From contig NZ_FOJW01000011.1 of the NCBI RefSeq assembly GCF_900112045.1, positions 1 through 64,000 of the forward strand: DNA of 64,000 nucleotides, read 5' to 3'. The notes below the pieces were generated by a model. That model was given only the letters and a program-made list of their open reading frames with translations, ran no database searches and was not told the origin of the DNA. The DNA comes from Lentibacillus halodurans. GTDB taxonomy: Bacteria > Bacillota > Bacilli > Bacillales > Amphibacillaceae. This document shows, one piece after another, positions 1 through 64,000 of the stretch. Made by a program: the position numbers and the translations under genes. How positions within the stretch are numbered: position 1 is the stretch's first letter; each line of letters begins with the position of its first letter.

Positions 1-262
1 CAGCTTGCTTTAAAATATCATTCTCCATGGCCAGCTTTTGATTTTCTTTTCTAAGCTTGATCAACTCTTCCTGTTCTGGTGTACGATTGTCTTTTTCTTG
101 AAAGGAGCCGCTGGATTGATGTTGACGAACCCACTTGTCAAAGGCTGAAGGGGTAAGATCATATTCTTTAATGATTTCACCTCTTGGTTTCCCGGCATCA
201 TGTAGCTGAATGATTTGTTCCTTAAAAGCTTGTGAGAATGTTCTTCTTTTTCGCTTGGTCAT
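1..262 (-). CDS. IS3-family transposase OrfA (partial, runs off the window)
   Basis: This is the N-terminal 87 residues of a small helix-turn-helix transposase subunit. It begins MTKRKRRTFSQAFKEQIIQL, continues through a recognition-helix segment around residues 35-47 (LTPSAFDKWVRQH), and ends in a leucine-zipper-like stretch with LRKENQKLAMENDILKQA. That pattern is typical of IS3/IS150-group OrfA, which pairs with a DDE OrfB by programmed frameshifting. The ATG at 262 is preceded by GAGGAGA. The 3' end and OrfB lie outside the window, so I cannot say whether the element is intact. It borders the catabolic cassette and is the left marker of the accessory region. Confidence 0.88.
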   Translation of the reverse strand, partial: MTKRKRRTFSQAFKEQIIQLHDAGKPRGEIIKEYDLTPSAFDKWVRQHQSSGSFQEKDNRTPEQEELIKLRKENQKLAMENDILKQA

Positions 263-880
263 TTTGATTCTCCTCAGATTTATTTGAATCAAGCTTATAT
301 GACCTTAACGAATCTGTCTAACTTAGTGTAACCTATCCAATATTATTTGTTTTACCGGAGGATAATGATCTACAACTCTATGAAGCGAATTAAACTCCCA
401 AAGTACCACCCCCGGTATTCACTCAACTGGACTAATTACTTTATCTATTGAGTTAATCATAATGGTAGGAATCGATTGAAATTCTAACCATTAACTTTTG
501 AGTCGACAACTATGTAAAACGCTTAGTATTTGTTAGAATAACGATGATGCTAATATTCGTTTCCGTTAGAGTTGCACTTTTAAAATAATAATTTGCTTGA
601 TTTTCTTTTAATATAAGTTTTGAATACTCAATGATGTCCTGTTGTTTAGAGGATGTGAAACGTTCGAGGACAAATAATTGTTTACCTTAACTACAATTTA
701 ACAATTTCTCCTAACTAATACTTTCACATGTATGAGATTCTCTTGGCTTGGCCTGGAGAGTAATGATTGCTACGAGTTAATAGCGAGAAGGTTCTAATGG
801 TAAAGAATGGGCATGTTAACCATACAAAAGTATAAACCCGAAAGGTTGTATTGTATCAATTACTTATCATCAAATTATTT
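263..880. other. Intergenic stretch without a recognisable gene
   Basis: About 600 bases between the IS3 OrfA start and the stem-loop beyond the cyclodeaminase gene. The part nearest OrfA should hold the IS terminal inverted repeat, but I cannot fix its end without a second copy. Short frames are interrupted by stops on both strands and I recognise no protein fragment. Base composition is AT-rich, like a decayed flank. Confidence 0.6.
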
Positions 881-922
881 ATAAATGGCAACTACCCTTA
901 ATATTAGGAAGTTGCCATTTAT
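881..922 (-). terminator. Stem-loop after the hydantoinase cassette
   Basis: A perfect 13-bp inverted repeat (ATAAATGGCAACT at 881-893 and its complement at 910-922) encloses a 16-nt loop. It lies 58 bases past the stop of the last cassette gene on the minus strand. The run following the stem is AT-rich but not a clean T tract, so termination is probable rather than certain. Confidence 0.5.
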
Positions 923-980
923 CTCTATATAAGTGTAGATGCTAAAATAACAAAAAGTTTTTATTTAATTTGTGTCTATT

Positions 981-2012
981 TCAAACGAATTCTGGTTTGT
1001 TCCATAATGAAAGTAGCTGACCTATATTTTGCTGTTTTGCCAACTTGTATATTTGGCTGGCTAATGCAATATCTTCTATTCCCATGCCTACGCTGTTAAA
1101 ATAAATTCTTTCTTGATTGTCTTCCCTTCCCTTACGCTTATTATTTACAATTTCCCCTAGCTCTGAATAGAGGCTCGTTTCCTCAAATTCATTTTCTTCA
1201 TACATTATTGATATTGTCTCAACGCCTCTATGTTTTAACTCGCTCCAGTCGTCCACTACAACCTTATTCGATTTATGAATCACATCAAACTCGCATTCAT
1301 GGCTCCCAACATGGATATATAATGAGCCTTCTTCCACCCAATCTGATTTTATGATGGGCTCTTTCGTTACTGTGGCAGTTACGAAAACATCTGAAGCTCT
1401 TACAGCTTCCTCAGCAGTATCCACTACTTTTATAGGAATTGGTACAATTTTAGACATCTCATTAGCAAATGCTTGTGCTCTAGAATTATCTAAATCTGTT
1501 ATTTTAACTTCATTTAATTCGGGAAGAACAGAATAAAGTGCTAAGAGCTGTGTTCGATTTTGAACCCCTGCACCAATTAACCCTAACTTCTGTGAATCTT
1601 TTCGAGCAAGGTATCTTGCCACTACGCCTGAATTTGCTCCTGTCCTCATTGAACTTATTAATGTCCCATCCATCACAGCAACTGGCATAAGAGTTTCCGG
1701 GTCGTTTAATATAATAATGCCAGCTGCTCTCGGTAAGTCATATTTAAATGGGTTCTGAGGAGCTCCAGAAATCCACTTTATTCCTGAAGCGTTAAAATCA
1801 CCACCTATATATCCTGGCATAGAATTTATCCTGCCGAATATAGATTCTGAATCGCGATCACCCCACCGGAGGGTTGTTTTATTAGGAAGAACATAATCTC
1901 CTTTATCATGTATAGAAAAGACTTGTTCCATTGTATTGATTGCATTTTCCATGTTTAAACCGCCACATGACTTAACATCTTCCTGTGAAAGAAATAAGAT
2001 ATTTGAGTCCAT
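981..2012 (-). CDS. Ornithine cyclodeaminase / mu-crystallin family dehydrogenase
   Basis: A 343-residue NAD(P)-dependent enzyme of the OCD/mu-crystallin fold. Visible marks are Lys79 in GIKWIS (the substrate-contact position of the family), SSMRTGANSGV near residues 120-130, and the Rossmann glycine motif LIGAGVQ at about 145-151. Members either deaminate and cyclise ornithine or reduce cyclic imines, N-alkyl imines or opines; the sequence does not decide which. The ATG directly follows the hydantoinase B stop (TAA-ATG), with AAAGGAGATG just inside that gene, so the two are translationally coupled. The context implies it acts on the amino acid or imine released by the hydantoinase-type enzyme. 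Length is normal (about 320-350). Last gene of the cassette. Confidence 0.85.
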   Translation of the reverse strand: MDSNILFLSQEDVKSCGGLNMENAINTMEQVFSIHDKGDYVLPNKTTLRWGDRDSESIFGRINSMPGYIGGDFNASGIKWISGAPQNPFKYDLPRAAGIIILNDPETLMPVAVMDGTLISSMRTGANSGVVARYLARKDSQKLGLIGAGVQNRTQLLALYSVLPELNEVKITDLDNSRAQAFANEMSKIVPIPIKVVDTAEEAVRASDVFVTATVTKEPIIKSDWVEEGSLYIHVGSHECEFDVIHKSNKVVVDDWSELKHRGVETISIMYEENEFEETSLYSELGEIVNNKRKGREDNQERIYFNSVGMGIEDIALASQIYKLAKQQNIGQLLSLWNKPEFV

Positions 2013-3758
2013 TTATACTTCATCTCCTTTAGCTACTAAATTTTCTCTTTTTTTAATAGTTCTTTTTGATAAGTTAATCTCCACTCCATACTCTCTTTCT
2101 GCCAAATCCTGGCTTACTTTTTCTTCAATTACATCGTTTAATATTTTTTCAAGTTCTCTTTTTAACGGAGCACCATATCCACCTGAGCCAGGTGTTTGAG
2201 CACTTAAAATGTCACCACTTTCCAATACAACTTCAGATACTTTTCCAGAAGATAGCACTCTTTGGTTTTCTTTTTCCAGGTTTATGATAAAAAGTCCTGG
2301 TTCACCACTTTTCCCCCCAAATAAGCCCCACGGTTTAAACTTTTGTCTGTCAGCGTGAGATGCAAATTCTACAGATTCTAAGATGCGGTAATCCCTGCGA
2401 ATACCTAAACCGCCTCTATGCTCTCCTGCACCGCCTGAATCTTTTCTCAACTCGAATCTTTCAACCATAATAGGATATTCCATTTCTAAGCACTCAATTG
2501 GTAAATTAGAAGAGTTAGTTACATGAACATGAACACCATCCATCCCATCTTTAAACGGGCGGGCACCTAAACCTCCTCCTAAGGATTCAGGATAAACAAA
2601 AAAATCGTTCTTCCGGGAGTCAATTCCTGAAAAAAGCACTGTACTTACAGCACTGTTACAACCAGCAACTACTTTATCAGGAACGGCTTTTGCTAAAGCA
2701 CCAAATATCACATCCACAATTCGTTGACATGTATCAGTACGGCCACCCACAGATGCAGGTGGAACAGCGTTCACAATTGATCCTTCAGGAGCTTTCACTT
2801 CTATTGAATTATAATACCCAGCATTAGAGGGTATAGAGGGATCAATTACTGCTTTAAGTGCATAATATATTGTTGCTAAAAGTGCCGTTTTTACAACATT
2901 AATCCCTCCTTTTACTTGTTTACATGTGCCCGTAAAGTCTAGAAGAATACGATCACCGGAAACCTCGATTTTTATTGCAATAGGAAGGGGACTTTTGTCT
3001 AAATCGATTCCATCATCATCTAAGTAATCTGTATAATTGTAAACTCCATCTGGAATTTTTTTAATCCCTTCCTTGATTTTTCTTTCAGAATATAGAAGAA
3101 ATTCAGACATACCTTCTTGAAATAGAGAGTTCCCATATTTGTCAATTAACTCCCCTACACGTTTTTCCCCGATTCTATTAGATGCAATTTGGGCCCATAA
3201 ATCCCCAAGTCGCTCGCTAGGTGTTCGACAATTTAGTAGAATCATTTCTATGATATCGTTGTTTATTACACCACTTTTTAAAATTTTAATTGGAGGAATT
3301 CTTATCCCCTCTTGAAATATACTTGTTGAATCACCAGATGAACTACCTGCTACCCTCCCTCCCACATCAGAATGATGCGCTATATTTGCCACAAAGCCGA
3401 CAATTTGTTGTTCGTAAAAGACAGGTTGGGCAATAGTGATATCGGGAAGGTGAGTCCCTCCACCATTGTACGGATCATTGGCGATAAACATATCTCCAGG
3501 ATAAATTTCTTCTAAAGAATATTTTTCTAAGATTTCTTTACAAATCCCAAGCATTGACCCCAGGTGAACAGGTATGGCAGCAGCCTGAGCAATTGTCTCT
3601 CCCTTTTCATTAAATATTGCTGTTGAACAATCTTTTCTTTCTTTTATGTTTGTTGAATATGAAGTCCGAACTAAGGTCCCTCCCATTTCTTCCGCTATAG
3701 ATAATAAAGCGTTCCCCAGAACTTCTACTGTAATGGGATCTACTTTTAACTTTTCCAT
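2013..3758 (-). CDS. Hydantoinase/oxoprolinase subunit B (HyuB-like)
   Basis: A 581-residue protein of the HyuB/HpyB family, partner of HyuA in ATP-dependent opening of cyclic amides (hydantoins, N-methylhydantoin, 5-oxoproline) or related cofactor-free substrates. Family hallmarks are DPITVEVLGNALLSIAEEMG at the N-terminus, NDPYNGGGTHLPDI near residue 95, HHSDVGG near 127, and the glycine-rich GGLGARPFKDGMDGVH and RGGLGIRRDYR segments in the C-terminal half. It starts 11 bases after subunit A with GGAGG in the gap. Length is usual for a separate B subunit, rather than the approximately 1,200-residue fused eukaryotic oxoprolinase. The substrate cannot be read from sequence; acetone and acetophenone carboxylases share this superfamily, but their third subunit is absent here. 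Confidence 0.9.
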   Translation of the reverse strand: MEKLKVDPITVEVLGNALLSIAEEMGGTLVRTSYSTNIKERKDCSTAIFNEKGETIAQAAAIPVHLGSMLGICKEILEKYSLEEIYPGDMFIANDPYNGGGTHLPDITIAQPVFYEQQIVGFVANIAHHSDVGGRVAGSSSGDSTSIFQEGIRIPPIKILKSGVINNDIIEMILLNCRTPSERLGDLWAQIASNRIGEKRVGELIDKYGNSLFQEGMSEFLLYSERKIKEGIKKIPDGVYNYTDYLDDDGIDLDKSPLPIAIKIEVSGDRILLDFTGTCKQVKGGINVVKTALLATIYYALKAVIDPSIPSNAGYYNSIEVKAPEGSIVNAVPPASVGGRTDTCQRIVDVIFGALAKAVPDKVVAGCNSAVSTVLFSGIDSRKNDFFVYPESLGGGLGARPFKDGMDGVHVHVTNSSNLPIECLEMEYPIMVERFELRKDSGGAGEHRGGLGIRRDYRILESVEFASHADRQKFKPWGLFGGKSGEPGLFIINLEKENQRVLSSGKVSEVVLESGDILSAQTPGSGGYGAPLKRELEKILNDVIEEKVSQDLAEREYGVEINLSKRTIKKRENLVAKGDEV

Positions 3759-3769
3759 TATTTTGCCTC

Positions 3770-5821
3770 CTAAAGTGTTAAAATGATATTTAGATATTCA
3801 TCAATTTCCGCTGATACTCCAGGCGGAATTACAATTGTTGAATCCATTTGCTCGACGATAGCAGGACCCTCAATTTTATTGTTAGGCATTAACAATGATC
3901 TGTCATATATGTTAGTTGTTATATATTTTTCCTCTTTATCAAAAAAAACGTTACGTTGTGCAATTCTTGCTTTGTATGGATCAGTTTGATCCTTTCTGTA
4001 CTTTTTCAGGCTGATTTTTGGTACCTCACCAATAGCAGTTACACGGTAATTAATAAACTCTACTTCCTCATTAGGATTTGAATATCCATAATTTTTTTCA
4101 TGAGCTTTATGAAATTTCTCTAATATATAATCTAAATCTTCTCTTGTATTTAACTTACAATCTAAAGAAATAGATAACTCATAATTTTGACCTAAGTAGC
4201 GCATATCAATTTTTTGTTCAACTTTTTGTTTAGATGATGCCACTTCTTCTTTTTCGAGCCAATTAATCCCATCAGAACTTAAAGTTTCAAATTCACTCAT
4301 TACTTTTTCTAGATTTTCCTCTTTTGCATTAAGCAATCTTGTTTTCACGAAATCCATTTTTAAATCCGATGTTAATAAACCTAAAGCAGAAAGGATTCCT
4401 GAATTTTGTGGTATTAATACATGTTTAATACCTACTTCTTTAGCTACATAGGCTGAATGTAAACTACCAGCCCCTCCAAAAGCAACGAGGGTAAACTCCC
4501 TAGGATCAAATCCCTGTTCAACGGATATTACTCGTAGGGCTCGTATTATATTCGAATGTACAATTGTAATAATACCTTTTGCAGCTTCTGAAAGAGAAAT
4601 ATTTAATGGATTTGCAACTTTATCTTGAATTGCTTGTTTTGCCGCCTCGTAATCTACCTCCATTTCTCCACCTAAAATATAATTGGGGTTTAACCTCTGT
4701 AAAATTACATTTGCATCTGTTACGGTGGGTTCTAATCCTCCCCCCCCATAAGCTGCGGGTCCAGGGGTCGCGCCAGCACTGTGAGGACCGACCTTTAAAA
4801 TCCCACCGTTATCCACCCAGGCAATACTTCCTCCGCCAGCACCAACAGCGTGAACGTCAGTCATAGGTAAATTCAATGGAAATCCGGCTACTTTTTTTCC
4901 AACAGTAATTTTAGGCTCTCCGTTTTGTATTAAAGATACATCTGTACTTGTACCACCCATATCAAAGGTAATTATGTCATTAAACCCTGCTACCTTTGAA
5001 ATATGGGAGGCCCCTGCTACTCCGGCACTTGGTCCTGATAATGCTGTTCTAGCGGGATTTTCTTTTGTTGTTTGTATAGACATAACTCCACTATTTGATT
5101 GATTAATATAAGGAAGTGTTTCTATACCTAGTTTTTTAACTCGATTCGCTAAATTACTTACATATTGACTAATTTTTGGCCCAAGATAACCATTTATTGT
5201 TGTAGTACTAAAACGTTCAAATTCTCGGTACTCCGGAAGAACCTCACTTGATAAAGATACATAAATGTCAGGAAAATGTTTGTTTATTAATTTTTTAATT
5301 TGTTTTTCGTGTGTTGGGTTGGTATATGAATGTAAAAAACACACAACAAAGGATTCAATATTCTGGGTTTTCAAATTTTTAATGATACTTTCTGCTTCTT
5401 CAAAATTTAATTCTTTATCAATTGAACCGTCATATTTTAATCTTTCTGTAACTTCCTTTCGAAACTCTCTTTTAATAAGAGGTGATGGCTTATCCTCAAA
5501 CAGATTATATATTGAAGGTCTAGCTTGCCTACCTAACTCAAGAAGGTCACGAAACCCTTTAGTAGTAATTAATGCTGTGGTCGCCCCCTTTCTTTCTATA
5601 GCTGTATTCGTCCCTACAGTGGTACCATGAGCAAGATAATTAATACTACTAGGTTCTACTTGATTTGAAGACAGTAATTCTTGAATCCCCTCCTCAATTG
5701 ATATTGACGGGTCATTTACATTTGATGGCACTTTTAATACCTTTGACTTGCCATTAATTTCATCAAAAAGATAAAGATCAGTAAAAGTGCCTCCTATATC
5801 GATTCCAAGCCTATATCCCAT
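3770..5821 (-). CDS. Hydantoinase/oxoprolinase subunit A (HyuA-like, ATPase)
   Basis: A 683-residue ASKHA-fold ATPase of the HyuA family. The N-terminal phosphate loop is DIGGTFTDLYLF (residues 8-19) and a second acidic loop is FDMGGTSTDVSL near residue 282. The glycine-rich HAVGAGGGSIAWVD segment and VAFGGAGSLHS in the C-terminal half are typical. With subunit B it couples ATP hydrolysis to cleavage of a ring amide or a related activation. A good ribosome-binding site (AGGAGGAT) precedes the ATG. It lies 50 bases downstream of the TRAP permease, in the same transcription unit. No frameshift or missing catalytic segment is seen. Confidence 0.92.
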   Translation of the reverse strand: MGYRLGIDIGGTFTDLYLFDEINGKSKVLKVPSNVNDPSISIEEGIQELLSSNQVEPSSINYLAHGTTVGTNTAIERKGATTALITTKGFRDLLELGRQARPSIYNLFEDKPSPLIKREFRKEVTERLKYDGSIDKELNFEEAESIIKNLKTQNIESFVVCFLHSYTNPTHEKQIKKLINKHFPDIYVSLSSEVLPEYREFERFSTTTINGYLGPKISQYVSNLANRVKKLGIETLPYINQSNSGVMSIQTTKENPARTALSGPSAGVAGASHISKVAGFNDIITFDMGGTSTDVSLIQNGEPKITVGKKVAGFPLNLPMTDVHAVGAGGGSIAWVDNGGILKVGPHSAGATPGPAAYGGGGLEPTVTDANVILQRLNPNYILGGEMEVDYEAAKQAIQDKVANPLNISLSEAAKGIITIVHSNIIRALRVISVEQGFDPREFTLVAFGGAGSLHSAYVAKEVGIKHVLIPQNSGILSALGLLTSDLKMDFVKTRLLNAKEENLEKVMSEFETLSSDGINWLEKEEVASSKQKVEQKIDMRYLGQNYELSISLDCKLNTREDLDYILEKFHKAHEKNYGYSNPNEEVEFINYRVTAIGEVPKISLKKYRKDQTDPYKARIAQRNVFFDKEEKYITTNIYDRSLLMPNNKIEGPAIVEQMDSTIVIPPGVSAEIDEYLNIILTL

Positions 5822-5871
5822 AATTCATCCTCCTAAATTTAAAGCTGTGTTGAATTAAATTGTTAATAAAT

Positions 5872-7719
5872 TTAACTAAATGTTTTGTGACTATCATTAA
5901 TTATTTCAGTTTCAATATTTTGATAATTCTTTCGAAAAACTAGTATCCCTACTATCAAAATCAATCCTAAAATATCTGTAACCCATCCTGGTATTATTAA
6001 TGAAACTGAGGCTAACATTAATACAATCCGTGTAAATGTTTTCGTTCTTCTCAAAAACCAACCTTCAAAAACAGCGGCAAGAGAAACCATTCCGATGGTA
6101 GCTAATAATGATTCTAAGAGTATTTCGAACCAGTCCCCCTCCATTAATATTGGGGGTTGAAACACAAATAAATACGGAAGAATAAAGGCTGCAATTGCTA
6201 ATGAACAAGCTTGAAAAGCAGTTCTCATTGGAGGAGCGCCAGCTATATTTGCTCCAGTATATGCCGCAAGACCTACTGGGGGAGTTATTCCAGATAAGCA
6301 TGCAAAATAAAAAACAAATAGGTGTGCAGCTATCGGCTCAACTCCGATACTAGATAGAACCGGAGATAATACAGATATTACCAACAAATAAGCCACTGTG
6401 GTGGGTAAACCCATCCCAAAAATTATTGCAACCACCATTGCAAAAATTAATGTTAATAACACATCTCCCCCTGATAAGTTGACTACAAACCTTGCAATTT
6501 TTCCCCCAAGGCCAGTAAGCCCAATTACTCCAATTACAATGCCTGCACACGCGACGGGTGCAACTATTGCAACAATATTTTTTGATGCGTTAAACATCGC
6601 TTCTAGAGAAGCCTTAACACTAGGTCTGGTTTGTTTCTTGATAAGCCCTAATAAGACAGCAAAAATCATAGCAACGAAAGCCGCCCTAATTGCTGAAACT
6701 TTAAAAATTGAAAGCTCAATAATTATCACAATAATCGGGAGCAACATATATCCTTCTTTTTTTAAGAGTGGCAATAATTTAGGTATTTCTTGAGATGATA
6801 ACCCTTTCAAACCTCTTTTAGCTGACCTAAAATCAATACCAAACCAAATTGTAATGAAGTAAAGAATTGCCGGAATTAAAGCAGCTGTTATTACAGTTAA
6901 GTAAGTAACTCCTAGCATTTCAGCCATAAGAAAAGCACCTGCGGCCATAATAGGCGGCATAATTTGCCCACCTGTTGAGGCGGCGGACTCAACTGCTCCT
7001 GCAAAGGTCCCTTTGTAACCTAACTTTTTCATCATGGGGATTGTAAAGGAGCCTGATGCTGCTACATTAGCTACTGCACTTCCAGAAATACTCCCAAACA
7101 AAGCACTAGACACAGTAGCAATTTTGGCTGGTCCTCCTCGAGAACGCCCAGCTATTGCCTTTGAAAAATTAAAAAAGACATCCCCTACTCCAGTTAATTC
7201 AAGAAAAGCAGCAAAAATGATAAACATTGTGACAAATGAAATAACTACTGCTAAAGGGGAACCAAAAATTCCTTGATAGGTAATAAGAGTATTAATTATT
7301 CTCTCATACGAATATCCTCCATGCCCCATGATGCCAGGTAGATAGGTACCAAACATGGCATATAAAATGAATATAAGTGCCAATATTGGCAAAGTAGCGC
7401 CTATTGTTCTTCGGGTCATCTCCAACACTAAAAGTACTGCTAGCGTTCCAAATACTAAATCCAATCTAGTTGCTTCCAGCACTCCCCTTGTAATAATGTT
7501 TTCAAGTTCGAAGACCGTATAACCAAAAGTGGTAATACTGAGAAAAATAAATAAATAATCTAACCAACGAAATCTAGACTCAAAGATCGAGAATATTAAT
7601 ATCGCAGGAATAAGCAACATCAAGGGACGAAATATATGTGGACCTAAAGGAAAAAAGTTTAGTACAAAAATGATAAACAACGGAAATGTTATTCCAAGCC
7701 ATTTTATAATTAATAACAT
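5872..7719 (-). CDS. TRAP transporter fused permease (4TM/12TM, TAXI type)
   Basis: A 615-residue, highly hydrophobic protein combining a small DctQ-like N-terminal membrane unit (first ~150 residues, four to five segments) with a large DctM-like unit. The DctM part shows conserved loops such as GRSRGGPAKIATVSSALFGS, AAASTGGQIMPPIMGAGAF-like (here SAASTGGQIMPPIMAAGAF) and GMGLPTTVAYLL, plus LSGITPPVGLAAY near the C-terminal third. It imports a small organic substrate delivered by a periplasmic-type binding protein, driven by an ion gradient. The binding-protein gene lies immediately upstream, 52 bases away. Fused QM subunits are usual for TAXI systems. A start at 7719 is supported by AAGGAGG upstream. 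Confidence 0.93.
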   Translation of the reverse strand: MLLIIKWLGITFPLFIIFVLNFFPLGPHIFRPLMLLIPAILIFSIFESRFRWLDYLFIFLSITTFGYTVFELENIITRGVLEATRLDLVFGTLAVLLVLEMTRRTIGATLPILALIFILYAMFGTYLPGIMGHGGYSYERIINTLITYQGIFGSPLAVVISFVTMFIIFAAFLELTGVGDVFFNFSKAIAGRSRGGPAKIATVSSALFGSISGSAVANVAASGSFTIPMMKKLGYKGTFAGAVESAASTGGQIMPPIMAAGAFLMAEMLGVTYLTVITAALIPAILYFITIWFGIDFRSAKRGLKGLSSQEIPKLLPLLKKEGYMLLPIIVIIIELSIFKVSAIRAAFVAMIFAVLLGLIKKQTRPSVKASLEAMFNASKNIVAIVAPVACAGIVIGVIGLTGLGGKIARFVVNLSGGDVLLTLIFAMVVAIIFGMGLPTTVAYLLVISVLSPVLSSIGVEPIAAHLFVFYFACLSGITPPVGLAAYTGANIAGAPPMRTAFQACSLAIAAFILPYLFVFQPPILMEGDWFEILLESLLATIGMVSLAAVFEGWFLRRTKTFTRIVLMLASVSLIIPGWVTDILGLILIVGILVFRKNYQNIETEIINDSHKTFS

Positions 7720-7771
7720 GGTAGCACCTCCTTTTTAAGTATGATTTTTGATGAGACTACGACTCTCTTAT

Positions 7772-8758
7772 TTACTCTGAACCTGGAGGTAACAATTCGT
7801 TTGGAATTTCTACTCCTTGTTCTTCAAAATATTCTACAGCTCCAGGATGATATGGAATAGTGGTGCTACCTAAATTTTCCATAGACATTCCTTTGGCCAT
7901 TTGAGGCATTACTTCTTCAATCATATCTTTATTTTCGTAAGCTGCCTTTACAATTTCATATATAGTCTCATTAGAAACATCTTTGCTGGCTAATAATAAA
8001 TTATATAAACCAAAGTTTTCGACCCCTTTCGGAATAGACTCGTAGGTATCTGGTGGAATTGAGAGCCATAAATATTGAGGATAAACCTCAGAAAATTTCT
8101 TTTTTTGTTCTTCATTCAATGTTACTATATTTAGCTTATGACTAGTTTCTAAACGTGTAACAGCAGAGGCAGGCCAAGCAATTGAAAAACCTTCAATAGT
8201 GCCGTCTTTCAAGGCATTAGCAGCATCGTCTGTTGGTAAATTTGAAGTATTGGGTTCTATATTAAAAGTTTCAAAGACTCTGTCCGCGAAAACTTGATTT
8301 GAAGACCCAGAAGGTCCACTGCTGTAGGACTTTCCTTGTAAGTCTTCTATATTTTCAATACCTGACTCTTGAAATGTTACAAACATATACACCCCCGGCC
8401 ATCCCGGAAAGACCGTTCTTAATTTATCATGAGATTTTCCATCGAATTGATGTTCACCCTTGTAAGCTTCATAGGCTGTTTCAGTAGAAGAAAAACCTAT
8501 TTTTATTTCTCCTTCTTGCAGCAAGCCAACGTTATCTACAGATGCACCAGTAACTTGAACGGAAGCTTGCGATTCTGAAACCTTGTCATTTATTACATTG
8601 GACAAAGCTGTAGCTCCTGTGTGAAACCCTCCCCCAGTAGTACCAGCACCAATTGAAAAATTGGAAGAAGTAGATCCTGATGTTTCGGAATTCGAACAGC
8701 CAACAATACCAAATGCAACTAAGACTGACAGAAACAGGCTGACGACTAAAAGTCTCAT
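7772..8758 (-). CDS. TAXI-family TRAP solute-binding lipoprotein
   Basis: The substrate receptor for the adjacent fused TRAP permease. From the ATG at 8758 the protein is 328 residues: a signal peptide MRLLVVSLFLSVLVAFGIVG, a lipobox ending in Cys21, a Ser/Thr linker, then the TAXI opening motif FSIGAGTTGGGFHTGA. Later segments such as YSSGPSGSSNQVFADRV fit the family. A longer reading frame begins with a TTG at 8845, but the extra 29 residues destroy the signal peptide and contain the predicted sigma-54 promoter, so I reject that start. AAGGAGGA lies about 12 bases before the chosen ATG. First gene of the cassette; its position nearest the promoter fits the high amounts of binding protein usually needed. 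Confidence 0.92.
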   Translation of the reverse strand: MRLLVVSLFLSVLVAFGIVGCSNSETSGSTSSNFSIGAGTTGGGFHTGATALSNVINDKVSESQASVQVTGASVDNVGLLQEGEIKIGFSSTETAYEAYKGEHQFDGKSHDKLRTVFPGWPGVYMFVTFQESGIENIEDLQGKSYSSGPSGSSNQVFADRVFETFNIEPNTSNLPTDDAANALKDGTIEGFSIAWPASAVTRLETSHKLNIVTLNEEQKKKFSEVYPQYLWLSIPPDTYESIPKGVENFGLYNLLLASKDVSNETIYEIVKAAYENKDMIEEVMPQMAKGMSMENLGSTTIPYHPGAVEYFEEQGVEIPNELLPPGSE

Positions 8759-8806
8759 TTCTTCAAAATCCTCCTTTGAATAATAATTGTTTCTGCCAAT
8801 ATATAT

Positions 8807-8821
8807 GCAAAATTCATGCCA
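8807..8821 (-). promoter_or_regulatory. Sigma-54 (-24/-12) promoter of the TAXI-TRAP-hyuAB-ocd operon
   Basis: The minus strand reads TGGCATGAATTTTGC, matching the sigma-54 pattern TGGCAC-N5-TTGC with one change (T for C at the sixth base). GG and GC have the required spacing of 12. The predicted start of transcription is near 8795, giving a short leader with AAGGAGGA before the ATG at 8758. The divergent gene encodes a GAFTGA-containing activator, which independently supports the call. Confidence 0.8.
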
Positions 8822-8871
8822 AACAGATTTTTCTGATAATATCAACGATTTTAGTGAAAAATTTTTGTTTA

Positions 8872-8912
8872 TATGTTCAAAACGCGGGATTTATGTTCCA
8901 ATCTTGAGATTG
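8872..8912. promoter_or_regulatory. Candidate upstream activator sites for the sigma-54 regulator
   Basis: Two copies of TATGTTC lie exactly 20 bases apart (8872-8878 and 8892-8898). They are followed by the dyad CAATCT-TG-AGATTG at 8899-8912. The group sits about 75-115 bases upstream of the predicted sigma-54 transcription start, a normal place for enhancer sites. The dyad overlaps the -35 region of the divergent regulator gene, so autoregulation is plausible. Which motif the regulator binds is not known. Confidence 0.45.
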
Positions 8913-8938
8913 TAGTAAGTTATATCTAGTGATATAAT
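8910..8938 (+). promoter_or_regulatory. Sigma-A promoter of the sigma-54 activator gene
   Basis: TTGTAG (8910-8915) and TATAAT (8933-8938) are separated by 17 bases. Transcription would start near 8945, about 33 bases before the ATG. Confidence 0.65.
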
Positions 8939-8977
8939 ACACATTAAAGTATTCAGAAATTAAAGGGGATTCAAAAA

Positions 8978-10900
8978 ATGGGTCAAAGAATTGCTATGCT
9001 CGGTTATAAAGATTTTATTGATTTAACAAAAGGTATCATTAAGGGTGCTCAGAACGAAGTTTTAATAGATGTTTATCAATGTTTTTTAAATGAATGCCTG
9101 ACTACTCTTCCTGAAATTGAGGAACGAAACACAGATATCATTATTACTGGACGGGCCAATAAATCTGTACTCATAAATGAAACCAATATCCCTATAATAA
9201 CTTTCAGAATAACACCATTCGACATCCTTTCAGCTGTAAAAAAAGCAATAACACATTCAAAAACCATTGCAATTGCAATGGCAAATTTTGAGGATCTTGA
9301 ATATGATTACACAATTTTACAAGAGCTATTATCCGTAGAACTTGAGTTTATATCTTATAGTACCCAACTTGAATTGGAAGATAAAATCAGAAAATTCTCT
9401 GAAAAAAATGGAACAGTTATCGGAACAAGTGTAGCTGTTAACACTGCAAAAAAATTTGGGTTATATGGAATTCTTATTTACTCTTTAGAAAACAGCATAT
9501 ACAATTCTATAAATCGTGCTAAAGAAATTATTAAATTTAAAAGAGAAGAAGAAAAACAGGCAAAGGAATTTAAATCTATTCTTAATAGTGTTAGTGATGG
9601 TATTTTAGCAACAAATAAACAAGATAAAATCACACTAAGTAACCAATCTATGCAAAACTTACTTTCCAGCCATAATTTAGAAAGTAAGTACTTATCTGAT
9701 GTTTTCCCTAAATCATTTTTGAATAATATTACCTCTAACGAAAGTATACAGGATAAAATTATTCAACATAATAACAACACGTTTAATGTTAACCGTATTC
9801 CAATCAATGTTAAGGGAAATAAATTAGGAACAGTCACTACCTTTCAAGATGTAACCAAAATACAACAAATCGAACAAAAATTTCGTTTAGAAACAGAAGC
9901 GAAGGGACTTATTGCTAAAAAGCACTTCAATGAAATTATTTATGTTAGCAATTTAATTAAAAAAACAATACAGAAGGCAAAGCGTTTTGCCCAAGCAGAT
10001 TCCACAATTTTAATTACAGGAGAAACAGGAACAGGAAAAGAGTTATTTGCTCAAAGTATCCATAATGAAAGCCCCAGAAGCAATTACCCCTTCATTGCTG
10101 TTAACTGTGCTTCTCTGCCAGAGAATTTACTAGAAAGTGAATTATTTGGATATGATGAAGGCGCATTTACAGGAGCAAAGAAGAAAGGAAAGAAAGGGAT
10201 ATTTGAAATAGCTCATAACGGTACCATTTTCCTTGATGAAATTAATTCGGTTTCTCTACAATTTCAAGCCAAGCTTTTAAGAGTTATCCAAGAAAGAGAA
10301 GTGCGCCGGATTGGAAGTAATAAAGTAACCCCCGTTAACATACGGATTATTGCAGCTACTAATCAGAACCTGTATAAATTAATAGAAGAGAATAAATTTC
10401 GAGAAGATCTTTTCTACCGTTTAAATGTTTTGAAAATTGTAATTCCACCTCTACGAAACAGAAAAAACGATATCATCCCTTTGACTGAAGAATTTATTTT
10501 TAAACATAATCGTGAATTATACTATGAGATTAAACCCTATCTGAGCGAGATTTGCGAAAGATATTTATTTAACTTACCTTTGAAAGGAAATATAAGAGAA
10601 TTATATAATATCCTTGAACGATTTACGATTCAATGTGAGTTAATAACAAACAAAAATTTTAGTTTCTACAAAATCCTGATGGCAGATTGTATTGAACAAC
10701 CCTATGAGGGGGACCCAAGTGAAAAAATTTCAATACCATTAAAAGATACTTATAAACAAACTTTGTTAGAGGCTGAAAAAGCCATACTAAAAAGGTATAT
10801 CAACATTTTTGATGGCGATAAAGCAAAAGTTGCCTCGCAAATAGGAATAGGTAGAACTACTTTATATCGAAAGCTTAATTACATGAACATTTCCTATTAA
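8978..10900 (+). CDS. PrpR-N / PAS / AAA+ / Fis sigma-54-dependent activator
   Basis: A 640-residue enhancer-binding protein. The first ~190 residues match the PrpR N-terminal sensor fold (MGQRIAMLGYKDFIDLTKGI, DIIITGRANKSVLI, VIGTSVAVNTAKKFG). A linker helix and a PAS domain (about 205-300, KSILNSVSDGILATNKQDK) follow. The AAA+ domain spans about 315-555, with Walker A GETGTGKE near 347, the sigma-54 contact loop GAFTGA near 394, Walker B GTIFLDEIN and an arginine-finger region FREDLFYRLNV. A Fis-type helix-turn-helix closes the protein (KAKVASQIGIGRTTLYRKLN). It should sense the cassette substrate or an intermediate and open the -24/-12 promoter of the divergent transport and hydantoinase genes. 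AAAGGGGA precedes the ATG. Confidence 0.93.
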   Translation: MGQRIAMLGYKDFIDLTKGIIKGAQNEVLIDVYQCFLNECLTTLPEIEERNTDIIITGRANKSVLINETNIPIITFRITPFDILSAVKKAITHSKTIAIAMANFEDLEYDYTILQELLSVELEFISYSTQLELEDKIRKFSEKNGTVIGTSVAVNTAKKFGLYGILIYSLENSIYNSINRAKEIIKFKREEEKQAKEFKSILNSVSDGILATNKQDKITLSNQSMQNLLSSHNLESKYLSDVFPKSFLNNITSNESIQDKIIQHNNNTFNVNRIPINVKGNKLGTVTTFQDVTKIQQIEQKFRLETEAKGLIAKKHFNEIIYVSNLIKKTIQKAKRFAQADSTILITGETGTGKELFAQSIHNESPRSNYPFIAVNCASLPENLLESELFGYDEGAFTGAKKKGKKGIFEIAHNGTIFLDEINSVSLQFQAKLLRVIQEREVRRIGSNKVTPVNIRIIAATNQNLYKLIEENKFREDLFYRLNVLKIVIPPLRNRKNDIIPLTEEFIFKHNRELYYEIKPYLSEICERYLFNLPLKGNIRELYNILERFTIQCELITNKNFSFYKILMADCIEQPYEGDPSEKISIPLKDTYKQTLLEAEKAILKRYINIFDGDKAKVASQIGIGRTTLYRKLNYMNISY

Positions 10901-11041
10901 TTGCTAAATATAGCCTAGGCAGATTGTATTTGTTCAAAATTGAAAAAAAGCTCCAAAGATGGTTTTTCTCTCTCTTAGTGAATAGCTTTTACTTGAGCTT
11001 TTAAAAGAGGAAGCATCAAGTTTATTGTTAAAAAATTTAAT
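10901..11041. other. Spacer between the activator gene and the IS110 remnant
   Basis: A short AT-rich stretch with a weak hairpin potential around AAAGCTCCAAAGATGG. No convincing terminator or gene is visible. Confidence 0.4.
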
Positions 11042-11640
11042 TCACGTTCACGTCACCAGCTCTTTGATCAATTTTCTCCAAACACTTTTATGTATCCACT
11101 ATCTTTTTTTGTGTACCTAAAGGATGCAGCTGAACGGAACTCTTTTAAACAGCATGTCTATCATAGTCATCTCGCTTGCGTATCAGATGCTTCTTCAATA
11201 CCAAGAGCACCTATCCAAGCTGGAAAAAGTAATAGATGCCCTGGCTAGAACCTTTGAGGAATATGAATTGATTCAATCCATTCCCGGCATTGGAGAAAAG
11301 ATTGCAACCACAATCATCTCCGAGATGGGAAACATTGATCAGTTCAAATATCCAAAAAAACTTGTTGCCTATGCAGGTATTGATCCTAGCGTTTTTGAAT
11401 CAGCAAGTTTAAAGCCACCATCAATCGTATCATAAAAAGAGGCTCATCAAGATTACGCCAGGCCCTTTATACGGCTGTACAATGCGCTATAACGAAAAAT
11501 CGTAATAAAAAGCTTAGAGCATTCTATGACCGCAAAAAAGAAGAAGGCAAGCCACATAAGGTAGCAATAACGATTGTGCAAACAGGCTTATTCACTGGAT
11601 CCATGCCATGTTGAAACATAATGAAGCTTTTGTAGATTAA
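11042..11640 (+). pseudogene. IS110-family transposase remnant (frameshifted, 5'-truncated)
   Basis: The C-terminal Transposase_20 domain is clear: ELIQSIPGIGEKIATTII followed by GNIDQFKYPKKLVAYAGIDP and SVFES. After SVFES the frame breaks where GGC has lost one G near 11405. The other frame then continues KFKATINRIIKRGSSRLRQA and the conserved LYTAVQCAITKNRNKKL. A second break near 11565 is needed to reach the normal end NRLIHWIHAMLKHNEAFVD. A weaker match in a further frame lies upstream of 11124. The N-terminal DEDD catalytic domain is missing. The element is dead and marks past mobility beside the catabolic cassette. Confidence 0.85.
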
Positions 11641-11671
11641 CAAAAACGCTAGAAATACCTATTTTTACCAA

Positions 11672-11698
11672 AACCTTCCAGTTTCGTAAAGGAAGGTT
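11672..11698. terminator. Stem-loop downstream of the IS110 remnant
   Basis: AACCTTCC (11672-11679) and GGAAGGTT (11691-11698) form a perfect 8-bp stem with an 11-nt loop. No T tract follows. It may be the structured end of the IS rather than a working terminator. Confidence 0.35.
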
Positions 11699-11892
11699 AT
11701 TTAGCATGTTCAATTTTAGTGTACCATGTTTTTTGAACTTTTTTAGACTTAAGTGTTACTCCTATTAGCTGGTATTGTTTAAGACTAAATTAATAAGTAA
11801 TCCCTTGTTTGAAAAAACATCGACTTCATAGTGTTCTAAATCATCTTCAAATAAGTTATCTCCTAATTATGCCGATACCCCTTTTGCGATGA

Positions 11893-13608
11893 TCAGGATA
11901 TTTTCTGCAAAATGGTTTCGACTTTTTCATTAATCGATTGGAAATTAGGTACTGGCGTCATTTCATCCAACAGCTGATATTCTTCTTTCAAATGCGTAAT
12001 GCGCTCCACACTTTTGTCAATCCTGCCTTCGCTTATTTCTCCATTCTCAACAGCTGCTTTCAATTCATCAAAAACAGTCGCAATCAAATCGGGATCATGT
12101 GCAACGAGCAATAAATCTCCGCCCGCTTTCACTGTCTGGATCGCTGCATCAGCAACATGATAATGATCGGTAATCGCGTCCATCGTCAAATCATCGGTAA
12201 TCACGACACCATCAAATTCATAATCCTCTCGCAAAATGCCTGTAATCACTTCTTTCGACATGGATGCAGGATAATTTTCGTCTATTTTTGGGAGCAGAAT
12301 GTGAGCGATCATGCTAACATCGGCATTTTCCGAAATGGCTTTCTTAAATGGCTTAAGCTCCAGTTTGGACAGCTCCTCATAGCTTTTATCGATCTTCGGG
12401 AGTTCCAAGTGGGAATCCTCGCCTGTATCACCATGTCCAGGAAAATGTTTCATGACCGAAATAACCCCTTCACTTTGGATCCCTTTCATCATCTGGATAC
12501 CCAGCCTGGTAACAATATCCGGGTTGTTGCCAAACGAACGGTCACCGATGACAGGATTATCTGGGTTGCTGTTTATATCGAGAACAGGAGCGAAGTCTAA
12601 ATTAAAACCGAGTGCTTGCAATTGCTCACCGAGAAGTGTGCCGACATTGAACGACACATCCGAATTATTCAGTTCACCAATCGAACGGCTTGTCGGCAGA
12701 CTTTTTACTCCATCAGGCATTCGTGTTACACTGCCGCCTTCTTCATCGACCCCCAGCAATAGTGGGTAAGGGTTGTCAGTATTCACAGCTTTGATATCAT
12801 TTAGTAAGTTAACGGTTTGAGTCTTACTTTCGATGTTTTTTTCAAATAAAATAATACCTCCAACATGATATCTTTCAATAATGTTTTTTGTCTCAGCGGT
12901 CATTTCCGTTTCATCTATCCCGCTGAAAATCATTTGTCCTATTTTTTCATCAAGGCTCATACTGTCAGCGTTTATATCACTTGAATCATCTCCTTTGTCA
13001 CCATTTCCGCCATCTCTGCTAATTTCCTTCGATAATGAAATATGATCCACATCAGGATTATCCGAATCATCGGCAGGTTTCGGCAACACCCATTTCAAGA
13101 CATAATCATTGGAAAGTTCATAGACAAGTATGATTTGATCATGATCTTCGTCTTGGTAGTAACGCGTATCATCCGGTTTTTCATATGTTTGAATCGTATC
13201 CAGATCAAGCGACTTGAATGTTTCCTGTGACGAACGCATATCGGACACAATATTATCTGTAATACCGACGTCAATGTCATGTGACGGATAGTTCAAAAAA
13301 AGACCAACATCCGTATCGTCGGTATTATCCGGTTCTCCCCAAGCTTTTTGCACATCATCGGCAGTCGTTTCACCGACAATGATATCTCGATCTAGGATTT
13401 TTCCTTGTTTGGCCAAGTCGAATATTTTGTCCAAAGATGGCTCAAGTTTCAAGGCCTCTTTATTTTCATTACCCGTTGATGTTTTCTTTGATTGTTTGTC
13501 TGCTTGTTTATCATTTGTATTATCACCCGATGAACTGAAAAAAAAAGCACCTCCAAGGGCAATGATAGCAATAATAATGATAATGGTAATGGTAATGCGC
13601 TTGATCAT
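11893..13608 (-). CDS. nagZ: NagZ-like GH3 beta-N-acetylglucosaminidase with N-terminal DUF4309-like domain
   Basis: A 571-residue exported or membrane-anchored glycosidase. Residues 5-27 form a hydrophobic signal/anchor. About residues 50-190 resemble the DUF4309 (YjgB-like) module, with IIVGETTADDVQKAWGEPDN. An acidic Gly/Asp linker leads to the GH3 domain from about residue 213 (MSLDEKIGQMIFSGIDE). The NagZ signature KHFPGHGDTGEDSH near 384-397 carries the acid/base His, and VVITDDLTMDAI contains the nucleophile Asp. It should remove GlcNAc from peptidoglycan fragments during wall turnover. The usual extra C-terminal domain of the B. subtilis enzyme is absent, while the N-terminal fusion is unusual. 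GGAGGAATTCCT precedes the ATG. No operon partners. Confidence 0.87.
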   Translation of the reverse strand: MIKRITITIIIIIAIIALGGAFFFSSSGDNTNDKQADKQSKKTSTGNENKEALKLEPSLDKIFDLAKQGKILDRDIIVGETTADDVQKAWGEPDNTDDTDVGLFLNYPSHDIDVGITDNIVSDMRSSQETFKSLDLDTIQTYEKPDDTRYYQDEDHDQIILVYELSNDYVLKWVLPKPADDSDNPDVDHISLSKEISRDGGNGDKGDDSSDINADSMSLDEKIGQMIFSGIDETEMTAETKNIIERYHVGGIILFEKNIESKTQTVNLLNDIKAVNTDNPYPLLLGVDEEGGSVTRMPDGVKSLPTSRSIGELNNSDVSFNVGTLLGEQLQALGFNLDFAPVLDINSNPDNPVIGDRSFGNNPDIVTRLGIQMMKGIQSEGVISVMKHFPGHGDTGEDSHLELPKIDKSYEELSKLELKPFKKAISENADVSMIAHILLPKIDENYPASMSKEVITGILREDYEFDGVVITDDLTMDAITDHYHVADAAIQTVKAGGDLLLVAHDPDLIATVFDELKAAVENGEISEGRIDKSVERITHLKEEYQLLDEMTPVPNFQSINEKVETILQKIS

Positions 13609-13886
13609 AGGAATTCCTCCGTGAATAGTTATTCCATAATTCGGTAGCAGTGTTATTTCTCATTTACCTCTCCAACCCTTCAGATGTTTTAACATGTACT
13701 ATCCACCTAAAAACACCTTCCTTTACTCCAACAAAATGACTTGATTGTTGAGCATTAGTGACCAACTTACCTATGGTATCAATACATTTATTCACGTTCG
13801 ATAACCCCATCCTAACAGAATATTTGGATAGGATTCTAAAACAAACGTTTGTAAAAACAAAAAAATTTAATTTCCAATACCCCTTG
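13609..13886. other. Intergenic stretch between nagZ and the ktrB pseudogene
   Basis: Divergent promoter space. I see no protein-coding signal; an 84-codon frame here lacks a ribosome-binding site and resembles no family. Confidence 0.5.
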
Positions 13887-13915
13887 TTACAACTTCTTTC
13901 AATAGTTGTTATAAT
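13887..13915 (+). promoter_or_regulatory. Sigma-A promoter of the ktrB pseudogene
   Basis: TTACAA (13887-13892) and TATAAT (13910-13915) with 17 bases between. About 140 bases of leader would precede the broken ktrB start. Confidence 0.55.
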
Positions 13916-14054
13916 GAGATGTTTTTATGTGTTATTATGTGATAAATTCACCGATGCAGGAGTTGTATGTCACGTTGTGAAAGATAACTCACTGTACATA
14001 TTACGACAATAATAACCATAGAAAATATTCAATAAAGGTAGGGAGACATTCACA

Positions 14055-14984
14055 ATGAAAATAAAAAAACTCAATCCTCCTCAAATAATCATTTCTATTT
14101 TCATTAGTTCAATAATAATAGGAGCCTTTCTTTTATGCCTTCCAGTCGCAAGCGCAGAAGGAATCTCTTTTATCGATGCATTATTTTTCGGTCAAATAGT
14201 TTGTCAGATATTGCAGCCAATCCCGTCATTAATATTGTAATTTCATTTCTTTTTATTGTAGGTGGGATAGGATTTACCGTTGTATTTGATATGTGGAGGA
14301 GTAAAGAATTCAAACAGCTTTCCCTACAAACAAAATCAATGATTGTAGGAACATTAACGATCAATATTTTTAGTTTTCTTATTATATTTATTTTGGAGTA
14401 CTACAACCCAAATACACTAGCAGGACTTTCTAATTTTGATAAAATTCAAGCAACTTATTTTCAAGCTGTCACTCCGAGAACAGCTGGATTTAATACTTTA
14501 GATATTGGACAAATGGAAGAATCTTCTCTTTTCCTTATCATTATTCTTATGTTCATTGGAGGTGGAAGTACATCTACAGTCGGTGGTATCAAACTAACCA
14601 CTGCATTAGCCATACTCTTAGCAACAATATCCTTGTTCAAAAAAAGAACATGTCGTGATTTACCAGAGAAGTATACCTAACCATGTTGTTTTAAAAGCAT
14701 TAGCCTTAACTATAGGAAGTATTGGCGTAGTCTTTACAACAATATTCCTTTTAAATCTAACAGAGGATGCATCGTTTTTAATGATTATGTTTGAAAGTGT
14801 GTCCGCATTCGGAACTTTAGGGCTATCCATGGGGTTGACAGGCAGTTTAACGTTGTTTGGTAAATGCGTTATCATCTTAAACATGCTTATTGGAAAATTA
14901 GGTCCTTTAACTTTCGCTTTTGCGTTTGCTAAACAGTCCCCTGACCTCATCAAATACCCTAATGAAGAAATTCTTACTGGCTAA
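14055..14984 (+). pseudogene. ktrB: KtrB/TrkH-type potassium transporter subunit, disrupted
   Basis: An intact KtrB has about 445 residues; this locus keeps some 300 codons in three frames. The first frame gives the normal start (MKIKKLNPPQIIISIFISS ... SFIDALF). Near 14185 it jumps to a second frame that resumes at NSLSDIAANPVINIVISFLF, so roughly 110 residues, including the first selectivity-filter loop, are deleted. The second frame keeps the filter-like segments VTPRTAGFNTLD and GGGSTSTVGGIKLTT. It then breaks in a run of seven A at about 14640-14650, where one extra A shifts the frame. The third frame continues from VVIYQRSIPNHVVLKALALT to the end. With two lesions, one a large deletion, it cannot make a working transporter. 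Confidence 0.88.
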
Positions 14985-15086
14985 GTGTTTTTAAAGAGTT
15001 TTTAGGAATTATTATTGAAAAGGACACTTCTAAGGATTAAGAATCTTCTTTAAGAGGGGAATTTATTTTGCGTAATCGAACTACAG

Positions 15087-15163
15087 CGCAAGCAGGATAC
15101 GCTTGAAGAGTGGAGGAAATCAGGAAGCCCATGAAAGATTAAGAAAAATTATTGAAGAATTAA
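15087..15163 (+). pseudogene. Possible 3' fragment of an MttB-family methyltransferase gene
   Basis: Joined across one frame change, the translation reads RKQDTLEEWRKSGS then QEAHERLRKIIEEL. This resembles the C-terminal tail of trimethylamine/glycine-betaine methyltransferases (R-x5-W-x3-G followed by an acidic/Arg helix). The rest of the roughly 480-residue protein is absent. A terminator follows directly, as expected at the end of an old gene. The match is short, so this is tentative. Confidence 0.35.
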
Positions 15164-15199
15164 GCCTTCACGCCTTTCATGTGAGGGCTCGTTTTTCTT
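15163..15199 (+). terminator. Rho-independent terminator
   Basis: AGCCTTCAC (15163-15171) pairs with GTGAGGGCT (15181-15189) with one G-T pair and a 9-nt loop. A T-rich tail follows (CGTTTTTCTT). Confidence 0.8.
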
Positions 15200-15239
15200 A
15201 TGCTTCTAGGGTTTGTCAAATAAAGTGTGTAAGTTAAAT

Positions 15240-15371
15240 TTACGCAATGGATTTTAAAATCCTGTCTTTGAGATGATCATGGACGAGGAGCTGATTCATA
15301 ACCATTTCCCAGTTTTGGATTATGACCCTCTCATTTAGTCTTCCGCTATTTGATCCACAAATATAATACAT
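15240..15371 (-). pseudogene. Probable IS256-like transposase C-terminal fragment
   Basis: A 43-codon frame contains RLNERVIIQNWEMVMNQLL and ends KDRILKSIA. The W-E-M-V-x-N-Q-L pattern is like the tail of mutator/IS256-type transposases, and the bases after the stop (AACTTACACACTTTATTTGAC) resemble an IS terminus. No catalytic region remains. Identification is moderate at best. Confidence 0.45.
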
Positions 15372-15698
15372 TAAATATTTCTATCCCCATTTTGATTAAT
15401 TGTAAAGTTACCTGTACTAATATCATTTGCATAAAGTGTGTCTATCATTTTCCTTATGGCCTTTTAACAAGTCATGTAACTATGACCATAGTACTCAACT
15501 TCGACGGCGGGGCCTGTATTTAACCGTTGAGCCATAATAGCATAAATAAACTAGAATATAATGACTATAATACTGGTTATTAATGCACTATAAATCTTTT
15601 TTAAACATTTATATTTACTTCATCTCTTATTTATAAGACAATGTAGAGTCTTTTAAGCTGTGAGCTGTGGTTCGAATACTGACATTGGCATGCTGACT
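15372..15698. other. Intergenic stretch without recognisable content
   Basis: AT-rich sequence between the IS-like fragment and the terminator of the ysnB operon. Short frames only; nothing recognised. Confidence 0.5.
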
Positions 15699-15733
15699 TA
15701 AAAACGCCCGGTGTTGAAAAGACATCGGACGTT
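15699..15733 (-). terminator. Terminator of the rph-rdgB-yfcE operon
   Basis: On the minus strand a 12-bp stem with one mismatch (15722-15733 with 15703-15714) and a 7-nt loop is followed by a T run at 15704-15699. It sits 50 bases past the phosphodiesterase stop. Confidence 0.82.
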
Positions 15734-15785
15734 TCCCAGTAATGTAAAATTTACTATATCATGTACAAATAGTTCAAAATGAAAT

Positions 15786-16298
15786 TTAGTTCAATGATGT
15801 TGTTAGTGACAGATCCTCAACAAAATCTCCCTCGGTGGTATAGAAATGAACACTAATGTCATCTAATGTATTCCATTTCATAATAGCATATGTTTTTTCC
15901 ATTCTGATGCGAGGAAGCAAAACACTTCCTGGATTGATCAGCAATTGATTACCTGCTTTTTCTGCACCAGCGATATGTGTATGACCGAAGCAGACAACCT
16001 GAGCATGTTGTTCTTCCGCCCTATAAGCAATTGCCATCGGATTTGATTTCACTTGATGAAGATGACCATGGGCAATAAAAAACGTGAGGTCATCGATTGT
16101 ACTGACCTGTTCTTCAGGAAATCTGGCATCAGCGTCACAATTTCCGCTAACTTTTATGAATCCTTCTAATTCGTGTGAGTCCATTTCAAGTTCTGAATCA
16201 CCGCAGTGAATTTTATAATCGATATGATGCCGTGCCTTGATGGCCGCGAGCTCTTCAGTGGAACCGTGACTGTCACTGACAATCAATACGCTTGGCAA
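15786..16298 (-). CDS. ysnB: YfcE/MJ0936-type metallophosphoesterase (YsnB)
   Basis: A 170-residue calcineurin-like phosphodiesterase. Metal-binding motifs are visible in order: VSDSHG (residues 6-11), HCGDSE, GNCD near residue 53, AHGH near 75 and GHTH near 102. Family enzymes hydrolyse phosphodiesters of unknown physiological identity using Mn2+ or similar. It is the last gene of the rph-ysnA-ysnB unit, 17 bases after rdgB, the same order as in B. subtilis. Confidence 0.92.
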   Translation of the reverse strand: MPSVLIVSDSHGSTEELAAIKARHHIDYKIHCGDSELEMDSHELEGFIKVSGNCDADARFPEEQVSTIDDLTFFIAHGHLHQVKSNPMAIAYRAEEQHAQVVCFGHTHIAGAEKAGNQLLINPGSVLLPRIRMEKTYAIMKWNTLDDISVHFYTTEGDFVEDLSLTTSLN

Positions 16299-16315
16299 GT
16301 TATCACCTCATCTGT

Positions 16316-16912
16316 TTACTGCAATTGTTTAACCCAATCCTCCAGTTGAATGATGGCGTCGCTTCGATGACTGATTTGGTTTTTTACATCAGGAGAAAGC
16401 TGTGCCATTGTTGTTGTGTAACCATCGGGGATAAAAATAGGGTCGTAGCCGAATCCATGATGACCTGCCTGTGAGGTAGCAATTTTCCCTTCACAGAATC
16501 CCTTTTTAAAAATGGTCCTCTCCCCTGGGACAGCAACTGCCAGGATACATAAAAATCGTGCGGTCCTTTTTGAAGGATCAACCCCCTGTAATTCACGCAA
16601 TACTTTGTCGATATTCTTCTGGTCATCTTTCGGTTCGCCCGCATACCTTGCCGAGAAAACACCCGGCTGGCCATCCAATGCATCAATAACCAGGCCTGAA
16701 TCATCAGCTAAAACAGGCCGCTTCAGCAATGCGGATATTTCCTTAGCTTTCAATGCAGCATTTTCTTCAAACGTCGTTCCCGTTTCATCAATATCATCGA
16801 TTTCCCGTGAAAGTTCCAGAAGTGAAACAGCATTAATCCGGTACTTGGCAAAAAAAATCTTGAACTCCTTTGCCTTACCGGGGTTTTTCGTAGCAATAAT
16901 CATTTCATTCAT
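16316..16912 (-). CDS. rdgB: XTP/dITP diphosphatase (RdgB/HAM1, YsnA)
   Basis: A 198-residue nucleotide-pool sanitising enzyme that removes ITP, dITP and XTP. Typical segments are [13 protein letters not shown] (residues 6-18), [34 protein letters not shown] and [10 protein letters not shown] in the C-terminal half. The ATG overlaps the rph stop by four bases (ATGA), so translation is coupled. Length is usual (about 195-200). Confidence 0.95.
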
Positions 16913-17676
16913 GGTGAATCTTCCTCAGTTTTTCTGGTTTCACCGATGCGATTGGTCATGTCGCCCAGCACTGTTTTTTGGATCGAATTCAATTCCTGCA
17001 TCCCTTCACCGGCAAGCCCAAGCATCGTTTGCAGCTGGTTGCCTGAAAATGTTGCTTCTTCACCGGTTCCTTGTATTTCAATAAACTCTCCTGCACCTGT
17101 CATCACAACATTCATATCGACAGTTGCCACGGAGTCTTCCTGATAGTTTAAATCAAGCAGTTCTGTTCCGTCCGGTGAAATGCCAACGGAAATGGCAGCC
17201 ATGAAATCTGTGACAGGCATTTTTTTTATCATTTTCTTATGAAGCAGTTTATTAAAAGCCAAAACAACAGCGACAAATGCTCCTGTTATCGAGGCTGTCC
17301 TTGTTCCGCCATCAGCCTGAATGACATCACAGTCAACCCATACAGTACGCTCACCTATTTGATTCAAATCGACAACTGATCTTAGGGCACGTCCGATTAA
17401 TCGCTGGATTTCCATCGTTCTCCCGCTTACTTTTCCTTTGGAGGATTCACGGATATTACGCTGTTCCGTTGCCCGCGGAAGCATCGCATATTCTGCCGTA
17501 ATCCAGCCTTTCCCCTGACCTCGCATAAAAGGGGGCACTCGGTCTTCAATACTTGCATTGCAAATTACTTTTGTATCGCCAAACTCAATCAGTACAGACC
17601 CTTCCGGATGTTTAATATAGTCCGGTGTGATATTTACTGGTCGTAATTCGTTATAATCTCGCTGGTCATTTCTCAA
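16909..17676 (-). CDS. rph: Ribonuclease PH
   Basis: A 255-residue phosphorolytic exoribonuclease that trims tRNA 3' ends. Family marks include [17 protein letters not shown], the basic loop [37 protein letters not shown] and [18 protein letters not shown]. It is the first gene of a three-gene operon with rdgB and ysnB. GGAGGCATAAATTC precedes the start. Confidence 0.96.
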
Positions 17677-17856
17677 CAGAATTTATGCCTCCTTCATTAT
17701 GCATCAACCATTATCCTAACATATTTTTTGCAACGACACATGAATTATGAATGGAGTCAGGAAAAATCAGAAAAAATCGAGACCCGTTATCTTATAGCAA
17801 CTCTCGTCGTTTTTCTTTACTTTCATCTTTTCATGTTTTTATCCGTTCCAAAAGTG

Positions 17857-17882
17857 AAAAAGACTGCTCACACAGTCTTTTT
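17857..17882 (-). terminator. Terminator after gerM
   Basis: Perfect 10-bp stem (AAAAAGACTG / CAGTCTTTTT) with a 6-nt loop directly after the gerM stop. A- and T-rich flanks allow termination on both strands. Confidence 0.85.
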
Positions 17883-17885
17883 ATA

Positions 17886-18989
17886 TTATAATTTTTCAGT
17901 TGAATAAAAAGATTGAGTCGTCACAGGTTCCGTGTATGGTTCCCCGTTTTCATTAAACAGCGTCTCAACATCTTCAACCTTTACTTCAACAGCTTCCACC
18001 TCTTCGTCTTGCGTTAAGGTTCGCACAAGGGTTTCCATCACTTCATTGGATATAACAGCCTGCTCACTATCTTGCAATACTTCCTGATTGAACACCACTT
18101 CAAGTACGCCTTCATTTAAACTTGGAGCATTGGTCAATTCTGCGGAACCATTGAAAACATGCTGCAAATTAGTGTCAGTATTCGGCCCCTGCATTAGTGC
18201 CTGAACCATGGATCCGTATAAGCCGCTATCCTCCACGTTAATATATTCGGTTACAGGGACAAAATATTGATTTTCACCTTGAATGGATGGGTAGTACAAT
18301 GTTACAGGTTCACTCCCAAGCAAATCAACTGAATCGGATTGAACCAGATTTATCCCATTAACCCTTGAATATCCATCACCAATAGGCGTTCCATCAACAG
18401 GCATCGTCTCCTGTGGATCCCCATTAATACGAAGCTTCATTTGATCTACATTTTCAAATTGTGTTAATGTATACGTCATAGCTTGGAGTATTTCCAGCTC
18501 CTGCTCTGCCTCGTAACTTTCGAACTCCTTTGATACATCGACAATCATTGTCCCATCGTCTTCCAAATTTAACCCAAGTATTTGAGTTCCTGCCGGTATT
18601 ACAGCCTGAAATCCATTTGGTAAGAGTGATGTGACCGGACCATCTTTCACGAGATACTCCAATGCCTGTTTTGCCACTTCGTTTGATTCTGGCTGTGGTA
18701 TCTCTAATGTCTGAGAGGCTACCATTCCATTGGCATCGATCAAATACAGCTGCCTGTCTACCGTTTCAGATGCTGTCGTCTCATCACCTTCTCCCTCTTC
18801 TTTCTGACTTTCTTCCCCTTTTGTACTTACTTCTTCGCCTGTTTCACTTTCCAATTCATCTACTGCTTCAGCGTCTTGCGGCGGATCCATCTCCTCATTG
18901 TCCAACGATTGCTCACCCTGGAAGCACCCGGATAATATAATAGTGAGAAACACTGTTAGGCTCAATGGCAATAGACTGCGCTTCTGCAT
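17886..18989 (-). CDS. gerM: GerM spore germination/sporulation lipoprotein
   Basis: A 367-residue lipoprotein. The signal peptide MQKRSLLPLSLTVFLTIILSG ends at the lipobox Cys22. A strongly acidic Glu/Asp-rich linker (about residues 30-75) leads to two tandem GerMN domains (roughly 85-215 and 225-350), each with the LxTLTQFENV/TLTQDEEVEAV-type helix-strand pattern. B. subtilis GerM is needed for septal peptidoglycan events at sporulation and for germination. The acidic linker is longer than in the B. subtilis protein. The gene stands between its own terminator and the one after racE, so it is probably transcribed separately. Confidence 0.92.
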   Translation of the reverse strand: MQKRSLLPLSLTVFLTIILSGCFQGEQSLDNEEMDPPQDAEAVDELESETGEEVSTKGEESQKEEGEGDETTASETVDRQLYLIDANGMVASQTLEIPQPESNEVAKQALEYLVKDGPVTSLLPNGFQAVIPAGTQILGLNLEDDGTMIVDVSKEFESYEAEQELEILQAMTYTLTQFENVDQMKLRINGDPQETMPVDGTPIGDGYSRVNGINLVQSDSVDLLGSEPVTLYYPSIQGENQYFVPVTEYINVEDSGLYGSMVQALMQGPNTDTNLQHVFNGSAELTNAPSLNEGVLEVVFNQEVLQDSEQAVISNEVMETLVRTLTQDEEVEAVEVKVEDVETLFNENGEPYTEPVTTQSFYSTEKL

Positions 18990-19068
18990 GTTTTTCCCTC
19001 CTACGATGGTTTGTACTATTATATATACGAGCTCAACAAAAATTTAGACCAACCTGTACACAAAAATT

Positions 19069-19106
19069 AGAACCTTTTCTGAAAATAATCAATCAGAAAG
19101 GGCTCT
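19069..19106 (-). terminator. Terminator overlapping the racE stop
   Basis: A 14-bp stem with one mismatch (19093-19106 with 19069-19082) includes the racE stop codon. It is followed on the minus strand by AATTTTTG. Confidence 0.8.
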
Positions 19107-19917
19107 AAATAACAGCTTGCTCAATCGTAACGGACTGAAAATGATCCGTTGATTCCTTGAAAATACCTTCTGTAATTTGGGCAAAGACCCCCATTTCGCC
19201 TGTTGTATAAAATTGATGAGTTGGTGATGTCATTCCATTATTCAGCTGATCGTGAAATTCCAGAATTGTACTGGCTTCACGTGCCGTCTCTTCACTCGAT
19301 GAGATAACTGAAACCTGATGACCAATGATTTTTTGAATTGTACCTTTGATTAAAGGGTAATGTGTACATCCGAGAATCAATGTATCAATATGATTCTTTT
19401 CCTTTATTGGCTCCAATGATTTCTCCACAATTTCATCAGCTTTTTCACCAGATAAAAGCCCTTGTTCAACCATTGGTACAAAAAGCGGGCATGCCAATGC
19501 GTTAACATGAATATTGGCATTAATGCTTTTCAGCGCCATGGTATAGGCATTGCTTCTGATTGTTCCATCCGTACCAATCACACCTATACGACTGTTTTTT
19601 GTAACCTTGATTGCTGCACGTGCACCTGGTTTGATAACACCTATCACCGGAATCTGCAATCGTTTCTGAAGCTCGTTTAACGTAAATGCTGTTGCTGTAT
19701 TACATGCAATCACCAGCATTTTAATATCCTTGTGGAGTAAAAATTCCACCATCTCCCAGGTAAACATCCTGACCTCATCCCTGGATCTTGGCCCATACGG
19801 ACACCTTAATGTATCACCCAAATAAATTAAACTTTCTCCCGGAAGCTGGCGCATTAACTCATGAGCAACTGTAAGACCGCCCACACCAGAATCGATAACG
19901 CCTATTGCCTGACTCAA
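19105..19917 (-). CDS. racE: Glutamate racemase
   Basis: A 270-residue enzyme making D-glutamate for peptidoglycan. The two catalytic cysteines lie in VIACNTATAFTL (near residue 74) and ILGCTHYPLI (near 185). The N-terminal IGVIDSGVGGLTVAHELM motif is typical. It lies 21 bases downstream of the MarR gene in the B. subtilis order ysmB-racE-gerM. Confidence 0.96.
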   Translation of the reverse strand: MSQAIGVIDSGVGGLTVAHELMRQLPGESLIYLGDTLRCPYGPRSRDEVRMFTWEMVEFLLHKDIKMLVIACNTATAFTLNELQKRLQIPVIGVIKPGARAAIKVTKNSRIGVIGTDGTIRSNAYTMALKSINANIHVNALACPLFVPMVEQGLLSGEKADEIVEKSLEPIKEKNHIDTLILGCTHYPLIKGTIQKIIGHQVSVISSSEETAREASTILEFHDQLNNGMTSPTHQFYTTGEMGVFAQITEGIFKESTDHFQSVTIEQAVI

Positions 19918-19938
19918 AAAAATCGCCTCTTCTTGCTG

Positions 19939-20388
19939 TTATTTATGATCAATATGCTGCATTTCTTCAGACAGAAATGCTAATAACTCATTTAACGTTT
20001 CTGTCTGATCTCCCGAAAAGTTCGCCAGTACATCACCTAAATATTCCTGCCGCTTCTTGATGACTTCCTCAATAATGGTTCTGCCTTTTGGCAAAATATG
20101 AATCCTGACGACCCGCCGATCACTTGTATCTCTGACTCTCTCAACCAGCTTATTCTTTTCCAGACGGTCTACCAGATCTGTCGTTGTACTGAACGCTAAG
20201 CCATTTTTATTTGAAAGCTCTCCAATCGTCATATCCCCATCAATCAGAAACTGCAGCGCAACAAATTGCGGTGAGGTGATCGGGTAATGATTCAGGATCT
20301 TCCGCCCGTTCTGCTTAATAATGCCCGATATGTAACGCAGTCTCTTTTCAAGCTCGGCAATTGTTTCTGCTGATATTTCATTACTCAA
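19939..20388 (-). CDS. ysmB: MarR-family transcriptional regulator (YsmB)
   Basis: A winged-helix MarR regulator. I place the start at a TTG (20388), with GGGGGG about ten bases upstream, giving 149 residues beginning LSNEISAETIAELEKRLRYI (initiator Met). A longer frame to 20436 lacks a ribosome-binding site. The recognition region is MTIGELSNKNGLAFSTTTDL and the wing is RVRDTSDRRVVRIHI. The ligand and regulon are unknown. It lies upstream of racE and divergent from the gerE region, as in B. subtilis. Confidence 0.9.
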   Translation of the reverse strand: MSNEISAETIAELEKRLRYISGIIKQNGRKILNHYPITSPQFVALQFLIDGDMTIGELSNKNGLAFSTTTDLVDRLEKNKLVERVRDTSDRRVVRIHILPKGRTIIEEVIKKRQEYLGDVLANFSGDQTETLNELLAFLSEEMQHIDHK

Positions 20389-20549
20389 TACGGGTAACCC
20401 CCCAAGGATTCCAATTTGATATCCGTATTTTAACATAACATGACAAAAATCGCAGTTTCCAATTCATTTTGGCAGGGTTTATGACGGACTGTAGAATGCT
20501 TCACATATGGTCTACCGCTATCATATTTAACGTTCCTCAAAATGTGCTT

Positions 20550-20740
20550 ACCATTTGCTCATATTTTCATTCGCTATTCATAACAAAATTAGTTACCCTT
20601 TATCTGCAGCTCATCGACTTCAAGCAGGATTATCATTTGAAAAACATGACCAAATTTGTAAAATAGATCTCCAGCACTTAATAAGAGATAAAAAAACAAA
20701 AGAAATTGACCGGGAAAACTATAAAGTAAAACTTCATTAA
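20550..20740 (+). pseudogene. Decayed duplicate of the gerE promoter and 5' gene
   Basis: This stretch mirrors the real gerE region about 341 bases downstream. The AC (20550), a CATTCGCTA in place of CATATGCTA (20568-20576), the box TTACCCTTtATCTGCAGCTC and a TTATCATTTGAA start region line up nearly base for base. A 24-base in-frame deletion follows the TTG at 20637. Then come TGACCAAA and the translated stretch DLQHLIRDKKTKEIDRE, in another frame, matching gerE FELLVQDKTTKEIAQE. The Shine-Dalgarno is damaged (AAGCAGGA for AAGGAGGG), and a TAG and a frameshift break the frame. It ends before the recognition helix. It is a non-functional tandem-duplication relic. Confidence 0.85.
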
Positions 20741-20890
20741 ACCTAGTTATCATGGTAACGATAACAGTCCTCACATGTGTCTTTTATTTCTGGATCCTTG
20801 ACTCCTACTTCAATAAAAATGGATCCAAAACAAACGAAAATGAAGTTTGCAGTTTAAATGGGTTAGAATACACATTGTATGAAGATACGC

Positions 20891-20917
20891 ACCGATTAAC
20901 CGTATTTTCATATGCTA
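20891..20917 (+). promoter_or_regulatory. Sigma-K promoter of gerE
   Basis: AC at 20891-20892, 16 bases, then CATATGCTA at 20909-20917. This fits the sigma-K pattern AC-N16/17-CATANNNTA, and gerE is a sigma-K target in B. subtilis. The predicted start is near 20925. Confidence 0.78.
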
Positions 20918-20978
20918 ATATTGACTAAATAATTTACCCTTCATCTGCAGCTCTTTGACAGCAAGGAGGGGTTATCAT

Positions 20979-21203
20979 TTGAAGGACAACGAGTACAAAC
21001 CGAAGCAACTATTGACCAAACGTGAAAAAGAGGTATTCGAGCTCTTAGTACAAGATAAAACAACAAAGGAAATTGCCCAGGAATTGTTCATATCAGAAAA
21101 AACTGTCCGGAACCATATTTCCAATTCGATGCAGAAATTGGGTGTCAAGGGGCGATCACAAGCTGTTGTAGAACTTCTCCGAATGGGGGAGTTAAAGCTT
21201 TAG
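20979..21203 (+). CDS. gerE: GerE, LuxR-type regulator of late spore-coat genes
   Basis: From the TTG at 20979 the protein is 74 residues, the exact length of B. subtilis GerE. AAGGAGGGG lies upstream; an earlier TTG at 20955 would put the Shine-Dalgarno inside the gene. Nearly the whole protein is the HTH: LLTKREKEVFELLVQDKTTK, EIAQELFISEKTVRNHI and a C-terminal KGRSQAVVELLRMGEL. It acts in the mother cell on coat genes after sigma-K activation. It is convergent with ysmA, with a shared terminator between. Confidence 0.97.
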   Translation: MKDNEYKPKQLLTKREKEVFELLVQDKTTKEIAQELFISEKTVRNHISNSMQKLGVKGRSQAVVELLRMGELKL

Positions 21204-21205
21204 GA

Positions 21206-21237
21206 AAAACCGACTTTCTTTATAGGAAGTCGGTTTT
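21206..21237. terminator. Bidirectional terminator between gerE and ysmA
   Basis: Perfect 11-bp stem AAAACCGACTT / AAGTCGGTTTT with a 10-nt loop and A/T runs at both ends. Confidence 0.85.
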
Positions 21238-21679
21238 AAATTGCCAGTAATCGTTCTTTCATGGAATCAGTTAATGGTACCGGTTTTCCGGTTTCAGACT
21301 GTATGTATACCATTCTCCCTCGGCCTGTCAAACAGAGTTCACCTTCATCGTTCAATGCCATATAATGGACATCCAGCGACGTGTTCCCGACATGATTCAC
21401 TTTGACATATAACTTCATATCCTCATTAAAATAGATCTGTTTATGATAATCACATTGCAAGTCAGCGACGATGGGCATAGATGAATCGTTATCCCGATTA
21501 TCAAAAAGGTCTGCTGCTTTTAAAAATTCAATCCGTGCTTCTTCAAAATAAATAAATGCCGATACGTTATTGACATGTCCAAACATATCCGTTTCAGAAA
21601 AACGAATGTTGACCGGGATAAAAAATGAAAATTCAGATCGCCATTGCTCCATGTCTTCAATATATGAAATCTTTCTCAC
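21236..21679 (-). CDS. ysmA: Acyl-CoA thioesterase-like hotdog protein (YsmA)
   Basis: A 4-hydroxybenzoyl-CoA-thioesterase-type hotdog protein of 147 residues from the GTG at 21679, which has AGGGAGG eight bases upstream. A longer frame would overlap sdhB and its terminator. The active-site region is RFSETDMFGHVNNVSAFIYF, with the catalytic Asp in the usual ETD-x-x-GHVNN motif. The substrate is unknown. B. subtilis ysmA lies at the same place beside gerE and sdhB. Confidence 0.9.
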   Translation of the reverse strand: MRKISYIEDMEQWRSEFSFFIPVNIRFSETDMFGHVNNVSAFIYFEEARIEFLKAADLFDNRDNDSSMPIVADLQCDYHKQIYFNEDMKLYVKVNHVGNTSLDVHYMALNDEGELCLTGRGRMVYIQSETGKPVPLTDSMKERLLAI

Positions 21680-21698
21680 CAGTATTGCCTCCCTATTG

Positions 21699-21737
21699 AA
21701 AAAATGACCCCCGCCGTTGTCCAGGGCAAGGGTCATT
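21699..21737 (-). terminator. Terminator of the sdhCAB operon
   Basis: AATGACCC/GGGTCATT arms (21730-21737 and 21703-21710), extended inward by GCC/GGC pairing, are followed on the minus strand by a T run at 21704-21699. Confidence 0.85.
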
Positions 21738-21758
21738 ATAGATTCATAGATTCTTAGT

Positions 21759-22523
21759 CTAATGGGCTTCATCACTGCCAAAGAAGTTCTTAAATGCTTG
21801 AATATTAGTAGCACGGTTCATAGCAGCAATTGACGTTGTCAACGGGATACCTTTAGGACATACTTCAACACAGTTTTGTGCGTTGCCGCAGCCCGAAACG
21901 CCCCCATCTTCCATTAATCCTTCCAGGCGTTCACTTGCATTCATCTCACCTGTTGGATGAGCGTTGAACAGACGTACTTGTGAAAGCGCAGCAGGTCCAA
22001 TGAAATCTGACTTATCATTTACATTCGGACATGCTTCAAGGCAAACCCCGCAGGTCATGCATTTAGACAATTCGTATGCCCATTGGCGTTTTTTCTCCGG
22101 CATGCGTGGACCCGGGCCTAGATCATATGTTCCATCGATTGGAATCCATGCCTTAACTTGCTTTAATGCATCGAACATTTGTTCCCGATCAACGAATAAG
22201 TCACGGATGACCGGGAATGTACTCATTGGCTCAAGACGGATCGGCTGCTCAAGCTCATCCACGAGTGCGGCACATGACTGCCGAGCTGTTCCGTTAATGA
22301 CCATGGAGCAAGCCCCGCAGACTTCCTCCAGACAGTTCATATCCCATTGAACCGGTGTTGTGTTCTCTCCATTTGCGTTTACCGGATTTCTGCGTATTTC
22401 CATCAGCCCGGAAATAACATTCATATTTGTTTTATATGGTACTTCAAACGTCTCTTCATAAGGAGAGGAATCCGGGCTGTCCTGACGAGTAATAATAAAC
22501 GTAACAGTACTTTGTTCAGCCAT
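21759..22523 (-). CDS. sdhB: Succinate dehydrogenase iron-sulfur subunit
   Basis: A 254-residue iron-sulfur protein of complex II. The [2Fe-2S] ligands lie in NCLEEVCGACSMVI and the following RQSC (about residues 58-80). The [4Fe-4S]/[3Fe-4S] ligands lie in CMTCGVCLEACPN and GCGNAQNCVEVCPKGIP. It carries electrons from the SdhA flavin to the SdhC haem and menaquinone. It is the last gene of sdhCAB, 15 bases after sdhA. Confidence 0.97.
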   Translation of the reverse strand: MAEQSTVTFIITRQDSPDSSPYEETFEVPYKTNMNVISGLMEIRRNPVNANGENTTPVQWDMNCLEEVCGACSMVINGTARQSCAALVDELEQPIRLEPMSTFPVIRDLFVDREQMFDALKQVKAWIPIDGTYDLGPGPRMPEKKRQWAYELSKCMTCGVCLEACPNVNDKSDFIGPAALSQVRLFNAHPTGEMNASERLEGLMEDGGVSGCGNAQNCVEVCPKGIPLTTSIAAMNRATNIQAFKNFFGSDEAH

Positions 22524-22538
22524 CTTTACTTACTCCCT

Positions 22539-24290
22539 TCACTTATTTTTGGAATAATCACGTTCACGCGGCGGGATGTGAGAGATATCCACTTCCTCAT
22601 ACGTGATGACAGGTTCGTTTTTTTCCCTATCATATTGTGCAATCGTTGTTTTCAGGAAGTTTTCATCGTCACGTTCAGGAAATTCCGGTTTATAATGTGC
22701 CCCACGTGTTTCATCACGTTTCAGGGCTCCATTTGTAATAACACGCGCCAGCTGCAGCATGCTTTCCAGCTGCCGGGTGAACATAACACCCTGGTTGTTC
22801 CAGCGGGACGTATCATTAATGTTAATATTTTCCCAGCGCTCCGTTAGTTCTTTAATTTTCTTGTCTGTCTCTCTTAACCTGTCGTTATAACGGACAACAG
22901 TTACGTTATCTGTCATCAATTCTCCCAATTCTTTATGAATTTGGTAAGCATTTTCAGTACCGTCCATGTTCATCAGCTTTTCAAATCTTTCCTGCTCTTC
23001 TTTTTCACGATCCTCAAACAGTTTTGACGGCAGGTCGTCAACATGTTTATCCAGTCCTTCGATATATTTAATGGCGTTCGGACCAGCAACAGATCCGCCA
23101 TAAATAGCTGACAGTAATGAATTCGCACCTAAACGATTGGCCCCATGCTGTGAATAATCACATTCGCCGGCAGCAAAAATGCCAGGAATGCTGGTCATCT
23201 GATCATAGTCAACCCACAATCCGCCCATGGAATAGTGAACAGCAGGGAAAATCTTCATCGGAACTTTACGTGGATCCTCACCGACGAATTTTTCGTATAT
23301 TTCAATAATGCCGCCGAGTTTGACGTCAAGTTCTTTTGGATCTTTATGTGACAGATCCAGATAAACCATGTTTTCACCATTAATACCAAGCTTCTGGTTG
23401 ACACAGACATCAAAGATTTCACGTGTTGCAACATCACGGGGTACCAGATTTCCGTATGCAGGATACTTTTCCTCAAGGAAGTACCATGGTTCACCATCTT
23501 TATATGTCCAGACACGGCCGCCTTCACCACGTGCTGATTCACTCATCAGACGGAGCTTATCATCACCAGGTATAGCGGTAGGATGGATTTGAATAAATTC
23601 ACCGTTCGCATATTTGGCACCTTGCTGGTATAGGATACTTGCTGCTGAGCCTGTATTGATCATCGAATTTGTGGATTTTCCGAAAATAATTCCGGGACCG
23701 CCTGAAGCCATGATCACAGCATCTGCCGGAAATGATTTAATCTCGTGTGAACGGATATTTTGGCCAACAATCCCTCGGCCGACATTCTCTTCATCAATAA
23801 TGGCGCCGACGAATTCCCAGCTTTCATATTTGTTAACCAAACCTTCCACTTCATAACGGCGTACCTGCTCATCTAACGCATACAGCAGTTGCTGTCCCGT
23901 CGTTGCTCCTGCATATGCTGTACGATGATGCTGTGTACCACCGAACCTCCGGAAATCAAGAAGGCCTTCAGGTGTGCGGTTGAACATGACCCCCATGCGA
24001 TCCAGCATATTGATAATGCTTGGAGCCGCGTCACACATCGCTTTTACCGGTGGCTGATTGGCAAGGAAGTCGCCGCCGTAAATCGTATCATCAAAGTGAA
24101 TATCTGGTGAGTCACCTTCACCTTTTGTATTGACTGCACCATTAATGCCACCTTGAGCACACACAGAGTGAGAACGTTTTACAGGCACAATAGAAAACAA
24201 GTCTACATTCACACCTGCTTCAGCTGCTTTGATTGTTGCCATAAGGCCGGCTAATCCGCCTCCTACAACAATAACTTTACGGTTACTCAT
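22539..24290 (-). CDS. sdhA: Succinate dehydrogenase flavoprotein subunit
   Basis: A 583-residue FAD enzyme oxidising succinate to fumarate. The N-terminal dinucleotide fold is VVGGGLAGLMATIKAAEAG, and the covalent-flavin histidine lies in KRSHSVCAQGGINGA. The active-site Arg/His region includes QIHPTAIPGDDKL and SARGEGGRVW, and GEC-DYSQHGANRLGANSL is present near residue 380. Length is that of Bacillus SdhA (586). Confidence 0.98.
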   Translation of the reverse strand: MSNRKVIVVGGGLAGLMATIKAAEAGVNVDLFSIVPVKRSHSVCAQGGINGAVNTKGEGDSPDIHFDDTIYGGDFLANQPPVKAMCDAAPSIINMLDRMGVMFNRTPEGLLDFRRFGGTQHHRTAYAGATTGQQLLYALDEQVRRYEVEGLVNKYESWEFVGAIIDEENVGRGIVGQNIRSHEIKSFPADAVIMASGGPGIIFGKSTNSMINTGSAASILYQQGAKYANGEFIQIHPTAIPGDDKLRLMSESARGEGGRVWTYKDGEPWYFLEEKYPAYGNLVPRDVATREIFDVCVNQKLGINGENMVYLDLSHKDPKELDVKLGGIIEIYEKFVGEDPRKVPMKIFPAVHYSMGGLWVDYDQMTSIPGIFAAGECDYSQHGANRLGANSLLSAIYGGSVAGPNAIKYIEGLDKHVDDLPSKLFEDREKEEQERFEKLMNMDGTENAYQIHKELGELMTDNVTVVRYNDRLRETDKKIKELTERWENININDTSRWNNQGVMFTRQLESMLQLARVITNGALKRDETRGAHYKPEFPERDDENFLKTTIAQYDREKNEPVITYEEVDISHIPPRERDYSKNK

Positions 24291-24318
24291 ATGGATTACT
24301 CACTCCTTGTTCTCTGTA

Positions 24319-24939
24319 TTAAACTCCGTAAGCAAATTGAATTAGCGCTCTGACACCTACATAGCTAAGAGCCAGAAAGACGATCAGTGTAACATATGTA
24401 ACAATTTTCTGGGATCTTGGTGATTGTGTGAAACCCCATGAAACCAAGAAACTCCAAAGACCGTTGGCAAAATGGAAAGTTGTCGAAATGACACCAATAA
24501 TATAAAACCAGAACATGACTGGGCTGGCAAGAATACCTTCCATCAGACTATAATCCAGGTCCACATTGCCAAGACCGATTTGAACACGTGTCTCCCATAC
24601 ATGCCATACAATAAATACAAACGTTATAATACCGGTTATCCGCTGCAGAAAAAACATCCAGTTGCGGAAATAACCGTACCGTCTTGTATTGTTCTTAGCA
24701 ACAAAGACAATATAAACCCCTAGTATTGCATGAAATAGGATCGGCAAGTATATAACCAGGATCTCTAACGCTAATCGGAACGGCAAATCATGCATGAACG
24801 ACGCCGCTTGATTGAAACTCTCTTCACCATATACAGCGAAGTGGTTAACGACCAGGTGCTGTATGAGAAAAACCCCGATTGGAATGACCCCTAACAAGGA
24901 ATGGAGCCTGCGGTAGAAAAATTCTCGATGTTCTGCCAT
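24319..24939 (-). CDS. sdhC: Succinate dehydrogenase cytochrome b558 subunit
   Basis: A 206-residue di-haem membrane anchor with five hydrophobic segments (starting near residues 15, 60, 95, 135 and 178). Several histidines fit haem ligation (HSLLGV, QHLVVNH, FHAILG, WHVWETR, FHFANGLW). It is the first gene of sdhCAB. Confidence 0.96.
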   Translation of the reverse strand: MAEHREFFYRRLHSLLGVIPIGVFLIQHLVVNHFAVYGEESFNQAASFMHDLPFRLALEILVIYLPILFHAILGVYIVFVAKNNTRRYGYFRNWMFFLQRITGIITFVFIVWHVWETRVQIGLGNVDLDYSLMEGILASPVMFWFYIIGVISTTFHFANGLWSFLVSWGFTQSPRSQKIVTYVTLIVFLALSYVGVRALIQFAYGV

Positions 24940-25004
24940 TAGTTACCCCCCTCGGTTTAAATGTTATGTTTTACAGATAGTACACCTTTTGACAATAAAA
25001 CCCT

Positions 25005-25033
25005 ATTTTATTTATTGCCCAAAAATTGTACAA
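25005..25033 (-). promoter_or_regulatory. Sigma-A promoter of sdhCAB
   Basis: On the minus strand TTGTAC (25033-25028) and TAAAAT (25010-25005) are 17 bases apart, giving a leader of about 60 bases before sdhC. Confidence 0.6.
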
Positions 25034-25236
25034 TTTATGACATACTTATTGTAATGCTAACGATGAAAAGCGTCAAGAAAAGGAAATAACCCAGAATGTG
25101 AAAATATTAAAATTTTACTGACGCTGCTTGCACTTTGACGAATTTGCATAGATAATAATAGTAGAATTCCAAGATTCATTTTAGATAAGCCAATGTATTT
25201 TTTACGTGCATCAGCATTTGGGAAAGGATGACACCA

Positions 25237-25674
25237 ATGTCTAAAGATCATGAATCCATGCCTATTACGCTTCTGGATAAACTGCATACATCAGGGGCCG
25301 GGTATGATATTATCCGATATGTGGGCCTGCCTGATATATTCGGAACAGAATCCAACACCCTGCTCTATTTTATGGGTAAAAACCTGGCCAGAAAATTGGA
25401 TATTCAGTCCGTATCAGATATCGTCTATGCTTTCGAAAAATTAGGCTGGGGCCAATTGGAACTGGTTAATGAAAAAAAGAAAGAACTTGTTTTCCAATTA
25501 ATGGCCGATTCAGTCGTATATCGGTTAAGCTCTCCACTGGACACTGAATTCCGTTTGGAAGCAGGGTTTTTGGCAGAATCAATCGAACGCATCAAAGAAC
25601 GTTCATGCGAATGTAAAGAAGAATTACATAAAAAGATTCATCAAATAGAATTCACAGCAGTCTTCACCGATTGA
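25237..25674 (+). CDS. yslB: YslB, DUF2507 family protein
   Basis: A 145-residue soluble protein of unknown function, conserved next to sdhC in Bacillaceae and divergent from it. The ATG at 25237 is preferred to one nine bases earlier, because GGAAAGG lies too close to the first. The V4R-like fold is suggested by DIIRYVGLPDIFGTESNTLL and YFMGKNLARKLDI. Two Cys near the C-terminus (SCECKE) are noted. Confidence 0.92.
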   Translation: MSKDHESMPITLLDKLHTSGAGYDIIRYVGLPDIFGTESNTLLYFMGKNLARKLDIQSVSDIVYAFEKLGWGQLELVNEKKKELVFQLMADSVVYRLSSPLDTEFRLEAGFLAESIERIKERSCECKEELHKKIHQIEFTAVFTD

Positions 25675-25686
25675 TTCCCGCATAAC

Positions 25687-25721
25687 CCTGATTTCTTGAG
25701 ATTATATAGCCGGAAATCAGG
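25687..25721 (+). terminator. Stem-loop after yslB
   Basis: CCTGATTTC (25687-25695) pairs perfectly with GAAATCAGG (25713-25721). There is no T tract, so this is a weak or non-canonical terminator. Confidence 0.4.
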
Positions 25722-25795
25722 CGAGCAGAAGTTTTCAGGAAAGCCGTTTTCATTTATTCTTTCATAATCCATGATCAAATCGGGAGCGGAATACA

Positions 25796-27589
25796 TCAAG
25801 TTGTTTCGCTCCCTTCTTCATCATTAAGATGGGTGAGAATACTCTGGGCAACGTCTTGTGGAACACCTAATTTCGTAATCTTTTCCAGGGATGTATGTTT
25901 AATTTCATTAACGGATTTGAAATGTGTCAGCAGCAATCTTCTCCGTTTCTCCCCCACCCCCGGAATTTTATCCAGCTCAGATTGGAATAAACTTTTCCCG
26001 CGCAGCTGTCTGTGAAATGAAATCGCAAACCTGTGGACTTCATCTTGAATCCGCTGTACGAGATAGAATGCCTGGGATTGTCTGGATAATTGGATCATGA
26101 CCGGTGGATTGCCATATAATAATTCGCTTGTTTTATGTTTATCATCTTTCGCCAGCCCGCACAACGGAATATCCAGTCCCAATTCATTTTCCAGTACATC
26201 CAGGGCAGCACTCATCTGGCCTTTGCCGCCATCAACAATAATCAGATCCGGAAGCGGCAGTTCTTCTTTCAGCACTCTTGTATAACGGCGGCGGATGACT
26301 TCCCGCATTGTTTCATAATCATCCGGGCCCTCCACATTTCTGATTTTATATTTGCGATACTCCTTTTTATCGGGGTTGCCATCTGAAAAAACAACCATTG
26401 CCGAAACCGGATCGGTCCCTTGAATATTGGAATTATCAAATGCTTCAATACGGTGTGGCGTCTCAATATGCAGTGCTTCACCAAGCTTTTCCACTGCTTG
26501 TATGGTTCTTTCCTCATCGCGTTCAATCAGCGAAAATTTTTCGTCCAGCGCAATTTTTGCGTTTTTCATGGCGAGCTCAACAAGTTCTTTTTTTCTTCCG
26601 CGAAATGGCGTGTGTGCGTTAACCTCCAGCAGTTCACTCAATAAATCGGTATCTGTCCCAATCGGTACGAGCAATTGTTTTGGCTTCAAATGGTGGTGAT
26701 GCAAATAAAACCTTCCAATAAAACTGATAAACGTGTCCTCAGGCTCATCGAAAAACGGGAATATCGAGACATCCCGTTCGATTAATTTTCCTTGTCTGAC
26801 AAAGAATACCTGGATGCACATCCAGCCTTTATCATAACTGTAACCAAAAATATCACGATCTACTTGATCATTTAATGTCATGCGCTGTCGTTCCATTACG
26901 GCTTCAATATGCTGAATAAGATCGCGGAGTTCTTTTGCCCGCTCAAAGTTCAGCTCCTCGCTTGCTTCATGCATTTTGCCGACTAAATCGTTTTTGATTT
27001 CTTGATGTCCGCCGTGCAAAAATGATGTGATATTCTGGATGATTTCTTTGTATGTCGTTTCCGATGCCGGATTTTCACTGCATGCAAGGCATTGATCCAT
27101 ATGATAATACAGACACGGACGCCCTGGTGGATTATTGCATTTGCGCAATGGATACAATCTGTCAAGCAATTTTTTCGTTTCTCTGGCTGCGAGTACATTT
27201 GGATAAGGTCCAAAATACTTTCCTTTATCCTTCTTGATATTCCGTGTAATTAAGAGCCTTGGATGCCGTTCAGACGTAATTTTTAAATACGGGTATGATT
27301 TGTCATCTTTTAACAAAACATTGTACCTGGGGTTATATTTCTTGATTAAATTCATTTCCAGAATCAATGCTTCCATTTCAGATGTGGTCACAATATACTC
27401 AAAATCCCGAATTTCCTGCACAAGTCGTTGTGTCTTTTTATCATTTGCACCGGTGAAATAGGATCGGACTCTGTTGCGGAGCACTTTGGATTTACCGACA
27501 TAGATGACAGTATTGTTTTTGTCTTTCATCAAATAGCATCCGGGTTGTGATGGCAATACAGCCAGTTTTTCGTTTAGTTGCTGGTTCAT
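25796..27589 (-). CDS. uvrC: Excinuclease ABC subunit C
   Basis: Dual-incision nuclease of nucleotide excision repair, 597 residues from the ATG at 27589 ([20 protein letters not shown], as in B. subtilis). An ATG four codons earlier lies within the Shine-Dalgarno AGGGGATGAG. Order of domains: GIY-YIG nuclease (residues 12-90, [18 protein letters not shown]), a Cys cluster ([18 protein letters not shown]), UVR motif near 200, the RNase H-like UvrC endonuclease ([34 protein letters not shown]), and C-terminal helix-hairpin-helix repeats. Confidence 0.97.
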
Positions 27590-27631
27590 TTGCAAACTCA
27601 TCCCCTGAAAAATTATACCAAATTATATAGA

Positions 27632-27660
27632 ATCCCTTGTCACATCATGTAACAAGGGAT
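27632..27660 (-). terminator. Terminator after trxA
   Basis: ATCCCTTGT / ACAAGGGAT arms form a perfect 9-bp stem with an 11-nt loop, 32 bases past the trxA stop. The downstream run is AT-rich rather than pure T. Confidence 0.6.
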
Positions 27661-27691
27661 CAAATAACACGTTTGTATATCATTATACACC

Positions 27692-28009
27692 TTATGAGGC
27701 ATGTTTGTTAATCAAATCAACTAATGCTTCTTTAGGCTGAAAACCAACAACCTGATCGACCACTTTGCCGTCTTTGAATAATAGAAGCGTTGGTATACTC
27801 ATAACACCATATTTGCCGGCTGTTTCCTGATTTTCATCAACGTCCAGTTTGACAATTTGTACTTTTTCTTCCATTTCACCGTCTATCTCTTCAAGTACCG
27901 GTGCAATCATTTTGCAAGGCCCGCACCATGGAGCCCAGAAATCAGCCAATACTAAACCTTCAGCTGTTTCCTGACCGAAATTTTGGTCAGTCACATGTTC
28001 AATTGCCAT
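27692..28009 (-). CDS. trxA: Thioredoxin
   Basis: A 105-residue cytosolic disulfide reductant with the active site WCGPC (Cys29 and Cys32), the cis-proline loop MSIPTLLLF and the usual length. AAAGGAGGG precedes the ATG. It is transcribed alone between etfA and uvrC. Confidence 0.98.
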
Positions 28010-28123
28010 TATTATTTCCCTCCTTTAGTCACTTAACTATGGTTAGAGTATATCATCGTTAGTAGTTCCTCGCGAATACTTTGCTTATTCATATCACAAA
28101 GGCGGAAGCACCCTGTTAACCTA

Positions 28124-28155
28124 AAAGACCTGACCGGAATCGATCAGATCTTTTC
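28124..28155 (-). terminator. Terminator after etfA
   Basis: AAAAGACCTGA / TCAGATCTTTT form an 11-bp stem with one mismatch, just past the etfA stop. Confidence 0.65.
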
Positions 28156-28161
28156 AGGGTT

Positions 28162-29133
28162 CTACACGACTTGCTTAAATTCTTCCGTAAGTTTCGGAAT
28201 CACCTCAAATATGTCACCGACAATGCCATAATCCGCTACATTGAAAATATTTGCTTCCGGATCTTTATTGATCGCAACAATCACTTTCGAATTGGACATT
28301 CCAGCCAGATGCTGAATAGCACCCGAAATGCCGACAGCAATATACAAATCAGGTGTAACCACTTTACCAGTCTGGCCGATTTGCAGTGAATAGTCACAGT
28401 ATTCGGCATCACATGCTCCACGTGAGGCTCCGACAGCCCCTCCCAACACATCTGCCAGTTCATACAAAGGTTTGAACCCTTCTGCACTTTTCACACCGCG
28501 TCCGCCGGCAACAATAACGTTCGCCTCAGATAAGTCAACACCATCAGAAGCTTTACGGATGACCTCTTTAATAACTGTACGGATATCTTTTACATCAACT
28601 TCTTTTCCAGTTACCTCTCCGGAACGTGAATCGTCACGATCCAATACCGGAATATTGTTTGGACGGATTGTCACGAATGTTAACCCGCTTGTAATCACTT
28701 TTTTTTCAAATGCTTTACCGGAATAGATTGGTCTGATAAATACGGCTTTGTCACCATCATTTACAATGTCGGTTGTGTCTGAAATCAGACCCGTTTCAAG
28801 TTTGGCTGCCAGCTTCGGTGTTAAATCCTTGCCTATCGCCGTATGACCCATGACAATCCCATCAGGTGACTCGTCATCAATTACGGCCATAACTGCCTGT
28901 GAATAACCTTCTGATGTATATGTTTCCAAATGATCATGCTTAACAATCACAACACGGTCTGCCCCATGGAAGATTACTTCCTGGGCAGATTCATTCAGAT
29001 CGTGGCTGCCGCATAAAACACCAACAATTTCCGCATTGGAATCTATCTTTTTCGCTCCTGCGATTGCTTCAAACGTTACATTGCGCAATTCACCATCTCT
29101 TGCTTCACCTATGACGAGTAATTTATCGCTCAT
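28162..29133 (-). CDS. etfA: Electron transfer flavoprotein alpha subunit
   Basis: A 323-residue FAD-binding subunit. The C-terminal domain shows VAGGRGVKSAEGF, VGASRGACDA, QIGQTGKVVTPDLYIAVG and SGAIQHLAGM, the ETF-alpha FAD signature. With EtfB it passes electrons from acyl-CoA dehydrogenases to the quinone pool. It ends the fadR-fadB-etfB-etfA unit. Confidence 0.97.
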   Translation of the reverse strand: MSDKLLVIGEARDGELRNVTFEAIAGAKKIDSNAEIVGVLCGSHDLNESAQEVIFHGADRVVIVKHDHLETYTSEGYSQAVMAVIDDESPDGIVMGHTAIGKDLTPKLAAKLETGLISDTTDIVNDGDKAVFIRPIYSGKAFEKKVITSGLTFVTIRPNNIPVLDRDDSRSGEVTGKEVDVKDIRTVIKEVIRKASDGVDLSEANVIVAGGRGVKSAEGFKPLYELADVLGGAVGASRGACDAEYCDYSLQIGQTGKVVTPDLYIAVGISGAIQHLAGMSNSKVIVAINKDPEANIFNVADYGIVGDIFEVIPKLTEEFKQVV

Positions 29134-29163
29134 ATTATTTCTCCTCTCCTTATAGGTTTCTCA

Positions 29164-29937
29164 TTAAAGTACTTTTGCGTCATCTTTAAGCAGGGAGATC
29201 AATTCCTTCACTTGGTCATCAATCTCGCCTTCCAGTATCCTTCCTGCTTCTTTTTCAGGGGGGAGGAATACATTAATCGTTTCGGTTTTTGCCTCCACAT
29301 CATCTTCATCCAGATCCAAGTCATCTATTTCAAGTTCCTCCAATGGTTTTTTCTTGGCTTTCATAATACCTGGAAGTGATGGATATCTGGGATCGTTTAA
29401 ACCTTGCTGACAAGTTGCCAATAGCGGGAGACTTGTCTCAATTTTTTCGACATCTCCTTCTACATCCTTATCAATATTGGCCTTATCCCCATCAATTTCA
29501 AGCGCCGTTATTGTTGTGACATAATTGATACCCAGACCTTCAGCGAGTCTTGGTCCCACCTGACCACTTGCTTCATCTATCGCTACGTTTCCTGCAAGAA
29601 TGAGATCAGGTTCCTTGTCTTCAAAATAGGTCTGCAGAATTTTAGCTGTTGTGAACTGATCACCGGCTTCCACATCATCTTCGGTGTTGATTAGGACAGC
29701 CTTATCCATTCCCATGGCAAGAGCAGTGCGCAATTGTTTTTCAGCTTCTTCATCCCCGACTGTAACAACTGTAACTTCTCCGCCATGTTCATCCCGCTGT
29801 TTAATGGCTTCTTCGACAGCATATTCGTCGTAAGGATTAATGATGTATTCAGCACTCTCATCCTCAATGCGCCCATCCGATACCACAATTTTCTCTTCTG
29901 TATCAAATGTTCTTTTCAGTAATACGTATATATTCAT
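29164..29937 (-). CDS. etfB: Electron transfer flavoprotein beta subunit
   Basis: A 257-residue protein beginning MNIYVLLKRTFDTEEKI at 29937, with AAGGAGGATC upstream; an upstream in-frame extension lacks this signal. The AMP-binding/recognition region is VTTITALEIDGDKANI, and the signature LPLLATCQQGLNDPRYPSL is present. It pairs with EtfA 30 bases downstream. Confidence 0.96.
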   Translation of the reverse strand: MNIYVLLKRTFDTEEKIVVSDGRIEDESAEYIINPYDEYAVEEAIKQRDEHGGEVTVVTVGDEEAEKQLRTALAMGMDKAVLINTEDDVEAGDQFTTAKILQTYFEDKEPDLILAGNVAIDEASGQVGPRLAEGLGINYVTTITALEIDGDKANIDKDVEGDVEKIETSLPLLATCQQGLNDPRYPSLPGIMKAKKKPLEELEIDDLDLDEDDVEAKTETINVFLPPEKEAGRILEGEIDDQVKELISLLKDDAKVL

Positions 29938-30011
29938 ATATGTGATCCTCCTTATAAGTTGTTCAAAAAGCAAGGGTTCTTTTTTTCCTCATATAGAACT
30001 TCTGCTTTCAT

Positions 30012-30785
30012 CTATTGATCCCGGAAATTTGGTTGGCGCTTTTCAATAAATGCCTGCACACCTTCTTTAGCATCTTCAGAACCAAAGATTCTCGCAAATG
30101 CCTTCGCTTCTTCCTGAATCCCTTTGGCAAACTGAACTGATTTGGCATGAGGTACCAATTTCATGACCGCGTTAATGGACAGTCTGCTTTTGGCAGCAAT
30201 TGCTTCAGCAAGTTCAAATGCTGTTTCAAAGGCCGCTTCATCCTTCACAGTCTGATTCGCAAGTCCGGCTGCTTTAGCCTCTTCGCCACTGATCGGCTGA
30301 CCGCTCAGAATCATTTCGTATGCTTTGGCTGTTCCAACATAATGCGGCAGACGCTGTGTTCCGGCAAAACCGGGGATTATGCCGAGTGTCACCTCAGGCA
30401 ATCCGAGTTTGGCACTTTTCGTAACAATACGTATATGACAAGCCATTGCAAGTTCAAGGCCACCCCCTAAAGCAGCACCATGAACAGCGGCAATCACAGG
30501 TATTGGAAAATGTTCAATCCGGTCGAATAACTGCTGACCTTTTTCCGATAACGCTTGATAATCAGAAGCGTTTTGCAGAGAAGTAAATTCCTTAATATCT
30601 GCACCAGCAGAAAAAAATTTACCTTCCCCCTTCAGAACAACAGCCTTCATACTGGAATCGGTTTCAATTTCGTCCAATCTTTCCTCCAAATCGTTTAATA
30701 GGTTGCTAGATAAGGCGTTTGCCGGCGGGCTTTGGATGGTAAGTACCCCGACCGGCCCTTTCACTTCATAAGACAGCGTACCCAA
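30012..30785 (-). CDS. fadB: Enoyl-CoA hydratase (FadB)
   Basis: A 257-residue crotonase-fold enzyme hydrating trans-2-enoyl-CoA in beta-oxidation. The oxyanion-hole segments are FSAGADIKEF and HGAALGGGLELAMACHIRI, with the catalytic Glu region LPEVTLGIIPGFAGTQRLP. The gene lies 19 bases after fadR and before etfBA, the conserved FadR operon order. Confidence 0.94.
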   Translation of the reverse strand: MGTLSYEVKGPVGVLTIQSPPANALSSNLLNDLEERLDEIETDSSMKAVVLKGEGKFFSAGADIKEFTSLQNASDYQALSEKGQQLFDRIEHFPIPVIAAVHGAALGGGLELAMACHIRIVTKSAKLGLPEVTLGIIPGFAGTQRLPHYVGTAKAYEMILSGQPISGEEAKAAGLANQTVKDEAAFETAFELAEAIAAKSRLSINAVMKLVPHAKSVQFAKGIQEEAKAFARIFGSEDAKEGVQAFIEKRQPNFRDQ

Positions 30786-30804
30786 TACAATCCACCTCTT
30801 TTGC

Positions 30805-31392
30805 TTATTTTTTCACGGAAAGACCAGCCGTGATAAACTCATGAACATCTGTCGCCTGCTGAACAAGATCATACTTCTGCTCCTTCATGACCCAGTTGGT
30901 AACAATTTCATCCAATGTACCAAAAATCATCTGTCTGACCAGCTGGATATTCAGATTACTGCGAAAGATATTTTCTCTGGTCCCCTCTTTGATTATATCA
31001 TCGATGATAACAAGATAGGGTTTTAAAACCTGATTAATTTTCAATCTGAGTTTTGTATTGGATTGGCGTAATTCCAACTGCGTAACAATGGCCAGATAAT
31101 GATCCTTTGAAAGCTGACGAAAATGCATGTCAATCAATGTAAATAATTTTTCATCTGCATTGTTCTTATCACTGATTCCGTGTGCAATCTTTTCAATAAA
31201 CTGGCCCATTTTCTCTTCAAAAACAGATATCAGAATATCCTCTTTATTTTTAAAATAAAGGTAAATGGTTCCATCGGCAACACCGGCTTTTTGGGCAATC
31301 CTGGCAACTTGTGAGGCATGATAACCATTTTCTGCGATGACTTGCACAGCTGCTTCAATAATTTGATTGTACTTTGGTTTGTTTTTTTTCAT
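30805..31392 (-). CDS. fadR: FadR, TetR-family repressor of fatty-acid degradation
   Basis: A 195-residue repressor starting MKKNKPKYNQIIEAAVQVI at 31392, with AAGGAGATCGTC upstream. The TetR helix-turn-helix is ASQVARIAQKAGVADGTIYL and YFKNKEDIL. The C-terminal domain binds long-chain acyl-CoA. B. subtilis FadR represses fad and etf genes until acyl-CoA accumulates. An exact FadR palindrome lies 34 bases upstream, so it should repress its own transcript. Confidence 0.96.
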   Translation of the reverse strand: MKKNKPKYNQIIEAAVQVIAENGYHASQVARIAQKAGVADGTIYLYFKNKEDILISVFEEKMGQFIEKIAHGISDKNNADEKLFTLIDMHFRQLSKDHYLAIVTQLELRQSNTKLRLKINQVLKPYLVIIDDIIKEGTRENIFRSNLNIQLVRQMIFGTLDEIVTNWVMKEQKYDLVQQATDVHEFITAGLSVKK

Positions 31393-31425
31393 GACGATCT
31401 CCTTATCAAACATGTCACCTTATAA

Positions 31426-31443
31426 TGAATGAATAATCATTCA
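31426..31443. promoter_or_regulatory. FadR operator
   Basis: TGAATGAATAATCATTCA is an 18-base match to the FadR box TGAATGANTANTCATTCA. It lies directly downstream of the -10 element, where binding would block transcription of fadR-fadB-etfB-etfA. Confidence 0.92.
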
Positions 31444-31449
31444 TATTTT

Positions 31450-31478
31450 ATTCTACATAGTTAGTAAACATATGTCAA
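31450..31478 (-). promoter_or_regulatory. Sigma-A promoter of fadR-fadB-etfBA
   Basis: TTGACA (31478-31473), 17 bases, TAGAAT (31455-31450) on the minus strand. The start of transcription should fall at the edge of the FadR operator. Confidence 0.85.
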
Positions 31479-31502
31479 TATACAGCCTGTTCTATATATT
31501 AC

Positions 31503-31521
31503 AAAAACTGGCTTTCGCCAA
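31503..31521 (-). terminator. Weak terminator after lcfA
   Basis: A short 5-bp stem closed by a GAAA tetraloop, followed by TTTTT, between lcfA and the fadR promoter. Small, hence uncertain. Confidence 0.4.
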
Positions 31522-31613
31522 ATCCTTATCGTAAAAAAGCATTGTTTCTTATATGCTCAACCACCCATTTATTGTTCTGACGTTAAAAAAGTTGTGGTGT
31601 TATGTTCAGAGAT

Positions 31614-33299
31614 TCAAACGGTCTGATTGTTCGTTTCTTTTTCCTCATCAATCAGTTGCCGGCGTAACACTTTTCCGACTGCTGTTTTTGGCAGTTCGTC
31701 ACGGAATTCGTAAATTCTCGGTACTTTGAATGCTGCCAGATGATTGCGGCAAAAAGCATTTAACGCTTCTTCTTCCACTTGATGACCTGGTTTTAGAACG
31801 ACATAGGCTTTTACCGTTTCACCGCGATATGGATCCGGAACACCTGCGACTACAGCCTCTTGAACTGCTTCATTTTCGTATAATACTTCCTCGACTTCAC
31901 GTGGATAAATATTGTATCCCCCGGCAATAATCATATTCTTTTTTCGATCGACAATATAAAAATAGCCATCTTCATCCATATAGCCTATATCACCAGTGAA
32001 CAACCATCCATCTTTTAATACGTTGTCGGTCTCATCCTGGTTGTTCCAGTAGCCTTTCATAACTTGCGGCCCCTTGACAGCAATTTCGCCTATTTCCCCT
32101 ACTTCAGTTTCTTCACCGGTTTCCAGGAAAACTTTAGCATCTGTATCAGGCCATGGGACACCGATACTGCCATTAACCCGTTTGCTCCATATGAAATTCG
32201 CATGTGTGACCGGTGATGATTCGGTTAAACCATATCCCTCTACAAGATTGCCATTGGTAACTTTTTCAAATTGCTGCTGAACCTCCAGTGGCAAGGGCGC
32301 TGATCCACTGATGCAAGCTTCAATTGACGACAGGTCATATTTTTTCAAGTTCGGATGATTTAATAGCCCTACATAGATCGTTGGTGCTCCAGGAAACATG
32401 GTCGGTTTTTGTTTTTGGATCGTTTTAAGTACATCTTCAGCATCAAATTTAGGCATCAGAATCATTTCAAAACCGTACATAATTGACATATTCATAACGG
32501 TGGTCATCCCATATACGTGGAAAAATGGCAGTACACCCAAAATTTTTTCCTCACCTGGTTTGGTTTTATATAACCATTTTTGACACATTTGCACGTTGGC
32601 AACAAGGTTATAGTGAGTAAGCATGACACCTTTTGGATGTCCGGTTGTTCCTCCTGTATATTGCAGTAATGCCAAATCGTCTTTCGGATTTACATCTGCT
32701 GGCGTATATTGTTCATGTGCGTTTTCAATGACCGATTGCCATACATGTATATCCTCTGATTGTTCAACTTTCACAACCATATTATACTCTTTTTTCTGAA
32801 TAAATGGGTATATCAGGTTTTTAGGAAAAGGCAAATAGTCTTTGATGCCTGTCACGATTGTATGTTTTAATTGTGTATTTCCCCGAACATTGGTGACACG
32901 CGGCAGCAAGATATCCAAACAAACAATAAACGCCGCTCCTGAATCGTTAAGCTGATATTCAAGCTCCCTTTCTTTATACAACGGATTTGTCTGAACAACA
33001 ACCGCCCCGGCCAGCAGTGCTCCATAATAACTGATCACCGCTTGCGGGCAATTCGGAAGCATAATGGCAACCCGATCACCTTTATCGAGGCCCAATGACT
33101 GAAGGTAACCCGCCAATTTCTTTGCCTGTGAATAGACTTCAGCAAATGTCATCTCTTTGCCCATAAAATGAAGCGCTTTCTTTTCAGGGAATTGATCAGC
33201 AGTTAATGCCAAAAAGGAATCAAGCGGTTTTTCATCATAAGTGATCGTTGCCGGAATTTCATCCGGATAATGAGCATGCCAGTTCTTTTGATCCACCAT
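31614..33299 (-). CDS. lcfA: Long-chain acyl-CoA synthetase
   Basis: A 561-residue AMP-forming ligase activating fatty acids to acyl-CoA. The start MVDQKNWHAHYPDEIPATI at 33299 has AAAAAGGAGG upstream. AMP-binding motifs are LQYTGGTTGHPKGVMLTHYN (near residue 217), EGYGLTESSP, LFTGDIGYMDEDGYFYIVDR and the C-terminal lysine loop KTAVGKVLRRQL. It sits upstream of fadR, as in the B. subtilis lcfA-fadR-fadB-etf order. Confidence 0.96.
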   Translation of the reverse strand: MVDQKNWHAHYPDEIPATITYDEKPLDSFLALTADQFPEKKALHFMGKEMTFAEVYSQAKKLAGYLQSLGLDKGDRVAIMLPNCPQAVISYYGALLAGAVVVQTNPLYKERELEYQLNDSGAAFIVCLDILLPRVTNVRGNTQLKHTIVTGIKDYLPFPKNLIYPFIQKKEYNMVVKVEQSEDIHVWQSVIENAHEQYTPADVNPKDDLALLQYTGGTTGHPKGVMLTHYNLVANVQMCQKWLYKTKPGEEKILGVLPFFHVYGMTTVMNMSIMYGFEMILMPKFDAEDVLKTIQKQKPTMFPGAPTIYVGLLNHPNLKKYDLSSIEACISGSAPLPLEVQQQFEKVTNGNLVEGYGLTESSPVTHANFIWSKRVNGSIGVPWPDTDAKVFLETGEETEVGEIGEIAVKGPQVMKGYWNNQDETDNVLKDGWLFTGDIGYMDEDGYFYIVDRKKNMIIAGGYNIYPREVEEVLYENEAVQEAVVAGVPDPYRGETVKAYVVLKPGHQVEEEALNAFCRNHLAAFKVPRIYEFRDELPKTAVGKVLRRQLIDEEKETNNQTV

Positions 33300-33331
33300 A
33301 AAATTTTCCTCCTTTTTATTTGCTACCCACA

Positions 33332-33360
33332 TTATACCGATAAATTCGTATTTTTTGAAA
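33332..33360 (-). promoter_or_regulatory. Sigma-A promoter of lcfA
   Basis: TTCAAA (33360-33355), 17 bases, TATAAT (33337-33332) on the minus strand. I see no FadR palindrome close to it. Confidence 0.6.
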
Positions 33361-33585
33361 TTTTATATATACGTTTCTGGATTATTTATTTAAGTCAATA
33401 TTCAAAAAAGAGGATACAGGACATGGTGGCTAAGCAGTCGACATTCTGCTCCAGCAATAATAAGGCGAAAAATGGCAGGGAGCAGGTTCAAGTGAGTAGT
33501 TATCTATTCACAATGCCTGCACCAGCACATCTTGTGGTGATTCCTTGAAAATCCCCCTGTAGTCATTTGAATTTTCAACGATCCC

Positions 33586-33666
33586 TTAAATGAAATAGAT
33601 AATACCGACAACCAAAAACACCACAGCAACGATAAACATGATTTTTGCCAGTCGTTCCAGCAACAA
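33586..33666 (-). CDS. Candidate 26-residue single-span membrane peptide
   Basis: It begins with TTG one base after the yshE stop, with GGGGGAG seven bases upstream inside yshE. The translation is a charged stub (LLERLAKI) followed by a hydrophobic helix FIVAVVFLVVGIIYFI. No family is recognised. The tight coupling and strong Shine-Dalgarno make translation plausible; conservation is unknown. Confidence 0.42.
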   Translation of the reverse strand: MLLERLAKIMFIVAVVFLVVGIIYFI

Positions 33667-33667
33667 T

Positions 33668-34081
33668 TTAATCTCCCCCAATACTCGCTCCGATGACAAA
33701 TGCCAATCCAACCGAAATGAGCAACGATATAAGTCCAACTGCATTATTTCCCTTTCCAATTTCCTGATCAATTTTAATGGATGGTGTCATAAATTCAAAG
33801 ATGGCATAGCCGAAAAGCAGCAGTATAAATCCAAAGGTACCCCAGCCAATCGTCTCGATCAATGTATCATTATGTTCAATCGAATACCGAAAAATAATAG
33901 CAAGACCAAATATTTTCCCGCCTGTTGCCATGGCCACTGCGACATTGCCATGTTTGATCTCCTGCCAGTTACGATACGAGGTCACAAATTCGAACACAGC
34001 AAGAAATACAATCGTACAAAGAATAACAACACTGTAGCGTGCAGCGGTTTCTACAAAGATATTTTCCCAAAAACCAGTCAT
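33668..34081 (-). CDS. yshE: YshE, DUF350 membrane protein
   Basis: A 137-residue protein with four hydrophobic segments, typical of DUF350. The ATG at 34081 (MTGFWENIFVET) has AAAGGGG nine bases upstream. Motifs include GNVAVAMATGGKIFGLAII and EIGKGNNAVGLISLLISVG, the repeated G-N-x-A-V-A/G pattern of the family. Function is not established. It is located between lcfA and mutS2, as in B. subtilis. Confidence 0.9.
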   Translation of the reverse strand: MTGFWENIFVETAARYSVVILCTIVFLAVFEFVTSYRNWQEIKHGNVAVAMATGGKIFGLAIIFRYSIEHNDTLIETIGWGTFGFILLLFGYAIFEFMTPSIKIDQEIGKGNNAVGLISLLISVGLAFVIGASIGGD

Positions 34082-34108
34082 CTCAACAAACCCCTTTGCC
34101 AGTTTCAA

Positions 34109-36451
34109 TTACCTCAATTCCAGAACGGTTACGCCGCTTCCACCTTCCCCAGCAGAACCTGGTCTGTCTGATACAATACGCGGGTGATTGTCTGCAAGCT
34201 CTTTCACACCTTTCCGAAGTGCGCCTGTACCTTTACCGTGAATGATAAAAACTTTGGGGTATCCGGCAAGCAATGCATCATCAATATATTTCTCCAATCG
34301 GCTAAATGCATCCTCATACCGCTCACCACGCAGGTCAAGTTCTGTTTTCACATCATAGTGGGATCCTTTAACCGTTGTAAGCGGCTTTTCAGTGACCGGG
34401 CTTTTGTTTTTTACCAGTTGTATCTCATTGTGCTTCACTTTGACTTTCATAATACCGACTTGAATCAGGTATTCATTTTCGCTTACTTTATCCAGTACAG
34501 TTCCTCTCTGATTTGCTGACAGCAGCTTTATTTCGTCTCCCGGCTTTAGTTCCTGTTTTGATCGGGCTGCTTGTTTCGGCTTATCCGGTTTTTTAGCAGA
34601 TAAATCCGGCTGCGCTTCTTCCAGCATTTTTCGGGCTTCAATCCATTCGTGTTCCTTCAACTGTGCGCCGGTTTTCATATGGCGTATTTCATCCACAATC
34701 GTTTCAGCTTCGTCACGGGCTTTCTGTAATGCCTTTTCTGCTTTATCTTCCGCTTTCTTGTATAACGATTCACGCTTATCTTTAAACTGTTTCCATGCTT
34801 TCTGAAGGTCTGTGTGCAACTTTTCACTTTCCTGCAGTACTTCATGCGCCCGCTCATAATCAGCTTCAGCCTGACGCCGTGATTGATCGAGTGAAGCAAT
34901 CATGTTTTCAACGCTTTCAGAGTCAATTCCAACATGATTTTTTGCCTGGTCAATAACCGACTGCTCAAGTCCCAGGCGTTTTGCTATTTCAAACGCATTA
35001 CTCCGGCCGGGCACACCAATCAATAAGCGATAGGTAGGCTGCAACGTTTCCACATCAAATTCCACTGATGCATTGACAACATTTTCCCGGTTATAACCGT
35101 AAGCCTTCAATTCAGGATAGTGCGTTGTTGCCACTACACGTGCACCTTTGGAAATGACGTCATCCAGTATGGACATGGCCAGGGAAGCACCTTCCTGAGG
35201 ATCTGTACCTGCACCAAGCTCATCGAATAAAACCAGTGATCTATGATTAACCTGCTGCAGAATGGAAACAATGTTAGTCATATGCGACGAAAAGGTGCTT
35301 AAGCTTTGTTCAATAGACTGTTCGTCACCAATATCGGCGAAAACATCGCTGAAAACTGCCATCTCACAGCCGTCTGCTGCAGGAATCTGCAGACCGGATT
35401 GCGCCATCAACGTAAACAGTCCGATCATTTTTAATGTAACCGTTTTTCCGCCTGTGTTTGGACCGGTAATGACAATCGATGTATAGTCATCTCCGAGGAT
35501 AACATCATTTGAAATGACTTCATCATCCGGAATTAACGGGTGCCGCGCTTGTTTCACATTGATCATACCGGCATCATTGATTACCGGCATAGCAGCATTC
35601 ATCTGTTTTCCCAGTTTTGCCCTTGCAGTGATAAAATCAATTTTGGACAATACTGAAATATTTTCGGAAAGGAATGCTTCATGATTAGCAATTTCCGCGC
35701 TCAGCCCGCTAAGAATCCGGTCAATCTCCTGCTTCTCTTTTACGCTTGCTTCCTGCAGTTGGTTATTCAGATCGACGACTGCTTTTGGTTCCATGAATAG
35801 TGTTGCACCAGAGGCCGACTGATCATGAACGATTCCCCCGACAGCCCCGCGGTATTCCTGTTTTACCGGCAAGACATAACGGTCATTCCTGATCGTAATG
35901 ATGGCATCTGATAACATTTTACTTTGTGATTTGGTATAGCTGTCCAGCTTATCACGCACTTTGCTTTCATACGTGCGAATGGAAGAACGGATGCTTCGTA
36001 ATTTATCAGAGGCACTATCCATGATATTTCCCCGATCATCGATACAACTATTGATCCTTGTCTCCAGCTCGCGTAATGTTATAATCCTTCCAGCAAGCCC
36101 CTTTAAAATCGGCAAATCCGCCTCTATCTTTTCTAAAAAGTTTTTAACCTGGCGTCCTCCGTAAAGCGTATTGGAAACATCAAGACATTCTTCTGCTGAC
36201 AATACACCACCGATGACACTCCGCTTGATGCTTGGGCGAATGTCGGTAACTCCCCCTAAAGGTACAGCCATATTCAAACGTAATATCTGACTTGCCTCAT
36301 CGGTTTCCGCCTGCATTTCCTTGACAGCAGCTATATCGGTTGAAGGTTTCAGCTGTAAAGCCATTTCTTTCCCAATCAAAGTCGCTGCCTGATTATTCAA
36401 TTGTTCAATCACTTTATTAAATTCCAGCGTCTGCAGAATTCGTTCGTTCAT
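34109..36451 (-). CDS. mutS2: MutS2 (endonuclease / ribosome-collision rescue ATPase)
   Basis: A 780-residue MutS2. Core and clamp helices cover about residues 1-300. The ATPase has Walker [14 protein letters not shown] (near 330), Walker [21 protein letters not shown] and the [13 protein letters not shown] loop. A long coiled coil (about 510-630) leads to a small beta domain ([20 protein letters not shown]) and a C-terminal Smr domain, with LDLRG near 711 and [12 protein letters not shown] near 740. Members suppress recombination or split collided ribosomes. Length is standard. Confidence 0.96.
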
Positions 36452-36496
36452 CAGGATTTTCCCCTTTAAGTGGTTAAACGTATCGCGCTTTGAACT

Positions 36497-38230
36497 TTAC
36501 GTTTGTTCTTGCTCAGTTATACGATTCATAAATGCCATAAGTTTCTGTTTAGGCCATGTGTTCATGACCGTATCCTTCTCGATCCATCCTTTACGGGCAG
36601 CGCTGACACCGTACTTCATATGATCAAGCATGTGATAATCATGAGCATCCGTATTGATGGCGATGTTAACTCCAGCCTCTTGAGCCAGCCGTACCCATTC
36701 ACTGGACAGGTCCAGCCGGTTCGGATTAGCATTGATCTCAAGAGCGGTATTTGTTTCTTTGGCACGTTCAATCAGACGTTCTACATCCACACTGTAGCCT
36801 TTACGCCGGCCAATCAGTCTGCCGGTAGGATGTGCAATCAAAGATACGTACGGGTTTTCCAGTGCCGCATTTAATCGTGCCATTATTTTGTCCTGTGATT
36901 GATTAAAACTTGAATGGATGGCACCAATCACAAAATCCATTTCCTGTAAAAAATCATGGTCGAAATCTAACGTCCCATCCGGTAAAATGTCCATTTCAAC
37001 ACCGGCGAAAATATGGATATCATCATATATTTCATTTAATTTGGCTATTTCTTCCCGTTGTTTGCGCAGCCGTGTTTCATTTAACCCGTTGGCGACCCGG
37101 AGAAACTTGGAGTGATCAGTAATCGCTATATAATCATAGTGTTTCACACGTGCCTGGTTGACCATCTCTTCCAGTGATTGGGCACCGTCGCTCCAGGTCG
37201 TGTGCATATGCAAATCACCACGGATATCATCCAATTCAATTAATGAAACAGGATCACGGTAGGCTTCCACTTCACCGGTATTTTCACGGACTTCAGGCGG
37301 AATATAATGAAGGTTAAAATGATCAAAAAATTGCTGTTCACTTTTAAATGTTAATATCTCTCCAGTTTCCTCTACTTCCACGCCATATTCATTGATTTTT
37401 TCACCTTTTGACTTGGCAAGCTGCCTCATGGCGACATTATGATCCTTAGAGCCGGTAAAATGATGCAACGTCGAGGCAAATTCATCCGCTTCAACAATCC
37501 GGAAATCCACATTGATATCGTAAACATCCTCAAGTGTAACAGAAACTTTTGTGTCGCCTTGTGCAATAATCTCCTTAATCTGTTCCATTTCAAGCAGACG
37601 ATCGCGGACAGCTCCGAAATTTTCAGCTGCAATAATGAAATCAATGTCTCTGATGGTTTCGCGCATCCTTCTCAAGCTACCTGCGCGCGAATAGTCATGA
37701 ATCTCCGGAATCGTACTCAAATAACCTTCAATCTGTTCAGCGATAGGAAGCATTACAGCAATCGGTAATCGTTCAGGTCGTTTATTTGCTTCGTTCAATG
37801 CCGCTAAAATTTTTTCAGCAGATTTTTTACCAAATCCATCAAGATTCTCTACTTGTCCATTTTCACATGCCTTTTTCAGCGAGTCGGCATCCGTAACACC
37901 GAGTTCCTGATAGAGTTTGGCCAGTTTCTTTCCGCCAAGACCAGGCAAATTCAGCAATGGAACTAATCCTTTAGGAATTTCCTTTTCCAGCTGGGTGAGC
38001 GTTTCAGACGTTTCCTGTTGAATATATTCCGATATAACAGCAGCAGTTCCCTTGCCAATCCCTTTGATTTTCGTAAAATCATCAATAGCCGTTATTGAAC
38101 GCTCATCACGTTCGAGTGCCTGAGCTGCCTTGCGATACGCAGAAATCTTGAATGGGTTTTCCCCTTTAAGTTCCAAATAGACGGCTATTTTTTCCAATAA
38201 TTTTATCACATCTTTTTTATTCACAGCCAT
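36497..38230 (-). CDS. polX: Family X DNA polymerase / 3'-5' exonuclease PolX
   Basis: A 577-residue two-domain repair enzyme. The N-terminal Pol-beta-like part has helix-hairpin-helix motifs (TKIKGIGKGTAAVI, LPGLGGKKLAKLY) and the catalytic Asp pair in RETIRDIDFIIA. The C-terminal PHP nuclease begins near 335 with DLHMHTTWSDGA and includes VEMDILPDGTLDF, IGAIHSSF, IAHPTGRLIGRR and NTDAHDYHML. It works in base-excision repair and gap filling. It is located between mutS2 and cvpA, as in B. subtilis. Confidence 0.96.
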   Translation of the reverse strand: MAVNKKDVIKLLEKIAVYLELKGENPFKISAYRKAAQALERDERSITAIDDFTKIKGIGKGTAAVISEYIQQETSETLTQLEKEIPKGLVPLLNLPGLGGKKLAKLYQELGVTDADSLKKACENGQVENLDGFGKKSAEKILAALNEANKRPERLPIAVMLPIAEQIEGYLSTIPEIHDYSRAGSLRRMRETIRDIDFIIAAENFGAVRDRLLEMEQIKEIIAQGDTKVSVTLEDVYDINVDFRIVEADEFASTLHHFTGSKDHNVAMRQLAKSKGEKINEYGVEVEETGEILTFKSEQQFFDHFNLHYIPPEVRENTGEVEAYRDPVSLIELDDIRGDLHMHTTWSDGAQSLEEMVNQARVKHYDYIAITDHSKFLRVANGLNETRLRKQREEIAKLNEIYDDIHIFAGVEMDILPDGTLDFDHDFLQEMDFVIGAIHSSFNQSQDKIMARLNAALENPYVSLIAHPTGRLIGRRKGYSVDVERLIERAKETNTALEINANPNRLDLSSEWVRLAQEAGVNIAINTDAHDYHMLDHMKYGVSAARKGWIEKDTVMNTWPKQKLMAFMNRITEQEQT

Positions 38231-38346
38231 ATCAATTCACCTGCTTTGATTGTCATTAAAAAGGCCGATTCAAACAAGACTATACTCATTGTACACAACA
38301 TACAACCGTATTGCCTATTATTTAAATCAGCCAGCTCCTATTCGTT

Positions 38347-38904
38347 TCAATTGGCACGCATCAATTCATTCATGCTTGTAAACCATAATGTTCTGATTTG
38401 TTCTGATAAAAATGGTGTGTGTTCAATGATAAACAATGCAATCGATGAGCCATTGATCCATGATTGAATCTCTGTCATTGGTGTCAATGCCAGAATGTAC
38501 AATACAATAAAAATGAGCAAGTATACTTCAACAAATCCCAGCACCGCACCAAGCAGTTTATTGAGCGAATGCAATATCGGCAATTCCGCCACAAAATCGA
38601 GCATGGATGCGATGATTTGCAGAAGTATCTTAACTGCAAAAAAGATAATGGCAAATGCAATTGCATTATAAAAAGCACCCTCGAGTGGTAAAGCTTGCAG
38701 AAAGTCCGCCCACGCACTATTATTATCGAGTTCCGGATACGGTATCCACAATGCCAGCCGTGGTGCTAGTTCATCATAGTATAAAGCTGCAAGAATGAAG
38801 GATGTAATAAATCCGATTAGATGAAATGCCTGTAAAATAAATCCTCTTTTTAACCCGATTAAAAAACCAAAAATCAATAATATGATGAGTATGAAGTTTA
38901 CCAT
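38347..38904 (-). CDS. CvpA family membrane protein (YshB)
   Basis: A 185-residue integral membrane protein with four hydrophobic stretches and the CvpA-type opening ILIILLIFGFLIGLKRGFIL. Exact function in Bacillus is unknown. It is directly downstream of zapA with a 3-base gap and is presumably co-transcribed. Confidence 0.93.
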   Translation of the reverse strand: MVNFILIILLIFGFLIGLKRGFILQAFHLIGFITSFILAALYYDELAPRLALWIPYPELDNNSAWADFLQALPLEGAFYNAIAFAIIFFAVKILLQIIASMLDFVAELPILHSLNKLLGAVLGFVEVYLLIFIVLYILALTPMTEIQSWINGSSIALFIIEHTPFLSEQIRTLWFTSMNELMRAN

Positions 38905-38907
38905 ATA

Positions 38908-39171
38908 TTACTGTTCCTCTTTCCTATTTTGTGATCCCATGAGTGCTGCATAGTCCTCTTTTAATTTCATATAGTCATTCATTGTATTGACAGCGGTAAG
39001 TACTGCCAGCTCCGCCGTTGTAAGCTGCTGGTTTGACCCGTGAATTTCACGCATTTTATGATCCACCTGACTGGCAACCAGACGGACATGACTTGTATCT
39101 TCATTTCCGACTATTGTATAATTTTTATTATATATCTCAACGGTTACCCGTGTTTTATCATCCTGGGTCAC
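38908..39171 (-). CDS. zapA: Cell division protein ZapA
   Basis: An 87-residue FtsZ-bundling protein. The GTG at 39171 is chosen because AGGAGG lies nine bases upstream and the product (VTQDDKTRVTVEIYNKNYTI) lines up with B. subtilis ZapA. A 107-residue frame starting earlier lacks a ribosome-binding site. The C-terminal half forms the expected coiled coil (LTAVNTMNDYMKLKEDYAAL). Confidence 0.92.
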   Translation of the reverse strand: MTQDDKTRVTVEIYNKNYTIVGNEDTSHVRLVASQVDHKMREIHGSNQQLTTAELAVLTAVNTMNDYMKLKEDYAALMGSQNRKEEQ

Positions 39172-39374
39172 ACTCGTCAGCCTCCTGTAATCGTTATTTT
39201 TCAACGGTTCCTTATCATGAGAATGTTTCATTTTCTTATAAGATCAACTATTCATTTATTATTTTTTACGTTAACATAATCGAATATATCGTAACACAAA
39301 AACCTTCAATCGGAAATCCAAAAATGATATATTAAATTGCAATGCGCTAGATGAGTAAAAAACGGAGGTTCACC

Positions 39375-40307
39375 ATGCCACAACATGTATACGTATTAAC
39401 AGCGGAAACACTTGATCAAATGAAAATTTACTATTCCGATCGTTTGCAAACGACACCACAGGGAGCTGTTTTTCGGGCCAGAACAACCAATGCGGTCATC
39501 ACTGCCTATCAATCCGGAAAAGTTTTATTTCAGGGAAAAGACCCGGCTGCAGAGGCCAAAAAATGGGCTGACATTGAGACGGAAAAATCGGCAAAACCGA
39601 AAAAGCCCGCCCGGCAGCAAACGGTATTCACACCACCGGAGACACTATTAACCGGAAACCATATTGGTTCAGATGAAGCAGGAACAGGCGATTATTTTGG
39701 CCCGATCACCGCAGCGGCCATTTTTGTAAAAAAAGACCAAATAGATTTGTTAAAAGAATTAGGTGTAAGGGACTCCAAAAATCTTGGCGATACGACTATC
39801 CGCCAAATAGCCAATGACATCCTAAAGCTTGACATGCCTTATTCACTTTTAGTATTGCGAAATGAGAAATACAACCATTTGCAAAAACAGGGCTGGTCAC
39901 AGGGAAAAATGAAAGCCATGCTTCATCATCATGCGATCACCAATGTTTTAAGCAAAGTGGATTCAGCGGAAGTAGATGGTATATTGATTGACCAGTTTTG
40001 TGAAGTGCCAGTCTACAAGCGTTATCTTGCTGCCGAAAATGAGCAATTGCCGGATAACACGTATTTCATGACGAAAGCAGAAAGTCATTCCATCGCAGTA
40101 GCTGCTAGCTCTATCATTGCCAGAACGAGCTTTTTAAAAGAAATGGAGCAGTTATCGAAAAAAACTGGCTTTACACTGCCTAAAGGCGCATCGGGAAAAG
40201 TTGACCAGGCAGCCGCCCGTATGATGAAATCAAAAGACCGGGAAATACTGAACACATGCGCCAAGACCCATTTTGCCAATACGAAAAAAGCACAATCCCT
40301 TTTATGA
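39375..40307 (+). CDS. rnhC: Ribonuclease HIII
   Basis: A 310-residue RNase H type 2 enzyme cleaving RNA in RNA-DNA hybrids. The ATG at 39375 has CGGAGG upstream. The N-terminal TBP-like substrate domain spans about residues 1-85. The catalytic core starts at IGSDEAGTGDYFGPITAAA, with further acidic residues in GVRDSKNL and VDGILIDQF. Divergent from zapA, as in B. subtilis. Confidence 0.96.
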   Translation: MPQHVYVLTAETLDQMKIYYSDRLQTTPQGAVFRARTTNAVITAYQSGKVLFQGKDPAAEAKKWADIETEKSAKPKKPARQQTVFTPPETLLTGNHIGSDEAGTGDYFGPITAAAIFVKKDQIDLLKELGVRDSKNLGDTTIRQIANDILKLDMPYSLLVLRNEKYNHLQKQGWSQGKMKAMLHHHAITNVLSKVDSAEVDGILIDQFCEVPVYKRYLAAENEQLPDNTYFMTKAESHSIAVAASSIIARTSFLKEMEQLSKKTGFTLPKGASGKVDQAAARMMKSKDREILNTCAKTHFANTKKAQSLL

Positions 40308-40361
40308 AAAGCTCTTTTCGTAACTTGTGTTGCTCTTCAAAACCCTTAGCGTTGCTATTAA

Positions 40362-40706
40362 CTGCGACACACAGTGAAAAAGTTGTGTGCAATGACACCA
40401 CTCCGGAATCACACATGTACTCGTCGTGTTGCAATTTCTTTCAGTGAAGCAGCATCCTTGCTACCGCAGCTTAAGCTCGTCGCTTTCCGCGGACGACGGT
40501 CCCAGCCTCCTCGTTCGTTCCTCACTGCGGGGTCTTTATACTGTCGCTGTTCCCGCAGGAGACTCGTGGTGAGCCCACGGAAAACGAGTATATTCCAGCT
40601 ACATCTTCAGAAAAGCCCGCTAAATGATACCAACCGGTCTCTCTTAGTTCTGTGTCGCAGTTTGTAGCTTTTGTGTCAAAAACAACAATCTTTTTGAAAA
40701 CAGCCT
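40362..40706. repeat. Intergenic repeat / MITE-like element
   Basis: Between rnhC and pheT lies a GC-richer, non-coding block. CTGCGACACA (from 40362) recurs inverted as TGTGTCGCAG (40651-40660). Inside, a stretch around CTTTCCGCGG (about 40489) and one around CCACGGAAAACGAG (about 40577) are near inverted repeats. The right end, read on the minus strand, is AGGCTGTTTTCAAAAAGATT and resembles the start of the repeat near 53,438. It is probably a dispersed non-autonomous repeat. Confidence 0.55.
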
Positions 40707-40710
40707 TATA

Positions 40711-40753
40711 AAAAGCAGAGCAGGCACCAGATAAGCGTGCCTGCTCTGCTTTT
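40711..40753. terminator. Strong bidirectional terminator after pheT
   Basis: A perfect 17-bp stem (40711-40727 and 40737-40753) with a 9-nt loop and T/A runs on both sides, directly after the pheT stop. Confidence 0.93.
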
Positions 40754-40754
40754 A

Positions 40755-43181
40755 TTATGAACGTACATATGCGTTAAATTTTTTATTCACTGTATCCACG
40801 ATTTTCTGATAAGATTGCTCCACCTCGTCGTCTTTCAGGGTTTTTTCCGGATCCTGATAAAGCAGGCTGTACGCAATGGACTTTTTACCATCAGGCAAAT
40901 TTTCTCCTTTATACACATCAAAAATCTGAACGTCCTGAACCAGTGGTGAACCGGCCGCTGTGATTGTTTCCTGCAAATCTCCGGCATTGACCTCTTCATC
41001 AACAATAAAGGCAATATCTCTTGCGACTGATGGATATTTTGGAATTGGCTTGTAGCCGGTTGTATTCGTATAACCGTGTAAAACGGCCTCCATATCGATG
41101 TCAAATACATACGTTTCATTTATATCCATTGTTTTTTCCAGTGATGGATGAACCTGACCCAAAAATCCGATAACACGATTGCCGGATGAAACCGTAGCAC
41201 ATCTCCCTGGATGCATGTCAGGCAATTTTGTTTGTTCAAAGGAAATCGGAATATTTAGCAGATCGAATAATCCTTCTATAATCCCCTTGATTAAATAAAA
41301 GTCAACCTGCTTTTTTTCCTGCTGCCATGGATGATGAACCCACAGACCCGTAAGCGCTCCAGCCAGGCGCAATTGTTCATCCGGTTGCGTTGAAAGTGTT
41401 GTTTCATCCGTAACGAACACATTTCCAAGCTCAAAGTATTGAATGTTCGTCTGTTTGCGTGCGCGATTATACGCCAATGTTTTCAGCAGCTCCGGCAAAA
41501 TACTCAGGCGCAAATATTGATGATCCTCACTCATCGGCATCGAGAGCTGGACCGGATTCGGACTTTTCTTCCGCAATTCCGGACTGATCAGTTTATTAAT
41601 CACGGCATCATCGGTTAATGAATAAGTGATCGTTTCCATTAGGCCAGTACTTTGCAAATAGTTTTTTACTTCACGTTTCAACTGTTGTTTTTTCGTTAGC
41701 CCGCCAGCCTGTGATGAGCCTTTCGGTAACGTATATGGCAAATGATCATAGCCGTAAATCCTTGCCACTTCCTCAAGCATATCCTCAAAAATCGTGATAT
41801 CCCCGCGACGGGTCGGAACTTTCACAACAAATCGATCATTGTCCTGCTCGAACAAGAATTGCAGCCTATTTAAGATGAGACCAATATCCTCTGTAGTAAT
41901 GGCCGTACCCAACCGATTATTAATCTCATCGGTTTCGATAACCACTGTTGTTTCACTGCGATCCAATTCATCAAATGATACGGGATCAGCCAGAATGGTC
42001 GCCCCTGCGTATTTTTCGAGCAAATGGCATGCACGCAGTCCGGCACGTTCAACCCGGTTAGGGTCAACACTTTTTTCGAACCTTGTACTCGAGTCACTCC
42101 GCAGTCCGGTGTCTTTAACTGTTGTACGGACTGCAAATGGGGCAAAATAGGCAGCCTCTAGTAAAACAGTTGTCGTATTTTCATTGACTTCCGTATGCAA
42201 ACCGCCCATTACACCAGCAAGAGCGACCGGTTCTTTTCCGTTAGTGATGACAAGATTCTCATTGGATAATGTTCTCTGTTCACCATCCAGTGTCGTCATT
42301 TTTTCATTTTGTTCAGCACGGCGGGTTACTACCTGGTCCGATCCAAACCGGTCATAATCAAATGCATGCAACGGCTGTCCATACTCGAGCAAAACATAAT
42401 TGGTAATGTCCACCACATTATTAATCGGACGGATACCAGCGGCCATTAAAGCATTGCGCATCCACATAGGCGATGGTTTGATCTCAACATCTCTTGCGAT
42501 AAATGCTCCATAGTACGGATTCAACTCGGGTGCTTCCACTTTTACTGATACGTAATCACCAGTTTTTCCGCCGCCAGGGTGTACCGTTTCACTCGGCAAG
42601 TGGACTTCCTGATCAAGAATGGCAGCTGTTTCATATGCAACGCCAAGCATACTTAAGGCATCTGCACGATTCGGCGTCAAGTCAAATTCCAGTACGGCAT
42701 CGTTTAAATTCAGAAGCGGCTCAACACTTTCACCGACTGTAACATCATCTGGAAACACAAAAATGCCCTCAGCAATGTCTTTCGGAACATATTTCTCGTC
42801 AATGCCGAGTTCCTGGAGTGAGCAAATCATGCCATTGGATTCGACACCGCGCAATTTTACTTTTTTGATTTTGAAATTATTAGGCAGCACAGCTCCAGGC
42901 TTAGCAACTGCCACCTTCTGCCCCTGTCGGACATTTGGTGCACCGCAGATGATCTGCAGTTGTTCATTACCGACATCAACCTGGCACAGATTCAATTTAT
43001 CTGCATTCGGGTGTTGCTCACACGATTCAACATGACCGACAACGACACCGCTGCTTTCCGCTGCTATATACGCAATTCCATCGACTTCGATACCCGCCTT
43101 CGAAATTTTTTCCGCCAAATCTTCGGGGGTGTTCGAGCTGATATCAACGTAATTTTTCAGCCAATTTAATGATACTAACAC
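40755..43181 (-). CDS. pheT: Phenylalanyl-tRNA synthetase beta subunit
   Basis: An 808-residue subunit. An EMAP/tRNA-binding domain occupies about residues 40-155 (HPNADKLNLCQVDVG). It is followed by the B3/B4 editing domain, the B5 domain (IGLILNRLQFLFEQDNDRF), the synthetase-like core and the C-terminal ferredoxin-fold anticodon-binding domain (PSVARDIAFIVDE). Its start overlaps the pheS end at a single base. It is co-transcribed with pheS under T-box control. Confidence 0.98.
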   Translation of the reverse strand: MLVSLNWLKNYVDISSNTPEDLAEKISKAGIEVDGIAYIAAESSGVVVGHVESCEQHPNADKLNLCQVDVGNEQLQIICGAPNVRQGQKVAVAKPGAVLPNNFKIKKVKLRGVESNGMICSLQELGIDEKYVPKDIAEGIFVFPDDVTVGESVEPLLNLNDAVLEFDLTPNRADALSMLGVAYETAAILDQEVHLPSETVHPGGGKTGDYVSVKVEAPELNPYYGAFIARDVEIKPSPMWMRNALMAAGIRPINNVVDITNYVLLEYGQPLHAFDYDRFGSDQVVTRRAEQNEKMTTLDGEQRTLSNENLVITNGKEPVALAGVMGGLHTEVNENTTTVLLEAAYFAPFAVRTTVKDTGLRSDSSTRFEKSVDPNRVERAGLRACHLLEKYAGATILADPVSFDELDRSETTVVIETDEINNRLGTAITTEDIGLILNRLQFLFEQDNDRFVVKVPTRRGDITIFEDMLEEVARIYGYDHLPYTLPKGSSQAGGLTKKQQLKREVKNYLQSTGLMETITYSLTDDAVINKLISPELRKKSPNPVQLSMPMSEDHQYLRLSILPELLKTLAYNRARKQTNIQYFELGNVFVTDETTLSTQPDEQLRLAGALTGLWVHHPWQQEKKQVDFYLIKGIIEGLFDLLNIPISFEQTKLPDMHPGRCATVSSGNRVIGFLGQVHPSLEKTMDINETYVFDIDMEAVLHGYTNTTGYKPIPKYPSVARDIAFIVDEEVNAGDLQETITAAGSPLVQDVQIFDVYKGENLPDGKKSIAYSLLYQDPEKTLKDDEVEQSYQKIVDTVNKKFNAYVRS

Positions 43182-44230
43182 TACAATGTTCCTCCTTTAG
43201 CATGATGATACTGGGTAATAAACCGCTTGTCATTGGTATAGAAATGACGGATATCATCAATTCCGTACTTCAGCATGGCAATTCGCTCCGGTCCCATTCC
43301 GAACGCAAACCCAGTATATTCCTCAGAATCATAGCCGGCCATTTCCAATACATTCGGATGAACCATTCCGCCCCCGAGAATTTCGATCCAGCCTGAGTGC
43401 TTGCAGACAGAACAACCATCTCCTTTACACACTTTACAAGAAATATCCATCTCAACAGATGGCTCGGTAAACGGAAAGAAACTTGGACGCAGACGGATTT
43501 CACGGTCATCACCAAACATGCTTTTGGCAAAATTATCCAGCGTCCCTTTCAAATCACTCATCCGGACATTTTTATCAACATAAAGTCCTTCGATTTGTGT
43601 AAATTGATGGGAATGTGTTGCATCATCTGTATCGCGGCGATAAACCTTGCCTGGGCAAATCATTCTAACGGGCTGTGTTCCGCCGTAATGCTGCATTGTC
43701 CTGGCCTGCACTGGTGATGTATGCGTCCGGAGTAGCAGCTCATTTGTAATATAAAATGTATCCTGCATATCACGCGCTGGATGCCCTTTAGGCAAGTTCA
43801 GCGCCTCGAAATTGAAATAGTCGGTTTCCACTTCCGGACCTTCCCGTACTTCATAGCCCATGCCAATAAACAAGTCCTCAATTTCCTCAATGATGCTTGT
43901 CAGTAAGTGGGCCCCGCCAACCTGCACCGGACGGCCAGGCAATGTGACATCAAGTGCCTCGTTTTCAAGCTTTTCTTCCAGTGCAGCTTGCTCAAGGGCA
44001 TCAGTCTTTTCGTCTATTTCCTTTGTAATGGCCTCACGCACATTGTTGGCGATCTCACCCACAACAGGTCTCTCTTCTTTGGAAAGGTTCCCCATACCAC
44101 GCAGCACACTTGTCAGGGATCCTTTTTTACCCAAATAGGTTACTTTGATATCCTGAAGTTCTTTTAAATCTGCCGCCTCGCTTACTTTAGCGAGTGCTTC
44201 CTGGCGGATGTTTTCCAACTGCTCTTTCAT
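43181..44230 (-). CDS. pheS: Phenylalanyl-tRNA synthetase alpha subunit
   Basis: A 349-residue class II catalytic subunit. The ATG at 44230 ([16 protein letters not shown]) has GAGGAGG upstream. The N-terminal coiled coil is followed by motif 2 ([33 protein letters not shown]) and motif 3 ([20 protein letters not shown]). A Cys-rich insertion ([12 protein letters not shown]) is normal for the family. Confidence 0.98.
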
Positions 44231-44284
44231 GAATAATGCCTCCTCGTAAAATGTTGCTATCAAATAATGCTGAACAAAATCAAA

Positions 44285-44440
44285 AGCGCAAGTGCCCGGT
44301 CAGTGACGTACGGACTGGACTGAACCGCGGGAGATAAAGGAAACACGGCGACTGCAAGGAACCGATGTTGACTTATCGTACGAAGGCGAGGGAAGTCTCG
44401 CTATCGTAGAGCGCTGGAGTGGAATGCAACTGTTCATGCC
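44285..44440. repeat. Repeat-like block inside the pheST leader
   Basis: A GC-richer non-coding block starting AAAAGCGCAAGTGCCCGG lies between the T-box terminator and the pheS start, a gap usually under 60 bases in Bacillus. Its style (GCGCAAGCGCC, GAAGTCTCGC, GAGCGCTGGAG) recalls dispersed intergenic repeats of Bacillaceae. No coding potential. It would be part of the pheS mRNA. Confidence 0.5.
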
Positions 44441-44474
44441 AATAATTTATCCACAAGCATTTGTTTTTGACTAA

Positions 44475-44756
44475 TAAAAAAAGCCCCCATTCCCACTAAG
44501 GGACGAGGCTATGATGTCGCGGTACCACCCTTGTTGACACAGTTATTCCGTGTCCAACTCCAATTTGATAACGGATTATATGATCCGGGGCACCTTTACT
44601 TATACTAGGTCCAAGTGCCAGCTCCAGAGTGAAATGGCAGCAATCCATACAGCAGAGATGCTCTCAGTCTATGACATCTCTTCCCTTTTGCCGCAGGAAT
44701 GTATTGCGCCAGTCTCTTTCACAGCTATTAATACTTTGCTTTGCACAGGTCAAATT
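44475..44756 (-). promoter_or_regulatory. T-box riboswitch (Phe) of pheST
   Basis: The conserved T-box AGGGTGGTACCGCG is at 44531-44518. It is followed by a terminator hairpin (about 44511-44482) and a run of seven Ts. A Stem I specifier region is seen: GGCGCAAT pairs with ATTGCTGCC, and the 3' side of the loop carries TTC followed by A at 44633-44631, the Phe codon. Uncharged tRNA-Phe should stabilise the antiterminator and permit pheST transcription. Confidence 0.93.
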
Positions 44757-44762
44757 TATTTC

Positions 44763-44791
44763 ATTATAGACAATTTACCGGCAGTTTGCAA
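44763..44791 (-). promoter_or_regulatory. Sigma-A promoter of pheST
   Basis: TTGCAA (44791-44786), 17 bases, TATAAT (44768-44763). It starts just inside the end of the rRNA methyltransferase gene and drives the T-box leader. Confidence 0.78.
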
Positions 44792-44794
44792 CTG

Positions 44795-45532
44795 CTACCG
44801 TTTAATATAATACATTAGGATACCTGCTGCAACACTGACATTCAATGATTCGGCTTTTCCGTAAATTGGAATTTTAACTGATTGATCTACCAGTCGGATC
44901 AGTTCATCCCGTACGCCTGCCCCTTCATTTCCTACAATCAACGCTGTTTTGCCGGTAACTTCAGCTTGTTCCAGTGCAATGGCATGTTCCAGTGATGATG
45001 CCCATACGGAAAATCCTTCGGCCTGTAATTCAGGTATTTTTGCCTTGAGATCAGCCTGTATAATCGGCAGGTGGAATAATGAACCTTGTGTTGCACGGAT
45101 AACTTTATCATTATATACATCAACCGTATTATTACCAAGTATAACCTTATCAAAACCGGCCGCATCTGCGGTTCGAATCATGGTACCTAGGTTGCCCGGA
45201 TCTTGAATCGAATCAATTAATAATGCCGTATGACACATGACTTCTTCCGGTTGTCGCATGCTTACCACCGCTGCTATTCCCTGCGGCGTTTCTGTCTGCG
45301 TTATATGCTGCAGGACATTCCTGCTGACAGTCGTCATGGAAAAATGATCGCACCAGTCCGGATAATGAAGCCCTTCCACTATCATTATTTCGTTGATTCC
45401 CCATTTACTTTGATACGCTTCTTCAATCAAATGGAATCCTTCAATTAAAAACATCCCGGATTGCTTGCGGCCTTTTCGTTTGTGCAATTTCATCCATTGT
45501 TTCACTTTTGTATTTTGCAATGATGTGATCAT
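44795..45532 (-). CDS. ysgA: TrmH-family RNA 2'-O-methyltransferase (YsgA)
   Basis: A SPOUT methyltransferase, 245 residues from the ATG at 45532 (MITSLQNTKVKQWMKLHKRK). The N-terminal substrate-binding part includes FLIEGFHLIEEA. The knot motifs are LLIDSIQDPGNLGTMIRTAD, IVGNEGAGV near residue 199 and PIYGKAESLNVSVAAGIL. The target RNA is probably 23S rRNA, but the site cannot be inferred. Confidence 0.93.
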   Translation of the reverse strand: MITSLQNTKVKQWMKLHKRKGRKQSGMFLIEGFHLIEEAYQSKWGINEIMIVEGLHYPDWCDHFSMTTVSRNVLQHITQTETPQGIAAVVSMRQPEEVMCHTALLIDSIQDPGNLGTMIRTADAAGFDKVILGNNTVDVYNDKVIRATQGSLFHLPIIQADLKAKIPELQAEGFSVWASSLEHAIALEQAEVTGKTALIVGNEGAGVRDELIRLVDQSVKIPIYGKAESLNVSVAAGILMYYIKR

Positions 45533-45632
45533 TGTGTTCATCCCATTTCGGCAATTTATTTTCTTATCATACATATTTTTGATTGCAGCGGTCAAACTAT
45601 TGTTAGTTTAATCAATCTGAAGAGGTGGTTTC

Positions 45633-45854
45633 ATGGATCTGAATTTACGTAAAGCTATTGTATCCAATATCGCAGAAAATGACCAGGGACAATTGGAAGC
45701 AACAATTGTCGATGCTATTCAAGACGGCGAAGAAAAAATGCTTCCAGGTTTAGGGGTACTTTTTGAACTGATTTGGGAGCAATCTGATGAACAAGACAAA
45801 CATGATATGCTTGAAGCATTGGAACAAGGTGTCAAACAGGCAAACAACAGCTGA
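45633..45854 (+). CDS. sspI: Small acid-soluble spore protein SspI
   Basis: A 73-residue spore protein. [20 protein letters not shown] and the conserved [15 protein letters not shown] segment identify the SspI family. It accumulates in the forespore. AGAGGTGG precedes the ATG. It is divergent from ysgA, as in B. subtilis. Confidence 0.97.
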
Positions 45855-45858
45855 TGGA

Positions 45859-45892
45859 AAAAGATAGATGCGGTAAGATGCATCTATCTTTT
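45859..45892 (+). terminator. Terminator of sspI
   Basis: AAAAGATAGATGC (45859-45871) pairs perfectly with GCATCTATCTTTT (45880-45892), and further Ts follow. Confidence 0.92.
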
Positions 45893-46074
45893 TTTATAAC
45901 GTCAGAAATGTGAATCTGGTTGTTTTTATGAAAATGAATCATAAGTCCCTGTCTATAATCCAATTATCATGAAAATTTTTTATTTAGTCCATTGTTATGA
46001 GTCTATTGACCTATTTAATACACTTATATAACAGATTTTTTGCGGCTGTCATTTTACAACATTTTTCAACACTA

Positions 46075-46105
46075 TTGACCATTGATTTAAAGAATGGTAT
46101 ATAAT
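46075..46105 (+). promoter_or_regulatory. Sigma-A promoter of the DUF6583-ABC operon
   Basis: TTGACC at 46075-46080 and overlapping TATATA/TATAAT at 46098-46105 (17 or 19 bases apart), about 70 bases before the first ATG. The 300 bases between sspI and this gene otherwise show nothing. Confidence 0.55.
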
Positions 46106-46176
46106 TGAATTGCTGTATTAGGACAAGGACATCATAATACATATATTTATAGAGATTTAGAAAGGAGATCAGTTAA

Positions 46177-47763
46177 ATGGAACAGAATGGTGAAGCGAAG
46201 AAAGGAATACCCAAAAAATACATAGCCATCATAGTTGCGGCTTTATTGGTGATTGGAGGGAGTGTGGCAGCCTTTGTATTGAAGACCGGTTCTCCAAAGG
46301 CACAGTATTTTAGTGCTGAGAAAAACACTATTGAATTTATCACCGAAAAAGTGGAGGAACGTTATCAGTCGGAGTTTGACTGGGCAAAAACGACAATGGA
46401 AAATCCAACTGAAAATTCATTGGAATTGTCAGCTGAGTATAACGGCCCGCCAAGCAATGGAATGGGAATGAGTCCTGAACAGCTGATTAATAATTCAACC
46501 ATACAGCTGACATCTCAATTGAATCAGGATGAAAACCAGCTGGCAGCAGATCTGCAAATGAACTTCGCAGGAATCGATATTAATGACGTCAGTATGTATG
46601 TTGATGCTGATAATGTCCAATTGGAGCTACCATTTCTGGAGGAAGGACTGCAGATCAAAGATGACGATTTAACGGCACTATTGCAGGAAGCAGACCCATC
46701 ACTCAACGATTTCAATATAGATTTTGAGCAATTATTCAACCAGATGGATGGCATGCTGTCAGATGAAGATCAATCCTATATAGCAGATGAATATTTTGCG
46801 ATGATTTATAACGAACTGCCGGATGATGCTTTTGAATCAGCAGATGAGACAGTCACTGTCCAGGATGAGTCGATCGATACAGAAAAAATAACCCTTCAGC
46901 TTTCAGAGCAGGAAGTTAAAGAATTGGTAACTACCGTTCTGGAAAAAATGAAAAATGATGATCAGTTAAAAGAAATCATTAAGGATCAAATCAAGATGCA
47001 ACAATTTGGTATATTTGCATCCAATACAATGCCTGCTGAAATGGAAAATGAAGTGGATACCATGATGGAAGATTTCGAGCAATCTATCGATGAAACAATT
47101 AACGGTTTGGAAGATTTCCAGATTCCGGATGGTCTAACGTCTGTCGTTTGGGTACAGGACGATTTGATCGTCAAACGGGATTTTTCCGTCAGTATGGCGC
47201 CAAAAGATGAAGAAACAGTGTCCCTCACTGTCCAAGGCAATCAATTACTACAAGACGCACAGCAAACCATTGACTATGAATTCGCGATAGACGAAGGGGC
47301 ATTAACCTTGAATGCTGATCTGTCTAATCAAGATAATGCACTCGATGATTCCATTTCAGTTGCTGCAGGTGATATAGAGTTATCATACACGGGTACATCC
47401 ACACTCGAGGATGGAACAAGAGAATTTGAACGAACTTTTTCATTAAACAGCCAAAGTACGAACGACTCCGGAAGTCTGAACTGGAACGGAGAGGCAACGT
47501 ATGATAATGATCAAATGAATGCTGAGCACACACTTACGGTCGAAATTCCGGATCTTCCACAGGATATCATCAGCTTGCATGTAAAGAATGATGCCCAAAC
47601 AATTAATGAAGTGGAGCAGCCTGATGATGCCAATGCGAAAAATCTTGGCGGCATGTCCTTAAACGAATTGGAACAATATTTCCAAACAGAAGTGGCAACG
47701 CAATTTCAGCAATGGCTGATGGAGATTATGGGTGCTCCTGGCGATAGTATGAACAGCTTTTAA
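46177..47763 (+). CDS. Membrane-anchored extracytoplasmic protein, DUF6583-like
   Basis: A 528-residue protein with one N-terminal transmembrane segment (about residues 14-36, YIAIIVAALLVIGGSVAAFV) and a large, very acidic exterior domain. It alternates amphipathic strands, in the manner of outer-face lipoprotein folds. It resembles Bacillaceae proteins annotated DUF6583; that assignment is from memory and moderate. AGAAAGGAG precedes the ATG. It is followed after 15 bases by two ABC-2 permeases and an ATPase, so it is probably an accessory or substrate-sensing part of that exporter. The exact function is unknown. Confidence 0.75.
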   Translation: MEQNGEAKKGIPKKYIAIIVAALLVIGGSVAAFVLKTGSPKAQYFSAEKNTIEFITEKVEERYQSEFDWAKTTMENPTENSLELSAEYNGPPSNGMGMSPEQLINNSTIQLTSQLNQDENQLAADLQMNFAGIDINDVSMYVDADNVQLELPFLEEGLQIKDDDLTALLQEADPSLNDFNIDFEQLFNQMDGMLSDEDQSYIADEYFAMIYNELPDDAFESADETVTVQDESIDTEKITLQLSEQEVKELVTTVLEKMKNDDQLKEIIKDQIKMQQFGIFASNTMPAEMENEVDTMMEDFEQSIDETINGLEDFQIPDGLTSVVWVQDDLIVKRDFSVSMAPKDEETVSLTVQGNQLLQDAQQTIDYEFAIDEGALTLNADLSNQDNALDDSISVAAGDIELSYTGTSTLEDGTREFERTFSLNSQSTNDSGSLNWNGEATYDNDQMNAEHTLTVEIPDLPQDIISLHVKNDAQTINEVEQPDDANAKNLGGMSLNELEQYFQTEVATQFQQWLMEIMGAPGDSMNSF

Positions 47764-47778
47764 TGAGGAAGTGCCGGC

Positions 47779-48999
47779 ATGACATTTATCAAGCATAGTA
47801 TTCTATTTATACGAAGCAATCTGAAGAAATTGCAGAGGAAGTGGCTATCACTTCCTCTTCTTTTACTGTTCCCGATTATACTTGTATCTCTCATTGCTTT
47901 TGTGGCTATTTCCATATTCACGCCTCATGAACAAGAACCAATTCATGTCGGACTGGTAGATCTGGATCAGTCACCGGAAACAGAAATGGTCACCGAAATA
48001 ATCGAGGAATCATCTCAGCTGGGAAGCTTTATAAAAATGGAATCACTGACAGAGGCACAGGCAAAAACACAAATAGACGACAGATTAAGTGCCTATGTAA
48101 GCTTTCCGAAAGGGTTTACCGAAAGCTTATACAACGGAAATTCTGTCACATTGAGTATAACCGGAAATCCGAACAAGCGGACAGAAAGTTATCTTGTTAA
48201 AGAATTACTCGATAGTATTGCAAGGCACATTCGTGCATCACAGGCTAATATTTTAACGATTAATTTTTACGCTAAACAGATGTCCCTTGAGCCTGAAACA
48301 CGACAAGACATGCTGTTTCAACAATTTAACAACTTTCTTGTCTATGCTGTCGGAAAAGACAAAATATTGGACGAGGAACAAATCAGCAATAATGCTACCA
48401 GTACACCTGTACACTACTACGGTCTGGCAGCATGGTTTATGATCATGACCATATGGCTCCTGACTTTTTATTTATTTTTTACGAATGAGGAGCAAAAGCG
48501 CATGCAGGACAGAATGCGGTTGTATGGCGTGAAAGTGCTTCACCAGCTGACGGCCAAAATCATAACTGCTTTCATATTTGCAAGTATGTTTGCAGGAATT
48601 TTATTTTATATCTATATCGCGTTAATGGATATTACACTATATGGTGAAGATTACGTGCGAATTGGTATCATCACCGTATTATACAGTTTAACGTACCTGT
48701 TCATCACGGCCATACTCGAAATACTTTTCTCAGGGCAAAAAATACGATTGCTCGCACAATCAATATTTACGCTGGTTACTTTACTGGCAAGTGGAGCGAT
48801 TGTACCAACCTTGTATTTCCCGTTGTATGCACAGAATCTGCTTCCATATTTTTTTGCAAGTGAAGGGTACCATTGGCTCCAGGAAATTTTGCTGAATGGC
48901 AGGCTTTATGCTGATTACGTCCCGATGTCGCTCATGCTGTCATCTGCTATACTGCTTATGATTGGCATATCACTGTGGAAGGAGCGTGCATTCCAATGA
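47779..48999 (+). CDS. ABC-2 type exporter permease, subunit 1
   Basis: A 406-residue permease. One N-terminal transmembrane segment (about 25-48) precedes an exterior domain of about 160 residues (GLVDLDQSPETEMVTEII), and five or six C-terminal segments from about residue 215 follow. This topology is typical of YhgE/LnrM/NatB-type exporters of lipophilic compounds or peptides. It overlaps the next gene by four bases (ATGA). Confidence 0.88.
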   Translation: MTFIKHSILFIRSNLKKLQRKWLSLPLLLLFPIILVSLIAFVAISIFTPHEQEPIHVGLVDLDQSPETEMVTEIIEESSQLGSFIKMESLTEAQAKTQIDDRLSAYVSFPKGFTESLYNGNSVTLSITGNPNKRTESYLVKELLDSIARHIRASQANILTINFYAKQMSLEPETRQDMLFQQFNNFLVYAVGKDKILDEEQISNNATSTPVHYYGLAAWFMIMTIWLLTFYLFFTNEEQKRMQDRMRLYGVKVLHQLTAKIITAFIFASMFAGILFYIYIALMDITLYGEDYVRIGIITVLYSLTYLFITAILEILFSGQKIRLLAQSIFTLVTLLASGAIVPTLYFPLYAQNLLPYFFASEGYHWLQEILLNGRLYADYVPMSLMLSSAILLMIGISLWKERAFQ

Positions 49000-50114
49000 A
49001 ACAGATTATGGCAACGCGCTTCATGCATTGGAAAAAACAATGGGTAAGCATTATATTCTGGCTTCTGTTTCCCATCCTTGCCACAACAGGTATCACGGCT
49101 ATAACAGAAACATTGCAAGACGATACAAAAGTTCCGGTCGGTATTGTCATGGAGGAACAAACAGCGGCCTCTGAAGAATTGGTACAGGACATTAAATCGA
49201 CCCCTTTTATCAGGGCGGAAATACTTTCTGAAAATCAATCATTACATGATCTGGAAAAACATGAGCTGGACAGTGTATTCGTGATTCATGAAGGATTTGA
49301 AGAAAACGTACAGCGGGATCATCGCGATCGGCTGATTACCAGTTTTCAATCCGATTTATCATTTGCTTATTCGGCAGTCAAAGAAATGATTTTATCTTAT
49401 GTACAACAGGAGACAGGAAGGTCAAAAGCAGCATTTGTCGTTCAAGAACTTGAGCAGCAGCACAATGGAAATACGGGATGGACATATGAAGAAATCACTG
49501 CAAAAAGCAAAGAAATCCAGCAAGATGAAAACCTGCTGGACACAGCATTTTCGTTCGATGACACGGTTATGGAAGCAAACCAAACCCCGCCCCTTTTCCC
49601 TATTTGGGGATTATGGAGCATATGCACACTCCTTTCCACAATGCTCGTGTTTGACTGGGTTATAAAGGAGAAGCGGTCGAAAGCGATTTTACGTTTAGCA
49701 TTTTCACGGTGGTCACTAAAATCATATTTGCTGCAAAACTTTATGTTATACAGTGTCGTGCTATTCCTTGTCGACCTTGTCACTGTAAGCATATTCTTAT
49801 TTATGTTCGGGGAATGGATCAGCGTCGTGAGCCTTATTGTTTATCGTCTATTCATCAATATGGCTGCATTTCTGTTTGCCCATCTTTTCAGGAACACATT
49901 ATTATATTACACCGTATCATTTGCGCTGGTTTTAATTGTTGGCATCAGCAGTGGTGCTGTGCTCCCAGCAGCATCCATTGACAGTCCGGCGTGGTTTGAT
50001 TTTGTTAATCCATTGGCACCGCTGCTATCAGGGGAATATGTTAATTTATGGTCCGTTATGATTATGGTACTAGCTGTTTTTTGGCTGGTCAGAAAGGAGC
50101 GATTTCATGCTTAA
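48996..50114 (+). CDS. ABC-2 type exporter permease, subunit 2
   Basis: A 372-residue permease paralogous in layout to the preceding one: an N-terminal segment (IIFWLLFPILATTGITAI), an exterior domain with GIVMEEQTAASEELVQDI, then five or six C-terminal segments. The ATG at 48996, with GGAAGGAG upstream, overlaps the stop of subunit 1. Two different permeases point to a heterodimeric channel. It overlaps the ATPase gene by eight bases. Confidence 0.88.
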   Translation: MKQIMATRFMHWKKQWVSIIFWLLFPILATTGITAITETLQDDTKVPVGIVMEEQTAASEELVQDIKSTPFIRAEILSENQSLHDLEKHELDSVFVIHEGFEENVQRDHRDRLITSFQSDLSFAYSAVKEMILSYVQQETGRSKAAFVVQELEQQHNGNTGWTYEEITAKSKEIQQDENLLDTAFSFDDTVMEANQTPPLFPIWGLWSICTLLSTMLVFDWVIKEKRSKAILRLAFSRWSLKSYLLQNFMLYSVVLFLVDLVTVSIFLFMFGEWISVVSLIVYRLFINMAAFLFAHLFRNTLLYYTVSFALVLIVGISSGAVLPAASIDSPAWFDFVNPLAPLLSGEYVNLWSVMIMVLAVFWLVRKERFHA

Positions 50115-50778
50115 TGTCCAAGCTCTTTCAAAAGTATATGGTAAAAGAAAAATTCTCGATACCGTCTCATTTGCAGCCAAACCTGGGGAAATTATTGGCC
50201 TTGTCGGTGAGAATGGTGCAGGCAAATCAACCATGCTGCACATTTTGGCAGCATTATCGAAGCCAACATCCGGAACGATAACGTTGCATAACAAATCATA
50301 CGAAACTGAATCAAAACTAGTGAAAAAGGAAATTGGTTTTGTCCCACAGGATATTGCACTATGGGATGATTTTACCGTCGAAGAGAACATGCTGTTTTTT
50401 GAAAAACTTGCATGGCATCACAAAAATAAAGATGAGCTTAAACAGCTTTGCCGCGATATGAAGCTGGACCATTGGGATGAACCGGTCAAAACACTTTCAG
50501 GCGGTATGAAGCGTAAATTAAATATAGCGATCAGCCTGATTCATGAACCCAACTTGTTGCTCCTTGACGAACCGACTGTCGGGATTGATCTAAAATCCCG
50601 CAAGGAAATTGGGGCCTACCTGTCTGATCTGGCGAAACAAGACGGAAAAATAATTTTATATACATCACACGATATGGATGAAATCATGCAATTGTGCGAT
50701 CGCATTTATTGCATTGGTAACGACCCTTTTTACTATCAGGTATTGAAAGAATATGGAGAAAATCCGGTTTTATTGTAG
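50107..50778 (+). CDS. ABC transporter ATPase of the two-permease exporter
   Basis: A 223-residue nucleotide-binding protein. Walker A is GENGAGKST (residues 34-42), the Q loop is GFVPQDIALWDD, the signature is LSGGMKRKLNIAISL, Walker B is LLLLDEPTVGID, and the H loop is YTSHDMDE. It is shorter than LnrL/NatA-type proteins (about 300) because the C-terminal domain is absent. It energises the two upstream permeases. The substrate is unknown; export of a lipid-like compound or antimicrobial is possible. Confidence 0.93.
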   Translation: MLNVQALSKVYGKRKILDTVSFAAKPGEIIGLVGENGAGKSTMLHILAALSKPTSGTITLHNKSYETESKLVKKEIGFVPQDIALWDDFTVEENMLFFEKLAWHHKNKDELKQLCRDMKLDHWDEPVKTLSGGMKRKLNIAISLIHEPNLLLLDEPTVGIDLKSRKEIGAYLSDLAKQDGKIILYTSHDMDEIMQLCDRIYCIGNDPFYYQVLKEYGENPVLL

Positions 50779-50844
50779 CAATTTGTTGCTCATTGACGAT
50801 TTCCAGTATAAACTATAGATAACATGATTTAGGAGTTGTCATTT

Positions 50845-51522
50845 ATGGATATACGAAGCCTGCAATCATACATACAACAACAGGCAATGGCTGCCATGAC
50901 GTCATCTGTCACAGACAGCAATACAAGGAACTCCCCAATGACCGACTTGGTGTTCAAACAAATGCTCCAGCAGCAAATCAATAACGATATGTCAGCTGAT
51001 CAAGGTCAAGGCAAATCTTATGTCGGTACAGCAATGTATCCTGGGATGAACAATACCTGGACAGAATCACCTTCAGGCGCAAACAACCTGTCGAATTCCA
51101 GCATCAGTAATACCTTGCCGCTAACAACAGCCAATACTGTATTACCAGACACATTTAATACATATATAACTCAGGCTGCCGAAAAATATGGGATTGATCC
51201 TGAATTGATTCATTCAGTCATTAAGGCAGAATCAAACTATAATGCGGATGCAAAAAGTAATGCTGGTGCACAAGGACTGATGCAGCTGATGCCTGCAACT
51301 GCACAGGGACTTGGTGTTACCAACCCGTATGATCCGCAGCAGAATATTGACGGCGGAGCAAACTACTTAAGCCGGATGCTTGGGAAGTATAACGGTGATG
51401 TTGAATTAGCACTTGCCGCGTACAATGCTGGTCCGGCTAATGTAGACAAGCACCAGGGCATACCGCCTTTCAGTGAAACACAGCAATATGTTGAAAAGGT
51501 GATGAACAGTTATTTGACCTAG
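50845..51522 (+). CDS. Lytic transglycosylase (SLT domain)
   Basis: A 225-residue peptidoglycan lyase from the ATG at 50845, with AGGAG nine bases upstream. The first ~100 residues are a low-complexity, Gln/Met/Asn-rich region with no obvious signal peptide. The SLT domain spans about 108-222: the catalytic Glu129 lies in [20 protein letters not shown], followed by LMQLMPATA and [10 protein letters not shown]. It resembles B. subtilis YjbJ. How it reaches the wall without a classical signal is unclear. Confidence 0.92.
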
Positions 51523-51543
51523 AATTGAGTTCTTTGAATAACC

Positions 51544-51571
51544 AAACGCCTGGAATTTGATCTGGGCGTTT
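51544..51571 (+). terminator. Terminator after the transglycosylase
   Basis: AAACGCC (51544-51550) pairs with GGCGTTT (51565-51571), and a T-rich tail follows. Confidence 0.8.
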
Positions 51572-51669
51572 TTATTTTGGCTTCACAGCTCATAAGGAAT
51601 CTGAATGTATATCAGTGATTCCGGATTTTTGTTGTCGGGTCAAGCTGCCCCCTACCCCACGTTTTTTAC

Positions 51670-51709
51670 CAAAAAAATAGCACCCCAAATGAAATATTTG
51701 GCATGCTAT
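51670..51709 (-). terminator. Terminator of ysdC
   Basis: On the minus strand ATAGCATGCCAAAT pairs with ATTTGGGGTGCTAT (one weak position), and a T7 run follows. Confidence 0.85.
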
Positions 51710-51741
51710 CAGCTATCAAGTTAATAAAAAGCTGTCCCTGG

Positions 51742-52827
51742 TTAACCAAGCTTTATTTCCTTCACTTTGTCAGCATCCAATTTCTTAATCGTTGCAACAA
51801 TCAGTTTCACGGCATTTTCAAAGTCATCCCGATGCAAAATTGCGGCATGGGAATGAATATAGCGTGTTGCAATGGTAATCGATAATGACGGGACACCGTC
51901 TGCGGTTAAATGAATGGAGCCCGAATCTGTCCCACCTCCGGAAATGGTTGCATATTGATATGGAATATTTTGCTCATTTGCCGTGTCGACGACTAAATCC
52001 CGGACCCCCTTATTAGGAATCATTGAGGCGTCATAGATAATGATTTGTGGTCCCTTTCCAAGTTCGCTGTCTGCCTCTTTATCCGAAACACCCGGCATAT
52101 CGCCGGCAATTCCTACATCGACACCAAACCCGATATCCGGCTGAATGGCATGAGCTGATGTACGAGCACCGCGCAAACCAACCTCTTCCTGAATCGTTCC
52201 AACCCCATATACGGTGTTCGGATGCTCTTTGTTGTTAAGCTGTTTCAGCACTTCGATCGCGATCGCGCAGCCAATCCGGTTGTCCCATGCTTTTGCCATC
52301 AGCATTTTTTCATTTTTCATTTGGGTAAATTCAAAGTAAGGGACAATGGAATCACCAGGACGAACACCGAATTCCTGTGCTTCTTCCCTGCTTGATGCAC
52401 CAATGTCGATAAACATATTATCAATTTTCACAGGCTTCTTGCGCTCTTCGGCTGTCAGCACATGCGGCGGTTTGGATCCGATAAGACCTGTGACATCACC
52501 TCGTGTGGTCATAATGGTTACGCGCTGGGCCAGCATGACCTGATTCCACCATCCGCCAACAGTCTGGAAATACACAAAGCCATCGTCATCGATTCGTGTA
52601 ACCATAAAGCCTACTTCATCCAAATGGCCGGCCACCATAATTTTCGGACCGTTCGCATCACCGTCCTTTTTCGCAATCAGGCTTCCCAGATTATCGGTAT
52701 AGACGTCGTCAGCATATGAGGAAATGTATTTTTCCATTACTTCTCGCGGTTCTTTTTCATTTCCGGGAATTCCCCTTGCATCAGTCAAATCCTTTAACAT
52801 GGTGTTTGTTTCATCTAAATGCGCCAT
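51742..52827 (-). CDS. ysdC: M42 family aminopeptidase (YsdC)
   Basis: A 361-residue dinuclear metallo-aminopeptidase of the tetrahedral M42 family. Metal-binding segments are [13 protein letters not shown] (near residue 67), [28 protein letters not shown] with the catalytic Glu pair, and [14 protein letters not shown] near the C-terminus. It degrades short peptides in the cytosol. AAAAGGAGG precedes the start. Confidence 0.94.
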
Positions 52828-52897
52828 ATGTATAAACCTCCTTTTATTTTTCCTCTATTATTATAACGCCAACATTGATAAAGACAAAATCTTTCTA

Positions 52898-53383
52898 TTA
52901 ATACCCTTGATTCTGGCGCTCGTAATTGATTTCATTCTTTTTTAAGTATGCACTTTTAACAGCTTTTTCATCAAAGCCGAGTAAAATGCCCAGCTGCAAA
53001 TAGCTTTCAAACATCTGTTCATAGTGTGGCTCTGAAGGAGCACGATAAAACGTAACACACGCATCGTAAACACGATTAAATTGCCCGGTCTCATCTGTTT
53101 CGCCTGGATTGACCACGTCAGAATCATACCGGTACCCTTTTTCCAGTCCCAATGACATCATAAAATGAATACCGTCCACATATTCCTCCAAAATAACAGA
53201 TTGATTATTCCGCGGTTTCGTGCTCCAAAATTTGAAGCACCGAGTTTCATTTGCCAGTTCACCCAGTTCCACAAGCAAAGCCAAGTATTTCTCGCGGAAC
53301 AGGTCTTTGTCTGACAGATTATGGTGAGACTCGATATAAGCATCCAATTGCTCCTGCATCGCATATAGTGATGACCAATTCAT
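52898..53383 (-). CDS. Dimeric all-alpha dUTP diphosphatase
   Basis: A 161-residue NTP-pyrophosphohydrolase-fold dUTPase. The metal-binding helices are LLVELGELANETRCFKFWS (ExxE) and LEEYVDGIHFMMSL (ExxD). It hydrolyses dUTP to dUMP. Stand-alone gene convergent with nothing obvious. Length fits the family (about 160-170). It is not usually at this position in B. subtilis, so its location is a local difference. Confidence 0.9.
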   Translation of the reverse strand: MNWSSLYAMQEQLDAYIESHHNLSDKDLFREKYLALLVELGELANETRCFKFWSTKPRNNQSVILEEYVDGIHFMMSLGLEKGYRYDSDVVNPGETDETGQFNRVYDACVTFYRAPSEPHYEQMFESYLQLGILLGFDEKAVKSAYLKKNEINYERQNQGY

Positions 53384-53434
53384 TTGCCCTACCCCATTTC
53401 AGTTTTATAATATGTGTAACAAATCCCAAAGTAT

Positions 53435-53575
53435 TTGCTTAGGCTCTTTTAGTAACGATTGCTGTTATTTTACCCGTTTTTCGAGTACACACCGCTTTAC
53501 GCCGTATCTGCGGAGCCTCACTTTGTCCGCTGTTCCTCGCTGGCGTCTACGTGTATTTGAGGTTTACCTTACTTT
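53435..53575. repeat. Intergenic repeat-like block
   Basis: A GC-richer non-coding stretch whose first part, AGGCTCTTTTAGTAACGATT followed by GCTGTTATTTT, resembles the end of the 40.4-kb repeat read on the minus strand. The middle (GCCGTATCTGCGGAGCC, TGTTCCTCGCTGG) is of the same style. The 300 bases between the dUTPase and ysdB hold nothing else except the ysdB promoter. Confidence 0.4.
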
Positions 53576-53639
53576 ATAATCATCAAACCTTCAGAAAGTA
53601 ATCTTCGTTTATAATTGTATCACGAATTCATCATAATCG

Positions 53640-53666
53640 TGAAACCTGTCGGGAAGTTGAAACGTA
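53640..53666 (+). promoter_or_regulatory. Sigma-W-type promoter of ysdB
   Basis: TGAAAC (53640-53645), 17 bases, CGTA (53663-53666). This fits the ECF sigma-W pattern TGAAAC-N16/17-CGTA, and ysdB belongs to the sigma-W regulon in B. subtilis. Confidence 0.75.
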
Positions 53667-53702
53667 CTGCATAATATCAAACGTAACAGGGAGACGGTAG
53701 AT

Positions 53703-54095
53703 ATGATTGTTCTTTTGTTCCGACTGCTGATTTTCATCGCACTTGCTCTACTCGTCTATACGATTGTCCAATACTTTCGCAATCCGGACCGGAAACTTCA
53801 ATTGGCCAAAGCAGCCAATACATTTTATATGGTGGATGATCCTGGCAATTCCAAAAAAAATATTCAGTTTGTATATAAAAGCTGCCTGTTTGAAGGGGAA
53901 AAATATATCGATGCCACCGAAGAATCATTTGAAGTCGTCGATATCCATGTGTTCGCCCATGATACCGATGAATTGGAAGGAATAACAAGGGATGATTTGT
54001 ATTTTATTGAAAAAGAATTATTGATCCGCTATCCACATGCCGCCATTACGTGGAAATATCCAATCAATAAACTGATTCTGACAACGATTGATTGA
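53703..54095 (+). CDS. ysdB: YsdB, sigma-W regulon membrane-associated protein
   Basis: A 130-residue protein, the same length as B. subtilis YsdB. One N-terminal transmembrane segment (about residues 3-22) is followed by a conserved cytosolic domain: RNPDRKLQLAK, LFEGEKYIDATEESFEVVDI and GITRDDLYFIEKELLIRYPH. Function is unknown but tied to envelope stress by its promoter. GGGAGACGG lies upstream of the start. Confidence 0.94.
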   Translation: MIVLLFRLLIFIALALLVYTIVQYFRNPDRKLQLAKAANTFYMVDDPGNSKKNIQFVYKSCLFEGEKYIDATEESFEVVDIHVFAHDTDELEGITRDDLYFIEKELLIRYPHAAITWKYPINKLILTTID

Positions 54096-54129
54096 AAAAA
54101 GAACTGCGGGGGCCAATTCTTGCTAAAAT

Positions 54130-54156
54130 ATGCGCACCCGCCGAACGGATGCGCAT
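54130..54156 (-). terminator. Terminator of the TVP38 gene
   Basis: On the minus strand ATGCGCATCCG pairs with CGGGTGCGCAT (11 bp, one G-T) around a TTCGG loop, then TATTTTA. Confidence 0.8.
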
Positions 54157-54161
54157 GCACA

Positions 54162-54734
54162 TCATGTACTGACCTGGAAAAAGTCATTCCATTTTATGAT
54201 GATCTCTTTACGCCGCAGAATATAAATGATTGGCAATAAAGCGAGTAAAAACAAGAGGATAGAAATGGGGGATAGACTTGATAACCATTTTCCGACAGAT
54301 GTATAAACAAACGCCAGTGGAATATTTGTCAACAGCGAAGACCTGGTATAATCCCTGAAATTTTCCGAAATCTCAATCAGACAGAGTGATAACAAATGAA
54401 AGTGAATGAAAGGTACGAGTCTCAGAAGAGCAATTTGCGATGTCGTAAATTCAGAACTGTTGCCCAATAATTTTCGCTTTAAACGGACAAGTTTCCCGAA
54501 CGTATCCGGCATCAAACGAATAACAATATAAAAAGTGATACTTGACAGTGTAATACCAATAACAGAATATAATGTGCCGGCCACTGCACCGAAAAGAACC
54601 CCGCCTGATATACATATGAAAACAACCGGAAGAAAAAATAACGGTCTAAATAAATGAAAGCTAATAAATAATATCGGTGCGAGCAGCCCTCCTGTTTCAA
54701 TAAACACCATCATGTAATTGCCAAATTGCTCCAT
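54162..54734 (-). CDS. TVP38/TMEM64 (DedA-like) membrane protein
   Basis: A 190-residue integral membrane protein. The VTT-domain pattern is present: RPLFFLPVVFICISGGVLFG (the F/L-P-x3-x-GG-x-x-F-G re-entrant motif), then LLRLVPFIHFHLLSL and PLAFVYTSVGKWLSS. Related proteins are proposed lipid scramblases or flippases. It resembles the Bacillus YtxB group. GGAGGGAGG precedes the ATG. Confidence 0.88.
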   Translation of the reverse strand: MEQFGNYMMVFIETGGLLAPILFISFHLFRPLFFLPVVFICISGGVLFGAVAGTLYSVIGITLSSITFYIVIRLMPDTFGKLVRLKRKLLGNSSEFTTSQIALLRLVPFIHFHLLSLCLIEISENFRDYTRSSLLTNIPLAFVYTSVGKWLSSLSPISILLFLLALLPIIYILRRKEIIIKWNDFFQVST

Positions 54735-54808
54735 ATCCTCCCTCCTTTGCCGGTTTGTGTTCCATACATCAGTTCATGTATATGACATTAGACGAGCCAT
54801 TATGACAT

Positions 54809-55075
54809 CTATGACATGAATATCATAAAAACTGATAATACAGCCTGAGTAATGATTAAAACCGGCATACCAAACGTAAATGAACGATGTTTTGTCTTAT
54901 GGCGGAAGGTTTTCATACCGGCCCATACACCAACAGCACCACCTAAAATGGCCAGACCCCAAAAAGTTCGTTCGGGTATACGGTAGGCTTGTTTTTTCGC
55001 CTTTCGCTTATCCGCTGCCATTAACATAAACGTAATAGCATTGACACCAATAATGTAGACAACAATCATTTCCAT
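54809..55075 (-). CDS. ysdA: YsdA, DUF1294 membrane protein
   Basis: An 88-residue protein with two or three hydrophobic segments and the DUF1294 motifs DKRKAKKQAYRIPERTFW and GGAVGVWAGMKTFRHKTKH. Function is unknown. It follows rplT after a terminator, the conserved location in Bacillus. Confidence 0.93.
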   Translation of the reverse strand: MEMIVVYIIGVNAITFMLMAADKRKAKKQAYRIPERTFWGLAILGGAVGVWAGMKTFRHKTKHRSFTFGMPVLIITQAVLSVFMIFMS

Positions 55076-55098
55076 GATGATATCCCCCTAATCAAAAA

Positions 55099-55128
55099 TG
55101 GCCAAACCTGGGAAAACAGGTTTGGCCA
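55099..55128 (-). terminator. Terminator of infC-rpmI-rplT
   Basis: A perfect 12-bp stem TGGCCAAACCTG / CAGGTTTGGCCA with a 6-nt loop, followed on the minus strand by TTTTTGATT. Confidence 0.92.
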
Positions 55129-55140
55129 CTATGCCAGCAA

Positions 55141-55497
55141 TTACTTTAATGCGGCTTTAGCTTTTTCGGCTAATTGGGCAAATGCCTTTTCATCACTGAC
55201 AGCAAGGTCTGACAGCATTTTACGGTTTATTTCGACACCAGCTTGTTTTAAACCGTGCATTAATCTGCTGTATGAAATATCATTCATACGTGCTGCAGCA
55301 TTAATACGGGCAATCCACAGTTTGCGGAAGTCGCGTTTTTTCTGTCTGCGGTCACGATAAGCATATTGACCGGACTTCATCACTTGCTGTTTTGCTGTTT
55401 TAAATAACGATCTTTTTGAACCATAATACCCTTTAGCTAATTTTAATATGCGTTTACGGCGTTTGCGTGTGACTGTTCCACCTTTTACACGTGGCAT
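55141..55497 (-). CDS. rplT: 50S ribosomal protein L20
   Basis: A 118-residue ribosomal protein. The basic N-terminal tail ([20 protein letters not shown]) and globular domain ([20 protein letters not shown]) are typical. In B. subtilis it represses its own operon by binding the infC leader. Last gene of infC-rpmI-rplT. Confidence 0.98.
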
Positions 55498-55551
55498 GTT
55501 AATTCCCTCCTAATACAATTGAAAAATCATAACAAAATTTCGACCTGAAAC

Positions 55552-55749
55552 TTATTTATATGGCAGCATTGTTTTGATACGTCTGAAGTCACTTTTAGAA
55601 ACAACAGCGGATTTACGCAGTTTACGTTTTTGCTTTGGAGATTTATGCGCAAACATATGGCTTGTATACGCATGTCCGCGTTTTAATTTTCCTGTACCTG
55701 TTTTACGGAAACGTTTTTGTGAACCTTTATGGCTTTTCATTTTAGGCAT
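55552..55749 (-). CDS. rpmI: 50S ribosomal protein L35
   Basis: A 65-residue basic protein starting [18 protein letters not shown] at 55749, with AAGGAGGAT upstream. It lies between infC and rplT. Confidence 0.97.
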
Positions 55750-55777
55750 ATGGGTATCCTCCTTGTGTAGTCTAAAG

Positions 55778-56293
55778 CTATTTCTCCTTAACGGGCGCAA
55801 GCATCATAAACATATTGCGGCCTTCCATTTTTGGTTTGGATTCAATTGTCGCAACATCGTTTGTTTCTTCAGCCAGACGGTCAAGAACTTCCCGGCCGAG
55901 ATCTTTATGCGTAATCGCACGCCCGCGGAAACGCACAGATGCTTTTACTTTGTCGCCCTTACTTAAGAATTTTCGGGCATTCTTTAATTTTGTGTTGAAA
56001 TCATGGTCGCCAATTCCCGGAGTGAAACGCACTTCTTTAACATTAATGATTTTTTGCTTTTTGCGTGCTTCTTTTTCTTTTTTTTGCTGTTCGTAACGAT
56101 ATTTACCATAGTTCATAATACGGCATACTGGTGGTTTTGCATTCGGTGCAACCAGCACTAAGTCCAGGTTTCTATTCTGTGCAATATCCAGCGCTTCGTT
56201 ACGGGATTTCACTCCTAACTGATCCCCATTTGAATCGATCAGACGTACCTCACGGGCACGAATTTTTTCATTGACGTTCATTTCTTTGCTAAT
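55778..56293 (-). CDS. infC: Translation initiation factor IF-3 (ATT start)
   Basis: A 171-residue initiation factor. The start is the rare ATT at 56293: the sequence ATT-AGC-AAA-GAA-ATG gives (M)[15 protein letters not shown], matching B. subtilis IF-3. GGAGGTGG lies six bases upstream, while the first ATG (56281) has no Shine-Dalgarno of its own. Conserved segments are [35 protein letters not shown] and [15 protein letters not shown]-3 discriminates against non-standard start codons, so an ATT start permits autoregulation. Confidence 0.95.
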
Positions 56294-56493
56294 GGCCAGC
56301 CACCTCCAAAAAATTTTTTGAGTGATCTTTCATTGACAAGTTATTCTATCGTAAATAAAAAGTGTCGGTACACAGATGCACCCACACGTCTCCAATAATT
56401 TCTATTGAAAAATTCAAGACCAGCCGACTGCATGCTTGCGTCGATCAGGTGAGAAGCGGGTGCTTCTACTTGTCTCAGATCATTTAATTCAAC
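56294..56493 (-). promoter_or_regulatory. L20-type autoregulatory leader of infC-rpmI-rplT
   Basis: About 200 nt of untranslated leader precede infC. It contains AGAAGCACCCGCTTCTCACC, which resembles the conserved hairpin and loop of the Bacillus L20 leader. A frame of 64 codons across this leader is not similar to any protein and is regarded as fortuitous. Confidence 0.7.
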
Positions 56494-56499
56494 TTTCAT

Positions 56500-56528
56500 A
56501 GAATAGCATCTATTAAGCAGTGTGTCAA
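56500..56528 (-). promoter_or_regulatory. Sigma-A promoter of infC operon
   Basis: TTGACA (56528-56523), 17 bases, TATTCT (56505-56500) on the minus strand. Confidence 0.8.
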
Positions 56529-56581
56529 TAGTCACGAATACGATTAATAGCTCATTTTTAGTGTATCATAGGTGCCTGCCT

Positions 56582-56614
56582 AAAAAAAGCCCAAATACGC
56601 AAATGTATTCAGGC
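56582..56614 (-). terminator. Terminator of thrS
   Basis: On the minus strand GCCTGAATAC pairs with GTATTTGGGC (two G-T pairs), and a T7 run at 56588-56582 follows. Confidence 0.85.
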
Positions 56615-56627
56615 GAAGTTTCCATGA

Positions 56628-58571
56628 TTATGATCGCATTACTTTTTGGTTTATTTCTCTGTTAATAAGCGCTTCAAAATCTTCATAAGCCAAAGTTTCG
56701 GACTGCTTCTCCCCGTAACGTCGGACATTCACGCCGCCATTCTCTTTTTCACTGTCACCCAGCACCAGCGCAAACGGGACTTTCTGTGTCTGTGCTTCTC
56801 TGATTTTATAGCCGATTTTTTCGTCACGTTCATCCACTTCGACGCGCACGCCCTGGAAACGCAATTTATCCGCTACTTCCTTGGCATAATCGAGATGGAC
56901 CTCTGGTGCTACCGGGATAACCTTCACTTGAACAGGAGCCAGCCATGTTGGGAATGCGCCTTTATATTCCTCAAGCAAAAATGCCACGAATCGTTCCATG
57001 GTTGAAACAACACCACGATGGATGACAACCGGTCGGTGTTCTTTGCCGTCTTCACCAATATAGGTCAGGTCAAAACGTTCCGGCATCTGATAATCAAGCT
57101 GAACAGTAGACAATGTTTCGTCTTTTCCTAACGCTGTTTGTACCTGTACATCCAATTTCGGACCGTAAAAGGCAGCTTCACCTTCTGCTTCTACATAGTC
57201 CACTCCCATATCTTCCATTGTTTCTTTCAGCATTGCCTGCGCTTTTTCCCACATTTCATCATTGTCAATATACTTTTCCTTATCTTCCGGATTACGATAT
57301 GAAAGGCGGAAATAATAATCTTCAATTCCAAAGTCTTTGTATACTTTTTGAACAAGCTCAACGACGCGGATAAATTCATCCTTTAATTGATCTGGGCGGG
57401 CGAATATATGCGCATCATTCAGTGTCATCGCACGAACACGCTGCAGCCCCGCCAGTGCACCGGACATTTCATAGCGGTGCATCGTGCCCAGTTCCGCTAT
57501 TCTGACCGGCAGATTACGGTAACTCCATAATTGATTTTTATACACCATCATATGATGCGGACAGTTCATCGGACGAAGCAACAACTCTTCGTTGTCCATT
57601 TCCATTGTCGGAAAAATATCATCCTGGTAATGATCCCAATGGCCGCTTGTTTTGTACAATTCAACACTGCCCAGTACAGGTGTATACACATGGTCATAAC
57701 CAAGGCGTTCTTCCAAGTCAACGATATAACGTTCAATATTACGGCGAACAGTCGCGCCTTTTGGCAGCCAGAGCGGCAAGCCTTGTCCGACCTTTTGTGA
57801 CACATTAAATATGCCAAGTTCTTTACCCAGTTTACGATGGTCACGCTCTTTCCGCTCTTCCAAAATACGTAAATATTCGTCAAGCTGTCCCTGTTTTTCA
57901 AATGCTGTCCCGTAAATACGCTGCAGTTGTTTGTTATTGCTGTCACCGCGCCAATATGCTCCGGATACACTCAACAGTTTAAATGCCTTAATCTTGCTTG
58001 TTGACGGCACATGCACCCCGCGGCATAGATCAAAAAATTCACCTTGCTTATAGATCGTAACCTGCTCATCTTCTGGAATATCGTCGATTAATTCCAGTTT
58101 CAGATTATCACCGATTTCTCGGAACATTTCTTTTGCTTCATTGCGGGAGACCACGACCCGCTCAATTGCCAGGTTTTCATCGATAATCCGTTTCATTTCT
58201 TTTTCAATCTTTGGCAGGTCTTCAGGTGTCAATGAATGGTCTAAATCCATATCATAATAGAAGCCTTCATCAATAACCGGTCCGACCCCGAACTTCACAT
58301 CATCAAACAGACGGGTGACCGCCTGTGCCAATAGATGTGCTGTCGAATGCCGCATGATGTCAACACCCTCATCATTTTTGTACGTAATGATTTCGATAGC
58401 ACCGCCATGAGGAAGTTCCCGTCTGAGATCAAACGATTCCCCATCCAATTTGATTGCAAGTGCCTGTTTCTTTAACCCGGACGATATAGAACCCGCAATA
58501 TCTGCACCGGTTGTTCCCTGAGGAAACTCCTTACTTGCACCGTCGGGGAAAGTAATTGTTATATCTGCCAT
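56628..58571 (-). CDS. thrS: Threonyl-tRNA synthetase
   Basis: A 647-residue class II synthetase starting [20 protein letters not shown] at 58571, with GGAGTGG upstream. Domains in order: TGS (1-62), the editing/SAD domain with [11 protein letters not shown] (near 75) and the later [13 protein letters not shown] metal-site region, the catalytic core ([13 protein letters not shown] with the zinc Cys/His, [40 protein letters not shown]), and the C-terminal anticodon domain ([20 protein letters not shown]). Confidence 0.98.
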
Positions 58572-58704
58572 AGTAACCACTCCTTTGTTCGTATCATTCG
58601 TTTTAGTTTGAAAATCCCTATGTTTTATAAAGGATTGTTATGAGTAAGACCTACTTCATACATGAATTTCTCATGCGAGCAGTAACCTTTTCAAAAGAGC
58701 CAAT

Positions 58705-59026
58705 ATAAAACGCCCGCCACCTTGCCTTAAAGCAAAGGGACGAGCGCTTAACACGTGGTTCCACCCAATTTCCCGCAAAAAATGCGGCTTCATTAATCTT
58801 TAACGCAGAATATACGCTGCAGCTTACTATACCTTCAACAGCAGAGTTTAAAGGTGGTAATCATTTGCATGCATAGCGGAAGTTTTCAGCCGACGACTTC
58901 CTTCTCTTATCTACCCAATAACCAAACGATCATGTCCTTATCAGCACTGTTACCAGTTATGAGTTTACAGTTCAACTAACATTCAGCAGGTTAAAGCGTC
59001 CGCTGAATAAAATTTTACTATATATA
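58705..59026 (-). promoter_or_regulatory. T-box riboswitch (Thr) of thrS
   Basis: The T-box core TTGGGTGGAACCACG ends at 58754. A terminator hairpin (58748-58711) ends in TTTTATATT. The leader contains ACC followed by A in GATTACCACC near 58858, a candidate Thr specifier; its placement in a Stem I loop was not fully folded. Stem-loops typical of Stem I occupy the first 150 bases. Confidence 0.88.
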
Positions 59027-59032
59027 AATGGT

Positions 59033-59061
59033 ATTATAGCTCTTGTTGAAAATAAAATCAA
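59033..59061 (-). promoter_or_regulatory. Sigma-A promoter of thrS
   Basis: TTGATT (59061-59056), 17 bases, TATAAT (59038-59033) on the minus strand, upstream of the T-box leader. Confidence 0.68.
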
Positions 59062-59067
59062 GCCATT

Positions 59068-59925
59068 TCATTTATTTTTTAAATCATATGGAAATGGAAA
59101 ACTGCTAAATGGTTCAAATTCAGCCCTTTCCTGAAAAATGTTGATCACTGTCAATGTTTTAGGTTCTGATGGATCATCACCATATATCTTGATTTTCTCC
59201 GGTGCCATCGCAATCAACGGTGATAAGTTCAACTCATCGGCATCAAGTCCAACGATATAAAGCGGTTCCTTTTGCATAAGCATCCGCAATTCCATTCTTG
59301 AAAACCGCTTACCGTCCGGCGTGAAAAATGAAAACGAATTCCCTTGCAAAATGTGGATGGTGTCATAAACCGGTTTTCGTTTGGTAATATATCCCCGTAG
59401 CATATCAATAAATGCCTGGTGATCTTCTTCACGTTTGAATTCATCAATCGCCAGTCCAACATAATGAATAATCTGATCTTTAAATATTTTCAATTGAAAA
59501 TGAACAATCGAATCAAAATGAATCGCTTCTGAATGTTTGATGTTAGTCAGGAAAAGTGAATATAGCAATTGACTGGGATCCTTATAATTCCTTACCAATT
59601 GAATATCATCATCATCACCTGTAAAAATCCAATGTGATAAATCCATAATACGCTCAATCTCATCTGAATTTTTATAATAATAATTGCGGCGTATAATACT
59701 GTTTATCATGTCTGTCAGCCGGTAAGTCACGAACACGCCAGACATTGCTTTAGCTATGGACTCCATAAAGTCACTGTCAGACACTTCATAATCCAGCTGC
59801 AAATGATTCCCCCATTCTTTTGTGGTTTTCCAATGTAATTCAACTTGTTTATTAAATTGAAACAAATGCTCACAAAAACAAATCGCTTCCTTATCCGACT
59901 CAAAATAAACCTCCAGCAAATACAT
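59068..59925 (-). CDS. ytxC: YtxC-like sporulation protein
   Basis: A 285-residue protein from the ATG at 59925 (MYLLEVYFESDKEAICFCEH). A longer frame starts at 59991 without a clear ribosome-binding site; the true start is uncertain by a few codons. The family (YtxC, pfam08812) has no known activity. Conserved-looking parts are FVTYRLTDMINSIIRRNYYY, LLYSLFLTNIKHSEAIHFDS and YVGLAIDEFKREEDHQAFID. It lies between dnaI and thrS, as in B. subtilis. Confidence 0.88.
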   Translation of the reverse strand: MYLLEVYFESDKEAICFCEHLFQFNKQVELHWKTTKEWGNHLQLDYEVSDSDFMESIAKAMSGVFVTYRLTDMINSIIRRNYYYKNSDEIERIMDLSHWIFTGDDDDIQLVRNYKDPSQLLYSLFLTNIKHSEAIHFDSIVHFQLKIFKDQIIHYVGLAIDEFKREEDHQAFIDMLRGYITKRKPVYDTIHILQGNSFSFFTPDGKRFSRMELRMLMQKEPLYIVGLDADELNLSPLIAMAPEKIKIYGDDPSEPKTLTVINIFQERAEFEPFSSFPFPYDLKNK

Positions 59926-60061
59926 CACCCTCATCCAAGACCAAACTGTTACATTATATGGACATCCATATGAAAAAATGTATGGTACCATGAAACTAGT
60001 AAATATCTAGTTAGGCTTGTTAAGATAGGGTATAGGCTTCTGCTTTTCTAATTGATACACC

Positions 60062-60116
60062 ATCCAAAAAGGTGCCAATCCCTCAAAATTTAGTGGGATA
60101 TGGCACCTTTTTGGAT
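60062..60116 (-). terminator. Terminator after dnaI
   Basis: A perfect 16-bp stem (60062-60077 with 60101-60116), extended by an inner ATCCC/GGGAT pairing and carrying T runs within the arms. Confidence 0.8.
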
Positions 60117-60171
60117 TTAGATTCGATTGTAGCCAAAATAAGGAATTACCTGCCATTACCAGCGAGCATCA

Positions 60172-61101
60172 TTAATCGCGGCGATTTCTACCAATCAGTT
60201 TAACTTCCTTGCTGACTTGTTTGACCCGTTCAATGATCCGTCCAGCTTTGACGGATTCACTGCCGCCCCGGTTAGTTGTTGCAAGCTGTTCTTCCAGTTG
60301 TTCGAGATTGTAATTCGATGTGAAAAACACTGGTAAGTTTTCCATCATGCGGTACTGTAAAATAGATCCGAGAATCTCATCCCGAAACCAGGCGGATTGT
60401 GTTTCTGCACCGATATCATCAAGCATGAGAACATCCGTCTTCTTAAAATAATTGATTTTTTCATTAATGGAATCGTCTTTGATAGAACTTTTCATTTCCC
60501 GGACGAATTCAGGCATATAAATCAGCATGGACGATATGTTGATTCGTTTCAGTTCATTGGCAAGAGCACCCAGAAAATACGTTTTTCCGACCCCAAATGG
60601 ACCGAAGAAATAAACACCTTTTTCCGGAAGATTTGTTTTAGCCTCTTTCAAAAAGTTTAGCATTTCATGGACGGCCGGCTGTCGTTGACTGTCGATATCG
60701 ATACTGTCTATGCTGGCATGAAATATATCCTTTGGCATATATAAGCTCTGAATGAGGTTTTGCTGTTCTTTCTGTTTTTCATAGTCAATCCGGTTATGGC
60801 ATTTTTCATATACAAGGTTGATCTCGTCATGATTAGTCCGCAAAATAGGTGAGTAACCCTGAATCATGTTGATGCATTCGCCGAAGGATTTGCATTTATC
60901 ACACTGCTTGGATTGTGTCTTATACTCATAAAGTTTGATCAGATTTTTTTCAATTTCTTGTTGCGAGAGCTGTGGATTGAGTGATAGAAACTCACTAATT
61001 TCAGAATCGTTCAGAACTTCTTCCCTTACTTTTAAGTAGTTTTCTTTAAAATTTTTATTTTGCTCCATCCATTTTTTGATTTCAGATTGTACTGGCTTCA
61101 T
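60172..61101 (-). CDS. dnaI: Primosomal protein DnaI (helicase loader)
   Basis: A 309-residue AAA+ loader of the replicative helicase. The ATG at 61101 (MKPVQSEIKKWMEQNKNF) has AAGGATG upstream. The N-terminal helicase-binding domain carries a cysteine cluster (QCDKCKSFGECINMI). The ATPase has GPFGVGKTYFLGALANEL near residue 167, Walker B VLMLDDIGAE and sensor FFTSNYN. It is 21 bases after dnaB. Confidence 0.96.
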   Translation of the reverse strand: MKPVQSEIKKWMEQNKNFKENYLKVREEVLNDSEISEFLSLNPQLSQQEIEKNLIKLYEYKTQSKQCDKCKSFGECINMIQGYSPILRTNHDEINLVYEKCHNRIDYEKQKEQQNLIQSLYMPKDIFHASIDSIDIDSQRQPAVHEMLNFLKEAKTNLPEKGVYFFGPFGVGKTYFLGALANELKRINISSMLIYMPEFVREMKSSIKDDSINEKINYFKKTDVLMLDDIGAETQSAWFRDEILGSILQYRMMENLPVFFTSNYNLEQLEEQLATTNRGGSESVKAGRIIERVKQVSKEVKLIGRNRRD

Positions 61102-61122
61102 AATCGTCATCCTTGCAAATGA

Positions 61123-62445
61123 TTATTTTCCGTTCTTAAATTCTCGGAGAAGGGCTGCAAATTCCTCGTTATTTTGTTCCGTATCCGGATTATGCTGCGG
61201 AACTTCCGGCTTTTTCTTCTTCCGTTCCTTAAACCAATCCGGAACAACTTCTTTTGAAGCAGGTTTCCGGTAGTTTTGACGTTTCTTCTCCCGCTGCTGA
61301 GATTGCGATTTTTGGTTTTTGGCAAATGCCATTGCTTCCCTGGCTGTTTTCAGATTGGCGCGTGACCAATGGCTGGCGATTGTTTCCATATATGCTTTCG
61401 ACAGCTTCATATCCGATTGCAGCAGGACATAATGGATGAGGACATTCATAACAGGAGATGGCAAACCCTGTGTCGTCATGACTTCACGAATCATTTTCAA
61501 ATCCTGACCAGATGCCTGACCGCCGTTGGATAAATCTTCAAGCAGCTGTTTCGGAGAGATTTTTTCCAATTTCAGAATCAGCTGCTCTTCCTTGGTAGTC
61601 GGCTGATATTCTGGTTCAACTCCAGCCTGTTCCGTTTTTTCAGTCAGTCTGATCGCTGCTTGCTGATGCTTGGATTGAAACAAATCATGACAGGCTTCCT
61701 TAAATTCTTTGGGGTCAAGTGTATTCTCATCCGTAAGTGCCCATAATACAGCTTTTTCCACCTCATATTCAGCCAGATCATACAACTCCATCATTTGCGG
61801 AATAAGTCGTTTGTTAGCTGTCGTCAATACTTTTTTGACTGGAATCATCCGTGACGCAAGCATTTGTTCCATCCAGGAAAAATCAATCGATGGGATGTTC
61901 TCCTCTGCCTGCTGATTTCCAGCTGTTATATCCAATCCTGTTGTATGCGGCTGGAATGTCTGAAACACTTCGTTGAATGCGGCAGTAATATTGGTACCTT
62001 TTTCGTTTGTCTGTAATTGGAAATGTTCCTGCAGCATTTCAAATTTATCCTGCCCTATATGATGATACAACAGCTGTGTGAGCATATCGTCAGCAAAAAA
62101 TTCGACTGGTGAAAAGACACACTGCAATTCATATGTATACGCTCGATGATCGTTTGACTGTTGCTGATAGGTCTTCAATAAACCGATCCCTTCCAGTTTT
62201 AGCCTTGCCCGATAAATGTCATTGAGCTGCAGGTCCATATAGTTCATGAGTGTATGGTGTGTCTGAAATACAGTGTTCCGCTGAAAATCCAGTTCATTGA
62301 GCAGGGTCTGATATAGTGAAACCGCATGGATTCCAATCAAAGGCTGATATAAATGTGTTAACGATGTTGTATAGTCAAAAGGGAGACTGCCTCTCAGCAA
62401 AACCCGATATCCTTCGACCGGCAGGATTTTTGCGATATCCTTCAT
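61123..62445 (-). CDS. dnaB: Replication initiation and membrane attachment protein DnaB
   Basis: A 440-residue Firmicute DnaB (not the helicase). It loads helicase with DnaD and DnaI at oriC and restart sites. The N-terminal winged-helix region includes FDYTTSLTHLYQPLIGIHAV. The C-terminal DnaB/DnaD-type domain (about 290-375) includes LEDLSNGGQASGQDLKMI and SPVMNVLIHYVLLQSDMKL. The tail is Lys/Glu-rich. It is located in nrdR-dnaB-dnaI order. Confidence 0.95.
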   Translation of the reverse strand: MKDIAKILPVEGYRVLLRGSLPFDYTTSLTHLYQPLIGIHAVSLYQTLLNELDFQRNTVFQTHHTLMNYMDLQLNDIYRARLKLEGIGLLKTYQQQSNDHRAYTYELQCVFSPVEFFADDMLTQLLYHHIGQDKFEMLQEHFQLQTNEKGTNITAAFNEVFQTFQPHTTGLDITAGNQQAEENIPSIDFSWMEQMLASRMIPVKKVLTTANKRLIPQMMELYDLAEYEVEKAVLWALTDENTLDPKEFKEACHDLFQSKHQQAAIRLTEKTEQAGVEPEYQPTTKEEQLILKLEKISPKQLLEDLSNGGQASGQDLKMIREVMTTQGLPSPVMNVLIHYVLLQSDMKLSKAYMETIASHWSRANLKTAREAMAFAKNQKSQSQQREKKRQNYRKPASKEVVPDWFKERKKKKPEVPQHNPDTEQNNEEFAALLREFKNGK

Positions 62446-62483
62446 TATTTTAACCCTTTCTTCTGTCTAACGCACCGAAGCAC

Positions 62484-62954
62484 TTATTCGGATTGTTCTT
62501 TGTCTGATTTAATTAAATCCTTCAGTTCATCCAAAAACACAGAGATATCCTTAAACTGGCGATAAACGGATGCGAAACGGACATAGGCCACTTCATCAAT
62601 TTCTGAAAGCCGCTCCATAACCATTTCACCTACCTCATTGCTTTCTATCTCGGAAACACCTGTATTACGGAGTTCTTTCTCGACGTCGATCGCAATCTCT
62701 TCGATTTTTTCAAGTGGAACAGGCCGCTTTTCGCACGCTTTAATCAGACCGCGGATTAACTTCTCACGGCTGTATTCCTGTCTGGTGCCGTCCTTTTTAA
62801 CAATAATTAATGGCACTTCTTCAATCCGTTCAAATGTGGTAAACCTGAAGCCGCATCGTTCACATTCCCTGCGTCTGCGAATTGAACGGCCTTCTTCAAT
62901 CGGCCGCGAATCCAACACTCTTGTACTTTTGTTTTGACAATTTGAACATCGCAT
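62484..62954 (-). CDS. nrdR: Transcriptional repressor NrdR
   Basis: A 156-residue regulator of ribonucleotide reductase genes. The start [18 protein letters not shown] at 62954 has GGGGTTGG upstream. The zinc ribbon is Cys3/Cys6 and Cys31/Cys34. The ATP-cone spans about 46-136 ([20 protein letters not shown]). It senses ATP/dATP. Length is near the usual 150. Confidence 0.97.
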
Positions 62955-62979
62955 ATTGTCCAACCCCATTCATTGATAA

Positions 62980-63376
62980 CTACCGTTTGTCCTTATTATC
63001 CTCGATCGGCAGTTCCTTATCGGCATATGTATATAATTTCTGAATGACCTTATGACTATAACCAAAAATCAATCGGAAGCGTTGACTCCGTTGTAACTGA
63101 AAAGTCAATTGCTGTTCTGTAAGGTCTGACCATAATCACAGTCGCTACGATAAATGCTTTCTTCCCTTTGACAATTGTCGCACTTATTTCCCCATGCTCT
63201 TTAGAGATCGCATTAATGTGATACTTGGGATCGTTTTTAAACAGATTTTCCAGCATATTCAATCCTTTTTCACTTGTCGTCTTATAATAGTGTGTCTGCA
63301 GTGAAGGATCTATATGTGTATCATTTGTTTCGGCATGATCACTAAAATACTTTGCAATTGTCCGGCGAAACGACAT
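62980..63376 (-). pseudogene. Small Bacillaceae 'cytosolic protein', frameshifted near the 3' end
   Basis: The first frame (MSFRRTIAKYFSDHAETNDT ... TTESTLPIDFWL) stops early. At 63068-63064 lies a run of five T on the coding strand. With four, the frame continues GYSHKVIQKLYTYADKELPI and ends KDKR at a stop at 62982-62980, a natural end before nrdR. The intact product would be about 132 residues. The family is small, cytosolic and of unknown role. The lesion may be a true mutation, a slippage-tolerated site or a sequencing error; the protein could still be made as a shortened form. Confidence 0.7.
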
Positions 63377-63571
63377 TTTCACACCTCATCCCGGAGAAAG
63401 TAAAATCTATATAGAACCATAATAGCTAATTTCATTATAGACTATGTGTCTATCTATTGTAACACGATTTTTATATATAAAGTAACTATTAAAATTACCT
63501 GAGGCTTGTCCTCGTCATCCCGCATGTAACGCTCCACTGAGCAAAACTTCACTTTCATTATCTGACATTAA

Positions 63572-63612
63572 AAAAGATTGACGCATATTGTGTTTGTAAT
63601 GGTCAATCTTTT
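63572..63612. terminator. Terminator after gapB
   Basis: AAAAGATTGAC (63572-63582) and GTCAATCTTTT (63602-63612) form a perfect 11-bp stem with a 19-nt loop. On the minus strand TTTTTAATG follows, just past the gapB stop. Confidence 0.82.
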
Positions 63613-63640
63613 CTTATTTAACATTTATTGTTTGCTGCTA

Positions 63641-64000
63641 TCATGAAATTCCCACTTGTTTCTCCTGACTCATATAGCTTCCGACGTGTCTGGCAAGGTC
63701 TACCACCCGTCTGGAATAGCCCCATTCATTATCATACCAGGCCAAAACCTTAATCTTGCTGTCTTCCATCACCATGGTTGATAATCCATCAATAATAGCG
63801 GAATAGCTGGTTGTCGTATAATCAATGGAAACAAGCGGTTCATCGCTGTATTTAATAATTCCATTTTGTTCATGCTCCGACGCATTCCGGAAAATGCTGT
63901 TGATCACTTCAGCTGATACAGATTCTTCCACATCAATGACTAGGTCAACCAGTGAAACATTTGGTGTCGGAACTCTTAATGCCATACCATGCAATTTTCC
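63641..64000 (-). CDS. gapB: Glyceraldehyde-3-phosphate dehydrogenase GapB, C-terminal part (runs off the window)
   Basis: The last 119 residues of a [25 protein letters not shown] and [20 protein letters not shown] are strongly conserved catalytic-domain segments. The adjacent nrdR-dnaB-dnaI cluster matches the gapB locus of Bacillus, so the gluconeogenic NADP-dependent enzyme is more likely than glycolytic GapA. The N-terminal NAD(P)-binding domain is outside the window, so coenzyme specificity cannot be checked. Confidence 0.92.

Follow-up and report, generated by a model that had tools for sequence, protein, structure and literature searches.

Directly upstream of gerE in Lentibacillus halodurans lies DNA that resembles the front part of this gene, and it raises the questions whether a second copy of gerE once resided there, how it came into being, and whether it still serves the cell. 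In the DNA that we analyzed (a stretch of 64,000 nucleotides, hereafter the window), the working gerE gene occupies positions 20979-21203 of the plus strand. It begins with a TTG codon and codes for 74 amino acids; GerE identity is 93-99% in 12 genomes of the genus, and gerE is uninterrupted in all 12 of them. The nearest kin of the source genome place it in a Lentibacillus group. Promoter and leader of the working gene (20885-20978, plus strand) are homologous to those of relatives from about position 20886-20890 onward, and they carry a -35 element (CACC, 20890-20893), a -10 element (CATATGCTA, 20909-20917) and a Shine-Dalgarno region (20963-20971), all on the plus strand. At least four of the six Shine-Dalgarno bases are paired within the leader (20921-20981) in 73 of 88 distinct gerE leaders, and an RNAalifold analysis of gerE leaders gave no convincing common structure. 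At the 3' side of the gene, a terminator-like inverted repeat with 14-nt arms that are 93% complementary (21206-21237, plus strand), which has no entry in our terminator scan, adjoins a gene on the minus strand (21236-21814) that we call thioesterase-like by resemblance.

The first-pass annotation had described the upstream DNA as a ghost copy of gerE, with promoter elements, Shine-Dalgarno region, start codon and early helix-turn-helix codons duplicated about 341 bases apart. This description is borne out by local alignment of positions 20440-20751 with 20752-21260, which pairs 20562-20716 with the gerE promoter, leader and codons 1-35 at 20903-21083; its score of 89.0 was not approached by any of 1000 dinucleotide shuffles, the best of which reached 30.0, and under a looser scheme the same two regions scored 65.5 against a shuffle maximum of 20.0. 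The two copies share 130 of 174 aligned bases (75%) and are spaced 341 bases apart at their 5' end. Of the extent originally claimed, 20550-20740, the presence of the relic stands, but homology to gerE stops at 20716 and runs from the promoter to codon 35 only. It had also been suggested that the whole proposal would fall if identity outside the TTACCC...CTGCAG block were no better than chance. We find that the downstream part of the relic alone, with this block removed, scores 37.5 when the best of 1000 shuffles reaches 16.0, and that the part upstream of the block is weak (14.0, a score reached by 3 of 1000 shuffles). Relatives with a single gerE copy tell the same story independently: from position 20540 on, the relic is 78-80% identical over 102 bases to the gerE promoters of G006, G005, G002, G011 and G007, 73% identical to that of G004, and 68% identical over 177 bases to that of G008. 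A profile of gerE coding DNA gave just 3.0 bits on the relic (E = 0.015). With significant homology to both gerE and its promoter, the plus-strand segment 20562-20716 is, as judged from its sequence, a decayed half-copy of the 5' part of gerE.

The reading frame of this half-copy is broken in several ways that are legible in the sequence and its alignment; the 24-base deletion, a stop and a frameshift had already been listed in the first-pass annotation. From the TTG start at 20637, translation could proceed for nine codons before it meets a TAG stop at codon 10 (20664; the frame spans 20637-20666 on the plus strand). An in-frame deletion of 24 bases lies between 20646 and 20647, and the looser alignment places two further deletions of one base each, one causing a frameshift and the other falling into the Shine-Dalgarno region, a site that is damaged in the relic. 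The promoter is altered as well. Sigma-K promoters carry the -10 sequence CATANNNTA and a -35 element that contains AC. Sequence and alignment assign to the relic the -35 region TTACC (20548-20552, plus strand; TCACC in most relatives), whose AC stands at the proper spacing, and a sigma-K type -10 region at 20568-20576 on the same strand that reads CATTCGCTA instead of CATANNNTA; relative to CATATGCTA of the working copy, CATA has become CATT, precisely the change that had been noted earlier.

Not only individual lesions but also the overall pattern of substitution sets the relic apart from live genes. At codon positions 1 and 2 it is changed at 16 of 55 sites, versus 22 of 560 in eight live copies, each compared with the consensus of the others; these live copies differ at 60 of 280 third positions. 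Split by codon position, the relic departs from the clade consensus at 9/28, 7/27 and 3/26 sites (positions 1, 2 and 3, respectively), a distribution that bespeaks relaxed constraint. Its promoter and leader (20 differences in 100 sites) have decayed to the same degree as its coding part (19 in 81), which is the behavior of a dead copy; the promoters and leaders of the eight live copies, treated in the same manner, differ at 50 of 793 sites in sum. A maximum-likelihood tree built from the promoter and 35 codons (18 rows) places the relic within a nine-row Lentibacillus clade with a support of 100/98, on a branch of 0.34 versus 0.057 for the working copy; its position inside this clade has no resolution. 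Since fourfold-degenerate sites of racE differ between the window and its kin at 0.48-0.67 (eight genomes with a real match), decay of this extent would fit an event within this lineage. In sum of its features the relic thus resembles the pseudogenes that follow tandem duplications, in which one copy is intact and constrained while its neighbor collects indels, a stop and relaxed substitutions, and it appears to be an ordinary remnant of this type that shows nothing to suggest a persisting function. It differs from them in that just the 5' half is present and in that the dead copy sits at the ancestral position.

The latter statement rests on the divergently oriented MarR-type gene (19939-20436, minus strand; family name by resemblance), which we used as a positional anchor. 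The distance from MarR codon 13 to the start codon is 237 nt for the relic and 579 nt for the working gerE, and the gerE start lies 237-249 nt from this codon in G005-G008. Elsewhere in the genus the corresponding values, all obtained by subtraction from tblastn positions with the strand considered, are 265 nt (G004), 319 nt (G003), 341 nt (G002) and 879 nt (G011), and tblastn found no MarR match within the gerE locus of G001, G009 and G010. The long MarR-gerE intergenic region of G011 (locus L004, with a distance of about 879 nt from MarR codon 13 to the gerE start) contains GC-rich DNA whose appearance on visual inspection suggests a repeat. A second line of evidence comes from the flank beside the relic (20437-20561, plus strand), which includes the relic's -35 region. 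We cut 106 nt at equal distance from each of the two start codons and compared them, together with 500 dinucleotide shuffles, with the 11 other genomes of the genus. None of the 500 shuffles reached the score of the relic flank (20437-20542) in G005, G007 or G008, and a single one did so in G006; in the other seven genomes the signal of this flank was weak or not significant (14 to 486 of 500 shuffles reached the score). The flank of the working copy topped all shuffles in none of the 11 genomes and gave a nominal signal in G011 and G005 (5 of 500 shuffles reached the score in each). As both its spacing and its flank match those of several relatives, the relic occupies the ancestral place of gerE, and the working gene therefore runs from a duplicated, displaced 5' end that has been joined to the ancestral 3' end.

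Between the relic and the working gene lies a spacer of 168 nt (20717-20884, plus strand) that is not recognizable as gerE. Its ungapped identity to the expected stretch of gerE amounted to 21-35% at 25 offsets, and the only match of a profile of the gerE 3' half scored -1.9 bits, so that no 3' half is detectable in it; on these grounds we rejected a tandem duplication of the whole gene in which the 3' half had diverged. In 159 genomes of the family, with five candidates scored per genome, the spacer returned only short matches of at most 37 bases. Searches against plasmid and phage sequences gave no match, nor did Rfam up to an E value of 1, and comparison with 11 gin-type stretches yielded a best score of 26.3 bits, inside the range of shuffled controls (22.3-28.2); an origin from a phage, a plasmid or a gin-type insert was set aside accordingly. 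An open reading frame for 58 amino acids (20752-20928) had no Pfam match up to an E value of 0.01, its best non-self match in the 159 genomes covered 40 residues at 35% identity (E = 2e-4, G052), and it was dismissed as a gene because its end overlaps the gerE promoter. Four nucleotides past the end of the relic's homology, the spacer carries 18 nt (20721-20738, plus strand) that agree at 17 of 18 positions with the 5' terminus of a repeat dispersed through this genome. The hairpin body that follows this terminus in the repeat is absent from the spacer, and a full repeat copy was rejected as its source, the match being limited to these first 18 nt.

In the 11 other genomes of the genus we found no counterpart of the relic. 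The gerE-region DNA has one match per genome in 12 of 12 genomes of the genus, and a query with the relic returned the resident gerE locus (eight genomes) or nothing (three genomes) in the 11 others. When the family was searched with GerE, 152 of 159 genomes gave a match at E <= 1e-22, and two genomes, G153 and G080, gave two such matches. The search for relatives with two intact gerE genes that had been recommended came back empty among these 159 genomes, as G153 and G080 each hold one full and one partial copy. A literature search on pseudogenes or duplications of gerE brought up nothing relevant.

Taken together, we regard the relic as a dead partial duplicate of gerE, a non-functional 5' half at the ancestral position, and assign to this reading a probability of about 0.82; it draws on homology, disabling changes, ancestral position, relaxed constraint and absence from 11 congeners. 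The course of events may have been as follows. Promoter, leader and the first 35 or so codons of gerE, or more, would have been duplicated locally in this lineage; the downstream copy would have become joined to the original 3' half and thereby turned into the sole working gerE; in the upstream copy, the reading frame, the Shine-Dalgarno site and a conserved base of the -10 region would then have been destroyed, and this copy would now drift neutrally, presumably without effect on the cell. A plain tandem duplication plus filler DNA is the simplest origin. Since a whole-gene tandem copy would leave a 3' half, and none is detectable, a partial duplication and 168 nt of unexplained DNA are needed; the arrangement probably goes back to a single local duplication, with DNA at the junction that is either filler or a later replacement, and the repeat end so close by points to one additional event at the least.

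Other origins deserve to be weighed against this one. The most substantial among them, a live rival although clearly the less probable one, is a scar left by an element of the gin type: an insertion would have split gerE, recombination at its right end would have restored the gene with a second promoter and 5' half, and later deletion of the element would have stranded the 5' part next to a 168-nt scar, leaving a relic that is equally dead. That elements integrate into gerE is known from gin (PMC5595907), and such a history would account for the missing 3' half without an extra loss. In each of the eight interrupted gerE genes of the family that we fetched, the break follows immediately on the gin core (about codon 49-51), and G153 and G080 display the anatomy of the window in a fresh state: besides a 5' piece whose end lies at this core or barely beyond it, they have a complete gerE with a near-identical promoter and 5' half. 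The relic itself, however, ends at codon 35, 12 codons short of the core; its spacer matches none of 11 gin-type stretches above shuffled controls; gerE is unbroken throughout the 12 genomes of the genus; the core in the window and in seven kin reads TTTCCAAT/C rather than TCAAA; and a recombinase is absent among the five open reading frames scanned in the insert of G153. Considerably less probable is a horizontal replacement, in which the 5' part of the working gerE would have come from another Lentibacillus-like species and the native 5' end would have been stranded. In the working gene, codons 1-35 come closest to those of G008 (four differences), while codons 36-75 come closest to those of G007 and G011 (seven differences each, versus 18 for G008), and for the latter segment groupings with G008 alone, or with G008 and G002, are marginally rejected (p-AU of 0.047 and 0.026). 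Yet the AU test does not reject a grouping with G007 and G011 for codons 1-35 (p = 0.224) or for codons 36-75 (p = 0.278), and none of the forks in the 5' tree is supported. Both segments are very short, moreover, and we chose the groups with the distances already in view. A mosaic working copy is a weak hint, with AU tests that are mixed and mostly not decisive. That the relic is a product of chance or of the assembly is hardly credible. The low score of its upstream part (3/1000 shuffles) and the faint coding profile (3.0 bits) would be in keeping with chance, but the overall alignment exceeds the shuffles by far, relic and flank are independently homologous to relatives, and an assembler would hardly create two copies that are just 75% identical.

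The comparison with gin merits a closer description. In the excerpted account of this element (PMC5595907), its core lies at gerE codons 47-49 and its host gene is gerE of Bacillus cereus ATCC10987. As there, the 5' gerE part in the window is separated from the remainder by other DNA; unlike the arrangement given in that excerpt, the spacer lacks an att core, a recombinase and a 3' stub, and the working gene is whole without excision. A 5' gerE part ending at the core codons 47-49 is not what the window shows, its relic ending at codon 35; the 168-nt spacer is too short to hold a recombinase gene, and the only PF07508 match in the source genome at E <= 0.001 lies on another contig. While excision restores gerE during sporulation in gin-type systems, gerE of the window is already intact. 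In 12 of the 159 family genomes (loci L210-L217 and L220-L222; G043, G044 and G056 included), the best GerE match goes no further than residue 49-53; in one of them, G149, it breaks off where the contig ends, so that the gene may be uninterrupted, which leaves 11. In the eight that were fetched, the break follows the gin core, and TCAAAT stands at the core in 8/8; at one of the loci (L212) a serine recombinase lies between the 5' and 3' gerE parts, which are separated by about 9.7 kb. Interrupted gerE genes in this family thus extend beyond the Bacillus cases that the excerpt names for gin.

The two genomes with a second match are of particular interest in this context. In G153 (L209), an insert of about 11.6 kb separates a 5' piece that ends just past the core from a full gerE downstream, and promoter and 5' half form a direct repeat of 361 bp with 98.3% identity; as no recombinase was found in the five scanned open reading frames of the insert, this insert is of the gin type by its end point only. 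In G080, the 5' piece and the full gene are located on separate contigs (L224 and L225), and they are identical from about -102 to codon 49 except for one base, at the core. Like these loci, the window combines a 5' gerE piece with a full gerE, both with a promoter; unlike the window, G153 and G080 have fresh copies whose pieces end near codon 49-52, and they look as though gerE had been reconstituted following its interruption. Where the interrupted genes read TCAAAT, the window (21114-21128) and seven Lentibacillus kin read TTTCCAAT/C, and CCAAT at the core is likewise present in a small number of uninterrupted genes from beyond the genus, for example in G024 and G039. This silent change at the gin core might hinder integration.

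The first-pass annotation had further raised the possibility that the relic is still active, either by titrating sigma-K or GerE or by giving rise to a short mother-cell RNA; a read-through transcript from a weak sigma-K promoter would be a variant of the latter. We consider any such activity very improbable. In both copies the AC of the -35 element starts 18 nt before the C of the -10 element, so that the spacing is kept, and an excerpted source reports the gap between the two sigma-K elements as 14-16 nt; in addition, the terminator scan lists no site between the relic and gerE. Against these points stands the equal decay of the promoter and coding parts, which argues against both titration and a useful RNA. 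Moreover, the conserved CATA of the -10 region has become CATT, the predicted leader fold has weakened to -3.6 kcal/mol in the relic vs -15.6 kcal/mol, and a single site per genome would make a poor sink. How firmly the -10 sequence is otherwise held can be gauged from 110 gerE loci scanned, the window among them and some species counted twice: 98 carry CATANNNTA in front of gerE, and of the other 12 loci nine are without a match to CATNNNNTA and three have just one, at -130. A literature search for CATANNNTA gave nothing relevant. The suggested roles hence found no support in our data, and a residual regulatory function of the relic is unlikely.

As a decayed duplicate the relic is ordinary, and its possible link to the recurrent interruption of gerE adds slightly to its interest. 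It serves as a natural record that the sole working gerE of this species uses a promoter that has moved, and that the DNA far upstream of this gene is not the ancestral one. It is possible, although we deem it doubtful, that gin-type elements have split gerE time and again, that recombination has each time rebuilt the gene with a second promoter and 5' half, and that the relic in the window represents an old, nearly erased end stage of such a process. If true, splitting, rebuilding and decay would together offer a developmental gene a way to escape from an intervening element and to come under a new promoter, and G153 and G080 would be fresh stages of this cycle. The relic, together with these two loci, makes it testable whether spore-formers rebuild interrupted sporulation genes through duplication of their front halves.

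The ATAAAGTGAAAC repeat whose terminus lies near the junction is widely scattered in this genome. Its 18-nt pattern occurs at 79 sites with at most one mismatch, the site in the window counted, and the reversed control gave 0. We fetched 30 of these 79 sites (L153-L182, with L175 being that of the window): the dispersed and partly tandem repeat starts with ATAAAGTGAAACTTCATTCAGTGG, continues into a hairpin body, and is bounded on either side by ATAAA, as far as the eye can tell. In the spacer, a model built with nhmmer from 31 repeat copies matches at its positions 1-18 only, with 0.4 bits. A literature search for the letters of the repeat found nothing. Its ATAAA ends recall the TTTAT motif that the excerpted description of the B. 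cereus bcr1 group (PMC6542083) gives for BCR elements; the likeness is one of description, and the spacer, unlike the elements described in that excerpt, has the first 18 nt only. Within or beside the repeat, the Bacillaceae-1 RNA of Rfam (RF01690) was detected in two of six loci scanned, and a further fragment of the dispersed repeat lies elsewhere in the window, on the minus strand at 58969-59008 (nhmmer E = 5e-7).
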